NCBI GenBank assembly: GCA_030696455.1
Contig: JAUYSH010000106.1
Span: forward strand, 1 to 49,294
DNA: 49,294 nt
Reading direction: 5' to 3'
Source of the DNA: Elusimicrobiota bacterium
GTDB lineage: Bacteria; Elusimicrobiota; Elusimicrobia; UBA1565; UBA9628
The notes beneath the pieces are model-generated. The model was not told the origin of the DNA and ran no database searches. It saw nothing but the letters and a program-made list of their open reading frames with translations. Shown here one piece after another: positions 1 through 49,294 of the stretch (position 1 is the first letter of the stretch; the number at the start of each line of letters is the position of its first letter). A program made the position numbers and the translations under genes.

Positions 1-169
1 TTCGATCGATTTGAACGGCTCAAGGCAAAAGAAACGGCTCTACTGACCTGGTAACGAAACCAGGTCTATCTTGGACAAAGGAGGCACGGCTTAACGGCAA
101 CGGCTACGGTAACATCTCTTAATGAGTTGACAGGCCGGGCCGGAAACGGCAAGAGGATGAGGGTGAGTT
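1..169. other. Intergenic segment with hairpin and AACGGC repeats
   Basis: No gene is seen. Seven bases, GACCTGG (45-51), pair perfectly with CCAGGTC (60-66) around the loop TAACGAAA. The hexamer AACGGC recurs at 14, 33, 93, 99 and 145, three times followed by T. The segment lies downstream of the minus-strand lipoprotein gene ending at 170 and may belong to a gene left of the window. There is no T-tract after the hairpin on either strand, so it is not a standard terminator. A structured RNA is possible but unproven. Confidence 0.3.
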
Positions 170-850
170 TCATTTGACGCTCATCGCGGCGGCCAATTCG
201 AGGCCGGCGCGGTAGCCGGCCGACTCCAGGGCCTTGTCGGCGGCCCCTGCGCGGTCGGGGTCGAGGCCGGAGGCGGCGCCTGAGGCGCGCAGGGGGGAGC
301 CCTCTCCTTTAAGAAGCAAAGACGCGTTGGCGCGCACGGCGATGGTGCCCGCGATCAGGCTCGTCGGAAGGTCCATGGTATGCGCCGTCGCGGAGAGCTC
401 GGCGCAGCCGCGGCCGCCGCCGGTGTCGATCTTCTTCTCGCGCAAGGCGCGCGCCACGCCCGCGGCGAGGGGGCCGTCGGGAATTCTCAGGGCGACCGTG
501 CTCCACGGCGGGGCGCCTTCGCGCACGCGGGCGCGCACGCGCACGCGGACCATGCCGTCCCGGGTGTCCTCCTCGACCGCGGTGGAGGACTCGACGAAGC
601 CCCGGCTGCGGGACGTCGTGTGCTGCGCGGTCGTCACCGCGCCCTCGACGCGGGACCTGGACTCGACGGCGACCCCCGCCACCGATTCCACCGCCCGCCG
701 CCGCGCGTCGGTGACCGCGCGGTCGCGCGCGTCGGCCAGGCCGCGCGCGTCCACGGGCGCGAAGCCCTCGGCCTCGACGACCTTCGTCCGCGGCCCCGCG
801 TGGGAGCAGGCCGCCGAGGCCAGGGCCGCCGCGAGCGCCAGGCGCCTCAC
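170..850 (-). CDS. LPP20/FlgT-like lipoprotein
   Basis: A 226-residue exported protein. The N-terminus MRRLALAAALASAAC is a signal peptide ending in a lipobox-like Cys15, so it is probably a lipoprotein. Residues 25-75 (a VVEAEGFAPV segment followed by Ala/Arg-rich DARDRAVTDARRRAVESVAGVAVESRS) resemble the N-terminal domain shared by FlgT and LPP20-type proteins, in which a helix carrying repeated Ala/Arg precedes a GVxVES-like strand. The start overlaps the stop of the upstream lipoprotein gene by 4 bases, so the two are translationally coupled. With the CsgG/FlgO-like gene further upstream it recalls the flgO-flgP-flgT set of vibrios. Family assignment is by pattern only; the cellular role here is inferred as outer-membrane or periplasmic. 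Confidence 0.7.
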   Translation of the reverse strand: MRRLALAAALASAACSHAGPRTKVVEAEGFAPVDARGLADARDRAVTDARRRAVESVAGVAVESRSRVEGAVTTAQHTTSRSRGFVESSTAVEEDTRDGMVRVRVRARVREGAPPWSTVALRIPDGPLAAGVARALREKKIDTGGGRGCAELSATAHTMDLPTSLIAGTIAVRANASLLLKGEGSPLRASGAASGLDPDRAGAADKALESAGYRAGLELAAAMSVK

Positions 851-1287
851 TGGAGGCGGCTCCCCAGCGACTTCTCGAGGGCCGACTTGGGCAGGCGCAA
901 GGTCACCACGCAGCCGTTGTCGGAGGTGAACTCGGACTTGTGGATCTCCGCGCCGCGGATCACGTCGTCGACGCGCGCCGACAGGACCGAGTCGGTCTCG
1001 AGCGCGCGCTCCACGCTGACGCCGCCCTCGAGCCGCACGCCCTTGATCATCGACAGCAGCTCGTACTGCGCCTTGACGATGGCCGCGTCGCGGGCCAGCG
1101 CCAGGCGCTGGGTGTCCGTCTTGAGCGCCGGATCGGAGGCGCCGATGCCGATCGCCTCCAGGTAGGCGCCGCGCACCGGCTTCTGGTCGATGACCCGGTC
1201 CACGTTCCCGTCGTGCACGCGCCGCGTCACGCCCCCGCAGCCCGCCAGGACCGCGACCGCCAGCAAACCGACCGCTTTTATCTTCAT
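847..1287 (-). CDS. LPP20/FlgP-like lipoprotein
   Basis: A 146-residue lipoprotein. The start at 1287 is chosen because AGGAGGT lies 4-10 bases upstream (1292-1298) and because it places MKIKAVGLLAVAVLAGC as a textbook signal peptide with LAGC lipobox; an ATG further upstream has neither advantage. The mature part contains the LPP20-like run of alternating Ala/Arg residues (TQRLALARDAAIVKAQYELL) followed by GVRLEGGVSVE, as in FlgP. It sits 17 bases after the CsgG/FlgO-like gene and overlaps the next lipoprotein gene by 4 bases, so all three form one operon under the riboswitch at 2147-2258. The exact partner complex is not evident from sequence. Confidence 0.7.
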   Translation of the reverse strand: MKIKAVGLLAVAVLAGCGGVTRRVHDGNVDRVIDQKPVRGAYLEAIGIGASDPALKTDTQRLALARDAAIVKAQYELLSMIKGVRLEGGVSVERALETDSVLSARVDDVIRGAEIHKSEFTSDNGCVVTLRLPKSALEKSLGSRLQ

Positions 1288-1304
1288 GCGACCTCCTCGA
1301 ATCG

Positions 1305-2144
1305 TCATCCTTCGCACAGCCTCGACAGAACCTGTATCTCCTGAAGGCCCCTCGCCAGGGCCGCCTGCTCCGGCGGCGTCAACGGGGTGCGCGCCGGCGA
1401 GTCGTAGCGCTCCTGCAGCTTCAGGAAGAACCGCTTTTTGATCTCGGCGTTCATGATCTCCGAGCCGGGATTGCGCTTGAGCGAGCGGATGCTGAAGGCC
1501 GGGTCCTTGAGGCGCTCGGCCCAGTAGCGGGCCTTGAAGTCGACGATGCGCCGCTCGACCTCGTCGACGCTCGTCCGGCAGGAGGCGCCGCTTTTGAACG
1601 GCTCGTCGCCGAGGTCGGGAACGGGGACGATCCAGGTCGAAGGATCCTCGCCGATCGATCGCTCCTCCCAGTCCTTGGCGACGTTCACGGTGTCCGCCGC
1701 CAGCACCTGCGCGGTCTCGGCGTGGATCAGGCGCGCGTTGATCTCGACGCGCTCGCCCTTGAGCTCGACGATGGTCCCGGTCAGGATGGCGTCGACGCCG
1801 AGCACCTTGCCGAGCGTCTTCACCGTGTCCTGGTCCATGATGCCGAACACGCCCAGGCGCTGCTCCTCGAGGATCTTGTCGAGGAAGCGGCGCTCGATGA
1901 GGTCGAGTTCGCCGCGCGCGAGGATCTGGATGACGAGCCGCTCGGAGACGACGGCCCCGGAGAAGGAGCCGGCCCCGCGCGGGGCGGTGAAGGGGACGAC
2001 GGCCACGCGCTTGACCTGCCGGGCGGCCGCCGCGGCGGCGACGGCCTGGGCCATGCCCTTGATGTCTTCCGAGGCCCGCGCCGCGGAGGCGAGGGCGAAG
2101 GCGGCCAGCAGCGCCGCGAGGACTGATGCTCGGAAGACTCCCAT
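1305..2144 (-). CDS. CsgG/FlgO-family outer-membrane assembly protein
   Basis: A 279-residue exported protein with signal peptide MGVFRASVLAALLAAFALASAARA. Residues 45-150 show the CsgG/FlgO pattern: a VKRVAVVPFT strand, a SERLVIQIL helix, ELDLIERRFLDKILEEQRLG, and VLGVDAILTGTIVELKGERVEINARL. Members of this family assemble or stabilise surface structures in the outer membrane (curli export channel, or the FlgO component next to the flagellar H-ring). The C-terminal 100 residues are not recognised. First gene of an operon with two LPP20-type lipoproteins; the 5' leader carries a GEMM-like riboswitch, so expression is probably tied to a cyclic dinucleotide. No flagellar structural genes are in the window, so a pilus, adhesion or envelope role is as likely. 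Confidence 0.72.
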   Translation of the reverse strand: MGVFRASVLAALLAAFALASAARASEDIKGMAQAVAAAAAARQVKRVAVVPFTAPRGAGSFSGAVVSERLVIQILARGELDLIERRFLDKILEEQRLGVFGIMDQDTVKTLGKVLGVDAILTGTIVELKGERVEINARLIHAETAQVLAADTVNVAKDWEERSIGEDPSTWIVPVPDLGDEPFKSGASCRTSVDEVERRIVDFKARYWAERLKDPAFSIRSLKRNPGSEIMNAEIKKRFFLKLQERYDSPARTPLTPPEQAALARGLQEIQVLSRLCEG

Positions 2145-2146
2145 GA

Positions 2147-2258
2147 TCGATGGAGTCGTTCGTTTCGGCGGCCCGGCCGGCTTGGCGCTCTCGCGCCGTC
2201 AGCCCCGTCGGCTTTGCGGCCCCGGGTTTCCCCGGGTGTGCCCTTCTCGGCCAATCGA
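2147..2258 (-). ncRNA. GEMM-class (cyclic-di-GMP-I) riboswitch candidate
   Basis: Read on the minus strand, the leader contains in order GGGCACACC (2243-2235), a perfect CCCGGG-GAAA-CCCGGG hairpin (2236-2221), GCCGCAAAGCC (2220-2210), a GGGGCUGA segment, a GGCGC-GAGA-GCGCC hairpin, and AAGCCGGCCGGGCCGCC. This matches the order of GEMM elements in the Vibrio Vc2 RNA: GGGCAAACC, GNRA-capped P1b, GACGCAAAGCC, GGCCUAA, second hairpin, GGUAGCGGGGUUACC. An outer helix can form between UCGAUUGG (2258-2251) and CCAUCGA (2153-2147), the latter only 2 bases from the start codon, which suggests control of translation start. The ligand (c-di-GMP versus the 3',3'-cGAMP variant) is not settled by eye. Confidence 0.7.
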
Positions 2259-2268
2259 CTGCGCTAGG

Positions 2269-2297
2269 AGTCTAACAGCCGGAATGTTTACTGTAAA
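2269..2297 (-). promoter_or_regulatory. Promoter of the riboswitch/CsgG-FlgO operon
   Basis: On the minus strand TTTACA (2297-2292) and TAGACT (2274-2269) are separated by 17 bases. A start near 2262 would give a leader of about 118 bases that contains exactly the riboswitch. Confidence 0.6.
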
Positions 2298-2319
2298 TTC
2301 ACCATCGTGTTACGCGGGG

Positions 2320-3018
2320 TTACGGCCGTGTTACTCGCCGATCCCCAAGGAAGCAATACCCGAAATTCTTCACGTTAACGATGCGTTCGGAGAGCTCCTT
2401 GGGCAGCGATTTCTTCAGCCGGTTGAGCAGCACGTCGAGCGCGCGGGACAGCCCGGGGTCCTCGACGCCCTCGACCATGCGATACAGGTCCTCCCGCGAG
2501 ACGGGCTGGGGGCCGCGCTCGACGAGGATGTGGAAAAGGGCGAAGGCCTTCGGCGTCAGCTCCGCGACGGGGACGTCCTTCCAGAACACGCGGCGGTCCT
2601 CCCGGTGCAAGGCCAACTCGCCGTGAGCGAGCACGCCCGGCTCCTGCTTGGCGCGCTTGAACAGGGCGCCGAGGGTGGCCAGCAGCTCGCGGGGGCTGTC
2701 GGACTTGCCGACGAAGTAGTCCGCGCCGTTCTCGAGGCCGAGCACCTTCTCGCGTCCGTGCGCGGTGAAGAGCACCACGGGCACCCGGGCCAAAGCGGGG
2801 ATCGCGCGCAGCTTGGCGCACACCTCGCTGCCGTTCTGGTCGGGGAGCACGAAGTCGAGCAGGACGCAGTCGGGCTTGCGCTGGACCGCGGCCTCCAGGG
2901 CCCGCGCTCCGGTGACGGCGTACTCCACCTGCGCGTAGGCGGCGGCCGCGAACCACAGCTTGAGCAGCTCGATCCAGCCCGCGTCGTCCTCGACCACCAG
3001 TATCCGCTCGGAATGCAT
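2320..3018 (-). CDS. OmpR-type DNA-binding response regulator
   Basis: A 232-residue two-domain regulator. The receiver domain (1-118) has acidic pair Asp11/Asp12, phospho-acceptor Asp55 in CVLLDFVLPD, Thr85 and Lys105 (YFVGK). The C-terminal winged helix (about 125-228) has the OmpR signature LTPKAFALFHILVE and a closing VNVKNFGYCF hairpin. No cognate histidine kinase is adjacent, so it is an orphan here. The start at 3018 is chosen because the receiver begins there and because TTGACG-17-TATACT ends 7 bases before this ATG; no Shine-Dalgarno sequence is present, so the message is probably leaderless. Its upstream region contains the long inverted repeat at 3068-3132. Confidence 0.92.
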   Translation of the reverse strand: MHSERILVVEDDAGWIELLKLWFAAAAYAQVEYAVTGARALEAAVQRKPDCVLLDFVLPDQNGSEVCAKLRAIPALARVPVVLFTAHGREKVLGLENGADYFVGKSDSPRELLATLGALFKRAKQEPGVLAHGELALHREDRRVFWKDVPVAELTPKAFALFHILVERGPQPVSREDLYRMVEGVEDPGLSRALDVLLNRLKKSLPKELSERIVNVKNFGYCFLGDRRVTRP

Positions 3019-3025
3019 CTTCAGG

Positions 3026-3054
3026 AGTATAAAGGGGGGGCGCCCCGCCGTCAA
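3026..3054 (-). promoter_or_regulatory. Leaderless promoter of the response regulator
   Basis: On the minus strand TTGACG (3054-3049), 17-base spacer, TATACT (3031-3026), then 7 bases to the ATG at 3018. Transcription should begin at or within a base or two of the start codon. Confidence 0.75.
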
Positions 3055-3067
3055 TGGCGCCGAATAT

Positions 3068-3132
3068 GGTGTCAGGCATATCGTTCTTTGCATAACTCGG
3101 CGAGTTGTGCAAAGAACGATATGCCTGACACC
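3068..3132. repeat. Long inverted repeat, copy 1
   Basis: A 25-bp arm beginning GGTGTCAGGCATATCG (3068-3092) is repeated perfectly inverted at 3108-3132. The centre pairs further (AACTC 3094-3098 with GAGTT 3102-3106, one T-G opposition between), giving about 31 pairs round a 3-base loop. It lies between two divergent promoters. A second element with the same outer sequence type (TGGTGYCAGGC...TTGCRTAACT) is at 22954-23034. The ends GGTGYCAGGC resemble REP-type repeats mobilised by IS200-like REP transposases. No transposase is in the window. Confidence 0.9.
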
Positions 3133-3144
3133 GGCCTGGGGGTC

Positions 3145-3173
3145 TTGACGGATCTTATTTTTCGTTGTATAGT
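3145..3173 (+). promoter_or_regulatory. Promoter of the NmrA/GbsR operon
   Basis: TTGACG (3145-3150), a 17-base spacer and TATAGT (3168-3173). Transcription would start near 3180, inside the palindrome at 3172-3197, so binding there should block initiation. The gene has an AAGGAG ribosome binding site, unlike the leaderless genes around it. Confidence 0.8.
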
Positions 3174-3197
3174 ACATTCAGAAGTAATTGAAAGTAC
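3172..3197. promoter_or_regulatory. 26-bp palindromic operator
   Basis: GTACATTCA (3172-3180), 8-base spacer, TGAAAGTAC (3189-3197). The half-sites are inverted copies matching at 8 of 9 positions. It overlaps the end of the -10 hexamer and the expected transcription start. The second gene of the operon encodes a GbsR/MarR-like regulator, so autorepression is the natural reading. Confidence 0.75.
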
Positions 3198-3215
3198 GGA
3201 AAAGGAGCGAAAATC

Positions 3216-4157
3216 ATGAACGCGCCGCTCGACGTCGTCACCGGGGCTTTCAGCTACTCCGGAGGGTACGTGGCCGAGCGCCTGCTCGCGGCGGGGCGCC
3301 GGGTCGCCACCTTGACCGGCCATCCCGGCCGTCCGTCCCCGCTCCAAGGGCGGGTCGCGGCCCATCCGCTCGACTTCGCCCGTCCCGACCGGCTGGCCGA
3401 GTCCCTGCGGGGCGTCGATACGCTGTACAACAACTATTGGGTCCGCTTCGCGCACGGCGGGATGACGCACGAGCGGGCGGTCCGCAACAGCGAGATCCTC
3501 TTTCAGGCGGCCGCGAAGGCCGGGGTGCGGCGCATCGTCCATGTCAGCATCGCCAACGCGGACCCGGGCTCCGACCTCCCTTACTACCGGGGAAAGGGCT
3601 TGGTCGAGCAGGCGTTGAAGGCGGCCGGCCCTTCCTATGCGATCCTGGGCCCCACCGTCCTGTTCGGCGGCTACGACGTGCTCATCAACAACATCGCCTG
3701 GATGCTCCGCCGCTTCCCGGCGTTCGCGATCATCGGCGACGGACGCTACCCGATCCAGCCCATCGCCGTGGAGGACCTGGCCGACCTCGCGGTCGCGGCC
3801 GGAGCCGGCGAAGGGAACACCTCCGCGGACGCGGTCGGCCCCGAGGTCTTCGCTTACGAGGACCTCGTCCGGCTCCTGGCCGAGAGGATCGGACGACGAC
3901 CGTGGTTCTTCAAGGTCGGACCGCGGGCGGGGCTGGCGCTGGCGGCGGGGCTTGGGCTTCTGACCGGCGACGTCGTGCTCACGCAAGAGGAGGTCGACGG
4001 GCTCACCCGGGGCCTTCTGAAGTCGAAGCGGCCGGCGACCGGGCGGCGCGCGTTCAAGGCCTGGCTCGCCGCGGAGGGCGGGGACCTCGGCCGCGACTAC
4101 CACAACGAGCTGAAAAGGCATTTCGAAGGGGGGGAAACCGAATGGGAGCCGAGCTGA
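3216..4157 (+). CDS. NmrA-like NAD(P)-binding epimerase/reductase
   Basis: A 313-residue protein of the atypical short-chain dehydrogenase group (NmrA / complex I NDUFA9-like). The N-terminal Rossmann motif is TGAFSYSGGYV (residues 9-19), a variant of TGxxGxxG; an IVHVSIANAD strand and a YRGKGLVEQAL helix (about 128-138) carry the Tyr and Lys seen in extended family members. The C-terminal part (PIQPIAVEDLADLAV, then FKAWL) fits substrate-domain elements of NDUFA9-type proteins. It has a clear ribosome binding site (AAGGAG) and overlaps the regulator gene by 16 bases. Substrate is unknown; co-regulation with the GbsR-like gene suggests a stress- or ligand-induced function. Confidence 0.82.
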   Translation: MNAPLDVVTGAFSYSGGYVAERLLAAGRRVATLTGHPGRPSPLQGRVAAHPLDFARPDRLAESLRGVDTLYNNYWVRFAHGGMTHERAVRNSEILFQAAAKAGVRRIVHVSIANADPGSDLPYYRGKGLVEQALKAAGPSYAILGPTVLFGGYDVLINNIAWMLRRFPAFAIIGDGRYPIQPIAVEDLADLAVAAGAGEGNTSADAVGPEVFAYEDLVRLLAERIGRRPWFFKVGPRAGLALAAGLGLLTGDVVLTQEEVDGLTRGLLKSKRPATGRRAFKAWLAAEGGDLGRDYHNELKRHFEGGETEWEPS

Positions 4158-4657
4158 AGTCCGCGAAGGAGAAGTTCGTCGAGTCCTGGGGGCAGATGGG
4201 CGGCGCCTGGGGCATCAACAAGACGATGGCGCGCATGCACGCCTTGCTCATGATCTCCGACGTCCCGCTGACGGCCGACGACATCATGGCCGCGCTGGCC
4301 GTCAGCCGGGGCAACACCAGCATGAACCTTCGCGCCCTCGTGGATTGGGGGCTGGTCCGGCGGACGTCCTTGCCCCGGGACCGCAAGGAGTATTTCACGT
4401 GCGAGAAGGACGTTTGGACGATGTGCTGCCGGATCGCGCGGGAGCGCAAGAAAAGGGAGATCGAGCCCGTGATCGGGGCGATCGACGAGTGCCTCAAGGA
4501 GGCCGGGGGAGACAAAGAGGCCGCCGCCTTCCGCAAGAAGCTCAATGAGCTCCTGGAGCTGGTCCGCCTGCTCGATTTCGTGCTCGGAAAGGTCGGAAAT
4601 CAGGAAAAAGCGGCGGTTCTGCCGAAAGTACTGACCTTACTCAAGGCGATGGCCTAG
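4142..4657 (+). CDS. GbsR/MarR-like transcriptional regulator
   Basis: A 171-residue cytoplasmic DNA-binding protein. Residues 20-85 form a winged helix-turn-helix: the INKTMARMHALLMISDVPLT opening, the recognition region MAALAVSRGNTSMNLRALVDWGLV and a wing ending in DRKEYFTC. This order is typical of the GbsR branch of MarR-type regulators. The C-terminal half is helical and Lys/Glu-rich, as expected for a dimerisation region. It overlaps the reductase gene and most likely represses their shared promoter through the palindrome at 3172-3197. A single half-site GAAAGTAC (4624-4631) lies in its own 3' end, before the promoter of the peptide-modification operon. Confidence 0.85.
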   Translation: MGAELKSAKEKFVESWGQMGGAWGINKTMARMHALLMISDVPLTADDIMAALAVSRGNTSMNLRALVDWGLVRRTSLPRDRKEYFTCEKDVWTMCCRIARERKKREIEPVIGAIDECLKEAGGDKEAAAFRKKLNELLELVRLLDFVLGKVGNQEKAAVLPKVLTLLKAMA

Positions 4658-4663
4658 CCGTGG

Positions 4664-4669
4664 TATAAT
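4664..4669 (+). promoter_or_regulatory. -10 element of the radical SAM/prenyl operon
   Basis: Perfect TATAAT at 4664-4669, 11 bases before the ATG at 4681. No good -35 hexamer is seen at 16-18 bases. The 5' leader would be only a few bases long and lacks a Shine-Dalgarno sequence. Confidence 0.6.
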
Positions 4670-4680
4670 TGAGGACCCCC

Positions 4681-5628
4681 ATGCCGATTTCCCTTTTGAA
4701 GGTGGAAGATTCGTTGACCCGGGTCCGCTCCGGCCTGGAAAGCCGCGCCCGGCGCATCGAGGGGCGCGTCGGCCAGGAATTGGCCTCCCACATCGCCCGG
4801 CCGGGGAAGATGCTGCGCTCGCGCTTCGCGCTGCTCCTGGCGGGGGCCTTGGGCGTCGACCTGGACAAGGCCGAGGGCGTGGCCCGGGCCATGGAGCTCG
4901 TCCACAACGCCAGCCTGCTCCATGACGACTGCGTGGATGAGGCGGACCTCCGGCGAGGACATCCCACGCCCAACAAGGTGTTCGGCACCACCGTGGGCCT
5001 TCTGCTCGGGGACCTCGCCTTCGCGCAGGGCCTCGAGGAGGCCATCGACATCTCCCCGAACGCGCCCAAGCTCCTGGTCACGACCGTGCGCGAGATGACG
5101 GTGGGCGAGCTGCAGGAGGAGTTCCTGAAGGGGTCCCTCGAGGTCAGCGTCGACGCCTACATGGGCGTCGCCTCCCGCAAGACCGGCGCCCTGTTCGAGT
5201 GGGCCGGCGCCGTCCTCTCCGAGCTGTCCCCTTTTCCGCATGAGCAAAGCGACCCGCCCCGGCTGGCCTGCGCGGCCGGTATTTTGCTCCAGATCGTGGA
5301 CGACATCCACGATTACACCTTGACCGAGCGCGTCTCCGGAAAGGACGAAGGCCAGGACCTCGCCAACCGGAAGCTGACATTGCCGTGCATCTACGCGATC
5401 GGCGACAAGGGCACCCGCGAGGAATTCCTGGCCCTGTGGAACGAGCCGAAGCCCGACGCGACGAAGATCGCCAAGCTTTTGAAGGACCGCGGCCATATCC
5501 AGAAGACGCGGGAGAAGGGGCGCGAGATCACGGACTCGATGCTGGCCATGATCAAGAACCTGCCCTGCAAGGCCGAAGCCACCGAGCTCGCCTTTTTCGT
5601 CGAGGTCATGGCCAAGAGGGAGTTTTAA
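4681..5628 (+). CDS. Polyprenyl diphosphate synthase
   Basis: A 315-residue all-helical trans-prenyltransferase that condenses isopentenyl diphosphate onto allylic diphosphates. The first Asp-rich motif is DDCVD (82-86) followed by RRGHPT; the second is DDIHD (207-211), preceded by LQIV and followed by KDEGQDL. Both motifs are complete, so an active enzyme is expected. Chain length cannot be read reliably; the absence of bulky residues just before the first motif would permit a medium or long chain. ATG at 4681 is preferred over an upstream TTG because TATAAT ends 11 bases before it. First gene of the operon leading to the radical SAM enzymes; it abuts the PqqD-like gene with no spacing, so its product is probably the donor for the UbiA enzyme. 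Confidence 0.9.
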   Translation: MPISLLKVEDSLTRVRSGLESRARRIEGRVGQELASHIARPGKMLRSRFALLLAGALGVDLDKAEGVARAMELVHNASLLHDDCVDEADLRRGHPTPNKVFGTTVGLLLGDLAFAQGLEEAIDISPNAPKLLVTTVREMTVGELQEEFLKGSLEVSVDAYMGVASRKTGALFEWAGAVLSELSPFPHEQSDPPRLACAAGILLQIVDDIHDYTLTERVSGKDEGQDLANRKLTLPCIYAIGDKGTREEFLALWNEPKPDATKIAKLLKDRGHIQKTREKGREITDSMLAMIKNLPCKAEATELAFFVEVMAKREF

Positions 5629-6069
5629 ATGTCGTACGAAGCCCTGCTGCGCAAGGCGTGGAAGAGCGGGGACTTCGTCGTCGGAGAGGCCGAGGCGGCG
5701 CAAGCCGACCCGGCCGACGCGGCGAGCTGGCGCAAGGTGCGCCTCGAGATGGAAGAGATCGCGGCGCGCGAGGTCTGGGACGCCAACTCCTGCCTCGTCG
5801 CCCACAGAGAGGGAATCATGAAGCTTGCTCCATTCGTCAAGTTCCGGGAAGAGAAGTTCGGCGCGGTGCTGTTCGAGACGCGCTCCGAGAAGGTGTACAC
5901 GCTCAGCCCCACCGGCGCGGCCGTCGTGCGCGAGGTCATCGCGGGCGCGGAGTCGGCCAACCTCGTCTCCAAGCTCAAGGAGAAGTTCGAGGATCCGACG
6001 GGCAAGATGGCGGCGGAAGCCGAGTCGTTCCTCGCCCAGCTCAAGGAAAAAGGCCTCATCGTCGAGTGA
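5629..6069 (+). CDS. PqqD/MftB-like peptide-binding protein
   Basis: A 146-residue protein. Residues about 64-146 match the PqqD fold: FVKFREEKFGAVLFETRSEK, then VYTLSPTGAAVVREVIAGA, and a C-terminal FLAQLKEKGLI helix. PqqD-type domains (RiPP recognition elements) bind the leader of a precursor peptide and hand it to radical SAM enzymes. The first 63 residues (Trp- and Glu-containing, not recognised) are unusual. An internal ATG at 5818, preceded by AGAGGGA, could start an 83-residue stand-alone PqqD. The ATG follows the prenyl synthase stop immediately and the radical SAM A gene begins 7 bases downstream. Partner is presumably the 39-residue peptide at 8946. Confidence 0.82.
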   Translation: MSYEALLRKAWKSGDFVVGEAEAAQADPADAASWRKVRLEMEEIAAREVWDANSCLVAHREGIMKLAPFVKFREEKFGAVLFETRSEKVYTLSPTGAAVVREVIAGAESANLVSKLKEKFEDPTGKMAAEAESFLAQLKEKGLIVE

Positions 6070-6076
6070 TCGAATC

Positions 6077-7057
6077 ATGACCACCGAAACCGCCGCCGCG
6101 CCCGACCAGCAGAACACCTCCGATCTCGCCGCGCCGCTTTACGTGGCCTGGCAGATCACCAACGAGTGCAACCTCGCATGCCTCCACTGCATCGAGGAGA
6201 GCGGCCCGGGCAAGGCGTTCAAGGACGAATTGACCACGGAGCAGGCGATGGGCATCATCGACCAGCTCGTGAAGTCCGAGGTCCCTTACGTCTCCTTCTC
6301 CGGCGGCGAGCCCATGGTCCGGCCCGACTTCTTCCAGATGGTCGAGCGCATCACCAAGGGCGGCGTCGGCCTCAAGATCGAGACCAACGGCCACTACCTG
6401 ACGAAGGAGAATTGCCGGAAGCTCAAGGACCTCGGCGTGAAGGCGGTGCAGGTCTCCCTCGACGGCGCGACGCCCGCCTCGTTCAACAAGATGCGGGTGC
6501 ACGGACGGCTCGAGTCGGCCCTCGACGGCATCAAGAACCTGCGCGAGGCCGGCGTCCCGATCGAGATCAACTTCGTGCCCGCCAAGTTCAACATCAAGGA
6601 GATCGGCGCGGCCGTCGACCTCGCGCACTCCATCGGCGCCTACTCGTTCTACACCGGCAAGCTGATGTTCACCGGCAACGCCGTGCGCACCTGGGGCATC
6701 ACCGCCCCCGACGAGAACGACTACCCCGAGTTCTTCGCGACGCTCAAGGCCAAGTGCGACGAGTACATGGGCAAGATGCGCGTGTACTACCACGAGATGG
6801 GCCTGCTCGAGGAGCTGCGCTACCGCCTCGAGAACCCCGCCGCGCTGTTCATCATCCTGCCCAACGGCAAGGTCAAGCTGATCAACGCGCTCCCGTTCAC
6901 CTGCGGCGACCTGAAGACCGACACGCTCGGCGAGGTCTGGGCCCAGTTCCAGAACGCCTGGAAGAGCCCGCGCGTGTCCACCTTCATCGACCGCCTCGCC
7001 GAGGACCCCAACATCGTCTCCCGCCTGCACCAGTGGGAGGAGGTCGGCGGGAAATGA
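6077..7057 (+). CDS. Radical SAM enzyme A (SPASM-derived)
   Basis: A 326-residue radical SAM protein. The 4Fe-4S ligands are Cys31, Cys35 and Cys38 (CNLACLHC), with GGEP at 76-79 and an IETNG strand at 101-105. The C-terminus keeps the frame of a SPASM/twitch domain (LPNGKVKL at 261-268, then TLGEVW at 283-288), but only Cys276 (FTCGDL) remains of the auxiliary-cluster cysteines. It is therefore a PqqE/MftC-type peptide-modifying enzyme in layout that has probably lost its auxiliary clusters. Closest relatives in the window are enzymes B and C. The stop overlaps the UbiA start (ATGA). Confidence 0.9.
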   Translation: MTTETAAAPDQQNTSDLAAPLYVAWQITNECNLACLHCIEESGPGKAFKDELTTEQAMGIIDQLVKSEVPYVSFSGGEPMVRPDFFQMVERITKGGVGLKIETNGHYLTKENCRKLKDLGVKAVQVSLDGATPASFNKMRVHGRLESALDGIKNLREAGVPIEINFVPAKFNIKEIGAAVDLAHSIGAYSFYTGKLMFTGNAVRTWGITAPDENDYPEFFATLKAKCDEYMGKMRVYYHEMGLLEELRYRLENPAALFIILPNGKVKLINALPFTCGDLKTDTLGEVWAQFQNAWKSPRVSTFIDRLAEDPNIVSRLHQWEEVGGK

Positions 7058-7971
7058 CCGACGTCTTCGCCGCCCCGCACGCGCCGGCCGAGCAGACCTT
7101 CGTCATGAAGGTCGCCTCGGTCGTGCGGTACAGATTTTTTCTGTACGCGGGGCTGCTGCCGTACTTCCTGGGCGGGGCGTGGGCCTACGGCGTGGAAGGG
7201 GTTTTCAAGCCGGGCATCTTCCTGCTGGGTCTGTTCGGGATATTCCTGTCGGTCGTGGGCGTGGAGAGCTTCAACGAGTACTTCGACGCGAAGATGGGCA
7301 CCGACCGGGTGTTCAATCCCGACGCCGAGGAGTACATCCCCGAATGGATGTTCTCCCTCGGCGTGGGCGCCTTCGCCGTCGCCGCGGCCATCGGCTTCTA
7401 CCTCGCGTGGGAAGGAGGCTGGCCGATCGTGCTTTACACGTTGCTCGGCGGCGCGGCCGCCGTCTGGTACGTGGGCCCGCCCATCCGCTGGGTGTACCGG
7501 GGCTTGGGGGAGACCGTCATCGGATTGTCTTACGGGCCGTGGATGGTGCTCGGGTCTTTGCACCTTCATACGCACCAGTTCTCTTGGGGAGCTTTGCTCG
7601 CGTCGTTGGTGCCCGGACTGCTGATCACGGCGTTGGCGACCGTCAATAATATCCCCGATTTCCATCAAGATCGCCTCGTCGGAAAGAAAAATCTGGTGGT
7701 TCGTCTGGGACGAAAGAACGGAAGGGTGCTCTATCTGGGGCTTTCCGCGGCCGGCCTGCTCGTCATCCCGCTCGGAATCTTCCTCGGCATCTTCCCCAAG
7801 CTGACCATCCTCGCGGCCTTGGCCGGAGCGCCCTTGTGGGTCATGAGCCTGCGCGCGGGCGCCGCCACGTGGGATACTCCACGACTCTTCATGCCCGCCA
7901 TCCGCTCCATCGTGCAGTGCTACGCGCTGACGACGGCGCTTTTCGCCGTCTTCGCGGCGGTGGGACGATGA
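7054..7971 (+). CDS. UbiA-family prenyltransferase
   Basis: A 305-residue integral membrane enzyme with about eight hydrophobic segments. The first Asp-rich motif is N74-E-Y-F-D78 with Asp84 (NEYFDAKMGTD); the second is DFHQD (202-206) in the setting ATVNNIPDFHQD, followed by GKKNLVVRLGR, as in MenA-type members. UbiA enzymes transfer a prenyl chain onto an aromatic ring or other polar acceptor at the membrane. It overlaps radical SAM genes on both sides by 4 bases (ATGA each), so it is an integral operon member. The acceptor is unknown; a peptide-derived tyrosine product is an inference from context. Ordinary MenA remains the main alternative. Codon use from about 7500 to 7740 is less GC-biased than the flanks. 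Confidence 0.9.
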   Translation: MTDVFAAPHAPAEQTFVMKVASVVRYRFFLYAGLLPYFLGGAWAYGVEGVFKPGIFLLGLFGIFLSVVGVESFNEYFDAKMGTDRVFNPDAEEYIPEWMFSLGVGAFAVAAAIGFYLAWEGGWPIVLYTLLGGAAAVWYVGPPIRWVYRGLGETVIGLSYGPWMVLGSLHLHTHQFSWGALLASLVPGLLITALATVNNIPDFHQDRLVGKKNLVVRLGRKNGRVLYLGLSAAGLLVIPLGIFLGIFPKLTILAALAGAPLWVMSLRAGAATWDTPRLFMPAIRSIVQCYALTTALFAVFAAVGR

Positions 7972-8927
7972 GGATCGAGGCGTTTTCGGCGCCGACCATG
8001 GTCACCTGGCAGCTCACGCGGGACTGCGACCTGGCGTGCCTCCACTGCTGCACCGACTCCGCCCCGGGCAAGGCCCTGCCGGGCGAGTTGACGCGGGCGC
8101 AGTCGCTCAACTTGGCTTCGCAGATCGTCCAAGCCGGCGTGCCGTACGCGATGATCGTCGGCGGGGAGCCGACGCTGGCGGCTCACTTCGCCGACGTTTG
8201 CAGGACTTTATCCGACGGCGGGGTGCTGCTCAAGATCGAGACGAACGGCAACGATTTCAACGTCGATGCGGTGAAAGGACTCGGCATACGGTCCGTCCAG
8301 ATCTCGATCGACGGCGCATCACAAGCGGTCTATGGGCGCCAACGGATCAACGGAATCCTGGACAAAGCGATAGCGGCTTGTCACGCCGTCGTGGCCGCGG
8401 GCTTGCCTCTCGAGATCACCTTCGCCCCGACGCGCTTGAATATTTTCGAGGCCGAGGCGGTGATCGACCTCGCCGCCAAGCTCGGCGCGTTCCGGTTCAA
8501 CACCGGCCAGCTCATGCGCCTGGGTACCGCGGCCAAGCTGTGGGACAGGCTCGAGCCCTCCAAGGCCGAGTACGCGTCCTTCCTCCAGGTCCTGGAGCGC
8601 AAGGAGCGCGAGTACGCGGGCAAAATGGAGCTGTGCTACAAGCCCTTCTCGCTGGAGGAGGAAATGGCGCACCGGGCTTTTCAGCCTTCGGGCACATTAT
8701 TGGTACTTCCCGACGGGCGCGTGAAGGTGGCGGCACCCCTGCCCTTTACATGCGCCGACCTCAAATCGCAGACTTTCCTCGAAGCGTGGGAGCTGTATAA
8801 AAAAGCCTGGGCCCAGCCGCGCGTGCGGGCCGCCTTGAAGGACCTGGCCGAGGACCCGGCGGCGTCCTCCCGGGCGAACCAGTGGGTCGCGCTGTATGAA
8901 TCTGAAGATATGCCGGTCGTGGTCTGA
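7968..8927 (+). CDS. Radical SAM enzyme B (SPASM-derived)
   Basis: A 319-residue paralogue of enzymes A and C. Cluster ligands are Cys20, Cys24 and Cys27 (CDLACLHC) followed by an extra Cys28; GGEP is at 65-68 and KIETNGNDF near 89. The C-terminal twitch frame is LPDGRVKV with Cys262 (FTCADL), again without other auxiliary-cluster cysteines. The start ATG overlaps the UbiA stop. It ends 18 bases before the peptide gene. Residues after 300 (QWVALYESEDMPVVV) form a short tail absent from enzyme A. Expected to act on the 39-residue peptide or its product; the reaction cannot be predicted from sequence. Confidence 0.9.
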   Translation: MRIEAFSAPTMVTWQLTRDCDLACLHCCTDSAPGKALPGELTRAQSLNLASQIVQAGVPYAMIVGGEPTLAAHFADVCRTLSDGGVLLKIETNGNDFNVDAVKGLGIRSVQISIDGASQAVYGRQRINGILDKAIAACHAVVAAGLPLEITFAPTRLNIFEAEAVIDLAAKLGAFRFNTGQLMRLGTAAKLWDRLEPSKAEYASFLQVLERKEREYAGKMELCYKPFSLEEEMAHRAFQPSGTLLVLPDGRVKVAAPLPFTCADLKSQTFLEAWELYKKAWAQPRVRAALKDLAEDPAASSRANQWVALYESEDMPVVV

Positions 8928-8945
8928 CCGGCAAACAGGAGTAAC

Positions 8946-9065
8946 ATGAACGACCAGAAAACCGTGACGGATGCCAAGGCCGAGCCGAAGCTCGCTTGGG
9001 AGACGCCCTCTCTTGAGGAAGTTTCCGAGCGCGTGATGGCCCAGCCCTACATCCGCTTCACCTGA
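8946..9065 (+). CDS. PqqA-like precursor peptide (39 aa)
   Basis: A 39-residue peptide with its own ribosome binding site AGGAG (8937-8941), while most neighbours are coupled by overlap, suggesting higher expression. The first 15 residues are polar (Lys/Asp/Glu). From Trp18 on, the sequence W-E-T-P-S-L-E-E-V ... P-Y-I-R-F-T aligns without gaps to Klebsiella PqqA: Trp18 with its Trp2, Pro21 with Pro5, Glu25 with Asp9, Tyr35 with Tyr19, Ile36 with Ile20. The PqqA Glu15 that is cross-linked to Tyr19 corresponds to Met31. WxxPxLEE is typical of leaders bound by PqqD domains. The stop overlaps the ATG of enzyme C (TGATG). The alignment is short and made by eye, so homology with PqqA is plausible rather than proven. 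Confidence 0.78.
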   Translation: MNDQKTVTDAKAEPKLAWETPSLEEVSERVMAQPYIRFT

Positions 9066-10030
9066 TGGACCGGAGAGGGGCGTCCGTGGGCGACTACGGC
9101 GCCCCTCTCTTTCTTGCCTGGCAGCTGAGCAACCGCTGCACGGGGATGTGCCTGCATTGCTGCGAGGAGTCGGGGCCGGACAAGGCCTGGCCCGACGAGA
9201 TGACGCGCGAGCAAGCGCTGTCTTTAACCCGCCAAATCGTCGAGAACGGCGTCGCCTACGTCGCCTTCGGCGGGGGGGAGCCCATGGGTTCGCCTTGGGC
9301 CATCGAGATCTTCGAGATGCTCACGAAAGGGGGCGTCGAAATCAAGATCGAGACGAACGGTCTCGATCTTGACGACGCGGCCTGCGACAAGCTGAAGGAT
9401 TTAAAAATAGCGTGTGTCCAGATCTCGATCGACGGCGCCACCGGGGAAATCCACGAAAGGCTCCGGCCGGGCTCTGGTTACGCCCCCGCTTGGGCGGCGA
9501 TCGACCGGCTTGTTGAGCGCGGGCTTGAACCTGAACTCGTATTCATCCCGACAAAGATAAACGTCCAGGACGCGGTCGCCGTTTATGAACAGGCCGCCGC
9601 TCGCGGCGTTCGGACCTTCGTCACCGGTCCCATGATGCGCCTCGGCCGCGCCGCTTACGCGTGGGACTCCTTGGCCTGCAGCGACGAGGATTGGAAGGAA
9701 GCGGTCATGAATCTTAAGATCGCGGCCGCCGCCCTGAAAGGGCCCAAGCTCGCGATCTACCCGTGGGGCATCCAGCAGGAGATGGTGACCCGCGCCGAGA
9801 GCCCGCAATCGATGGTGCTCGTGGTGCCCAACGGCCGCGCCAAGCTCCTGAACGCCCTTCCGTTCGCGGTGGCCGATCTTAAAACGGAAAGTCTCGCCTC
9901 CGCTTGGCCCAAGGTCGGCGCCGCCTGGAAGTCGAAGGAAGTGCAGGACTTCGTGCGCCGCGCCCAGACCGAGACCGACCTCCTCAAGCACGCCAACGAG
10001 TGCTGGGACCTGGCCGTTCCCTTCGCCTGA
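9065..10030 (+). CDS. Radical SAM enzyme C (SPASM-derived)
   Basis: A 321-residue paralogue of enzymes A and B. Cys25, Cys29 and Cys32 (CTGMCLHC) bind the 4Fe-4S cluster; GGGEP is at 69-73 and EIKIETNG follows. The C-terminal frame VPNGRAKL is kept but the last conserved twitch Cys is gone (FAVADL instead of FTCGDL). A lone Cys near the end (NECWDL) is not in a SPASM position. The start codon overlaps the stop of the precursor peptide, so the two are translationally coupled, making this the enzyme most tightly tied to the peptide. Last gene of the operon. The codon use is less GC-biased than in typical genes nearby. Confidence 0.9.
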   Translation: MDRRGASVGDYGAPLFLAWQLSNRCTGMCLHCCEESGPDKAWPDEMTREQALSLTRQIVENGVAYVAFGGGEPMGSPWAIEIFEMLTKGGVEIKIETNGLDLDDAACDKLKDLKIACVQISIDGATGEIHERLRPGSGYAPAWAAIDRLVERGLEPELVFIPTKINVQDAVAVYEQAAARGVRTFVTGPMMRLGRAAYAWDSLACSDEDWKEAVMNLKIAAAALKGPKLAIYPWGIQQEMVTRAESPQSMVLVVPNGRAKLLNALPFAVADLKTESLASAWPKVGAAWKSKEVQDFVRRAQTETDLLKHANECWDLAVPFA

Positions 10031-10058
10031 AGGAAGGGAGGTATAGGGCTTCTTCCTT
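10030..10058 (+). terminator. Weak hairpin after the radical SAM operon
   Basis: AAGGAAG (10030-10036) pairs with CTTCCTT (10052-10058) around a 15-base loop, followed by only TCCC. It is the only candidate stop signal before the next promoter and is weak. Confidence 0.25.
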
Positions 10059-10082
10059 TCCCGCCCTGGGCCCTTGGACCCA

Positions 10083-10110
10083 TTCGACGAGGCCGTGCCG
10101 CGGTTACACT
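10083..10110 (+). promoter_or_regulatory. Leaderless promoter of the ClpP-fold gene
   Basis: TTCGAC (10083-10088), 16-base spacer, TACACT (10105-10110), then 7 bases to the ATG at 10118. The geometry equals that of several other genes in this window. Confidence 0.55.
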
Positions 10111-10117
10111 TTGGATC

Positions 10118-10801
10118 ATGAGAAAGACAACCTTCCCGCTCGGCGCGCTCGTGTTGGCGCTGTGCTTCGCCGGCCCCGCTGCGGCCGGGGTTTGGAGCAA
10201 GACCGGACCGAATACGCTGCTGTTCGAGGGCGTGATCCGGCTCGGCGATTACGACGGCTTCGCGCTCGTTTTCGGCCCGGCGATCCGGGAGATCGTCGTG
10301 AACTCGGAAGGCGGGGTTACGTCAGAGGCTATCCGCATCGGGCATGCCATCGCGGCCGGCGACATCAAGGTCACGGTCGTTGAAAAATGCCTTTCGTCCT
10401 GCGCGAACTACTTTTTCGTCGCCGGCCGCCGGCGCGAGATTCGAGGCGGGGTGGTCGGCTATCACGGCAACGTCGCGGCCTGTTTCACCGGGGCTTTCCG
10501 CGACAAGGTGATCGCAGGGTGGAAAGAGCGCTACAACATGAGCGAAGAGGATATCCGGCGCAACCTGGCCGAGATGGATCGAGAGATGTCCGAGGAGGCG
10601 CGTCTTCTCCGGATCATGGGCGTTTCCCAGGAGCTCTTCGATCGGACCTGCGTGGACGACAAGGGCATGGGCGACGGGGGCGAATACGCGTTTCTATTGC
10701 CCACGCGGCTCACTTTCGAGAAATACGGTCTTTGGGGGATCGTCGGCGAGCAGGACCCTGCCGTGATGAAGTCTCTTCCATGGGCCTATGTCCTGGATTA
10801 G
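10118..10801 (+). CDS. Exported ClpP/crotonase-fold protein (COG3904-like)
   Basis: A 227-residue protein with signal peptide MRKTTFPLGALVLALCFAGPAAAG. The mature part has the elements of a ClpP-like fold: IVVNSEGGVTSEAIRIG (oxyanion-type Gly-Gly at 65-66), KVTVVEKCLSSCANYFF (91-100) with candidate nucleophile Ser93 or Ser94, and GGVVGYHGN around a possible catalytic His. Such periplasmic proteins (COG3904) are related to signal peptide peptidase A and ClpP, but peptidase activity has rarely been shown. Cys91 and Cys95 flank the Ser pair and could form a disulfide. It overlaps the next gene by 14 bases. Whether it processes the peptide made upstream is unknown; it has its own promoter. Confidence 0.75.
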   Translation: MRKTTFPLGALVLALCFAGPAAAGVWSKTGPNTLLFEGVIRLGDYDGFALVFGPAIREIVVNSEGGVTSEAIRIGHAIAAGDIKVTVVEKCLSSCANYFFVAGRRREIRGGVVGYHGNVAACFTGAFRDKVIAGWKERYNMSEEDIRRNLAEMDREMSEEARLLRIMGVSQELFDRTCVDDKGMGDGGEYAFLLPTRLTFEKYGLWGIVGEQDPAVMKSLPWAYVLD

Positions 10802-12050
10802 CCCGCTGCGCGGAGGCCTCACGCTGCCGCTCGCGGGGCTGCTGCTGCTCGCGAGTTCGTTGTCTCATGCGCAGGTGCGCGCGATCGTGCCGGTCGCGCG
10901 CGGCCCCGTCGTCAACGCCATCAATCTCCAGCTCGCTCCGCTGACCGCGGCCTTGTCGGGGCCTGCCGCCTCCCCGGTGCTCGGCCTCACCGCCGCGTTC
11001 CAGGCCCAGGTCGCTCCCGCGCCCGCCGTGGCCGCGACGCCGGCCGCCTTCGCCGCCCGCTCCGCCGTGATCGCCGCCCTCGCCTCTCCCAAGACCGAGC
11101 TGCCCGCCCTCGTGAAGTCCCTGCGCGAGGCGGGGGGCAGGAAGGCGGAAAAGGCCGCCGCCTCGCTCGAGAAGATCGGCGAGGCGCTGTCCGCCGCGAA
11201 GCCCGGGGAGCGCAAGGCGCTCGCCGCCGAGGCCGCCGCCCTCAACGCCCGCTTCGACGGCGCCGCCGCCGCCCCCGGGGAGGCCGTGGACCTGTCGATC
11301 GTCCCGACCAACGACAAGGACGGCCTGTCCGCCAAGAAGGCCGGCCATAAGCTCAAGAAGGAGGTTCGCGACCTGAACGCGCTGGAGGACGTCCTGGCCG
11401 CGGCCAAGACGCAGGCCGTGCTGGTCGTCGTGCAGGGCATGGACACCGCCGGCAAGGACGGCGTGATCAAGCACGGCATGACCGGCCTCAACCCCGCTTT
11501 CGTGCGCGTCGCCGCATTTAAAAAACCCAGCGAAGCTGAGGCCGCCCAGGACTTCCTCGAGCGCATCCGGAAGGAGGTGCCCAAGCCGGGCGTCATCGGG
11601 GTCTTCAACCGCTCTCACTACGAGGATATCATCGTGCCCTCGGTGTGGGGCACCCACGACGCGAAGACCGTCGAGGAGCGCTACGCCCGCATCAACGCCT
11701 TCGAGCTCGAGCTGGCCCGCTCCGGCGTGAAGGTCGTGAAGATCTTCCTGCACGTGTCGAAGGATGTGCAGCGCGAGCGCCTGCAGGCCCGCATCGACCG
11801 GCCGGAGAAGAACTGGAAGTTCTCGGCGTCGGACCTGGAGACGCGCAAGCGCTGGGACGATCTGCAGAAGGCCTTCGGCGCCATCCTGGCGCGCACGAGC
11901 ACCTGGCACGCGCCGTGGAACGTGATCCCGGCCGACGACAAGCCCCGCCGCGACCTGGCCTTCACCCGGCTGCTGCGTAAGACCCTGGACCGGATGGGGC
12001 TGTCCTACCCGGCGTCGCCCGACCTGAAGGGCGTCAAGATCCCGAAGTAG
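10788..12050 (+). CDS. Polyphosphate kinase 2-like protein with export signal
   Basis: A 420-residue protein. Residues 1-28 are a Sec-type signal peptide ending SLSHA; residues 30-165 are rich in Ala, Pro and Lys/Glu helices. The PPK2 domain (about 165-410) has Walker A QGMDTAGKDG (216-225), the NRSHYED motif (274-280) and the lid-like RIDRPEKNWKFS. PPK2 enzymes move phosphate between polyphosphate and nucleotides and are normally cytoplasmic at about 230-300 residues, so the signal peptide plus 130-residue extension is odd. The start overlaps the preceding gene by 14 bases. Either polyphosphate is handled outside the membrane or the N-terminus serves another purpose; the catalytic motifs look intact. 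Confidence 0.87.
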   Translation: MSWISPLRGGLTLPLAGLLLLASSLSHAQVRAIVPVARGPVVNAINLQLAPLTAALSGPAASPVLGLTAAFQAQVAPAPAVAATPAAFAARSAVIAALASPKTELPALVKSLREAGGRKAEKAAASLEKIGEALSAAKPGERKALAAEAAALNARFDGAAAAPGEAVDLSIVPTNDKDGLSAKKAGHKLKKEVRDLNALEDVLAAAKTQAVLVVVQGMDTAGKDGVIKHGMTGLNPAFVRVAAFKKPSEAEAAQDFLERIRKEVPKPGVIGVFNRSHYEDIIVPSVWGTHDAKTVEERYARINAFELELARSGVKVVKIFLHVSKDVQRERLQARIDRPEKNWKFSASDLETRKRWDDLQKAFGAILARTSTWHAPWNVIPADDKPRRDLAFTRLLRKTLDRMGLSYPASPDLKGVKIPK

Positions 12051-12053
12051 CGC

Positions 12054-12509
12054 TCAGAACACCGACGCGGGGCCTTCCTTATCTCCGGGCTTCTTCTCCG
12101 CCGCGGGCTGCGCGCGCTCGATGAGCTGGGCCACCTCGATGTCGAGGCTCGCCCCGATGGCGGCGAGCCAGCGCAGGTCGTCGCGCTCGAAGAGCAGCGG
12201 CGGAGGGGACTTGCAGAACATCGTGCAGACCATCTCCACCTTCGCCTGGGCCGAGATCTCCCCGATCTTCGCGGCGACGGGGGCGATGCGCTTGATCATC
12301 GCGCGCATGTGGTCGGCCAGCTTGAGCGAGTATGGGGAGACCGCGTCGAGGGCGAAGCCGTGGTCCTTGAGGATCGCCCCGAAGGTGCCGGTGCGGTCGC
12401 CGATCTTCCACGACTCGTCCGGCTTGAGCCCGAGCTTGGCCTCGATGTCGGCGGCCGTCAAGGTCGCGCTCGTGATCCGCAGCCGGACGTTGGTGGTCTC
12501 TCTCTGCAT
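12054..12509 (-). CDS. DUF4279-like protein
   Basis: A 151-residue soluble protein. The opening NVRLRITSATLTAADIEAKLGLKPDESWKIGDR and the later GFALDAVSP resemble DUF4279, whose members begin with a strand, an E-x-T-or-A turn, and a GxKPDxxxxxGD turn. The function of that family is unknown. The last 20 residues are Lys/Glu-rich and probably disordered. It converges on the PPK2-like gene with a 3-base gap and no terminator. Its promoter (TTGACG-17-TACACT) ends 6 bases before the ATG, so the message is probably leaderless. Confidence 0.65.
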   Translation of the reverse strand: MQRETTNVRLRITSATLTAADIEAKLGLKPDESWKIGDRTGTFGAILKDHGFALDAVSPYSLKLADHMRAMIKRIAPVAAKIGEISAQAKVEMVCTMFCKSPPPLLFERDDLRWLAAIGASLDIEVAQLIERAQPAAEKKPGDKEGPASVF

Positions 12510-12515
12510 GACGCG

Positions 12516-12544
12516 AGTGTAGCCCCCGTCCGCCCGCCCGTCAA
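12516..12544 (-). promoter_or_regulatory. Leaderless promoter of the DUF4279-like gene
   Basis: On the minus strand TTGACG (12544-12539), 17-base spacer, TACACT (12521-12516), 6 bases to the ATG at 12509. Confidence 0.7.
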
Positions 12545-12551
12545 TAGGCGG

Positions 12552-16488
<3,937 letters not shown>

Positions 16489-16499
<11 letters not shown>

Positions 16500-16923
16500 G
16501 GAGCTCCTCCTTGAGCGCGATCATCTCGAGGGCGGCGAGCGCCGCCTCGTGGCCGCGGTCCATATTGCCTTTCGTACGCGCCATCGCCTGGCGCTCGTTG
16601 TTCGGCGTGATGACTCCGAGGATGACCGGGACGCGGGTGTCGAGCGAGATGCGGTGCAGGCTCTGCACCAGCGAGCGCGCGAGATGGTCGTTCTGGGGCG
16701 TCCGGCCTTTCATCACGCAGCCGAGTGCCACGACGGCCGAATAGAGGTTGGTCTTGGCGAGCTCCTGGGCGGCCCAGGGGATCTCCCAGCCGCCGGGGAC
16801 CTCGACGACCTTGAGCTGGGCGTCGGTCCAGCCCTCGGACTTGAAGGTCCTGAGGCAGCCGGCGAGCAGCCTCGAGGTGACCTCTTCGTTGAAACGCGAT
16901 TTGACGATGGCGACTCGCTTCAT
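16489..16923 (-). CDS. ribH: 6,7-dimethyl-8-ribityllumazine synthase
   Basis: A 144-residue subunit of the icosahedral or pentameric lumazine synthase, which condenses the pyrimidine and butanone intermediates of riboflavin synthesis. Typical elements are VAIVKSRFNEEVTSRLL, VPGGWEIPWAAQEL, ALGCVMKGRTPQNDHL (usual GAVIRGETPHFD) and NMDRGHEAALAALEM. The substitution of HFD by QND next to the active site is mildly unusual. It overlaps the ribBA stop by 4 bases. Confidence 0.95.
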
Positions 16924-18161
16924 CTGATCTCCTCGGGAACCGTCAACAGGTGGCCCATCTTCTCGCGCTTCGTGCTCAGGTACTTCGCGGTGTGCTTCGT
17001 GGACGGCATCTGCAGGTGCACGCGCTCGACGACGGTCAGGCCGTAGCCCTCGATGCCGACGATCTTGCGCGGATTATTAGTCAGAATCCGGATCGAGGTC
17101 AGTCCTTGGTCGGCCAGAATCTGCGCGCCGATGCCGTACTCGCGCAGGTCGGGCTTGAGGCCGAGGGCGAGATTGGCCTGGACGGTGTCGAGGCCCTTGT
17201 CCTGCAGGGCGTAGGCCTTGATCTTGTTGATGAGGCCGATGCCGCGGCCCTCCTGGTTGAGGTACACGAGCACGCCGCGTCCGGCGGTCGCAATCTGCTT
17301 TAACGCCGCGTCGAGCTGGAGGCCGCAGTCGCACTTCGCCGAGAACAGCGCGTCGCCCGTCACGCAGGAGGAGTGCACGCGCACGAGCACCTTCTTGGCG
17401 CCGCGGACCTCGCCCTTGACCATCGCGAGGTGGACCTTGCCGGTCAGGGCCTCCTCGTAGACCCGGATCGCGAAGTCGCCGTACTTCGTGGGCAGCTTCG
17501 CGCTCGCCCGGCGCTCGACGAGGCGCTCCTTGCGGCGGCGGTGGTCGATGAGGTCGGCGATCGTGATGATCTTGAGCTTGTGGCGGCGCGCGAACTTCAT
17601 CAGCTGCTGGGTGCGGGACATGGAGCCGTCGGCGTTGAGGATCTCGCAGATGACGCCTGCAGGCCTAAGACCCGCGAGCCGGGCGAGGTCGACGGCCGCC
17701 TCGGTGTGCCCCGCGCGCACGAGCACGCCGCCCTGCTTGGCCCGAAGCGGGAAGATGTGCCCGGGGCGCCCGAGGTCCTCGGGGCGTGTCTTCGGGTCGA
17801 TGAGCGCTTTGATGGTGACGGCGCGGTCGCGCGCGGAGATGCCGGTGCTCGTGCCGCGCTTGGCGTCGACGGAGATCGTGAAGGCGGTGTCCTTGCCCGG
17901 CGCGGAGGAGAGCGAGGCGGAGGGGTCGATCATCGGCTGGAGCTTGAGCGTGTCGAGCCGCGCGGCGGGCAGGGGCACGCAGATCAGGCCGCGCGCGTGC
18001 ACCGCCATGAAGTTTACGGCGGCGACGCCGCATTTCTCCGCGGCGATGACGATGTCGCCCTCGTTCTCGCGGTTGGGATCGTCGACGACCACGACCATGC
18101 GTCCCTTGCGGATGTCGGAGATCGCGTCCTCGATGCGGTTGAAGCCCTTGGCCGTCTTCAT
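16920..18161 (-). CDS. ribBA: DHBP synthase / GTP cyclohydrolase II
   Basis: A 413-residue fusion that supplies both precursors of riboflavin. The N-terminal RibB domain (1-205) has VVVDDPNRENEGD and an FAR-type RAGHTEAAVDLARLAG motif; the C-terminal RibA domain has zinc ligands SCVTGDALFSAKCDCG, the LVYLNQEGRGIGL loop and NPRKIVGIEGYGL. Both sites look complete. The ATG follows the weak GGAG-containing site of the upstream leader and overlaps the ribE stop (ATGA). Confidence 0.96.
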   Translation of the reverse strand: MKTAKGFNRIEDAISDIRKGRMVVVVDDPNRENEGDIVIAAEKCGVAAVNFMAVHARGLICVPLPAARLDTLKLQPMIDPSASLSSAPGKDTAFTISVDAKRGTSTGISARDRAVTIKALIDPKTRPEDLGRPGHIFPLRAKQGGVLVRAGHTEAAVDLARLAGLRPAGVICEILNADGSMSRTQQLMKFARRHKLKIITIADLIDHRRRKERLVERRASAKLPTKYGDFAIRVYEEALTGKVHLAMVKGEVRGAKKVLVRVHSSCVTGDALFSAKCDCGLQLDAALKQIATAGRGVLVYLNQEGRGIGLINKIKAYALQDKGLDTVQANLALGLKPDLREYGIGAQILADQGLTSIRILTNNPRKIVGIEGYGLTVVERVHLQMPSTKHTAKYLSTKREKMGHLLTVPEEIR

Positions 18162-18745
18162 TTGCTGCTCCTGAGCGCTTGAGCCGCCGCCATCGCGTAG
18201 CGAGCCAGCGGGTCGGCCTCCAGGTTCACCTTGTCGCGCGCCGCCCGCCGTCCGAGATTCGTGTTCTGGAGGGTGTGCGGGACGAGCATGACCTCGAAAA
18301 AATCCTTGCCGACCGCCGTGACGGTGAGGCTGATCCCGTCGATCGCGATCGAACCTTTGACCGCGACCAGGCCGCGCAGGACCTTGGGCAGTTCGGCGCG
18401 CAGGCGCCAGAAGCCCTCGCCCCAAGGCTCGAGCGAAATGATCTCCGCGGCCGCGTCGACGTGCCCCGTCACGAAATGGCCGCCGAGCTCGTCGCCATGA
18501 CGCAATGCCGGTTCTATGTTGACGGCTTGGCCGGTCCTGAGCGAACCCAGGTTCGTTCGTTTCCAGGTGTCCGGTCCGACATCGAAGGTGTGTTTGCCGT
18601 TGCTTGTCTTCACCACGGTGAGGCACACGCCGTTGACCGCGATGGAGGCCCCCAGCCGGGGCTTCGCGATCTTGGCGCTGATCGTCAGGCCGGTCGCCGT
18701 CCGCTTTTCGATCTTCCCGCGATGATTGATGATGCCGGTGAACAT
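18158..18745 (-). CDS. ribE: Riboflavin synthase alpha subunit
   Basis: A 195-residue trimeric enzyme that dismutates two lumazines to riboflavin. It begins MFTGII and has two homologous barrels: GASIAVNGVCLTVV (first) and GSIAIDGISLTVTAV (second), each with the usual turn, plus HFVTGHVDA. The start shares one base with the ribD stop (TAATG) and its stop overlaps ribBA, so the gene order ribD-ribE-ribBA-ribH is classical. Confidence 0.96.
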   Translation of the reverse strand: MFTGIINHRGKIEKRTATGLTISAKIAKPRLGASIAVNGVCLTVVKTSNGKHTFDVGPDTWKRTNLGSLRTGQAVNIEPALRHGDELGGHFVTGHVDAAAEIISLEPWGEGFWRLRAELPKVLRGLVAVKGSIAIDGISLTVTAVGKDFFEVMLVPHTLQNTNLGRRAARDKVNLEADPLARYAMAAAQALRSSK

Positions 18746-19740
18746 TAAAGCGTCCCCTCGATGAGCCAATCGCCGCCCAGACGCGAGACGTTGGGCGTCT
18801 TGAGCCGGGGGGCGGTGTTCGGGTCGTCCGCGCCCGAGAGCAGCTTGGGCGCGAGGAAGATCCGAGCCTCGTCGACGAGGCCCGCGCGCAGGAAAGCCGC
18901 GTGGACCGTCGGGCCGCCCTCGACGAGCAAGGTCCCGACGCCGCGCGCGGCCAGGTCGTGGAGCACGAGGCCGAGGTCGACGTGCCCGCACTTGTCGCGG
19001 TAGGTCAAGGTGGGCGCGGAGCCGTCGAAGACGCGCGACCCGCGGGGAAGCCTTCGGCGGCCGGACAGCACGACCCGCAGCGGATCGGACCCGGCCCCGT
19101 GGGCGGTCAACGCGGGGTCGTCGGCCAGCACGGTGCCGGCGCCGACGAGGATCGCGTCGAGCTCGGCGCGCATACGGTGGACCGCGGTCCGGGCGGGCTT
19201 GCCGGTGACCCAGCGCGACTCGCCGCTCGCGGCGGCGGCCTTGCCGTCCAGGGACAGCGCGGTCTTCAGGATGACCCAGGGGCGCCCGCGGCGCATGCGC
19301 GAGTAGAAGCCGCGGTTGAGCTCCTCGGCCTCGGCCTGGAACTCGGGGAGGCGTACGGTCCGGGCCCCGGCGCGGCGCAGGACGGCGAGGCCGCGGCCGG
19401 CGACCTCGGGGTTCGGGTCGAGGGAGCCGCAGACCACGCGCGCGACCCCGGCGGCGGCCAAGGTCTCGGCGCAGGAGGGGGTCTTCTTTCCCGGGAAATG
19501 GGCGCAGGGCTCCATCGTGACGTAGGCGGTCGCCCCGGCGGCGCGTCCCTTGGCGCGCGACAGCGCGTTCGGCTCGGCGTGCGCCTTGCCGAAGCCGAGG
19601 TGCGCGCCCTCGGCGACGACGCGTCCTCCCTTGACGAGCACGCAGCCGACGCGCGGGTTGGGGCTCGTCGCGCGCGGCTGGACGCGGCGCGCGAGCGCGA
19701 AGGCCCGCTCCAGGAACTTCCGGTCGACGGAGGCGCTCAC
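18745..19740 (-). CDS. ribD: Riboflavin deaminase/reductase
   Basis: A 331-residue bifunctional enzyme. The deaminase half has HAEPNAL and the zinc motif EPCAHFPGKKTPSC; the reductase half has WVILKTALSLDGKAAAASGESRWVTG, DAILVGAGTVLADDPALT and VGTLLVEGGPTVHAAFL. The reductase half is somewhat short in the middle. The start is GTG, overlapping the stop of the alcohol dehydrogenase gene (GTGA), which gives the accepted N-terminus MSASVDRKFLERAF. Confidence 0.95.
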   Translation of the reverse strand: MSASVDRKFLERAFALARRVQPRATSPNPRVGCVLVKGGRVVAEGAHLGFGKAHAEPNALSRAKGRAAGATAYVTMEPCAHFPGKKTPSCAETLAAAGVARVVCGSLDPNPEVAGRGLAVLRRAGARTVRLPEFQAEAEELNRGFYSRMRRGRPWVILKTALSLDGKAAAASGESRWVTGKPARTAVHRMRAELDAILVGAGTVLADDPALTAHGAGSDPLRVVLSGRRRLPRGSRVFDGSAPTLTYRDKCGHVDLGLVLHDLAARGVGTLLVEGGPTVHAAFLRAGLVDEARIFLAPKLLSGADDPNTAPRLKTPNVSRLGGDWLIEGTL

Positions 19741-20759
19741 GCGGTCACCACCGATTTCGGGATGGAGCGGTCCGCGTTCGCGGCGAAGAAGGCGGGGAGG
19801 TCGTCGAGGCGCACCGCTCCGCTGATGATGAGCTCGGTCTTGACCTTGCCCTCGGAAAGGAGGCGCACCGCTTCCTTGAAGTGCTTCGGGGTGTGGTGAA
19901 ACACCCCGTGAAGCGTGATCTGCTTGTAGTGCAGGCGATGGACGTCGAGCGGGACCGTCGCGCCGTGCGCGCAGCCGCCGAACAGGCAGACCTTGCCGCC
20001 GTCTCGCACGAGGGCTACGGCCTGGAGATAGGTGTCGGGCGTGCCGACCGCCTCGAAGACGTGATCGGGGCCCCGCCCCTCCGCCCAGGCCAGGACCCTG
20101 CCCTCGACCGGGCCGTCGAGGACGCTGAAGACGGCCTCGGCGCCCGCGGCGGCCGCGGCCGCGAGCGGGCCCGGCGAGCGCCCCACCACGCCGACCGCCG
20201 CGCCGCGCGCGCGCAAGGCGTGGACGAGGAACAGGCACATGGGGCCGGCGCCGATGACGAGGGCCGTCTCGCCCGGGCGCACGCCGTGGACCTCGGCCGC
20301 GTGGATCGCGCAGGAGAAAGGCTCGGCCAGGGCGCCGATCTCGAAGGGTGTGGCGGCCTTGAGCGGATGCATGTTCTGGCCGACGATGTGCGCCGGGACG
20401 AGGTCGAATTCCGCATAGGCGCCGTTGTGCAGCTTGAGGCTGCGGCACAGGTGGTTCTGGCCGTTGACGCACCAGAAGCAGTCGTCCATCGGAGCGGAGT
20501 TGGCGACCACGACGCGGTCGCCCTCCTTGGCGGTCTTGACCCCCTTGCCCACCGCCGTCACCGTGCCGGCCAGCTCGTGGCCGAAGCGGGAGGGATAGTC
20601 TCCGAGCAGGACGCGGTGGCCCTGGCGGTAGGCCTTGAAGTCGGTGCCGCAGGTCAGGGCCGCGCCCAGCTTGACGACGACTTCTCCGATATCAGGCGTC
20701 GGCATCGGTACTTCCTCGACTCGGATGTCGCGGGGGCCGTGGTAGATGACGGCTTTCAT
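19737..20759 (-). CDS. Zinc-type alcohol dehydrogenase-like oxidoreductase
   Basis: A 340-residue medium-chain dehydrogenase. Catalytic zinc ligands are Cys37-38 region (LTCGTD) and His-Glu in RFGHELAG; the nucleotide-binding segment is ALVIGAGPMCLFLVHALRARGA. The structural zinc loop is DDCFWCVNGQNHLC, which has three rather than four cysteines. Similar to sorbitol or threonine dehydrogenase-type enzymes; the substrate is unknown. It is fused into the riboflavin operon by overlaps with both neighbours. The paired second dehydrogenase suggests consecutive or related oxidations of one sugar- or polyol-like compound. Confidence 0.88.
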   Translation of the reverse strand: MKAVIYHGPRDIRVEEVPMPTPDIGEVVVKLGAALTCGTDFKAYRQGHRVLLGDYPSRFGHELAGTVTAVGKGVKTAKEGDRVVVANSAPMDDCFWCVNGQNHLCRSLKLHNGAYAEFDLVPAHIVGQNMHPLKAATPFEIGALAEPFSCAIHAAEVHGVRPGETALVIGAGPMCLFLVHALRARGAAVGVVGRSPGPLAAAAAAGAEAVFSVLDGPVEGRVLAWAEGRGPDHVFEAVGTPDTYLQAVALVRDGGKVCLFGGCAHGATVPLDVHRLHYKQITLHGVFHHTPKHFKEAVRLLSEGKVKTELIISGAVRLDDLPAFFAANADRSIPKSVVTA

Positions 20760-21757
20760 CTCGGCACCAGGATCGACTTGAGGGTCTGCCGCGATTTGAC
20801 GGCCTTGATCGCGTCGTTGAACGAGGAGAAGGGGAAGGACATGGGCGCCAACAGCAACGGATTGAATCTTTTGGAGGCGATGAGATCGAACGACTCCTTC
20901 AGATCGGAAAGCGACGGGGAATAGGAAGACAGAACGGACAACTCCCGGTGGTAGACCTGATTGAGGTCTAATTTCATGTATGGATCGGGATGGAACGACG
21001 CGAAGACGTTCAGGATGCCGCCGTCGCGCAGCCAGGCGACGCAGCGCGCGACGAGGGCTGGGGTGCCGGCGGAGAAAATGATCGCATCGAAGCCCCGCCC
21101 TTCGCTCTGGTCGCGGCCGTGCTGGGCGAACTCGTCGGCAAGCATCGTTGCCGTTCCCCACCGCGAGAACTTCTTCACGCGGTCGGCGTCGAGGTCGAGC
21201 CCGACGGCGGTCGCCCCGAAGATCTTGAGCAGCTGTCCCGTCATCTGTCCGATGGCCCCCAGCCCGATGACCCCGATGACGTCGCCTTTCTGGGCTCCGA
21301 TCCTCTTTACGTTTCTCAGCACGCATGCCAACGGCTCGGTCTGCGACGCCGAGATCGCGCCCAGGCCCTCGGGCACCTTGAACGAAGCGTGTTTTGCGTG
21401 CAGGGCCGGTATGCGCACGAACTCGGCGAAGCCGCCGGGATCGACGTTGGTGGACTTGAACTGGCGGCACATGCTTTCCTGGCCCTTGCGGCAGTACTGG
21501 CAGGCCAGGCACGGCACGTGGTGGGAGACGACGACGCGCTCGCCGGGAAGGTAGGGGGAGCCCGGGCCGGCTTTCTCGACGACTCCGCACAGCTCGTGGC
21601 CGAGGATGGCGCCCTTGGCCTTCGTGTCGAGCTTCATCACGTCGGTGCCGCACAGGCCGCAGACCTCGACGGCCAGTAGGAATTCTCCCTCCCCGATCGG
21701 AGGGACCGGGATTTCGGTCAGTGCGGCGTGGCCGTCGCGGGCCAGGATGGCCTTCAT
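20756..21757 (-). CDS. Zinc-type alcohol dehydrogenase-like oxidoreductase
   Basis: A 333-residue medium-chain dehydrogenase and first gene of the minus-strand operon. Catalytic motifs are VCGLCGTD and LGHELCGVVE; the structural zinc loop PCLACQYCRKGQESMC has all four cysteines, and GVIGLGAIGQMTGQLLKIFGA binds the nucleotide. ATG at 21757 is preferred over an upstream TTG because the conserved MKAI start is there. Its -10 (TATCAT, 21777-21772) overlaps that of the divergent TPR gene. Codon use from about 20860 to 21420 is less GC-biased than in the rib genes downstream. Confidence 0.88.
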   Translation of the reverse strand: MKAILARDGHAALTEIPVPPIGEGEFLLAVEVCGLCGTDVMKLDTKAKGAILGHELCGVVEKAGPGSPYLPGERVVVSHHVPCLACQYCRKGQESMCRQFKSTNVDPGGFAEFVRIPALHAKHASFKVPEGLGAISASQTEPLACVLRNVKRIGAQKGDVIGVIGLGAIGQMTGQLLKIFGATAVGLDLDADRVKKFSRWGTATMLADEFAQHGRDQSEGRGFDAIIFSAGTPALVARCVAWLRDGGILNVFASFHPDPYMKLDLNQVYHRELSVLSSYSPSLSDLKESFDLIASKRFNPLLLAPMSFPFSSFNDAIKAVKSRQTLKSILVPR

Positions 21758-21792
21758 AAAGAGCTGAGCCAATGATAGAATATCCGCCGCCC
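21758..21792. promoter_or_regulatory. Divergent overlapping promoters
   Basis: Minus-strand TATCAT (21777-21772) faces the dehydrogenase gene, while plus-strand TAGAAT (21776-21781) or TATCCG (21781-21786) faces the TPR gene. The two -10 elements overlap, so RNA polymerase could serve only one direction at a time. Confidence 0.45.
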
Positions 21793-22950
21793 GTGCGACA
21801 ATTGCTCATTCTGCTGTTCCTGGCCGCGCCCGCCGCCGCCCGCAAAACCTCGGTCACCCCGGAGATGGACAAGCTCCTGATGGCGGGCGTGGACGACATC
21901 TACATGATGCGCTTCGCGCAGGCCGAGGCGGACATGGCCCAGGCGATCGCCCTCGACCCGACCTACCCGCACGCCTACTTCGGCCGCGCGGCGATCGACC
22001 TCATCACCTTCATCTACGGCGAGAAGCAGGGCGACCCGGCCCTGCTGAAGTCCTTCGAGGCCAAGGCGCTCGAGAGCATCGAGATGGCGGAGAGATATCT
22101 GAAGGCTCACCCGAACGACCCCGACGCCCTGTTCATCCTGGGCGCGTCGCACGGGATGTTCGGCCGCCTGGCGATCGTGCAGCGCCGGTGGCTCCAGGCC
22201 TTCGGCCACGGCCGCGCGTCGATGAAGTTCGTGCGCCGCGCCGTGAAGCTCGAGCCGGAGCTCTACGACGCGGTCCTCGGCCTGGGCATGTTCGACTATT
22301 ACGTCGCGACCATCCCCAAGTTCGCGGGCTGGCTGGCGAAGATCGTCCTCGGCGGCGACCGCGAGCGGGGCCTCCGGCAGATCAAGCACGCGGCCGAGAA
22401 GGGCCGCTACGCCAAGGTCACCGCCCAGATGATCCTCGTCGAGATCTATCTCGAGGACCCGTTCGGCGCCTACAACCCCTATGAGGGCCTGCGCCTGATG
22501 CGCGAGGTCCACGCGCAATATCCCGGCAGCGCGATGCTCGACACCGCTTACATCTCCGCGCTGTACGAGTCCAAGGAGCTGGCCGAGGCTCTCCGAGAGG
22601 CGCGCGAGTACCAGGCCCGCGTGAAGTCCGGCCGGTACCCGGCGATGAACCTGGCCGGGAGCCACGCGTTGCTGGGCACCTTGCTGTGGGCCTCCGGCGA
22701 CAAGGACGGGGCGCTCGCCGAGTTCGTCGCCGGCGCCGAGGCGCGCGGCGTGCGCACGAAGTGGATGGTCTGGAGCCGCGTGCGCGCGGGCCAGCTGCTC
22801 GACGCGCTGGGCCGCCGCGCCGAGGCGCTCGACGCCTACCACGAAGCCTACAAGGAGAAGGACGACTGGGGCTTCCGCGCCCTGATCAAGCCCTGCCTCA
22901 AGGTGCCCTGCGTCGGCGAGCACTACCCCGGCCACTTCTCCCCAAACTAA
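21793..22950 (+). CDS. Exported TPR-repeat protein
   Basis: A 385-residue protein. GTG at 21793 is preferred: it gives a clean signal peptide (VRQLLILLFLAAPAAA) and lies 6 bases after TATCCG and 11 after TAGAAT. An ATG at 21772 would add seven residues including Glu and three prolines and would overlap the -10. The mature part is helical with tetratricopeptide-like repeats, for example FAQAEADMAQAIALDPTYPHAYFGRA, RAVKLEPELYDAVLGLGMFDYY and RAGQLLDALGRRAEALDAYHEAY. Two cysteines near the end (KPCLKVPC) could pair. Likely a periplasmic scaffold; partners unknown. Followed by the long inverted repeat. Confidence 0.82.
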   Translation: MRQLLILLFLAAPAAARKTSVTPEMDKLLMAGVDDIYMMRFAQAEADMAQAIALDPTYPHAYFGRAAIDLITFIYGEKQGDPALLKSFEAKALESIEMAERYLKAHPNDPDALFILGASHGMFGRLAIVQRRWLQAFGHGRASMKFVRRAVKLEPELYDAVLGLGMFDYYVATIPKFAGWLAKIVLGGDRERGLRQIKHAAEKGRYAKVTAQMILVEIYLEDPFGAYNPYEGLRLMREVHAQYPGSAMLDTAYISALYESKELAEALREAREYQARVKSGRYPAMNLAGSHALLGTLLWASGDKDGALAEFVAGAEARGVRTKWMVWSRVRAGQLLDALGRRAEALDAYHEAYKEKDDWGFRALIKPCLKVPCVGEHYPGHFSPN

Positions 22951-22953
22951 AGC

Positions 22954-23034
22954 TGGTGCCAGGCCTACCGGTATTTGCGTAACTTCGCTTCGACTGGTTC
23001 GTGAGTTACGCAAATACCGGTAGGCCTGGCACCA
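22954..23034. repeat. Long inverted repeat, copy 2
   Basis: A 31-bp arm (22954-22984, beginning TGGTGCCAGGCCTACCGG) is repeated perfectly inverted at 23004-23034 around a 19-base loop. It begins 3 bases after the TPR stop and ends 17 bases before the speA -10. The arms follow the same pattern as the element at 3068-3132, and both copies have GGCGCC 4-6 bases outside one arm (3056-3061 and 23039-23044). It can also act as a terminator for the TPR gene. Confidence 0.92.
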
Positions 23035-23051
23035 AGTTGGCGCCGTATTGA

Positions 23052-23057
23052 TATAAT
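23052..23057 (+). promoter_or_regulatory. -10 element of speA
   Basis: Perfect TATAAT, 6 bases before the ATG at 23064, giving a leaderless message. The place of the -35 hexamer is occupied by the right arm of the inverted repeat and does not resemble TTGACA. Confidence 0.7.
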
Positions 23058-23063
23058 CTGAAG

Positions 23064-25052
23064 ATGCCCCCGCCGAAGACCTGGAACATCGACGCCGCCG
23101 AATCCCTTTACAACCTCGAAGGCTGGGGCCTGAACTATTTCGGCATCAACGCCAAGGGCAACGTCACGCTTCAGCCCAAGAAGGAGCCCGAGGGGGCCAT
23201 CGACATCCTCGACGTCGTCGACGACGTCGCCTCGCGCGGGATCAAGATGCCCGTGCTCATCCGCTTCCAGGACATCCTGCGCCGCCGCGTGGCCGTCATC
23301 AACGAGGCCTTCGCCGAGGCGATCAAGGAGCACGGCTACGGCGCGCGGTTCTTCGGCGTGTACCCGATCAAGGTCAACCAGTTCCGCGAGGTCGTCGAGG
23401 AGATCAGCGACGCCGGCCGCGCCTGGCAGTACGGCCTGGAGGCGGGATCGAAGGGCGAGCTGCTCGCCGTCCTCGCCATGAACTCCGGCGACTCCCTCAC
23501 CATCGTCAACGGCTACAAGGACGAGTCGATGATGCGTCTGGCGATGATCGGCCTCAAGCTCGGCAAGAAGGTCATCGTCGTCGTCGAGAAGCTCTCCGAG
23601 CTGCGCCTGCTGCTCGACGCCGCCAAGGACGCGGGCGTGCGGCCGCTGATCGGCCTCCGCGTGAAGCTCCAGACCACGGGCGTGGGGAAATGGCGCTCGT
23701 CCTCCGGCCATTTTGCCAAGTTCGGCTTGACGACGCCCGAGATCTTGGCGGCGGTCGAGACCCTGAAAGCCGAGGGCCTGTCCGACTGCCTCAAGCTCGT
23801 GCACTTCCACATCGGCTCGCAGATCTGCGACATCCGCGTGATCAAGGACGCGGTCAAGGAAGGCGCGCGCTACTACGCGAAGCTGCGCAAGATGGGCCTC
23901 GGCGTCGAGTATCTCGACTGCGGCGGCGGCCTCGGCGTCGACTACGACGGCACGCACACCGCCGTCGACAGCTCGATGAACTACAACTTGCGCGAGTACG
24001 TCGCCGACGTCGTGTACTCGGTTCAGGAGGTCTGCAAGCAGGAGAAGGTCCCCGAGCCCAACCTGATCACCGAGTCCGGCCGGTCCATGGTCGCTCACCA
24101 CGCGCTGTTGGTGGTCAACGTCTTCGGCTCCATCGAGACCGGGGCGACCCCCATCGAGTTCCGGGAGACGCCCGATGAGCATCAGGTCGTGCGCGAGCTG
24201 CGCGACGCGATCAAGTCGCTCAACCCCAAGACCATCGCCGAGAGCTTTCACGACGGTCAGCAGCATCTCGAGGAGTCGTTCACCCTCTTCAAGCTCGGCT
24301 ATCTCGGCCTCGAGGACAAGGCCAAGGTCGAGCACCTGTACTGGAAGCTCTGCATCGAGATCGGCAAGCTGCTCCCGAAGGCGAAGTTCGTCTCCGAGGA
24401 CCTGCTCGAGATGCAGAAGGCGCTCAACGACCAGTACCTCTGCAACTTCTCGCTGTTCCAGTCCCTGCCCGACTCCTGGGCGATCGGCCAGCTGTTCCCG
24501 ATCATGCCCTTGCACCGGCTCAACGAGGAGCCCACGCGCCGCGCGAGCCTCGTCGACATCACCTGCGACTCCGACGGAAAGATCACCAACTTCGCCTGCC
24601 ACCGCAGCGCCGGCGGCACCTTGCCGGTCCACACGCTCGACGGCAAGCCCTACTACCTGGGCTTCTTCCTCATGGGCGCCTACCAGGCCACGATGGGCGA
24701 CATCCACAACCTCTTCGGGCGCGTCAACGAGGTCCACGTGTTCCAGGACTCCGCCGAGGAGAAGGGCTACTACATCGAGGAGACGATCCAGGGCCAGACG
24801 GTCCGCGACGTCCTCACCGGGATCCAATACTCCGACTTCGAGCTCGTGCGCATGATCAAGGAGGCCGCGGACGCGCAGATCAAGACCGGGGGCCTCAAGC
24901 CCCGCGAGGCGGCCGACCTCGTCGACCGCTACGAGGCGGTGCTGAGCGAGTACACCTACGTCGACCACCTCCCGACGGCCGACGAGAACAAGGTGCTGTC
25001 CCGGGAGCGCGCCAACGGCGGCGCCAAGCCCGCCGTGATCGTCGTTCCCTGA
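23064..25052 (+). CDS. speA: Biosynthetic arginine decarboxylase
   Basis: A 662-residue PLP enzyme of fold type III that makes agmatine, the entry to putrescine and spermidine in this pathway. It has Lys103 in GVYPIKVNQ for the PLP Schiff base, the YGLEAGSKGELL strand, SSGHFAKFGLT, LVHFHIGSQ, DCGGGLGVDYDG, ITESGRSMVAHHAL, and the C-terminal LVDITCDSDGKI with the active-site Cys. Length and motifs match the SpeA family of bacteria and plants, not the acid-inducible AdiA. Agmatine-utilising genes are not in the window. A strong leaderless promoter lies directly before it. Confidence 0.96.
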   Translation: MPPPKTWNIDAAESLYNLEGWGLNYFGINAKGNVTLQPKKEPEGAIDILDVVDDVASRGIKMPVLIRFQDILRRRVAVINEAFAEAIKEHGYGARFFGVYPIKVNQFREVVEEISDAGRAWQYGLEAGSKGELLAVLAMNSGDSLTIVNGYKDESMMRLAMIGLKLGKKVIVVVEKLSELRLLLDAAKDAGVRPLIGLRVKLQTTGVGKWRSSSGHFAKFGLTTPEILAAVETLKAEGLSDCLKLVHFHIGSQICDIRVIKDAVKEGARYYAKLRKMGLGVEYLDCGGGLGVDYDGTHTAVDSSMNYNLREYVADVVYSVQEVCKQEKVPEPNLITESGRSMVAHHALLVVNVFGSIETGATPIEFRETPDEHQVVRELRDAIKSLNPKTIAESFHDGQQHLEESFTLFKLGYLGLEDKAKVEHLYWKLCIEIGKLLPKAKFVSEDLLEMQKALNDQYLCNFSLFQSLPDSWAIGQLFPIMPLHRLNEEPTRRASLVDITCDSDGKITNFACHRSAGGTLPVHTLDGKPYYLGFFLMGAYQATMGDIHNLFGRVNEVHVFQDSAEEKGYYIEETIQGQTVRDVLTGIQYSDFELVRMIKEAADAQIKTGGLKPREAADLVDRYEAVLSEYTYVDHLPTADENKVLSRERANGGAKPAVIVVP

Positions 25053-25064
25053 TCCGGCGCAATA

Positions 25065-25095
25065 AAGTCACGCGCGCTCTATGGGGCGCGTGCTT
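25065..25095 (+). terminator. Hairpin after speA
   Basis: CACGCGC (25069-25075) pairs with GCGCGTG (25086-25092); AAG and CTT extend the stem past a bulged T. There is no T-tract, so it is at best a weak terminator. Confidence 0.4.
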
Positions 25096-25143
25096 CCTCC
25101 CGCGCTAGACTCTCCGCGACCCAAAACTCGACGGAGGTTCGTC

Positions 25144-25719
25144 ATGAAGAATTCATTGTTGCTCGGTGCCCTTCTCGTCCTCGCCGCGGCGGCCGCGCCG
25201 CGCGCTCTGGCCGCGGACGACGGCGTCGTCGGCTCGCGCGGTGGCTTGTCGATCGGCGGCCGCGGTGCGTACTATAAGCCTCAGGATATCGGCGGCAAGT
25301 GGAGCGGCGGCGCGCAGGTGCGCCTCGGCCTCGGCTCGGCTCTCGCGGTGGAGGCCTCCGCGGACGTGCGTCAGGACCGCATCGGCCCGACGGTGGTGGA
25401 CGTCATCCCGGTCCAATTCTCCCTGCTGGCGTACCTGCTCCCGGGGAAGGTGGTCTCTCCGTACCTCCTCGGAGGCATGGGCTGGTACTACACCCACATC
25501 AGCGATGAAGCCCCGTTCGGCGACCGCACCGACCACCGGTTCGGGCCCCACGCGGGCGCCGGCCTGCAGGCCTGGCTCAATCGTTACTGGTCGGTCGACG
25601 GCTCCTACCGCTACATCTGGCTGTCCGCCTATCGCTCGCGCGACGCGGCCCACCCCCTGGGACGGGATATCCGCGACCGCGGCTGGATGGCCACGGGCGC
25701 GCTCAACTTCCACTTCTAG
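25144..25719 (+). CDS. Outer-membrane beta-barrel protein
   Basis: A 191-residue exported protein. ATG at 25144 has a GGAGG site 6 bases upstream and gives signal peptide MKNSLLLGALLVLAAAAAPRALA. The mature part alternates polar and hydrophobic residues in short strands (VEASADVRQDRIGP, VIPVQFSLLAYLLP, VSPYLLGGMGWYYTHI, WSVDGSYRYIWL) and ends with Phe (ALNFHF), the usual barrel C-terminus. The PYLLGGMGWYY strand is common in OmpA/OmpW-like eight-stranded barrels. Function unknown; a Gram-negative envelope is implied. It ends 4 bases into the convergent lipoprotein gene. Confidence 0.8.
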   Translation: MKNSLLLGALLVLAAAAAPRALAADDGVVGSRGGLSIGGRGAYYKPQDIGGKWSGGAQVRLGLGSALAVEASADVRQDRIGPTVVDVIPVQFSLLAYLLPGKVVSPYLLGGMGWYYTHISDEAPFGDRTDHRFGPHAGAGLQAWLNRYWSVDGSYRYIWLSAYRSRDAAHPLGRDIRDRGWMATGALNFHF

Positions 25720-26255
25720 GGTTTTTTGGCGATGAAGGTGATCCGGACCCGGTCGCCGTCGCGCTCCATGCGCGCGGTGGCCGGGTCGGCGCCCGCCGGG
25801 AGGGGGAGCACCATGTCGTCGGTGCGGAAGAAGCGGTAACGGCTCGGCGGCTGCGACCGCGCGATCCTCAAGCGCACGGCCTTCTCATCGGCGGTCACGG
25901 AGACCTCCTTGCCGGTGGAGTCCGGAAGCTCGAGCGCCAGCGCGGTCCAGCCGGCGCCGGACTCGCTCTTGACGCGCGCGCCGGGGACGGCGGCGCCCTC
26001 GAGCCCGAGCTCGTACTTCGCCACGTCCGCCATCGGCTGGTTCGTGGAGAAGTGCTGGCGGGTGGGGTTGGGGAAGGGCTTGCCGAACATGTCCTCGTAA
26101 TTCTGATGGAGGGGGTCCGGCCACGGCTCCCGGAAGAACGACTCCCAGGTGATCTCCTCCTGGGCGGGCGGGGGAAGCCCTTCCGGCGCCCTGTGGGCGC
26201 CGCAGGCAGGGAGCAGCAGGAGCGAGACGAGCAGCGGCTTGAATGGGCCGGTCAT
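25716..26255 (-). CDS. Lipoprotein with Hsp20-like domain
   Basis: A 179-residue protein. The start at 26255 has AGGAGGT upstream and gives signal peptide and lipobox MTGPFKPLLVSLLLLPAC. Residues 75-179 resemble an alpha-crystallin/Hsp20 fold: short strands, then YRFFRTDDMVLPLPAGADPATARMERDGDRVRITF, matching the Hsp20 pattern in which a FxRxxxLP strand and a VDxxxAxxxDGVLxIxxP strand close the domain. Small heat-shock proteins are normally cytoplasmic; a lipid-anchored copy would guard the periplasm. The assignment rests on the last 45 residues and is tentative. Confidence 0.65.
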   Translation of the reverse strand: MTGPFKPLLVSLLLLPACGAHRAPEGLPPPAQEEITWESFFREPWPDPLHQNYEDMFGKPFPNPTRQHFSTNQPMADVAKYELGLEGAAVPGARVKSESGAGWTALALELPDSTGKEVSVTADEKAVRLRIARSQPPSRYRFFRTDDMVLPLPAGADPATARMERDGDRVRITFIAKKP

Positions 26256-26277
26256 CGTGACCTCCTCGACACGCTCA

Positions 26278-26283
26278 TTATAA
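26278..26283 (-). promoter_or_regulatory. -10 element of the Hsp20-like lipoprotein gene
   Basis: Perfect TATAAT on the minus strand, 22 bases before the ATG. With an AGGAGGT site between, this gene has a normal short leader, unlike the leaderless genes. Confidence 0.6.
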
Positions 26284-26438
26284 GGCGGCGGTCTGCGGTC
26301 TCCCACGGAGGAAACGAAAAGCTATTTGGATGCCGCCGTGACCGTCGTCGGCGGAAGGACGCCATATTTAATTCATCGCCCCTCCATGGCCGCGGCCCGG
26401 CGGGCGGATTAAACTATCGCCGTGGGCACGGAGGGGTC

Positions 26439-27041
26439 ATGGCGAGAACCACCGTCGTCTCCGTCGTCGCGGCGCTGCTGCTGGCGCTCGCCGTTCCCGT
26501 CAGCCCGGAGGAGGGCTGGTCCCGCAGGCTCACGGAGCTTACCGCGCAGGAGGCGATCGCGGGCTGGCCCGCCCTGGCCCACCGGACGGCGCTCATGACG
26601 ATCGAGCGCTACGGCAGGCCCGATGCGGTCTCCGAGGACGCCTTGGTCTGGCGCGGCAACGGGCCGTGGCTCAAGACGACCGTCCACAGCCGCGCCCTGA
26701 CTCGCCGCGCTTACCGGCGGGACGTGGATTTTCTCGAGAACACGGTGCGCTACGACGTGCCGCGGCGCTTTCGCGAGGACCTGGCCCGCTTCGACCCGGG
26801 GCTTTCCTGGAACGGAGCGCGGGGCGAGCTGTCGTCGCGAGCCGAGAGCGAGGAGCTGAACATGCTCGCGCTCAATCTGGCCGATGAGATCGTGTCGGGC
26901 GTGCGCGGCGTCGACGAGGTCATCGCGGTGCGCGCGCGCATCCTGCGCTTCGCGGCGTCAGGAAAGGCGTCGCCGTATCTCCGGGGCCTGAAGTTCGCTC
27001 AGTCCAGCCAGTCCCGGTCCTTGAGCTTCTTGGGCAGGTAG
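26439..27041 (+). CDS. Exported protein of unknown function
   Basis: A 200-residue protein with signal peptide MARTTVVSVVAALLLALAVP and a GGAGGGG site just upstream. The mature part is mostly helical: it contains LTAQEAIAGWPALAHRTALMTIERYGRPDAV, HSRALTRRAYRRDVDFLENTVRYDVP and LNMLALNLADEIVSG. The MIERYGxPD phrase is seen in small exported proteins that read the cell's envelope state, but I do not recognise the family. Its last 43 bases overlap the end of the convergent topoisomerase VI A gene, so the final 14 residues should be treated with care. Confidence 0.65.
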   Translation: MARTTVVSVVAALLLALAVPVSPEEGWSRRLTELTAQEAIAGWPALAHRTALMTIERYGRPDAVSEDALVWRGNGPWLKTTVHSRALTRRAYRRDVDFLENTVRYDVPRRFREDLARFDPGLSWNGARGELSSRAESEELNMLALNLADEIVSGVRGVDEVIAVRARILRFAASGKASPYLRGLKFAQSSQSRSLSFLGR

Positions 27042-28093
27042 GTCTTGGTCAGGTACTGGAAGTCCTTGTTGGCGAGCGCGTCGAGCTCGTACTTGAGGCC
27101 GCTGGTGAGCATTCGCTTGATCTCGACCTGCCACTCCTTCTTCTGGAACCACGCGTAGTTCATCAACTCCTTGGCGCGGCTGATGTCCTTGTCGTTGAGC
27201 TTGATGCCGACGTTGCGCGGCAGGTCGTAGGACTCCGGGTCGGCGGAGGAGAGTCCGATGAACTTGGCGTCGGGGATCGCCATGCGCTGGCTCTCGAACG
27301 CAAGATTGATGGATCCTTGCTTGACGACGGAGTAAATGTAGTACCCCCAAGGGTCGTTGTCGACGAGGACATAGACCGGGAGTTTTTTCTCCTCGTGGAG
27401 CCGTCGAGCGAGCCGCCTGACTCCTCGCGGCGGCTGCCCGTTGCCCGTCAAGAGGATGCAGTTGTATTTCCGCCAGAACTTGTCCTCGGCGAGGCGGTTC
27501 CACTGCGTTCCCTTCTCGATGAGCAGGACGAAGTCGGCGGTGCACTTCTTGATCTTGAGGTACTCTTCCTCGACGATCGACGGCACGGAATATCCGCCCT
27601 TGCCGAGCTTGGCGCAGTCCACCTTGTCGCCGTCGTCCTCGAAGACGACCGGGCCGATGATGGTGCCCGCGTTCTCGGCGCGCACGTGGAACTCCTCGCG
27701 CAGCGCCGAGAGACCGACCTCGAGGTCCTCGATGACCGGGTCGGACTCCGCCTGGTCGTCGAAGGTGTTCTCGTGGGAGTCGCCCATCGTGTGCTTCGTT
27801 CTGTAATAGATTTCGCGCAGGCTCGTCGTCAGGTCCGCCTTCTGCAGCTCGTTGAGCGCGTCGGCCACGAGCATGGTCTGCATGAACTTCTTGGCCATGC
27901 CGACGTTGAAGAACGTGCGCATCTGCTTGTTCTTGCCCATCTCGATGAAGCCCTTCTTGACGTTGAAGGTGACGTTCGAGAGGGAGCGCACCGGGATCGC
28001 GATCGCGGGATCCTTCTTGCGGGCCGCCGCGTCGATGACGAGATCGGCCAGGCCGACCAGCTTCTTTTCTACCGCCGGATGTCTCTTGGCCAT
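26999..28093 (-). CDS. top6A: DNA topoisomerase VI subunit A
   Basis: A 364-residue Spo11/Top6A-type nuclease subunit that makes two-ended breaks in an A2B2 type IIB topoisomerase. The catalytic domain has LREIYYRTKH, where Tyr97 is the expected nucleophile (second of the Tyr pair). The Toprim domain has DFVLLIEKGTQWNRL and YVLVDNDPWGYYIYS, with the metal-binding acidic residues intact. The start is 3 bases after the B-subunit stop. Topoisomerase VI is universal in archaea and plants but scattered in bacteria. Some codons around 27290-27480 are less GC-biased. Confidence 0.95.
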   Translation of the reverse strand: MAKRHPAVEKKLVGLADLVIDAAARKKDPAIAIPVRSLSNVTFNVKKGFIEMGKNKQMRTFFNVGMAKKFMQTMLVADALNELQKADLTTSLREIYYRTKHTMGDSHENTFDDQAESDPVIEDLEVGLSALREEFHVRAENAGTIIGPVVFEDDGDKVDCAKLGKGGYSVPSIVEEEYLKIKKCTADFVLLIEKGTQWNRLAEDKFWRKYNCILLTGNGQPPRGVRRLARRLHEEKKLPVYVLVDNDPWGYYIYSVVKQGSINLAFESQRMAIPDAKFIGLSSADPESYDLPRNVGIKLNDKDISRAKELMNYAWFQKKEWQVEIKRMLTSGLKYELDALANKDFQYLTKTYLPKKLKDRDWLD

Positions 28094-28096
28094 GAT

Positions 28097-30034
28097 CTAT
28101 TTTTTCTTCTTTTTGGCGGGCTTGGATTTCTTCGCCGGCTTCGCCTTCGCTTTGGCCGTCGGCTTTTTCGACGCCTTCTTGGCCTTGCCTGCCTTGGCGG
28201 CGGGAGCCTCGGCGGCGGGCGCGGGGGCGGCCTCGGTCACGGTGACGGGCCCCTCGACGGGCACCTCGCCCTCGATGCCTTCCGGGGTGACGATGATCGA
28301 GTGGGGCAGGCCGTGCGGGCCCGCGTTCTTGTCGAGCAGCGCGTCGGTCTTCATGCCGCCGGTGACCTTCTTGGCGATCTCGGTGAGCTGGGAACGCAGC
28401 TTGCTCTCGGCGATGTTGCCGCCCTTGAGGCGCTTGCAGGCTCCCACGACCTCCTCGATGTACAGCTCGAAGATGTCGCGGCGCTTGCTCTCGGCGTGGG
28501 CGCGCGCGCGGCGCTTGATGAACACGCCCAGGCGCCGTCCGGCCTCGCGCAGCGCGAGCGTGATCTCCTTGCGGATCTCGTCGTAGTCGGCGATGGCCTC
28601 CTTCGACTCGCTCGTGAAGGGGACCCAGACCGAGGCCATGTGCACGAACACCACCATGGGGCCGGCCGGGGGCGCTCCGCGGGACTGCGGTATGCCGTAG
28701 TTCTTCCAGGTGGTGTCGAGCACGGCCTTGAAGGTCGAGCACGCCGACTGCTGGTAGAGAAGGGGGACGCGGTTGGCGAAGCGCATCACGCGCGCCAGCT
28801 CGTTGTCGTCGTTGCCGTGAGACTCGCCCTCGGCGAGCGGCGCCTTCTGCGCGTTGGCGGCGTCGAGCGCCGCCTGCTCGGGCCCGCGCCCCCACGCCAG
28901 CCCCGCCTCGATGACGAAGGGGTTGCCGCGGTAAACCGCCGGCGGGCGAGTCACGGCGGTGTAGAAATCGCCCTTGATCTGCTTGAACAGGCCCGCGAGG
29001 ATGGCCTTCTCGCCGATGGGGGAAAGGCAGTTGGTGGGCGGCGCCATCAGCTTGGTGGCCTGGATGGTCTTGAACAGTTTCTCGGCCTCGTGGCCGACGA
29101 CGTCGCGCGGGCGCTTCTTCGGGGATATCCCCGCCGCCTTGCAGATATCGGTCGCGGTCTCCGTGGAGACGCGGGAGAAGTCGGCGGACAGGAAGCCGGC
29201 GAGCCAGTGGCTCTTGGTGTCCTGGAGCATCTTGAGCAGCATGCCGAGCTCGATGCCGTACGGATGCGGCTTGATCTCCTTGGGCGGCTCGGGGTTGTGC
29301 TGGATGGTGCGCGGGTACACCTTGATCTCGCCGTCGGGGGCATGGTAGGTGAACTGTGCGTGTGGATTAGAAATGGCGGAGAGCTCCATGTACTCGTCCA
29401 CGGATGCCCGGCCCTTCTGGTACTTGCCCTCGAGCTCGATCGTCACCTGGGTCCCGCGATGGGCTTCCCATTCGATCTGCTTTTTCTCCAGGATGATCGG
29501 CTCGTTCTTCTTCGTGTCGATCTGCACCTCGAAGTAGTGCGCGGGCTGCTTCTCGCCGGTGCGGGAGATGATCTTGACCGGCTTGCCCGTGGTGAGCTGG
29601 CCGTACATCCCGGCGGCGGAGATGCCGATGCCCTGCTGGCCCCGGCTCATGCGCAGGCGGTGGAACTTGGAGCCATATAAGAGTTTCGCGAAGATACGGG
29701 GGATCACTTCGCGCACGATGCCCGGGCCGTAGTCGATGATGGTGACCCGGAAGCGCGTCGCCTGGGAGACGGCGGGCGCGGGATTGCCGCCCTCGCCGAC
29801 GGCCTCGAGCTTGACGACGATCTCGGGGAGGATGCCGGCCTCCTCGGAGGCGTCGAGCGCGTTGTCGACCGCTTCCTTGACGCAGGTGAGCAGGGCTTTG
29901 CGCGGGTTGTCGAAGCCGAGCAGGTGCCGGTTCTTAGTGAAGAATTCCGATACGGAGATCTCGCGCTGCTGCTTGCCCATCTCGTCGGCGGTCTTGCCGG
30001 CGGGGCGGGGCTTGGAGTTGGTTTTGGTGGTCAT
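28097..30034 (-). CDS. top6B: DNA topoisomerase VI subunit B with Lys/Ala-rich tail
   Basis: A 645-residue GHKL ATPase subunit. Motifs: KEAVDNALDASEEAG (Mg/ATP), IIDYGPGIV, GQQGIGISAAGMYGQLTTG, and a transducer Lys in the later EIKPHPYGIE region. About the last 45 residues are almost only Ala, Lys and Pro (for example KAKAKPAKKSKPAKKKKK), like histone H1 or bacterial H1-like proteins; archaeal subunits lack such a tail. It would add non-specific DNA binding. Minus-strand TAGTAT (30049-30044) lies 9 bases before the ATG. Confidence 0.95.
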   Translation of the reverse strand: MTTKTNSKPRPAGKTADEMGKQQREISVSEFFTKNRHLLGFDNPRKALLTCVKEAVDNALDASEEAGILPEIVVKLEAVGEGGNPAPAVSQATRFRVTIIDYGPGIVREVIPRIFAKLLYGSKFHRLRMSRGQQGIGISAAGMYGQLTTGKPVKIISRTGEKQPAHYFEVQIDTKKNEPIILEKKQIEWEAHRGTQVTIELEGKYQKGRASVDEYMELSAISNPHAQFTYHAPDGEIKVYPRTIQHNPEPPKEIKPHPYGIELGMLLKMLQDTKSHWLAGFLSADFSRVSTETATDICKAAGISPKKRPRDVVGHEAEKLFKTIQATKLMAPPTNCLSPIGEKAILAGLFKQIKGDFYTAVTRPPAVYRGNPFVIEAGLAWGRGPEQAALDAANAQKAPLAEGESHGNDDNELARVMRFANRVPLLYQQSACSTFKAVLDTTWKNYGIPQSRGAPPAGPMVVFVHMASVWVPFTSESKEAIADYDEIRKEITLALREAGRRLGVFIKRRARAHAESKRRDIFELYIEEVVGACKRLKGGNIAESKLRSQLTEIAKKVTGGMKTDALLDKNAGPHGLPHSIIVTPEGIEGEVPVEGPVTVTEAAPAPAAEAPAAKAGKAKKASKKPTAKAKAKPAKKSKPAKKKKK

Positions 30035-30088
30035 CGAGCGGGAATACTAGCAAAGGAACGGGCGCAGCACACGTCCTTACTTCGTGTT

Positions 30089-31066
30089 TTAAAGGGGAAG
30101 ACGGATGCCGGCGCCCCGCTGAAGGGCCCGGCGGTGGACGAGGACGGCCGCCGCCATGTCCTCGAGGGCGAGGCCGAGGTTGATGCTCATCGTGCGCTGT
30201 TCATAAGAGGTGCGCCCCTTCTTCGGGCCGCAGGCGAGCTCGCCCAGGTCGGCGTAGGGCCGAGGGGTCTTGAGGAAGTAGCCGGCGTCCTTGTAGTAGC
30301 CGAACTGGGCATGATCGTCGGTGGCCAGGCGGTCGATCTGGCGCAGGGCGGCGGGCGTCCAGTACGAGTCGAAGTCCACGGGGCTGGCGAACGCGCCCGG
30401 CGCGAGCCAGCCCGCCTCGATCACCGGACGGGGCTTTTTCAGGATCGGGCCGCTGGTGACGACGAGGTCGAGGCCGCGCACCGCGTCCTCGGGCCGGGCC
30501 ACGGCCTCGATCTCGAGGCCGAGCCGAAGCCCCATCTCGCGGGCGAAGCGCTTGGCCGTCTCGGGGCGGACGTCGTAGGCCTTCACGCGGCGCAGGCGGA
30601 ACACCGCGGCCAGCGCCTCCAGGTTGCTTCGCCCCTGCACGCCGCACGCGACGATTCCCGCGCTCTCGCTGTCCGGGCGGGCGAGGAATTTCGCCGCGAC
30701 CGCCGTCGCGGCCCCCGTGCGCTGGGCCGTGATCCAGGTCCCGTCCATCACGCACGTCGGGGCGCCGGTGGCCGGGTCGTTGAGGACGATGAGGCCGTGG
30801 ATATAAGGGAGGCCCTTCTTCTGGTTCTGCGGATAGCCCGAGACCCACTTGAGGCCGGCTGCGCCCATGCTCGGGATGTAGGCGGGCATCGCGTGGATGA
30901 AGGCGTCCGGGCGCGGATGAATGCCCGGCTTGGGCGGCATCTCCACCCGCCCGCGTCCCTTCTCCTTGAACATGCGCTCGAGGGCGGCGATGATGTCGGC
31001 CATCGACGGGCCTACGGCGGCCACGTCCTCGCGCGAGAGGTACAGCAGGCCGGGGCTCTTCCTCAT
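30089..31066 (-). CDS. Ornithine cyclodeaminase/mu-crystallin family protein
   Basis: A 325-residue NAD(P)-dependent enzyme. LYLSREDVAAVGPSMADIIAALE at the N-terminus, KPGIHPRPDAFIHAMPAYIP, the RTGAATAVAAKFLA substrate-binding helix and the SAGIVACGVQGRSNLEAL Rossmann motif (GVQGxxN instead of GxGxQ) are typical. Members include ornithine cyclodeaminase, alanine dehydrogenase of archaea, and ketimine reductases, so the reaction is uncertain. The ATG shares one base with the era stop (TGATG), showing translational coupling. Confidence 0.85.
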   Translation of the reverse strand: MRKSPGLLYLSREDVAAVGPSMADIIAALERMFKEKGRGRVEMPPKPGIHPRPDAFIHAMPAYIPSMGAAGLKWVSGYPQNQKKGLPYIHGLIVLNDPATGAPTCVMDGTWITAQRTGAATAVAAKFLARPDSESAGIVACGVQGRSNLEALAAVFRLRRVKAYDVRPETAKRFAREMGLRLGLEIEAVARPEDAVRGLDLVVTSGPILKKPRPVIEAGWLAPGAFASPVDFDSYWTPAALRQIDRLATDDHAQFGYYKDAGYFLKTPRPYADLGELACGPKKGRTSYEQRTMSINLGLALEDMAAAVLVHRRALQRGAGIRLPL

Positions 31067-31959
31067 CAGGTGGTGTAGCCGAACTCCTTGAGGGAGCGCG
31101 GGTCCTTGCGCCAGTCCTTGCGCACCTTGATCCACAGCTCGAGGTTGACCTCGCGGCCGAGGAAGGCCTCGAGCATCGCCTGCGAGCGCTCGGTCAGGCG
31201 GTGCAGGTCCTTGCCGCCCTTGCCGATGATGATGCCCTTCTGGCCGTCGCGCTCCACATAGAGGGTCGCGAACACGTCGTCGGGCCGGCCCTGGTTCTCG
31301 CGGAAGGTCTCGACGACGACGGCGACGGCGTGGGGGATCTCGTCGTGATAGAGGTCGAAGACCTGTTCTCGAACTATTTCGGTTGCGAAAAAGCGTTCCC
31401 AGCGGTCGGAGAGCTGTCCCTTGTCGTAGAAAGGCTCGCTCTCGGGCAGGCGCGAGAGGATCTCGGCCTTCAGCTCCTCGACCCCTTGGCCCTTGAGCGC
31501 GGAGATGCGGAAGACCTTTTCAGGATTGAGCGCGACGGAGTACGACTTCTCGATCGCCGCGAGCTTCGTCTCGGCGACGTCGCGGTCGCACTTGTTGATC
31601 ACGAGGAGGACCGGCGTGCCGGGGCGCACGAAGGTGTTGCCGACCTTCTCGGGGTTGGCCTCCACGGCGTCCACCATGTACACGACGAGGTCGGCGTCGT
31701 CGCGGATCGCGCGGGTCGACTCGACGCGCAGGCTCTTCTGCAGGCCGTCGGAGGGCTCGTCGATGAGGCCCGGCGTGTCGAGGAAGCAGGCCTGAAAATC
31801 CTCGCCCTCGAGTATGCCCAAGATCTTGTGGCGCGTCGTCTGCGGCTTATGCGACACGATCGAAAGCTTGAACTTCAGCAGCGCGTTCATGAGCGTCGAT
31901 TTGCCGACGTTGGGGCGTCCGGCGAGCGCGACGAATCCGGCTTTGTGGGGGGTGGCCAA
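31066..31959 (-). CDS. era: GTPase Era
   Basis: A 297-residue GTPase that binds 16S rRNA and assists 30S assembly. G1 is GRPNVGKST (14-22), G3 DTPGL (61-65), G4 NKCD; the KH domain has GKGGKDLHRLTERSQAMLEAFLGR and the tail ends RSLKEFGYTT. The start codon is TTG: no earlier or suitable later ATG exists, and minus-strand TAGACT lies 7 bases before it, which fits a leaderless message with a rare start codon. Downstream is the cyclodeaminase-like gene. Confidence 0.95.
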   Translation of the reverse strand: MATPHKAGFVALAGRPNVGKSTLMNALLKFKLSIVSHKPQTTRHKILGILEGEDFQACFLDTPGLIDEPSDGLQKSLRVESTRAIRDDADLVVYMVDAVEANPEKVGNTFVRPGTPVLLVINKCDRDVAETKLAAIEKSYSVALNPEKVFRISALKGQGVEELKAEILSRLPESEPFYDKGQLSDRWERFFATEIVREQVFDLYHDEIPHAVAVVVETFRENQGRPDDVFATLYVERDGQKGIIIGKGGKDLHRLTERSQAMLEAFLGREVNLELWIKVRKDWRKDPRSLKEFGYTT

Positions 31960-31966
31960 GGACGCT

Positions 31967-31972
31967 AGTCTA
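31967..31972 (-). promoter_or_regulatory. -10 element of era
   Basis: TAGACT, 7 bases before the TTG start at 31959. No convincing -35. It lies between the era start and the stop of the exported protein gene upstream. Confidence 0.55.
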
Positions 31973-31981
31973 GCAATTGCG

Positions 31982-33139
31982 CTAACGCGGGATATAGGCG
32001 CCGCCCGCGAGGGCGGCCGCCTCGAGGAAGCGGATCGTGGCGAGCGTCTCCTCGTCGCGGGTCAGCTTCTTGAGCCCGATCTTCTTGGCGGTGCCGATGA
32101 ACACCTCGACGGGGGGTGCGAGGTAGGCGGAGTAGGGCACGCCGCGCATGCCGTGAAAGTCCATCGAGATCGCGCCGAAGTTCTTGATGCGCCCGTCGGC
32201 GCGCGCGGCGGCGAGCGCGGGCGCGTCGAGGTCGAAGAGGTTGAGCGCGTAACCCATGCGCGTGGGGAAGAACAGGATCTCGCCGTTGCTCGCGTCGAGC
32301 GGGACGTAGCCGCCGTGCTGCGCGCTCTGGAAGAAGTAGACCTTCTGGTTGCGGTCCGCGTTCATGTCGTAGCGCGCGGCGATGTCGCCCATCGTCGCGC
32401 GGATGCCGGTCCCGACGTAGTCCTCGCGCCGCCCGCCGTGAAGATTGAAATGGAAGCCGATGTTGGCGACGCCGCGGGCCTTCTTGATGCGCTCGACGGC
32501 GGCGTCGGCTTCCTTCGTCACGTGGTCCTTGAAGGCGGCCTTGCTCAGCTTCGAGGCGCGCGCCGCTTCGATCTCCGCGCGCACGCCGGGGGCCACCTGC
32601 CCCCAGAGGTCGATCTTCGCGAACTCGCGGTCGAGGCGTTCGGCCTCGCTCGCCGGGGGAGCCTCCTCGGCCTTCTTGCCGCCGAAAGGGTTGGCCATGC
32701 TCTTGAGCATGCCCAGGATCTTGGTCTTGAAGGAGGGCTGATTTTGCTCCACGGGCGACGCGGCGGCCCCGGGGGACCCTTCGGGCGCGTCCGGCGTCGC
32801 GGCGGCGGAAAGAACGGGGCGCGCGGCGGTGGCGTTCTCCGCGCGCGCCGTCGCCGGCGCGATCGCGACCGGAACGAGAGCGGCGGGCGACGCGACGGCC
32901 GAGACCGCCGAGACCGGCAGCGGCGCCGGCAATGCCTGCGGCGTGAGGCCGGACGGCGCGGCGAGCGCGGCGTTGAGCCCCGGCGTCATCGTGGCGCCGA
33001 GCGCCGGCCCGCTCATCGGGCTCAGCGACGTCTGCAGCGAGATCTTCGGCACGTTCGCGTTCGACCCGGCTTCGGCGGACACGGCCACGCCCGCATGGGC
33101 GGGAAGGGCGAGGGTCAACAGCAGCAATGCCGAGTGCAT
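31982..33139 (-). CDS. Exported Ala/Pro-rich protein of unknown function
   Basis: A 385-residue protein. Signal peptide MHSALLLLTLALPAHA is followed by about 120 residues dominated by Ala, Pro, Val and Ser, then a helical Lys-rich stretch (residues 145-225) and a conserved-looking C-terminal domain: NIGFHFNLHGGRREDYVG, YDMNADRNQKVYFFQSAQ, GEILFFPTRMGYALNLFDLD, and AISMDFHGMRGVPYSAYL. His residues in HFNLHGG and DFHGMRG could form a catalytic or metal site, but I recognise no family. TATGCT is 7 bases before the ATG. The layout (signal, Ala/Pro region, folded domain) equals that of the PPK2-like protein. Confidence 0.75.
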   Translation of the reverse strand: MHSALLLLTLALPAHAGVAVSAEAGSNANVPKISLQTSLSPMSGPALGATMTPGLNAALAAPSGLTPQALPAPLPVSAVSAVASPAALVPVAIAPATARAENATAARPVLSAAATPDAPEGSPGAAASPVEQNQPSFKTKILGMLKSMANPFGGKKAEEAPPASEAERLDREFAKIDLWGQVAPGVRAEIEAARASKLSKAAFKDHVTKEADAAVERIKKARGVANIGFHFNLHGGRREDYVGTGIRATMGDIAARYDMNADRNQKVYFFQSAQHGGYVPLDASNGEILFFPTRMGYALNLFDLDAPALAAARADGRIKNFGAISMDFHGMRGVPYSAYLAPPVEVFIGTAKKIGLKKLTRDEETLATIRFLEAAALAGGAYIPR

Positions 33140-33146
33140 GACTTAG

Positions 33147-33152
33147 AGCATA
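33147..33152 (-). promoter_or_regulatory. -10 element of the exported Ala/Pro-rich protein
   Basis: TATGCT on the minus strand, 7 bases before the ATG at 33139; no Shine-Dalgarno sequence. The adjoining 33200-33300 segment is AT-rich (AATAATAATAAG) and probably holds the divergent promoter of the HNH gene, but no clear hexamer pair is seen there. Confidence 0.5.
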
Positions 33153-33315
33153 GGGCGAGAGAGGTATTTTTGCCAGGGGCCCTTCGGCCTTGGCGGCTCT
33201 GGGCCCTCGTTTTGAGAAAAAATCCTTAATAATAATAAGCAGATTCCACTTTTGAAAAAACGAGGAGTAATTATAGGGACGGTAGGGAACAAAACAGGGG
33301 GTTCGATCGTATGAG

Positions 33316-34443
33316 ATGATGAACAACCTATCGACGCTGTCGGATGATGAACTGATCCGTTCGATCAAGTCTTTGACTGGAAATGAACGAAGCATCCTCG
33401 TTTCCATTCTGAAGCATCTGACCGAATTCGAAAATCGCCGCCTCTCCGATAGGAAAGGATTTCCCTCTCTGTTCGATTACTGCGTACGAGAACTGCGCTA
33501 TGCCCAAGGGGAATCTCTTCGGAGGATCCGCGCGGCACGCGCCGCAAAACGATTCGAGGTGCTTTATGGGCTCATCAGGCGCGGGACGTTATCCTTGACG
33601 ACCGTGGCTTTGCTCGAGCCGCATTTGAAATGGAACAACTATCGAAAACTGATCCGCGCTTCGAAAGGATTAAGCACTCGCGAAGTCGAGGCGCTGGTCG
33701 CTTCGCTGAATCCCATCGCAGCCGCGCCAAAGGAACGAATCCGGATGTTGACGGTGGCGCCATCTTTGCCCGACGCGACGCCGGCAGAATTATTTTCGGC
33801 GCCCATTCCGCCTGCTGGGCCGATGGCGGAGCCTCCGACGAGACCGACGATCGCGGTGTCTCCGACGGTACCGCCGACGCCGGAGGTGCCGGCCGGCCTG
33901 CCGGAGATGATGCCGCCCCCGTCGCCCCCGTCGCTCCCGCCCTCCCCCGCGCCGGTGCAGCGGGTACAATTCTCCTTCACCGCCGATGAGGCGTTTCTGC
34001 GCGACTTCGAGCGGGCCAAGGAGTTGTCGCGCCATAAATGGCCGGCGGGGAAGGCGGAAGAGGTTTTCGCGGGGGCGCTCAAGGTTCTGCTCGATAAGAT
34101 CGATCCGGACCGGCGGCGGCGGCGGCGCGAGCGCGCGCGGCGGCTGGCGGCCGGCGCCCGGAGCTGCGGGACATCCCGAGCGGTGAAGGACGAGGTATGG
34201 GAGAGGGACGGCGGTCGGTGCGTCTATCCGGGGCCCGGCGGCGGCGTGTGCGGCGCGCGGGCCGGGCTTGAATTCGATCACGTCCGGCCATGGGCTCGGG
34301 GCGGCTCGAATGACGCGGCGAACGTCCGGCTGCTGTGCCGAGCGCACAACGATCTCGAGGCCAGGCGGGAGTTCGGCGGCGCGCTCATCGACGCGGCCGT
34401 CGCCCGACGGCGGACGGCCTTGCGGAGGGAGGCGAAAATATAA
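33316..34443 (+). CDS. DUF222-type HNH endonuclease-like protein
   Basis: A 375-residue protein. The N-terminal helical part (1-140; SLFDYCVRELRYAQGESLRRIRAARAAKRF, then LSLTTVALLEPHL) resembles DUF222-like regions; residues 150-205 are a Pro-rich linker; the C-terminus has an HNH nuclease site with VWERDGGRC, LEFDHVRPWARGG and NVRLLCRAHN. Such proteins occur in many copies in some bacterial genomes and are mobile or defence-related nucleases. The first 400 bases are much less GC-biased than the rest and than neighbours, a sign of recent or separate origin. Two start ATGs follow each other (33316 and 33319). Confidence 0.85.
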   Translation: MMNNLSTLSDDELIRSIKSLTGNERSILVSILKHLTEFENRRLSDRKGFPSLFDYCVRELRYAQGESLRRIRAARAAKRFEVLYGLIRRGTLSLTTVALLEPHLKWNNYRKLIRASKGLSTREVEALVASLNPIAAAPKERIRMLTVAPSLPDATPAELFSAPIPPAGPMAEPPTRPTIAVSPTVPPTPEVPAGLPEMMPPPSPPSLPPSPAPVQRVQFSFTADEAFLRDFERAKELSRHKWPAGKAEEVFAGALKVLLDKIDPDRRRRRRERARRLAAGARSCGTSRAVKDEVWERDGGRCVYPGPGGGVCGARAGLEFDHVRPWARGGSNDAANVRLLCRAHNDLEARREFGGALIDAAVARRRTALRREAKI

Positions 34444-34458
34444 GAAAATGCTGGCGAA

Positions 34459-35568
34459 TTGACTGGTTTATACGCCCACATCCCGTTCTGCTCGGTGAAG
34501 TGCTTCTATTGCGACTTCGCCGCTTTTTCTGGGCAGGACAAGCTCGCAGACCGCTACCTCGTGGCACTCGAGGCTGAGGCGGCTTACCATCCCGCCGTGA
34601 CCCCCGACACCTTATACATCGGCGGCGGCACGCCCTCGGAGCTGACGGCGACGCAGATCGGCGAGCTCTACGGCCGCCTGCGCCGCGCCTATCCCGGCGC
34701 GCGCTTCTCGGAGTCCACGTTCGAGGGAAACCCCGAGAGCCTCGACGAGGAGAAGCTCGCCGTGCTCGCCCGCGAGGGCGTGACCCGGCTCTCGATCGGC
34801 CTGCAGACCGCCGACGACGGCCTGCTGAAGGCGATCGGCCGCCGTCACACCGCCGCCGACTTCGCCGCGGCTTTCCTCGCCGCGCGCGCCGCCGGCATCC
34901 CGGCCCTGTCGGTGGACCTGATGTTCGGCCTGCCGGGGCAGACGCTCGACAGCCTGCGCGCGACGCTCGACTTCGTGCTCGCGCTGGCGCCGGAGCACAT
35001 CTCGCTGTACGGCCTGCAGATCGAGGACCGCACCTTGTTCGCCAAGCGCGGCGTCCAGGAGGACGGGGACCTCTCTCGCGAGATGTTCGACCTCTCGATG
35101 CGTTCGCTCGCCGCGGCCGGCCTCGAGCAGTACGAGATCTCCAACTACGCCAGGCCGGGCCATCGCTCCGCCCACAACGTCAATTACTGGAAGCGCGGCG
35201 AGTACATCGGCCTCGGCTGCTCGGCGGCGTCCTACTACGACGGCCGCCGCCAGGCCAACGAGCACCGCCTACACGCCTACCTCGACGCCGTCGAGGCGGG
35301 CCGCCGCCCACTCGCCGAGGACGAGTCCCCGCGCGGCCTCGAGGCGATCGGCGAGGAGGCCTTCCTCGGCCTGCGCCTGCTCGAGGGCTTCGTCCCGTCG
35401 GAGGCGCTGCGCAAGGAGTTCGCCGGCGAATGGGCCATGCTGAAGTCACGCGGCCTCGTCAGCGAAGAGGGCCCGCTGTGGCGCCTCTCGGCCGAGGGCG
35501 TGTTCCTCGCCAACGACGCTTTTCAGGAATTCGTCCCGCCGTTCGATCGTGAGGAGGCCCCCGTATGA
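34459..35568 (+). CDS. hemW: HemW-type radical SAM protein (heme chaperone)
   Basis: A 369-residue radical SAM protein, formerly annotated as oxygen-independent coproporphyrinogen oxidase. YAHIPFC-SVK-C-FY-C (residues 5-18) is diagnostic, with YIGGGTPSEL, EGNPESL, SIGLQT, DLMFGLPGQT and the HNVNYWKRGEYIGLGCSA segment. The start appears to be TTG at 34459; there is no in-frame ATG before the motif. HemW lacks the oxidase-specific N-terminal residues and transfers heme. Its stop overlaps the PhoH-like gene (ATGA). Confidence 0.93.
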   Translation: MTGLYAHIPFCSVKCFYCDFAAFSGQDKLADRYLVALEAEAAYHPAVTPDTLYIGGGTPSELTATQIGELYGRLRRAYPGARFSESTFEGNPESLDEEKLAVLAREGVTRLSIGLQTADDGLLKAIGRRHTAADFAAAFLAARAAGIPALSVDLMFGLPGQTLDSLRATLDFVLALAPEHISLYGLQIEDRTLFAKRGVQEDGDLSREMFDLSMRSLAAAGLEQYEISNYARPGHRSAHNVNYWKRGEYIGLGCSAASYYDGRRQANEHRLHAYLDAVEAGRRPLAEDESPRGLEAIGEEAFLGLRLLEGFVPSEALRKEFAGEWAMLKSRGLVSEEGPLWRLSAEGVFLANDAFQEFVPPFDREEAPV

Positions 35569-36866
35569 AGACCTTCGTGCTCGACACCAACGTGATACTT
35601 CACGATCCGATGTCCATGTTCTCCTTCGAAGGCTCGCGCGTCGTCCTTCCGCTGACCGTCATCGAGGAGCTCGACACCTTCAAGCGCAACAACGACGAGC
35701 GCGGCCGCTCGGCGCGCTTCGTCTCGCGCAAGCTCGACGAGCTCCGCCGCGGCGGCAAGCTGTCGAACTGGGTCCCGCTCGAGCACGGCGGCAAGCTCAA
35801 GGTCGAGATCCAGGTCTCCGACGGGCTTCCGAAGGCGTTCTCCGCGCACACCAAGGACAACGAGATCCTGAGCTGCGCGCTCTACCTCAAGAAGCAGGGC
35901 GAGAACATCGTGTTCATCTCCAAGGACATCAACCTGAGGATCAAGGCGGAGTCGCTCGGCCTCGAAACGCAGGACTACGAGAAGGAGAAGGTCGACATCG
36001 ACGACCTGTACAAAGGCTGGCGCGAGGCCGCCGTCACCGGCGAGGAGATCGACGCGTTCTACCGCGACAAGCGCGTGCCGGCGACGATCCCGGACCTGAT
36101 CCCCAACGAGTTCATCATCCTCAAGGCCGAGGGCACCTCGAAGAGCGCTCTCGCGCGCTACGACCAGAAGACGAAGTCGCTCGTGCCGCTGATCCGGGCC
36201 GACTCCGCCCCGTGGGGCATCAAGCCGCTGAACGTCGAGCAGCGCTTCGCGCTCGAGCTGCTGCTCAACCCCGACATCCAGCTCGTGACCCTCGTCGGCC
36301 TCGCCGGCTCGGGCAAGACGATGATCGCGCTCGCCTCCGCGCTCCAGCAGACCCTCGAGGAGAAACTCTACCGCCGCATCCTCGTCGCCCGTCCCGTCAT
36401 CGCCGTGGGCCACGACCTGGGCTTCCTGCCCGGCACGAAGGAGGAGAAGCTCACCAACTGGATGGGCGCGATCTACGACAACCTGTCCTACCTCCTCGAG
36501 AAGCCGAAGGGATCCGTCGAGACCTCCGACATGGACATCCAGATGCTGATGGAGGACGGCGTCCTCGAGATCGAGGCCGTCACCTACCTGCGCGGCCGCA
36601 CCTTGCCGGGCCTGCTGATCATCATCGACGACGCCCAGAACCTGACGCCGCACGAGATCAAGACGATCATCTCGCGCGCCGGCCAGGGCGCGAAGATCGT
36701 GCTGACCGGCGACCCGCATCAGGTGGACAACTACTACCTCGACGCGACCTCCAACGGCCTCACCAACCTGGTCGAGCGCTTCAAGGGCCAAGGGCTGTTC
36801 GGCCACGTCACCTTCACCAAGAGCGAGCGCTCCGTGCTGGCCGCCTTGGCCTCGGACCTGCTGTGA
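35565..36866 (+). CDS. PhoH-like ATPase with PIN domain
   Basis: A 433-residue PIN-PhoH fusion (PhoH2 type), implicated in RNA unwinding and cleavage. The PIN domain (1-140) begins KTFVLDTNVILHDP and includes the acidic residues of ELDTFKRNNDERGRSAR. The PhoH ATPase (about 220-433) has Walker A GLAGSGKTMIAL, RPVIAVGHDLGFLPGTKEEKL, LIIIDDAQNLTPHE (Walker B) and LTGDPHQVD. Operon with hemW upstream and a receiver protein downstream (GTGA overlap). Confidence 0.95.
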   Translation: MKTFVLDTNVILHDPMSMFSFEGSRVVLPLTVIEELDTFKRNNDERGRSARFVSRKLDELRRGGKLSNWVPLEHGGKLKVEIQVSDGLPKAFSAHTKDNEILSCALYLKKQGENIVFISKDINLRIKAESLGLETQDYEKEKVDIDDLYKGWREAAVTGEEIDAFYRDKRVPATIPDLIPNEFIILKAEGTSKSALARYDQKTKSLVPLIRADSAPWGIKPLNVEQRFALELLLNPDIQLVTLVGLAGSGKTMIALASALQQTLEEKLYRRILVARPVIAVGHDLGFLPGTKEEKLTNWMGAIYDNLSYLLEKPKGSVETSDMDIQMLMEDGVLEIEAVTYLRGRTLPGLLIIIDDAQNLTPHEIKTIISRAGQGAKIVLTGDPHQVDNYYLDATSNGLTNLVERFKGQGLFGHVTFTKSERSVLAALASDLL

Positions 36867-37258
36867 CGGCCAAGGTCGAGCGCGCCGGGCCGCGCCGGAA
36901 GATCGTCATCGTCGACGACGACGTGCTGATCCGCGAGACCGTGCGCCTGGCGCTCGACCACGCGGGCTTCTACGTCATCGCGGTGGGCGAGCCGGAGCGG
37001 GCGCTGGCCGTCGTGCGCGCGGAAAGGCCCGATCTCGTCATCATGGACCTGTATATGCCCGGCTTCGACGGGCGCGAGCTGATCCGCGCGCTCAAGTCCG
37101 ATCCGGAGATCGCGAAGACGCCCGTGATCCTCTTCTCCGGCTCCGACGAGGCGATCGACGTCGTCAGCGGTCTGCAGTCCGGCGCCGTCGAGTACCTGGG
37201 CAAGCCGATCGACGGCGAGGTGCTTCTCGCCAAGATCAACCACATCCTGAAGGCCTGA
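36863..37258 (+). CDS. Single-domain response regulator
   Basis: A 131-residue CheY-like receiver without output domain. Acidic pocket Asp19/Asp20, phospho-acceptor Asp62 (VIMDLYMPGFDG), Ser92 and Lys114 (YLGKP) are all present. GTG start overlaps the PhoH-like stop (GTGA). Kinase and target are not in the window. Placement between phoH-like and valS is probably only operon sharing. Confidence 0.93.
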   Translation: MTAKVERAGPRRKIVIVDDDVLIRETVRLALDHAGFYVIAVGEPERALAVVRAERPDLVIMDLYMPGFDGRELIRALKSDPEIAKTPVILFSGSDEAIDVVSGLQSGAVEYLGKPIDGEVLLAKINHILKA

Positions 37259-37259
37259 C

Positions 37260-39851
37260 ATGCTCGAGAAAGCCTACGATCCGAAGCCGGTCGAAGAGGC
37301 GCGCCTCGCCTCCTGGGACGCGGCCAAGCTCTCGCACAGCGAGCCGGTCGCGGGCAAGAAGCCGTACACCATCGTCATCCCGCCGCCGAACGTGACGGGC
37401 GCGCTGCACATCGGCCACGCCCTCAACAACACTTTGCAGGACGCGCTGATCCGGCATCACCGCATGCTCGGCGGCGAGTCGTGCTGGGTGCCGGGCTGCG
37501 ACCACGGCGGCATCGCCACGCAGAACGTGATGGAGAAGCAGCTCAAGTCCGAGGGAAAGAGCCGCTTCGACCTCGGGCGCGAGGCGTTCCTCGAGCGCAT
37601 GCAAGCGTGGACGCGCGATTGCAAAAAAACGATTTTGGGACAGCTGCATCGTCTCGGGGCGTCTCTCGATTGGGAGAGGGAAGCGTTCACGATGGACGAG
37701 CCGCGCGCGAGGGCCGTGTTTCACGCCTTCAAGACGCTCTGGGAACGGGGCCTGATCTATCGCGGGGAACGGCTCGTGAACTGGTGCGTCCGGTGCGGAA
37801 CGGCGCTCTCGGATATAGAAGTCGAAAGGGAAGAACGGAAGGGGGCTCTTTACCACATCCATTATAAGAACGCCGACGGCGGGGACGGAATCGTCGTCGC
37901 CACGACGCGACCGGTCACGATGTTTGGCGACACCGCGGTCGCGATCAATCCGAAGGATGATCGCTGGAAGCACATGGTCGGGAAAAAAGTCTTGATTCCT
38001 CTGATCGATCGCGAGATACCGATCATCGAGGACTCCTATGTCGACTTCGAGTTCGGTACCGGCGGACTCAAGGTTACGCCCGCTCACGACCAAAACGACT
38101 GGGAGCTCGGCGAACGGCATCAATTGCCTGCCATCAAAGCGATCGGGCCCGACGGCAAGCTGACCGAGGCGGCGGGCCCCTACGCGGGACTGTCGCGCGA
38201 GAAGGCGCACGACGCGGTCACGGCCGATCTGGAAGCGAAGGGATATCTGGTCAAGAAGGAGGATCACCGCAGCGCCGTGCAGGCCTGCGAGCGCTGCGGC
38301 TCCGTCATCGAGCCGCTCCTGTCGCTGCAGTGGTTCGTCAAGCAGACCGAGCTCGCCAAGGAGCCTTTGCGCGCGCTCGACGCCGGCGAGTTCAAGATCT
38401 ATCCGAAGAACTGGGAAAAGCCTTACCGCGACTGGCTCGTCAACATCAAGGACTGGTGCGTCTCGCGCCAGATCTGGTGGGGCCACCGCATCCCCGTCTG
38501 GTACAAGGAGGGGGAGAAGCCCGTCGTCTCCCTCGACTCGCCCGGCGCGGGCTGGACCCAGGACACGGACGTGCTCGACACCTGGTTCTCCTCGGCCCTG
38601 TGGCCGCTGTCCGTGTTCGGCTGGCCGGAGAAGACCCGGGATCTCGACTACTACTACCCGACCTCGACCCTCGTCACCGGCTACGAGATCATGTACCTCT
38701 GGGTCGCGCGCATGCAGATGATGGGGCATGCCTTCATGGGCAAGCCCGCGTTCCCGGTCGCGGTCATGAACGGCATCGTGCGCGACAAGAGCGGCAAGAA
38801 GATGTCGAAGTCGCTCGGCAACGTGATCGACCCGCTGGTCATGATGGACAAGCACGGCACCGACGCGCTGCGCTTCGCCCTGATGGCCCAGGCTTTCCCC
38901 GGCAAGGACATCGCCTTCGACGAGCAAAGCGTCGTCGGCGCCCGAAACTTCGTCAACAAGCTTTGGAACTCGACGCGCTTCGTGCTGATGAATTTGCCGG
39001 AGACGCCCGCGGTCTACGCGCTCTCGGCGGATTACCTCGAGGCGTCCGACAGGTGGATCCTGTCCCGCTACCAGCAGGTCATCTCCCGCGCGCAGGCGAG
39101 CCTGGACGCCTACGACCCGGCCGCCGCCGCGCAGGAGCTGTACGTGTTCCTGTGGGACGAGTTCTGCGCCTGGTACATCGAGCTCGCGAAGGGACGCCTC
39201 ACGGGCCCCGAAGGCGCGGGCAAGGACGCGGTCCGCGCCGTGCTCGTCCAGGTCCTCGCGGGCTCGCTGAAGCTGCTGCACCCGATCATGCCCTTCGTCA
39301 CCGAGGAGCTCTACGCCGCGATCAAGCCGTTCGCGGGCGAGTCGGCCGAGTTCATCCTGAAGAGCGGCTATCCGAAGCTCGGCGCCGACTGGTCGAACCC
39401 CGCGATCGAGAAGGAGATGGGCAAGGTGATGGGCGCGGTGAACGCGATCCGCTCCCTGCGCTCCCAGCTCAACGTCCCGCCCGGGCTCAAGATCAAGGCC
39501 GTCGTCGACGGCGAAGTCCGGCATCACGCCTATCTTCTGCTGCTGGCCCAGCTGGAGAGCCTCGAGCCGATGAGCGGCGGCCGTCCCGCGCAGAGCGCGA
39601 CCGCCGTCGCCGACGGCGCGACCTTCCATATCGCGCTCGCCGGCGTCATCGACTTCGCCAAGGAGCGCGAGCGCCTGGCCAAGGACCTGGCCAAGGCCGA
39701 GGGCGACATCGAGAAGCGCGCCGCCAAGCTCAAGAACATGTCCGCCGCCGCCAACGCCCCCGCGGAGAAGGTCGCCGAGGCCAAGGAGCAGCACGACGCC
39801 GCGCTCGCCCGCCGCGACCGTCTCAAAGAGACGATCGCCGTTTTGTCGTGA
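37260..39851 (+). CDS. valS: Valyl-tRNA synthetase
   Basis: An 863-residue class I synthetase that charges tRNA-Val and edits Thr-tRNA. It has PPPNVTGALHIGHALNN (His50-Ile-Gly-His53), the editing CP1 domain (VVATTRPVTMFGDTAVAINP), the KMSKSLGN signature, and a C-terminal coiled coil (IDFAKERERLAKDLAKAEGDIEKR) typical of ValS. Bases 37610-38130, within the catalytic and editing regions, use GAA, AAA, CGA and GAT far more than the flanks, an intragenic codon mosaic. The stop overlaps the next gene (GTGA). Confidence 0.97.
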   Translation: MLEKAYDPKPVEEARLASWDAAKLSHSEPVAGKKPYTIVIPPPNVTGALHIGHALNNTLQDALIRHHRMLGGESCWVPGCDHGGIATQNVMEKQLKSEGKSRFDLGREAFLERMQAWTRDCKKTILGQLHRLGASLDWEREAFTMDEPRARAVFHAFKTLWERGLIYRGERLVNWCVRCGTALSDIEVEREERKGALYHIHYKNADGGDGIVVATTRPVTMFGDTAVAINPKDDRWKHMVGKKVLIPLIDREIPIIEDSYVDFEFGTGGLKVTPAHDQNDWELGERHQLPAIKAIGPDGKLTEAAGPYAGLSREKAHDAVTADLEAKGYLVKKEDHRSAVQACERCGSVIEPLLSLQWFVKQTELAKEPLRALDAGEFKIYPKNWEKPYRDWLVNIKDWCVSRQIWWGHRIPVWYKEGEKPVVSLDSPGAGWTQDTDVLDTWFSSALWPLSVFGWPEKTRDLDYYYPTSTLVTGYEIMYLWVARMQMMGHAFMGKPAFPVAVMNGIVRDKSGKKMSKSLGNVIDPLVMMDKHGTDALRFALMAQAFPGKDIAFDEQSVVGARNFVNKLWNSTRFVLMNLPETPAVYALSADYLEASDRWILSRYQQVISRAQASLDAYDPAAAAQELYVFLWDEFCAWYIELAKGRLTGPEGAGKDAVRAVLVQVLAGSLKLLHPIMPFVTEELYAAIKPFAGESAEFILKSGYPKLGADWSNPAIEKEMGKVMGAVNAIRSLRSQLNVPPGLKIKAVVDGEVRHHAYLLLLAQLESLEPMSGGRPAQSATAVADGATFHIALAGVIDFAKERERLAKDLAKAEGDIEKRAAKLKNMSAAANAPAEKVAEAKEQHDAALARRDRLKETIAVLS

Positions 39852-40603
39852 GCATCGTCGCCCTGGCCGTTTATCTCGCGGCCTCGGCCGCGGCCCAGTC
39901 GCCGATGTACGGCGCCAACGCCGCGCCGGAGGCCTCGACGGCGGACGCGGCCGCCTCGACTGCGGCGGTGGCGGCGTCGACCTCGACGGCCCCGCCGGAC
40001 GACTCCACCGGCCGGGGCTTCAAGGTGGGAGGCGGCGAGCCCAAGCCCAAGCTCTCCCGCCCGATGCACGCCGTGATCCACAAGGACGCCGTGGACTGGG
40101 AGCCCCTCTCGCTGCGCGTCGGGGGCGTGCCCGGCTCCGCCGACAACGCCGTCGCGCTGAAGGTCGTTAAGGTCAAAGGCCGCCTGAAAGGCGAGCATTC
40201 CGGGGCCCGCTCCGCCGCCCGCCTGCACAAGGGCCCCAAGAACTCGACGTGGCTGGTGATCTCGCTTTACCCCAAGTCGCTCGAGGCCAAGCGGACGCAT
40301 TTCGAGCTCCGCTTCCGTCTCGTCGAAGGCTTCGTCGAGGAAGCCGCCGCCGCGGCCGTCAAGGTGACCGACCGTCGCCGCCAGAAGTCGGACCGGCTCC
40401 TCGATTCCTTCGACCTTCGCGCGCGGGCGATCGAATACGAGTCGGAGCAGCCCGGCTCGGGGCAGATCACCGTCGCCGAGCTGGACCCCCGCCCCGGCTC
40501 CTCCGCGCGCAACTCGGGGCGCCTCGAGAAGGCGGAGTTCGCGCACACGGACTTCGGCTTCGTGAACCTGTCCTGGTCCGTCCGCGGGCTGGCGAGTCGC
40601 TAG
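39848..40603 (+). CDS. Exported protein of unknown function
   Basis: A 251-residue protein starting at GTG 39848 (overlapping the valS stop). Signal peptide MSIVALAVYLAASAAA is followed by a low-complexity Ala/Ser/Thr stretch (residues 20-50) and a folded region with strands (NAVALKVVKVKGRLKGEHSG, STWLVISLYPKSL, THFELRFRLVEGF) and a C-terminal FAHTDFGFVNLSWSV. No family recognised. It ends 4 bases into the convergent beta-propeller gene. Low-complexity linker after the signal recalls the other exported proteins here. Confidence 0.7.
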   Translation: MSIVALAVYLAASAAAQSPMYGANAAPEASTADAAASTAAVAASTSTAPPDDSTGRGFKVGGGEPKPKLSRPMHAVIHKDAVDWEPLSLRVGGVPGSADNAVALKVVKVKGRLKGEHSGARSAARLHKGPKNSTWLVISLYPKSLEAKRTHFELRFRLVEGFVEEAAAAAVKVTDRRRQKSDRLLDSFDLRARAIEYESEQPGSGQITVAELDPRPGSSARNSGRLEKAEFAHTDFGFVNLSWSVRGLASR

Positions 40604-41805
40604 AGCTCGGCGGGCGGCCAGCCCGCCCGCCGAGCGGCGGCCGCGCAGCGGGTCCTCGGCGCGCGCGGCCCTTCGGCGCTGCCGCACACGAGCAGCAGGC
40701 GGCCGCCCGACACCGACCAGTAGTGGTACTCCTCGCCGTCGAAAACGGTCGGGGCCGGGATGAGCGGCATCGGCGCGCCCGTCTCCGCGATGCGCCCGTT
40801 CAGGCCGACGGCGACGCCCTGCGGGGCCAGCATCGGATAGACGAAGTGCCGGCCTCCCGGCGCGAGGCCGACCTTCGGCGGCTGCCCGCCGGGGTGGAGC
40901 GACTTGCCCCCGCTGAACGCCATGTGGATCTGCGCGCGCTCGCTGACCCCGGTCATGATGACGTCCTGGAACGCGCGCCCGCGGTCGTCGACCGAGACGG
41001 AGCAGTCCGCGCAGCGCCTCATCTCGACGGGCAGGCCGTTCACGATGAGCGCGTCGTAGCCGTTCTCGGTGTCGACGGCGGCGAGGAACGCGCTGTGCGC
41101 GCCGTTCGCGCTGAACACGGGGACGCTCGCGGCGTTGTACGGGCCGAAGGTCGTCTTGTCGATCTCGACGTAGATCAGGCCGTCGGAGCCGGTGTAGACG
41201 CCGGCGGCGCGGCGCAGGTCGCGGCTCGTCGACGCCCCGGTGAAAGGCGTCTTCTCGACGGGCTTGTGGTTCCGGTACAGCCAGGTCGCGCCGCCGAACT
41301 CGACGAAGTACAAGGTCTGGTCCTCGGTGACGGCGAGGTGCAGCGGCGGCTCCTTGAACGCCGGGCCCGACCCCTGCTGGGAGACGACGGACCAGCCCTT
41401 GGGCGTGCGCGCGACGTAGGCGGCGTTGCTCCCGCCCGGGCTGAGCATGAAGCCGTGAAGCTCGTCATGCGCGCCGCCGGCGCGCTTGCCATTTATAGCG
41501 GGGGCGACGCCCAGCAGCTTGCCGGCCTTGTCGAGGACGCCGGTCGAGTGCAGGAGGATCGAGCCGTTCGCGTTGAGGGCGCCGGGACCGGTCAACTCGC
41601 CCTCCGCCCCTTTCGCGCGGACGCGGCCGTCCACGATCCAGCGGTCGCCGTCCGCGTCGGACTCGAGATAGGCGTAATGGTAGCCATCCTCCGACCAGAT
41701 GGTCCCCGGGGGCGGATCCTGGCCGGCGTCGTACACATCGAGCCCGGCGCGCGCGGGCGCGGCGGCCGCGAGCAGCAGCGCGGCGGCGAGGCTAGCGCTT
41801 CGCAA
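40600..41805 (-). CDS. Exported beta-propeller-like protein
   Basis: A 401-residue exported protein with signal peptide ending AAAAPARAG. The mature part is a series of about six to seven short repeats with the WD40/TolB-like look of hydrophobic strand, turn, strand: TIWSEDGYHYAYLESD, GFMLSPGGSNAAYVAR, VFSANGAHSAFLAAV, GLAPGGRHFVYPML, VFDGEEYHYWSVSGG. Start is TTG, 14 bases inside the HPPD-like gene; no ATG is available. Cys pair in RRCADCS may bond. Downstream of the tyrosine operon, but its connection is only positional. Confidence 0.72.
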   Translation of the reverse strand: MRSASLAAALLLAAAAPARAGLDVYDAGQDPPPGTIWSEDGYHYAYLESDADGDRWIVDGRVRAKGAEGELTGPGALNANGSILLHSTGVLDKAGKLLGVAPAINGKRAGGAHDELHGFMLSPGGSNAAYVARTPKGWSVVSQQGSGPAFKEPPLHLAVTEDQTLYFVEFGGATWLYRNHKPVEKTPFTGASTSRDLRRAAGVYTGSDGLIYVEIDKTTFGPYNAASVPVFSANGAHSAFLAAVDTENGYDALIVNGLPVEMRRCADCSVSVDDRGRAFQDVIMTGVSERAQIHMAFSGGKSLHPGGQPPKVGLAPGGRHFVYPMLAPQGVAVGLNGRIAETGAPMPLIPAPTVFDGEEYHYWSVSGGRLLLVCGSAEGPRAPRTRCAAAARRAGWPPAEL

Positions 41806-42553
41806 CGGCCGCGGCGTGCTCGAGCATGTCGGCCTCGACCTGGTCGAGCAGGTCGTCGCCGATCTCCCAGACCTCGAGACCCTTCAGGCGGGCGGCGATC
41901 TTCTCCGACAGCTCGTCGCAGATGAACGGCGTCGCCTTGCCGCGCTGGTACTCGTTCTCCTTCTCGGCGTACAGGCCGAGGAAGGTCTTGTCGCGGAACC
42001 AGGCCTCGCGGTTGGAGGAGGTCTCGAGCTCCTTGAGCAGCTCCGGGCTCGGGTCGCGCTGGACGAACTCGAAGAACGTGGCCGTCGGCTTGCCGCCGGG
42101 GACCATCCACTCGCCGCTGAACACCTGGATCAGGTCGTCGTGGGAGTCCTTCAGGATCGGCGTGATGAAGTTGACGCCGCGCTCGAGGCAGAACTTATGG
42201 AACCCGACGAGGTCCGGCGTGCGCAGCGCGATATGCTGCCAATGGCATCCGCCGCCCCGGTTCCGGAGCATGGTCCGCACGTGCGAGCTCTGCCCCGCGG
42301 GCTCGGTCGGCTGCACGACGGCGACGACCGTCTGGTTGGGCACCTTCGCGTCCTTGTCCACGCCGATGCGCGAGGCGAAGGTCATCGACGCGGGCTTGAT
42401 CCCCGGCCAATTCGAGCGCTTTTCGTAGATAAGATCCTCTTTGGCCACGCCGAGGATTATGCGGAAAAGCGCGTAAGTGGTTTTATAAATGTCGGGCTCC
42501 ACCAGGAAGGTCATATGGTCGACGACGAAGTTATGAAAGGGTTGTTTCTTCAA
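41792..42553 (-). CDS. 4-hydroxyphenylpyruvate dioxygenase-like protein (short)
   Basis: A 253-residue VOC-fold enzyme. The iron ligands of HPPD can be placed as His13 (VVDHMTFLV), His107 (CHWQHIAL) and Glu162 (FFEFVQRD); the motif QHIALxTPD is diagnostic for the catalytic half. Ordinary HPPD has about 350-400 residues in two VOC domains; this protein has only the catalytic part. With HmgA and FAH in the same operon the expected reaction is 4-hydroxyphenylpyruvate to homogentisate. A related ring-cleaving or hydroxylating VOC enzyme is an alternative. Overlaps the flavin reductase gene by 4 bases. Confidence 0.8.
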   Translation of the reverse strand: MKKQPFHNFVVDHMTFLVEPDIYKTTYALFRIILGVAKEDLIYEKRSNWPGIKPASMTFASRIGVDKDAKVPNQTVVAVVQPTEPAGQSSHVRTMLRNRGGGCHWQHIALRTPDLVGFHKFCLERGVNFITPILKDSHDDLIQVFSGEWMVPGGKPTATFFEFVQRDPSPELLKELETSSNREAWFRDKTFLGLYAEKENEYQRGKATPFICDELSEKIAARLKGLEVWEIGDDLLDQVEADMLEHAAAVAKR

Positions 42554-43161
42554 GGGGCCTCCGGGCGGGGGAGTTCAAAGGAATCGTTGGTGCGGGAATA
42601 CCACGCTCCTTCCATGCGGCCTATCGCGTTGAGATCTTGATGCTTTATCTTGCCGTTGTTGTAAACGTCATCGGCGCAGTGAAACCGGACCACGCGGCCG
42701 ATGACGAGGTTCCCGGCCAACGCCCCGTCTCCGATCCGCACGATCTGTTGGAGTTCGCATTCGTAAGACACCGGGCTCTCTTTGACCAAGGGCGGTTTAA
42801 CGACGGTGCTCTTAATGGCCGTCACACCGCACTGCTCAAATTCGTTCACGCCGTAGGCGTAAGGCGCCGAGGTCTGATTCATCTTTATCGCGTTTGATTC
42901 GTTGACGATGTTGACGGTGAACTGCCCCGTCGCTTCGATGTTGATCAACGTGTCTTTCTTCTTCCCATTTCTATCGTTCACCGGCGCGAAGCACACCGTC
43001 ATCGGGTTCGCGCAGATCCCCGTGAAGAAGGAAAACGGAGCCAGATTCGGGACTCCGCCCGGCGAGACCGTCGCCACCCACGCGATCGGTCGCGGCAATA
43101 TCGTCGCGATCATGAGCAGGTACCGGTCGCGGACCGCCAGAGACTCCGGATCGAGTTGCAT
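42550..43161 (-). CDS. Flavin reductase-like domain protein
   Basis: A 203-residue FMN-binding split-barrel protein. RPIAWVATVSPGGVPNLAPFSFFTGICANPMTVCF and KKDTLINIEATGQFTVNIVNES are typical of the flavin-reductase/DIM6-NTAB group, which supplies reduced flavin or acts in aromatic catabolism. It stands between hmgA and the HPPD-like gene, so it probably serves the same pathway, perhaps in place of another step. Codons are strikingly less GC-biased than in hmgA. Overlap with the HPPD-like start is 4 bases. Confidence 0.87.
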   Translation of the reverse strand: MQLDPESLAVRDRYLLMIATILPRPIAWVATVSPGGVPNLAPFSFFTGICANPMTVCFAPVNDRNGKKKDTLINIEATGQFTVNIVNESNAIKMNQTSAPYAYGVNEFEQCGVTAIKSTVVKPPLVKESPVSYECELQQIVRIGDGALAGNLVIGRVVRFHCADDVYNNGKIKHQDLNAIGRMEGAWYSRTNDSFELPRPEAP

Positions 43162-43163
43162 CG

Positions 43164-44390
43164 CTACTCGGCCGAGACGCCCTGCGTGTCCCGGTTCCAG
43201 CTCGTCGGGTAGTCCTTGTCGGCGAGCGGCAGGGCCTGCTTGGCCACCTCGAGCGGCTCGAAGAAGGTGTCGAGCATCACCGCGAGATAGTCGGACAGCT
43301 TGCCGCGCTCGGCGAAGGAGCGCTTGGCGGCCATCCCGTGGGGCGAGTGCGGCAGGGAGCCGGGGTGGAAGGTGAAGGAGCCCGGCTCGACGAGGCCTTT
43401 GCGCGCGCCGTAGCTCGTGTTCGAGAAGAACATCACCTCGTCGCTGTCCACGTTGAAGTGGGCGTAGGGCGCCGGGACGTCGCGCGGGTTCCAGCCCTCG
43501 ATCTGCCCCTTGAAGGTGCAGACCGCGAAGCCGTTATGCGGGGCGGTGCCGGACTGGAAGGTCTGGCGCGTCGGCGGGGCGGTGTGGATCTCCCGGGCCA
43601 GCGGATGTTGGTCGTCGGTGTGGAAGGTGTGGGGGTACAGCGCGCCCTCCCAGCCGATCAGGTCGAACGGGTGATGGCCGAGAAACAGCTCGGTCACGAG
43701 GCCGCCGGCGTGCTTGGTCCACACGCGGAACTCGCCTTCCTCGTCGCGCGCGGGGCGGAACTCGGGCAGGCCGACCTCGGTCTCGACGATCGGGGCCGTC
43801 AGGTGGGCTTGTCCGGACGGGTTCAGGTAGTGGGGGGCGAACTGGATGGGCAGGCGCGACTCGACGATGAGCAGCCGGCAGTCCTCGCTGGCGAGCTCGA
43901 CGCGGTAGGTCGTGCCTTTGGGGATGTTCACGTAGTGGCCTTTGCGGAAGGGCAGCACGCCGAACTCCGAGGCGATGAGACCCGACCCTTCTTGTATGAA
44001 CCAAAGCTCGTGGCCGTCGCCGTTGCGGAAGAACCTCTGGGGCGGGCAGGACTTCTCGAAGCGCGCCGCGGACACGACGGTGGTCGTGCCGTAGACGAGC
44101 GGCACGCGCCCGCTGATATGGTCGCCGTGCGCCTTCAGCCGTCCGGTGCGGATGTGCCAGGGCTGCAGCGGCTGGGCCGGCGCCATCTTCTGAGGCCGCA
44201 GGTCGAGCGGCAGGCGCTTGGGCTCGCTGACCTGCTGGGTCGGATACTTCCGGTAATGGTACTTGCGCGACCAGTCCCCGCTGAAGCCGCTGACTCCGTG
44301 GATCTCCTCGAGCGCCAGCACCTCCGGCTCCGAGTAGAACTCGGTGTGCGGCGTCTTCGGTACACGCCCGCGCGTTAGGATGACGCTCAT
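43164..44390 (-). CDS. hmgA: Homogentisate 1,2-dioxygenase
   Basis: A 408-residue cupin-type ring-cleaving enzyme converting homogentisate to maleylacetoacetate. HSP-type motifs: HELWFIQEGSG (127-137), FDLIGWEGALYPHTF, and iron-ligand region HFNVDSDEVMFF (His311, Glu318) with His348 in SLPHSPHG, matching the spacing of the His-Glu-His ligands. The length is slightly shorter than the human enzyme, as in other bacterial members. FAH stop and hmgA start overlap (ATGA). Confidence 0.92.
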   Translation of the reverse strand: MSVILTRGRVPKTPHTEFYSEPEVLALEEIHGVSGFSGDWSRKYHYRKYPTQQVSEPKRLPLDLRPQKMAPAQPLQPWHIRTGRLKAHGDHISGRVPLVYGTTTVVSAARFEKSCPPQRFFRNGDGHELWFIQEGSGLIASEFGVLPFRKGHYVNIPKGTTYRVELASEDCRLLIVESRLPIQFAPHYLNPSGQAHLTAPIVETEVGLPEFRPARDEEGEFRVWTKHAGGLVTELFLGHHPFDLIGWEGALYPHTFHTDDQHPLAREIHTAPPTRQTFQSGTAPHNGFAVCTFKGQIEGWNPRDVPAPYAHFNVDSDEVMFFSNTSYGARKGLVEPGSFTFHPGSLPHSPHGMAAKRSFAERGKLSDYLAVMLDTFFEPLEVAKQALPLADKDYPTSWNRDTQGVSAE

Positions 44391-45385
44391 GCAAGCACTC
44401 CGGATTTTTTATACTTCAAATGGATCGCGCCATTAGGCTTTCCGACGGTGTTCTTCAAGGTCCCGAGCGGTCCCGCGTCCAGCTCGATGCGGTCCCCAGG
44501 CTTGATCCATCGGCCCATATCCAGCCCGCATCCCTTAAAGTAAGTGCCGGAGCCGAGGAGGTCGCCAGGCAGAAGTTCTTCACCCTGCGAAGCATGCGAG
44601 AGCATGGTCGGGAAGCTCCAATAAGGCTGTGCTTTCCGTGACCTGCTCCATTCGTTGCCGTTGATCCGTATTTTTAGTTCCGGAATCTGTCCGTTCCATT
44701 CATCGGCCGTCACGAAATATGGTCCCAAGACCGTCGCGAAATCCTTGCCCTTCGCCGGCCCCATGCGGCACACCATCTCGTTCTTCTGTATATCCCGCGC
44801 GGAGCAGTCGTTCATGACGATGTATCCGGCGATATGCCTCGCGGCTTTGCCGACGGGAATGTCCTTCCCGGCCGTTCCCACCACCGCCGCGACCTCGAAC
44901 TCGAAATCGAGCTTCCGCGTGAACGACGGCCACGGGATGACGTCGCCGGGGCCGATGATGGTGCGGGGGTTGCCCTTGTAGAACACGGGCTGCTCGTACC
45001 ACTCCGGCGAGAGCGGCTCGTTGCGGCGCTTCGCGCCCGCCTTCGCGTGGTCCTCGAAGGCGAAGAAGTCGCGCAAAGAGCGCGGGCGGGGGAGAGGGGC
45101 GAGCAGGCGGACCTGGCCTTCCTTCCAGACGACCCCGGCGGGAGCGCCCCGGAGCGTGTTTAAGGCGGCCTTCGCCTCGGTCAGCGACTCATGGCCGCCT
45201 TCGAGCAGGCCGAGCAGGCAGGGCGGCACGAAGAAATCCGCGCGCGCCTCGGGGCGGGTCTTGCCCTGCGCCCGGTACAGGCGCGCCGCGGCGAGGTTCA
45301 GGTCGATGATCCGGCCCGCGCGCACGGCGCCGAGGCGCTCGACGGGCCCGAGCGGCGTGGGAACCTCGAAGGTGACGAGTTTCAT
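44387..45385 (-). CDS. Fumarylacetoacetate hydrolase family protein
   Basis: A 332-residue member of the FAH family, which cleaves fumarylacetoacetate or related ketones. Metal-binding and catalytic regions: RDFFAFEDHAKAG, DFEFEVAAVVGTAGKDIPVGKAARHIAGYIVMNDCSARDIQKNE, and GSGTYFKGCGLDMGRWIKPGDRIEL. First gene of the minus-strand tyrosine operon; TAGTAT (45398-45393) is 7 bases before its ATG. No maleylacetoacetate isomerase gene is found nearby. The first half of the gene uses the usual GC-rich codons; the 3' half is less biased. Confidence 0.9.
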   Translation of the reverse strand: MKLVTFEVPTPLGPVERLGAVRAGRIIDLNLAAARLYRAQGKTRPEARADFFVPPCLLGLLEGGHESLTEAKAALNTLRGAPAGVVWKEGQVRLLAPLPRPRSLRDFFAFEDHAKAGAKRRNEPLSPEWYEQPVFYKGNPRTIIGPGDVIPWPSFTRKLDFEFEVAAVVGTAGKDIPVGKAARHIAGYIVMNDCSARDIQKNEMVCRMGPAKGKDFATVLGPYFVTADEWNGQIPELKIRINGNEWSRSRKAQPYWSFPTMLSHASQGEELLPGDLLGSGTYFKGCGLDMGRWIKPGDRIELDAGPLGTLKNTVGKPNGAIHLKYKKSGVLA

Positions 45386-45392
45386 CGCTCCG

Positions 45393-45398
45393 ATACTA
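45393..45398 (-). promoter_or_regulatory. -10 element of the tyrosine catabolic operon
   Basis: TAGTAT, 7 bases before the FAH start codon, without a recognisable -35 or Shine-Dalgarno sequence. Confidence 0.45.
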
Positions 45399-45662
45399 TC
45401 AAAAGCCGTGGGCCCGAAGCATGCCCACGATCCCGACTCCGATCCAGAAAATGTTGAGCAAAGTGTAGGCCCGGTCCTTGCGCAGGATCGCGCACCAGGA
45501 CAGCGCCACGGCGTCGACCGTGTTGAACGCCCAGACGAAGAAGAACGGGCTTCTCGGTCCCAGCCAGCTGACGAGCGAGAAGCTGACGATGCGCATCACC
45601 ACGGCGACCAGCTCTATGCTTTCGCGGTGGCGCAGCACGACGGCGTTCATGGTTTGGATCAT
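45399..45662 (-). CDS. Small membrane protein
   Basis: An 87-residue protein with about three membrane-spanning helices (VAVVMRIVSFSLVSWL, FFFVWAFNTVDAVALSWC, TLLNIFWIGVGIVGML). A second ATG four codons in is an alternative start. The phrase NTVDAVALSWCAILRKDRAYTLLN is conserved-looking, but I cannot name the family. It follows the HAD gene by 3 bases and is probably co-transcribed with it. Confidence 0.7.
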   Translation of the reverse strand: MIQTMNAVVLRHRESIELVAVVMRIVSFSLVSWLGPRSPFFFVWAFNTVDAVALSWCAILRKDRAYTLLNIFWIGVGIVGMLRAHGF

Positions 45663-45665
45663 AAG

Positions 45666-46328
45666 TCAGGGGCGGGCGAGCGCGGCGGTTATCGCCGGGC
45701 TGAGCGTCGTGAAATCGGAGGCTTTGAGCGCCGCGTGCTTGAACTCGTCGGCGCGGTGCGAGGTGGTGATCGCGACGACCGCCATGCCCGCGCGGCGCGC
45801 GGCCTCCTCGCCGAGCAAAGAATCCTCGAACACGACGCAATTCTTCGGCGCGACCTTCAGCGCGTCGGCCAATATCAGGAAGGTCTCCGGGTCGGGCTTG
45901 CCCTTCGTCACCATGCCGCCGTCGACGACCGCGTCGAACCAGGGCCGCAGCTCCAGGCCGTCGAGGATGAAGGTCACGTTGTCGTCCTTGGAGCCGGTGC
46001 CCAGGCCCACGCGGTAGCCGCCCGCGCGCGCGCCCTTGAGAAAGGGCATCAGCCCCGCCGCGGGCGAGCGCCGGGGCAGGTACAGCTTGCGGTACAAGGT
46101 CTCCTTGACGAGGGCGGCGGCGTCGGCTTCCTCCTGCGGGACCTCGCGCTTGAAGTAGTAGCGCAGGACCTCGCGCGTGGGCATGCCCATCGTGTTGGTC
46201 CGGAAATCGTTCAGCTCGATTTCGATGCCGCGGCCGCGGAAGAAGCTCGTCCAGGCCTCCTCGTGCGCGGGCATGTTGTGGCAGACGACCCCGTCCATGT
46301 CGAGCAGAAAGCCGATCTCGCGTTTCAT
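45666..46328 (-). CDS. HAD-family phosphatase (beta-phosphoglucomutase-like)
   Basis: A 220-residue HAD hydrolase. Motif I FLLDMDGVVC, cap with MGMPTREVL, motif II LGTGSKDDN, motif III Lys in GKPDPETFLILAD and motif IV VVFEDSLLGEEAARRAGM are in order. Subfamily pattern resembles beta-phosphoglucomutase and other sugar-phosphate phosphatases; substrate unknown. Promoter TATCCT is 7 bases before the ATG and back-to-back with that of the divergent ygfZ gene. Confidence 0.9.
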   Translation of the reverse strand: MKREIGFLLDMDGVVCHNMPAHEEAWTSFFRGRGIEIELNDFRTNTMGMPTREVLRYYFKREVPQEEADAAALVKETLYRKLYLPRRSPAAGLMPFLKGARAGGYRVGLGTGSKDDNVTFILDGLELRPWFDAVVDGGMVTKGKPDPETFLILADALKVAPKNCVVFEDSLLGEEAARRAGMAVVAITTSHRADEFKHAALKASDFTTLSPAITAALARP

Positions 46329-46355
46329 GACGGATAGGATAGCTATAATGGGCGC
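46329..46355. promoter_or_regulatory. Back-to-back leaderless promoters (27 bp)
   Basis: Minus-strand TATCCT (46341-46336) lies 7 bases before the HAD start; plus-strand TATAAT (46344-46349) lies 6 bases before the YgfZ start. The hexamers are separated by two bases, so both -35 regions must lie inside the opposite gene. No Shine-Dalgarno fits in the gap. Confidence 0.7.
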
Positions 46356-47174
46356 ATGGCACTACGCGCCCTCGACGTCTCGCTGTGGGGCTTCTTCCGC
46401 TTCCACGGCGCGGACGCGAAGAAATTCCTGCAGGGCCTCGTCACCGCGGACATGGGCAAGCTGGCTCCCGGCGTCTGCCTGCCCGCCTGCGTGCTCACCC
46501 CGAAGGGTCTGCTCGTCGCCGACTGCGAGCTCTACGAGGAGACCCCGGAGAGCATACTCGCCGTCACGCGCCCGGGCGCCGCCATCGGCTTTCTCGCCGC
46601 CTTCGAGAAGAAGATCATGCTGTCGGACTCCTCGCTCAAGGCCCTGCGCTCGCAGCGGGCCTGGCTGGTCGTCGGCGAGGGCTATGAGACCGGCCTGCCG
46701 TGGACCCGCTTGGACGAGCCGGCCCGCCTGCTCCTCGGCGTGGACCCGCCCGTCGAGGCCGAGCCCCTGACCGACGCCGAGTTCGACGCCCTGCGCGTCG
46801 CCTCGGGCTTCCCCTGGTTCGGCGCCGACATGAGCGCCGAGTCCCTTCCGCTCGAGGCGCGCCAGGACGCGGGGATCAGCATGGACAAGGGCTGCTACAT
46901 GGGCCAGGAGACGGTGTCGCGCATCGTGCACCGCGGCCACGTCAACAAGATCTTGATGGGCCTGCGCTTCGCGGGCCCGCCCGCCGCCCCCGGCTCCGTC
47001 GTCCTGCGCGGGGAGCGCGCGATCGGCCACGTGACGAGCGCGCCCGGCTCCTTGGGCCTCGCGATGATCCGCTACGACGACGCGTGCGCCGGCGTCAAGG
47101 TCGCCGCCGACGGCAAGGACGGCGAGCTGTTCGTCTTCAGCGGCTGGCCGAAGCCCCTGGCCAAGCCCGCCTGA
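46356..47174 (+). CDS. ygfZ: YgfZ/GcvT-domain iron-sulfur cluster assembly protein
   Basis: A 272-residue folate-binding protein of the YgfZ/IbaG type, which supports maturation of certain Fe-S enzymes. The signature is DKGCYMGQETVSRIVHRGHV (usual KGC[YF]xGQE), with Cys of the conserved motif. The opening FFRFHGADAKKFLQGLVTADM is typical of GcvT-like domains. Fe-S support is consistent with four radical SAM proteins in the window, though such proteins are common. Divergent from the HAD gene; followed by a strong hairpin. Confidence 0.9.
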   Translation: MALRALDVSLWGFFRFHGADAKKFLQGLVTADMGKLAPGVCLPACVLTPKGLLVADCELYEETPESILAVTRPGAAIGFLAAFEKKIMLSDSSLKALRSQRAWLVVGEGYETGLPWTRLDEPARLLLGVDPPVEAEPLTDAEFDALRVASGFPWFGADMSAESLPLEARQDAGISMDKGCYMGQETVSRIVHRGHVNKILMGLRFAGPPAAPGSVVLRGERAIGHVTSAPGSLGLAMIRYDDACAGVKVAADGKDGELFVFSGWPKPLAKPA

Positions 47175-47214
47175 AAGGAACTTCGCGTTCAGCCGGCCGC
47201 ATGATCCCTCGGAG

Positions 47215-47259
47215 CCCCTCTTTGGGTGATGCCTGATCCGGCATCACTCAAACAAGGGG
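47215..47259. terminator. Bidirectional hairpin terminator candidate
   Basis: A stem of about 17 bp (CCCCT...TTTG-GGTGATGCC with GGCATCACTC-AAA...AGGGG, one or two mismatches) closes on loop TGATCC. It lies between the convergent ygfZ and aminopeptidase genes. No long T-tract follows either side, so it is a weaker intrinsic signal or a barrier to read-through. Confidence 0.6.
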
Positions 47260-47292
47260 TCCGGATCGGCCCAGGGGATCGGGCTTGGAGAG

Positions 47293-48534
47293 TCAGTGCT
47301 TCGCGGCCACGACCTTCGCCAGCCCGCCGCCCGAGGAGGTCTTGGCGAGCTCGAGGGCGAAGGCGACGGCGAGCCGGGCGAAGGGCACCGAGTGGGTCGC
47401 GGCCCCGCCCATGGTCGCCAAGGTGTCGCTCTCGGAGTGGATCGCCTTGTTGCTGTCGTTGAAGGTCGACTCGAAGGCCATCGCCGCGGGAAAGCCCTTC
47501 TTGGTCCACGACGCGTGGTCCGAGCAGCCGTAGCCGCACTTGGTCGTCGCCGCTTTGACGCCGGCGTAGGCCGTCACGAGCTTGCCCGTGAACGCGCTGA
47601 GCGGGGCGTCCACGTGGTCGGTGAGCATCCAGATGCCCTCGCCGGAGCCGGCGAAGTTGGACATGTCGAACTGGATCACGCCGATCACCTTCTTCCCGGC
47701 GGCCGCGTACTTGGCGGCGATGTCCTGAGAGCCGCGCAGGCCGACCTCTTCGGCGGCGTAGCCCATGAACTGGATCGTGCGCTTGGGGCGCACGCCGGAC
47801 TCCGCGATGATCCGCGCCGCCTCGGTCAGCACGGCGATGCCGGAGGCGTTGTCGTCGGCGCCGGGGGAGCGCGCGCCGGAGTTGCCCCAGCCGCTGATCG
47901 AGTCGAGGTGGCCGCCGAGCACGACGATCTCCTCGGGCAGCTCGGAGCCGGGGATGGTCAGGATGACGGAGGGCTGCTTCCACGCCGAGTGCGGGAACAG
48001 CGCGGCGGAGGCGCCCGGGATCCGGGAGGCGAGCGAGCCCCATTCGCCCTGCAGCCAGCGCGAGGCCGCGGCGCCGGTCTCCGACTGATAGTAGCGGCTG
48101 TGATGCGCGGACATCCCCTCGATCACGGCGCGGATGGAAGATTCCCGGACGCCGGCGACGAGCGGGGCCACGACCGCCTGCTGGTCGAGCGTGTAGGCGG
48201 CGCGCGGCCCGACCGCGGCGGGGCGCAGGGACGCCTTCGCCGCGTCCATCGAGCCGTGGGCGAGGTAGCCGCCGCAGCGCTTGAAGCGGTCGTGCATGAA
48301 CTGGGAGAGGATCGGGAGCATGTCGGGGCGGACCTCGAACACCGCGATGCCGCCTTCGGACAGCACCGGACCCTTGAGCGGGAAGCCGGCGGCCTCGGGC
48401 TTGGCGAGGTCGGCCTGGTCGACGGTGACCCAGACCGCGGCGGGCGCGGCGACGTCGATCTTGGGGGGAAAGTCGTCGGCGAACGCGGACGACGCGGCGA
48501 GCAGGACGGCGGCCATCAGGCCTAGAGTGTTCAT
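47293..48534 (-). CDS. Secreted M28-family aminopeptidase
   Basis: A 413-residue exported zinc peptidase. ATG at 48534 begins signal peptide MNTLGLMAAVLLAASSAFA. The dizinc site can be traced: His in VLGGHLDS, Asp in PGADDNASG, catalytic Glu and ligand in YAAEEVGLRGSQ, Asp in QFDMSN, His in AIHSESDTL. The disulfide pair CGYGC before SDHASW is as in the Vibrio leucine aminopeptidase. The region before the catalytic domain (25-170) resembles the propeptide of that enzyme. A TTGACG-17-GACCAT promoter ends 7 bases before the ATG. Confidence 0.92.
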   Translation of the reverse strand: MNTLGLMAAVLLAASSAFADDFPPKIDVAAPAAVWVTVDQADLAKPEAAGFPLKGPVLSEGGIAVFEVRPDMLPILSQFMHDRFKRCGGYLAHGSMDAAKASLRPAAVGPRAAYTLDQQAVVAPLVAGVRESSIRAVIEGMSAHHSRYYQSETGAAASRWLQGEWGSLASRIPGASAALFPHSAWKQPSVILTIPGSELPEEIVVLGGHLDSISGWGNSGARSPGADDNASGIAVLTEAARIIAESGVRPKRTIQFMGYAAEEVGLRGSQDIAAKYAAAGKKVIGVIQFDMSNFAGSGEGIWMLTDHVDAPLSAFTGKLVTAYAGVKAATTKCGYGCSDHASWTKKGFPAAMAFESTFNDSNKAIHSESDTLATMGGAATHSVPFARLAVAFALELAKTSSGGGLAKVVAAKH

Positions 48535-48541
48535 GGGTCCA

Positions 48542-48570
48542 ATGGTCCCAAAGAACGGGCCGCGCGTCAA
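48542..48570 (-). promoter_or_regulatory. Leaderless promoter of the aminopeptidase
   Basis: On the minus strand TTGACG (48570-48565), 17-base spacer, GACCAT (48547-48542), 7 bases to the ATG. The -35 is strong and the -10 weak. Confidence 0.5.
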
Positions 48571-48576
48571 TAGCTA

Positions 48577-49059
48577 TCAGTCCGACTTGGGGTTCGGCGC
48601 GAGGCGCATGACGGAGATCCGCGGCCACAGCGACCACAGCGCCCAGGAGGCCAGGAACAGGCCGCCGGCGAGCCAGGCGCTCGGCGCGTGAGCGAGCCCC
48701 AAGGCGCGCGCCGCCGTGTAGGCCTCGAGGACGAGCCCCAGGCGCAGCGCCGCCATGGCCCAGCCCATCAGGCTCGCGGCCGAATCGACGAACTCCGCGG
48801 AGACGAGCGAGGATTCCGCCAGGCGGTGATAGGCGGACGGGGCGAGCAGCAGGAACATGGAGACGAGGACCAGGACTATCCCCGAGAGATGGACCAGGCG
48901 CAGGCTCTGATCGAGCCGGTCGTACAGGGCGGGGGTGAGGATCGAGAGCAGCTGGAAGCCGAGCAGGGCCTGCACGCCCACCGCCGTGACGCGGCACTCC
49001 TCGAGGATGTGCCGCCCTTCCTCTTCCAGCGAGGTCCGATGAATCGCGTGGCCGGTCAT
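48577..49059 (-). CDS. DUF6328-like membrane protein
   Basis: A 160-residue protein with four hydrophobic segments (about 27-46, 58-76, 93-115, 125-145). The preceding LEEECRVTAVGVQALLGFQLLSI phrase (E-x-R-x3-x-G-x-Q-x-L-x-G-F) matches the DUF6328 pattern. Function unknown. It starts at 49059, 7 bases after TATCCT, and lies downstream of no gene on its strand. The first 20 residues are cytoplasmic-type and acidic/basic. Confidence 0.78.
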   Translation of the reverse strand: MTGHAIHRTSLEEEGRHILEECRVTAVGVQALLGFQLLSILTPALYDRLDQSLRLVHLSGIVLVLVSMFLLLAPSAYHRLAESSLVSAEFVDSAASLMGWAMAALRLGLVLEAYTAARALGLAHAPSAWLAGGLFLASWALWSLWPRISVMRLAPNPKSD

Positions 49060-49066
49060 CGCCCTC

Positions 49067-49072
49067 AGGATA
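49067..49072 (-). promoter_or_regulatory. -10 element of the DUF6328-like gene
   Basis: TATCCT on the minus strand, 7 bases before the ATG at 49059. The HAD gene has the same hexamer and spacing. Confidence 0.5.
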
Positions 49073-49192
49073 TCATGGACTCCCGGGCGCGCCCATGGCG
49101 GCGGGGCGACATTTTCATGTGGGCCTTTTGCCGCCCCGCCGATGGGTCCGACGGCGCTGACGGCCGCCGCGGGAAGGTGATAACCTGACGCT

Positions 49193-49294
49193 ATGGTCGC
49201 GAAAACGGTCCTCGTCCTGCGCCTCGTCGCGGGCGCTCCGGCGCCCGCGCCGGTGGCGCCGCCCGCGTCCGCGCTCGCCGCGCCGCTCGCGCCG
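49193..49294 (+). CDS. Start of an exported Ala/Pro-rich protein (truncated by window end)
   Basis: The first 34 codons of an open frame that runs off the window. MVAKTVLVLRLVAGA is a short hydrophobic start, then APAPAPVAPPASALAAPLAP is pure Ala/Pro/Leu/Ser, as in the PPK2-like and 31982-33139 proteins. TAACCT lies 6 bases before the ATG, in the leaderless spacing. The main domain is outside the window, so no function can be named. Confidence 0.5.
   Translation, partial: MVAKTVLVLRLVAGAPAPAPVAPPASALAAPLAP

Follow-up and report, generated by a model that had tools for sequence, protein, structure and literature searches.

RAYT-linked palindromes in an Elusimicrobiota genome: a hairpin between divergent promoters and position-conserving changes of hairpin family among sister species

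Introduction

Palindromes linked to genes for REP-associated tyrosine transposases (RAYTs) are among the commonest repeats in bacteria, which raises the question of their mode of spread and their persistence. It is posed here by a long hairpin (copy 1) lying between two divergent genes in a contig of an Elusimicrobiota bacterium, and by a second palindrome (copy 2) in the same window, i.e., the whole 49,294-nucleotide stretch that was analyzed. A preliminary description, made from the letters alone, took the differences between the two copies as compensatory changes that keep the stem paired and read them as strong evidence “for selection on structure or for a mobile, REP-like origin.” Which of these is it, and what becomes of such a hairpin at the same place in related species?

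Results

Copy 1 is an inverted repeat (3068-3099 and 3101-3132) with arms that are 97% complementary. Folded as single-stranded DNA, its 65 bases form a stem of 31 pairs, 3068-3098 against 3102-3132, closed by a 3-nt loop, at -35.6 kcal/mol (z of about -13; shuffles never equaled the native sequence): pairs 1-25 are perfectly Watson-Crick, followed by a single T.G wobble and then further pairs. Folding and repeat detection both reproduced the stem as first described (a perfect 25-bp arm, about 31 pairs and a 3-base loop), and its location between the response-regulator and NmrA promoters was borne out as well, since sigma-70-like promoters were found on both sides (3 found vs. 0.2 expected), with the hairpin placed symmetrically between the -35 boxes of the two genes (Table 1). 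Its insertion between them was probably close to neutral for both promoters. Copy 1 was not called as an intrinsic terminator and has no T-tract adjacent to the stem, and the Rfam search gave 0 matches at copy 1 and at copy 2. A c-di-GMP-I riboswitch aptamer was also recognized near the response-regulator gene.

Table 1. Features around the two palindromes, in positions of the window
Feature	Position	Strand	Basis or remark
c-di-GMP-I riboswitch aptamer	2164-2252	-	44 bits vs. Rfam gathering threshold of 35
Response regulator gene (Response_reg + Trans_reg_C)	2320-3018	-	Domain matches
Sigma-70-like promoter of the response-regulator gene	3026-3054	-	TTGACG-17-TATACT; -35 box (3049-3054) 13 nt from hairpin
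Copy 1, a family-A palindrome with T + GGTGTCAGGC as its foot; stem of 31 bp, loop of 3 nt	3067-3132		Repeat detection, folding, genome pattern search
Left arm of copy 1, GGTGTCAGGC-ATATCGTTCTTTGCATAACTC	3068-3098	+	Comparison with the end of the RAYT on contig C86 and with dispersed family-A copies
Right arm of copy 1, reverse complement of the left arm with one T.G wobble	3102-3132	-	Folding
Sigma-70-like promoter of the NmrA-like gene	3145-3173	+	TTGACG-17-TATAGT; -35 box (3145-3150) 12 nt from hairpin
NAD(P)-binding/NmrA-like protein gene	3216-4157	+	Domain matches
TPR-repeat protein gene	21772-22950	+	Domain matches; stop 3 nt before copy 2
Copy 2, a family-B palindrome with perfect 31-nt arms	22954-23034		Repeat detection, folding, genome pattern search
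Arginine decarboxylase gene	23064-25052	+	Domain matches; start about 30 nt past copy 2

Over the whole genome (4.01 Mb in 147 contigs), the pattern TGGTGYCAGGC-N15-60-GCCTGRCACC occurs 19 times in forward and 20 times in reverse orientation, vs. 0 occurrences in the reversed control, and the foot TGGTGYCAGGC alone occurs 64 times vs. 4. At least 27 full palindromes, together with solo arms, were collected. The foot is constant across them, and the inner ~18 nt sort the copies into six families: A (ATRTCGTTCTTTGCATAACT), to which copy 1 belongs; B (CTACCGGTATTTGCGTAACT), to which copy 2 belongs; C (CTAACGGTAATGACAGTATT); D (CTCCCATTATCCCATTAC); E (CTTCAAATTCGTTAAATT); and F (ATTCCACTATTTTCACTTT). 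Copies 1 and 2 have the foot GGTGYCAGGC and the innermost TTTGCRTAACT in common and differ in the middle, in line with the preliminary description. The finding that it named as a refutation, only these two copies in the genome, clearly does not apply. Copies do sit at the ends of genes, where it had suggested looking at operon ends: about 24 of 32 sites lie no more than 12 nt downstream of a stop codon, copy 1, between its divergent promoters, being the unusual one. Folded alone, single arms of families A, B and D did no better than shuffles and those of family C did so weakly (z = -2.2). Canonical GTAG REP/BIME elements were rejected as a match, given that the foot has no GT[AG]G tetranucleotide and that the arms mostly do not form hairpins by themselves.

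The arms of copies 1 and 2 differ because the copies belong to two families, and compensatory change between them gains no support; within families, nearly every arm mutation affects one side only. When the 27 palindromes found here were compared with their family consensus (a count that leaves out three copies of divergent sub-families), the deviations were one-sided, with 0 symmetric. Arm positions are paired in 95% of cases vs. 67% after shuffling of right arms among copies, a difference that reflects family identity, not selection. The one-sided mutations look like unselected decay after insertion, and compensatory evolution in place was rejected on their account. Of the two origins first offered, then, the mobile, REP-like one is upheld by the copies and by the RAYT arms described below, and the one-sided mutations argue against maintenance of the stem in place.

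The IS200-like REP transposase gene that had been proposed as a partner is present five times: five Y1_Tnp genes were found in the genome, and all five are flanked by inverted arms, one family per gene (A for the gene on contig C86, locus L057; D and F for those on contig C88, at 75k and 105k, respectively; E for C96; C for C128). No RAYT with family-B ends was found in this assembly or among the genus RAYT loci examined. Some 60-85 nt separate the beginning of the left arm from the start codon; the end of the right arm is no more than about 20 nt from the stop codon, and in some of the proteins the final residues are encoded by the right arm. The inner part of the left arm of copy 1 is one base off (ATATCG/ATGTCG) from the left end of the C86 RAYT and is matched by many dispersed family-A copies. 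The dispersed palindromes are RAYT terminal inverted repeats without the gene, and the genome carries several such pairs of gene and arms, which differ from one another in inner arm sequence and in the set of dispersed palindromes that goes with each. At two loci (L057 and L059), the right terminal arm was seen to code for C-terminal residues (e.g., ...YAKYDMPDTIF), so that changes in the arm also alter the end of the RAYT protein.

All five RAYT proteins score above the cut-off for PF01797 and reach 63-79 bits for NF047646 (REP_Tyr_transpos), just under its cut-off of 80; they carry NHFH (the HUH motif) and YIHMNP, YIHLNP, YIQMNP or YIHENP (the Y motif). An AlphaFold model (pLDDT 84.6) has an HUH core and a separate, confidently modeled C-terminal helical domain, with helices within residues 189-259, and its best PDB match is 4er8, TnpA_REP bound to a REP hairpin (E 1.8e-7). 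The signal for a C-terminal helix-turn-helix consisted of a sub-threshold HTH_23 match in one protein only and a weak match to the ComA HTH.

The genus as a whole yielded 40 RAYT proteins, 29 of which were assigned foot-plus-inner inverted repeats; the feet are of the types GGTGTCAGGC, GGTGCCAGGC, GGTGCCTGGC, GGGGTCAGACC and GGGGTCAGGC, and the inner part is variable. Similar RAYTs bear similar inner arms, with modest correlations: the partial rank correlation of inner-arm similarity was 0.28 with the protein tail given the core and 0.27 with the core given the tail (permutation p = 0.001 each), and foot similarity correlated with the core given the tail (0.31, p = 0.001) and at 0.09 with the tail given the core (p = 0.16). 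A division of labor in which the core reads the foot and the C-terminal domain reads the inner stem would fit these values only weakly, because inner arms correlate with the core as much as with the tail. Family content follows RAYT content: in the sister species G005, for example, none of the RAYTs found has ends of family A or C, and the palindromes listed for that genome are not of A or C. The RAYT of locus L060 occupies the same locus in many species, yet both of its arms change together between species. At L008:1501-1581, where this genome has a family-C palindrome, another member of the genus (G013, locus L084) has an entire RAYT gene, the arms of which are of another type (GGTGTCAGACCTCCCACATTCCC).

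The flanks of the 27 sites were compared with those in up to four sister species (draft assemblies; flank identity 76-95%), giving 58 comparisons: 22 empty sites, 11 with a hairpin of the same family, 11 with one of a different family (judged by how alike the arms are, families A, B and F having parts of their inner arms in common), 6 with some other hairpin (two of these, L016 in G005 and L036 in G016, are family-B-like and were missed by the foot pattern) and 8 filled without a full hairpin. The clean empty orthologous sites (22/58) show that the palindromes were inserted. Same-family pairs (among them L029, a call set by hand as a deletion in one of the arms here reduces its score) frequently have homologous loops (L010, L014 and L029), as expected under vertical descent. 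In the switched pairs the position is retained, the arms differ and the loop is usually different too. Relative to this genome, the copy 1 site goes from A to F-like in G005 (edge offsets 0/-3) and is F-like in two sister species in all; the copy 2 site goes from B to F-like in G005 (-1/0), where both window copies are consequently F-like, and to a B variant in G006 (0/0); L016 from C to B-like in G005 (-1/0) and G006 (0/0); L023 from B to F-like (-1/-1); L028 from A-like to a CTACCGG type in G006 (-1/-2); and L053 from A to F-like (+6/-2). Both edges agree within 3 nt at copies 1 and 2, L016, L023 and L028. The inner arm of a typical switched copy has a similarity of 0.47-0.65 to its orthologue vs. 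0.8-1.0 to copies of its own genome. Family has changed, with position conserved, at many orthologous sites.

Two sites retain something of their history. At L012, GAGGGGCGGCTGCCTCTAGCCG is present as a single copy without an insert in G006, and the 3' end of the upstream gene is duplicated in this genome (copies GGAGGCTGCCTCTAG and GGCGGCTGCCTCGAG, 16 of 20 positions identical), in G005 and in G017; between the duplicates lie a family-C palindrome here, an unrelated hairpin-like repeat in G005 and a GGGGTCAGACC palindrome in G017, and in G016 (with a contig matched on the downstream side only) there is a GGTGCCTGGC palindrome. A single insertion followed by replacement would explain this arrangement best. 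At L028, this genome and G006 have flanking bases in common that G005 and G017, where the site is empty, do not have, and the families differ. There are just two clear cases of long imperfect direct repeats, L012 (16 of 20 bp identical) and L054 (22 of 26 bp); a consistent duplication was not seen at the other empty-site junctions, and a long target-site duplication is therefore not claimed as a general rule. In G006 and G016, some arms are nested or arranged in tandem (e.g., G006:C135 and the orthologues of L039 and L048), which suggests that new hairpins may land inside old ones, which would be an alternative route to replacement.

Discussion

Copy 1 is very probably a non-autonomous, RAYT-linked mobile palindrome, REPIN- or MITE-like and of the TIRYT/TIRtron kind; that a RAYT mobilizes it is suggested by the identity of the arms. 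The cognate RAYT would recognize the foot and the inner stem on single-stranded DNA (on the lagging strand or extruded), cut at the foot and then copy or move the hairpin. Reading of the foot would fall to the conserved catalytic core, and the C-terminal helical domain, which is variable, would help to read the inner stem. Once occupied, a site may serve as a landing pad, where a hairpin of the currently active family takes the place of the resident one by exchange or by overwriting it, whether through a preference for occupied sites or by direct exchange; copy 1, which is of family A here but F-like in two sister species, would be one such case. In its most specific form, that RAYTs swap whole hairpins, foot included, as single strands at occupied sites (position inherited, sequence replaced), the proposal is a tentative one, and we lean somewhat against it.

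A stem kept by selection as a conserved regulatory or terminator structure, with compensatory mutations arising in place, could draw on the position of most palindromes just past stop codons, on arms that stay paired across families (95% vs. 67%), on the copy 1 site, where G005 and G016 have the same loop and symmetric differences in both arms, and on L026, where the loop is retained and there are two symmetric changes. We regard it as improbable, however, in view of the one-sided mutations within families, the 22 empty orthologous comparisons, inner arms that are closer to copies of their own genome than to orthologues, and, for copy 1, the missing T-tract and terminator call. Less credible still are MITEs of an unrelated DDE transposase that are associated with RAYTs by chance: the imperfect direct repeats of 20-26 bp at two sites would be unexpected for insertion of the IS200/IS605 type, but matching arms lie at similar distances around all five RAYTs of the genome and around most of those of the genus.

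Two further readings accept mobility and explain the change of family otherwise. Different RAYTs might have inserted independently at the same hot spots, no resident being replaced, and L016, L037 and L052 (empty in one sister species and variously filled in others) and the unrelated hairpins at some sites (L021) would agree with this; we nevertheless think it rather unlikely, as both edges fall within 3 nt at several switched sites, one duplicated junction is common to three species with different contents at L012, the flanking bases that this genome and G006 have in common at L028 are absent from empty sites although the families differ, and a strict target sequence was not seen. Ordinary gene conversion among dispersed copies would account for the concerted pattern, in which copies resemble others of the same genome, and for L026, with its loop retained and both arms changed. 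Between families, however, sequence identity is limited to the foot of ~11 nt plus a few bases of the inner arm, which is very short for homologous recombination; their flanks are unrelated, and at most switched sites the loop is changed also, so that conversion seems to us an unlikely source of the switches. Exchange of hairpins by RAYTs at occupied sites is a concrete prediction from kept positions with changed families and, if true, could explain how positions persist over the divergence of species without selection on sequence. Several RAYT/arm pairs per genome, in which the foot is constant and the inner stem varies with the partner, would also offer a natural specificity code.

Among known systems, this one fits the TIRYT/subclass 2.1 class, with REPIN-like two-arm copies, and not the canonical GTAG REPs. 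TIRYTs are described as RAYT-like genes between long terminal inverted repeats (TIRs) that carry GGGGWSAS in the majority of cases, with TIR families of moderate size that are dispersed in some species (Di Nocera et al., 2013; PMC3733652), and most of them fall in TnpA_Y1 subclass 2.1, with a C-terminal helix-turn-helix and, in the available part of that account, REP-like repeats not found nearby (Quentin et al., 2018; PMC6006769). The system here likewise has an IS200-like tyrosine transposase with a C-terminal extension, its Y1 genes lying between long terminal inverted repeats in place of GTAG REPs and carrying HUH and Y motifs of the types expected (NH[YF]H or NHVH for the former, YIHLNP-like for the latter). 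Its GGTGTCAG agrees with GGGGWSAS at 7 of 8 bases (one base differs), and GGGGTCAG, which fits that motif, occurs exactly at four sister-species RAYT loci (L101, L105, L326 and L328). It differs in that whole two-arm palindromes are dispersed, in several families per genome that are each matched to a RAYT, and in the in-place switching of family, which is absent from the available portion of those descriptions. The fold of the transposase is the HUH Y1 fold of IS200/IS605, whereas the long TIRs, the C-terminal helical domain and the imperfect long flanking duplications at two sites are points of difference.

Like REPINs (Bertels and Rainey, 2011; PMC3116915), to the extent that the consulted part of that work describes them, the palindromes are inverted doublets with a short loop that fold into hairpins, are dispersed outside genes and have a specific, cognate RAYT; unlike those of REPINs, their arms are not REP sequences and have no GTAG tag, three of the four arms tested form no hairpin of their own, and the stems are long and nearly perfect. 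“Orthoswitch” refers to orthologous RAYT genes whose flanking repeats belong to one class in one strain and to another class in a related strain (Nunvar et al., 2013; PMC3686654), which resembles the L060 locus, where arms differ across species; in the part of that report available, however, the old dispersed copies remain and decay, whereas here the dispersed sites carry another family in sister species. In the accessible parts of the open literature searched, there is no description of dispersed copies that change family and keep their position, and no relevant paper was among the matches listed for the exact foot string. In-place switching of dispersed copies looks new, and its mechanism is one that we infer.

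Beyond the sister species, an Elusimicrobia metagenome-assembled genome (L205, NC_groundwater_611) has a palindrome identical to one in G006, which points to the phylum Elusimicrobiota for the genome studied here, and palindromes with the same foot are also found in Bacillota, Omnitrophota, Planctomycetota, Acidobacteriota and others; a Fictibacillus contig has a Y1 gene with a copy of the motif at each end.

Some minor observations may be added. Unrelated repeat-type hairpins (AACCACTAAGACACCAAGACAC-like) occur in G005 (L284 and L311) and G016 (L308) at sites that have RAYT palindromes here, which suggests that gene ends bearing hairpins attract several kinds of palindromic element. Numerous phyla have palindromes of the TGGTGYCAGGCACC type (L108-L222), and Bacillota are frequent among the matches listed. 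On contig C59, a gene seems to begin within a solo family-A arm (L040:2501-2540) that would encode a signal-peptide-like N-terminus (MVSGISFFALLLLG...), and its orthologues in G006 and G016 have different arm types at the same place.
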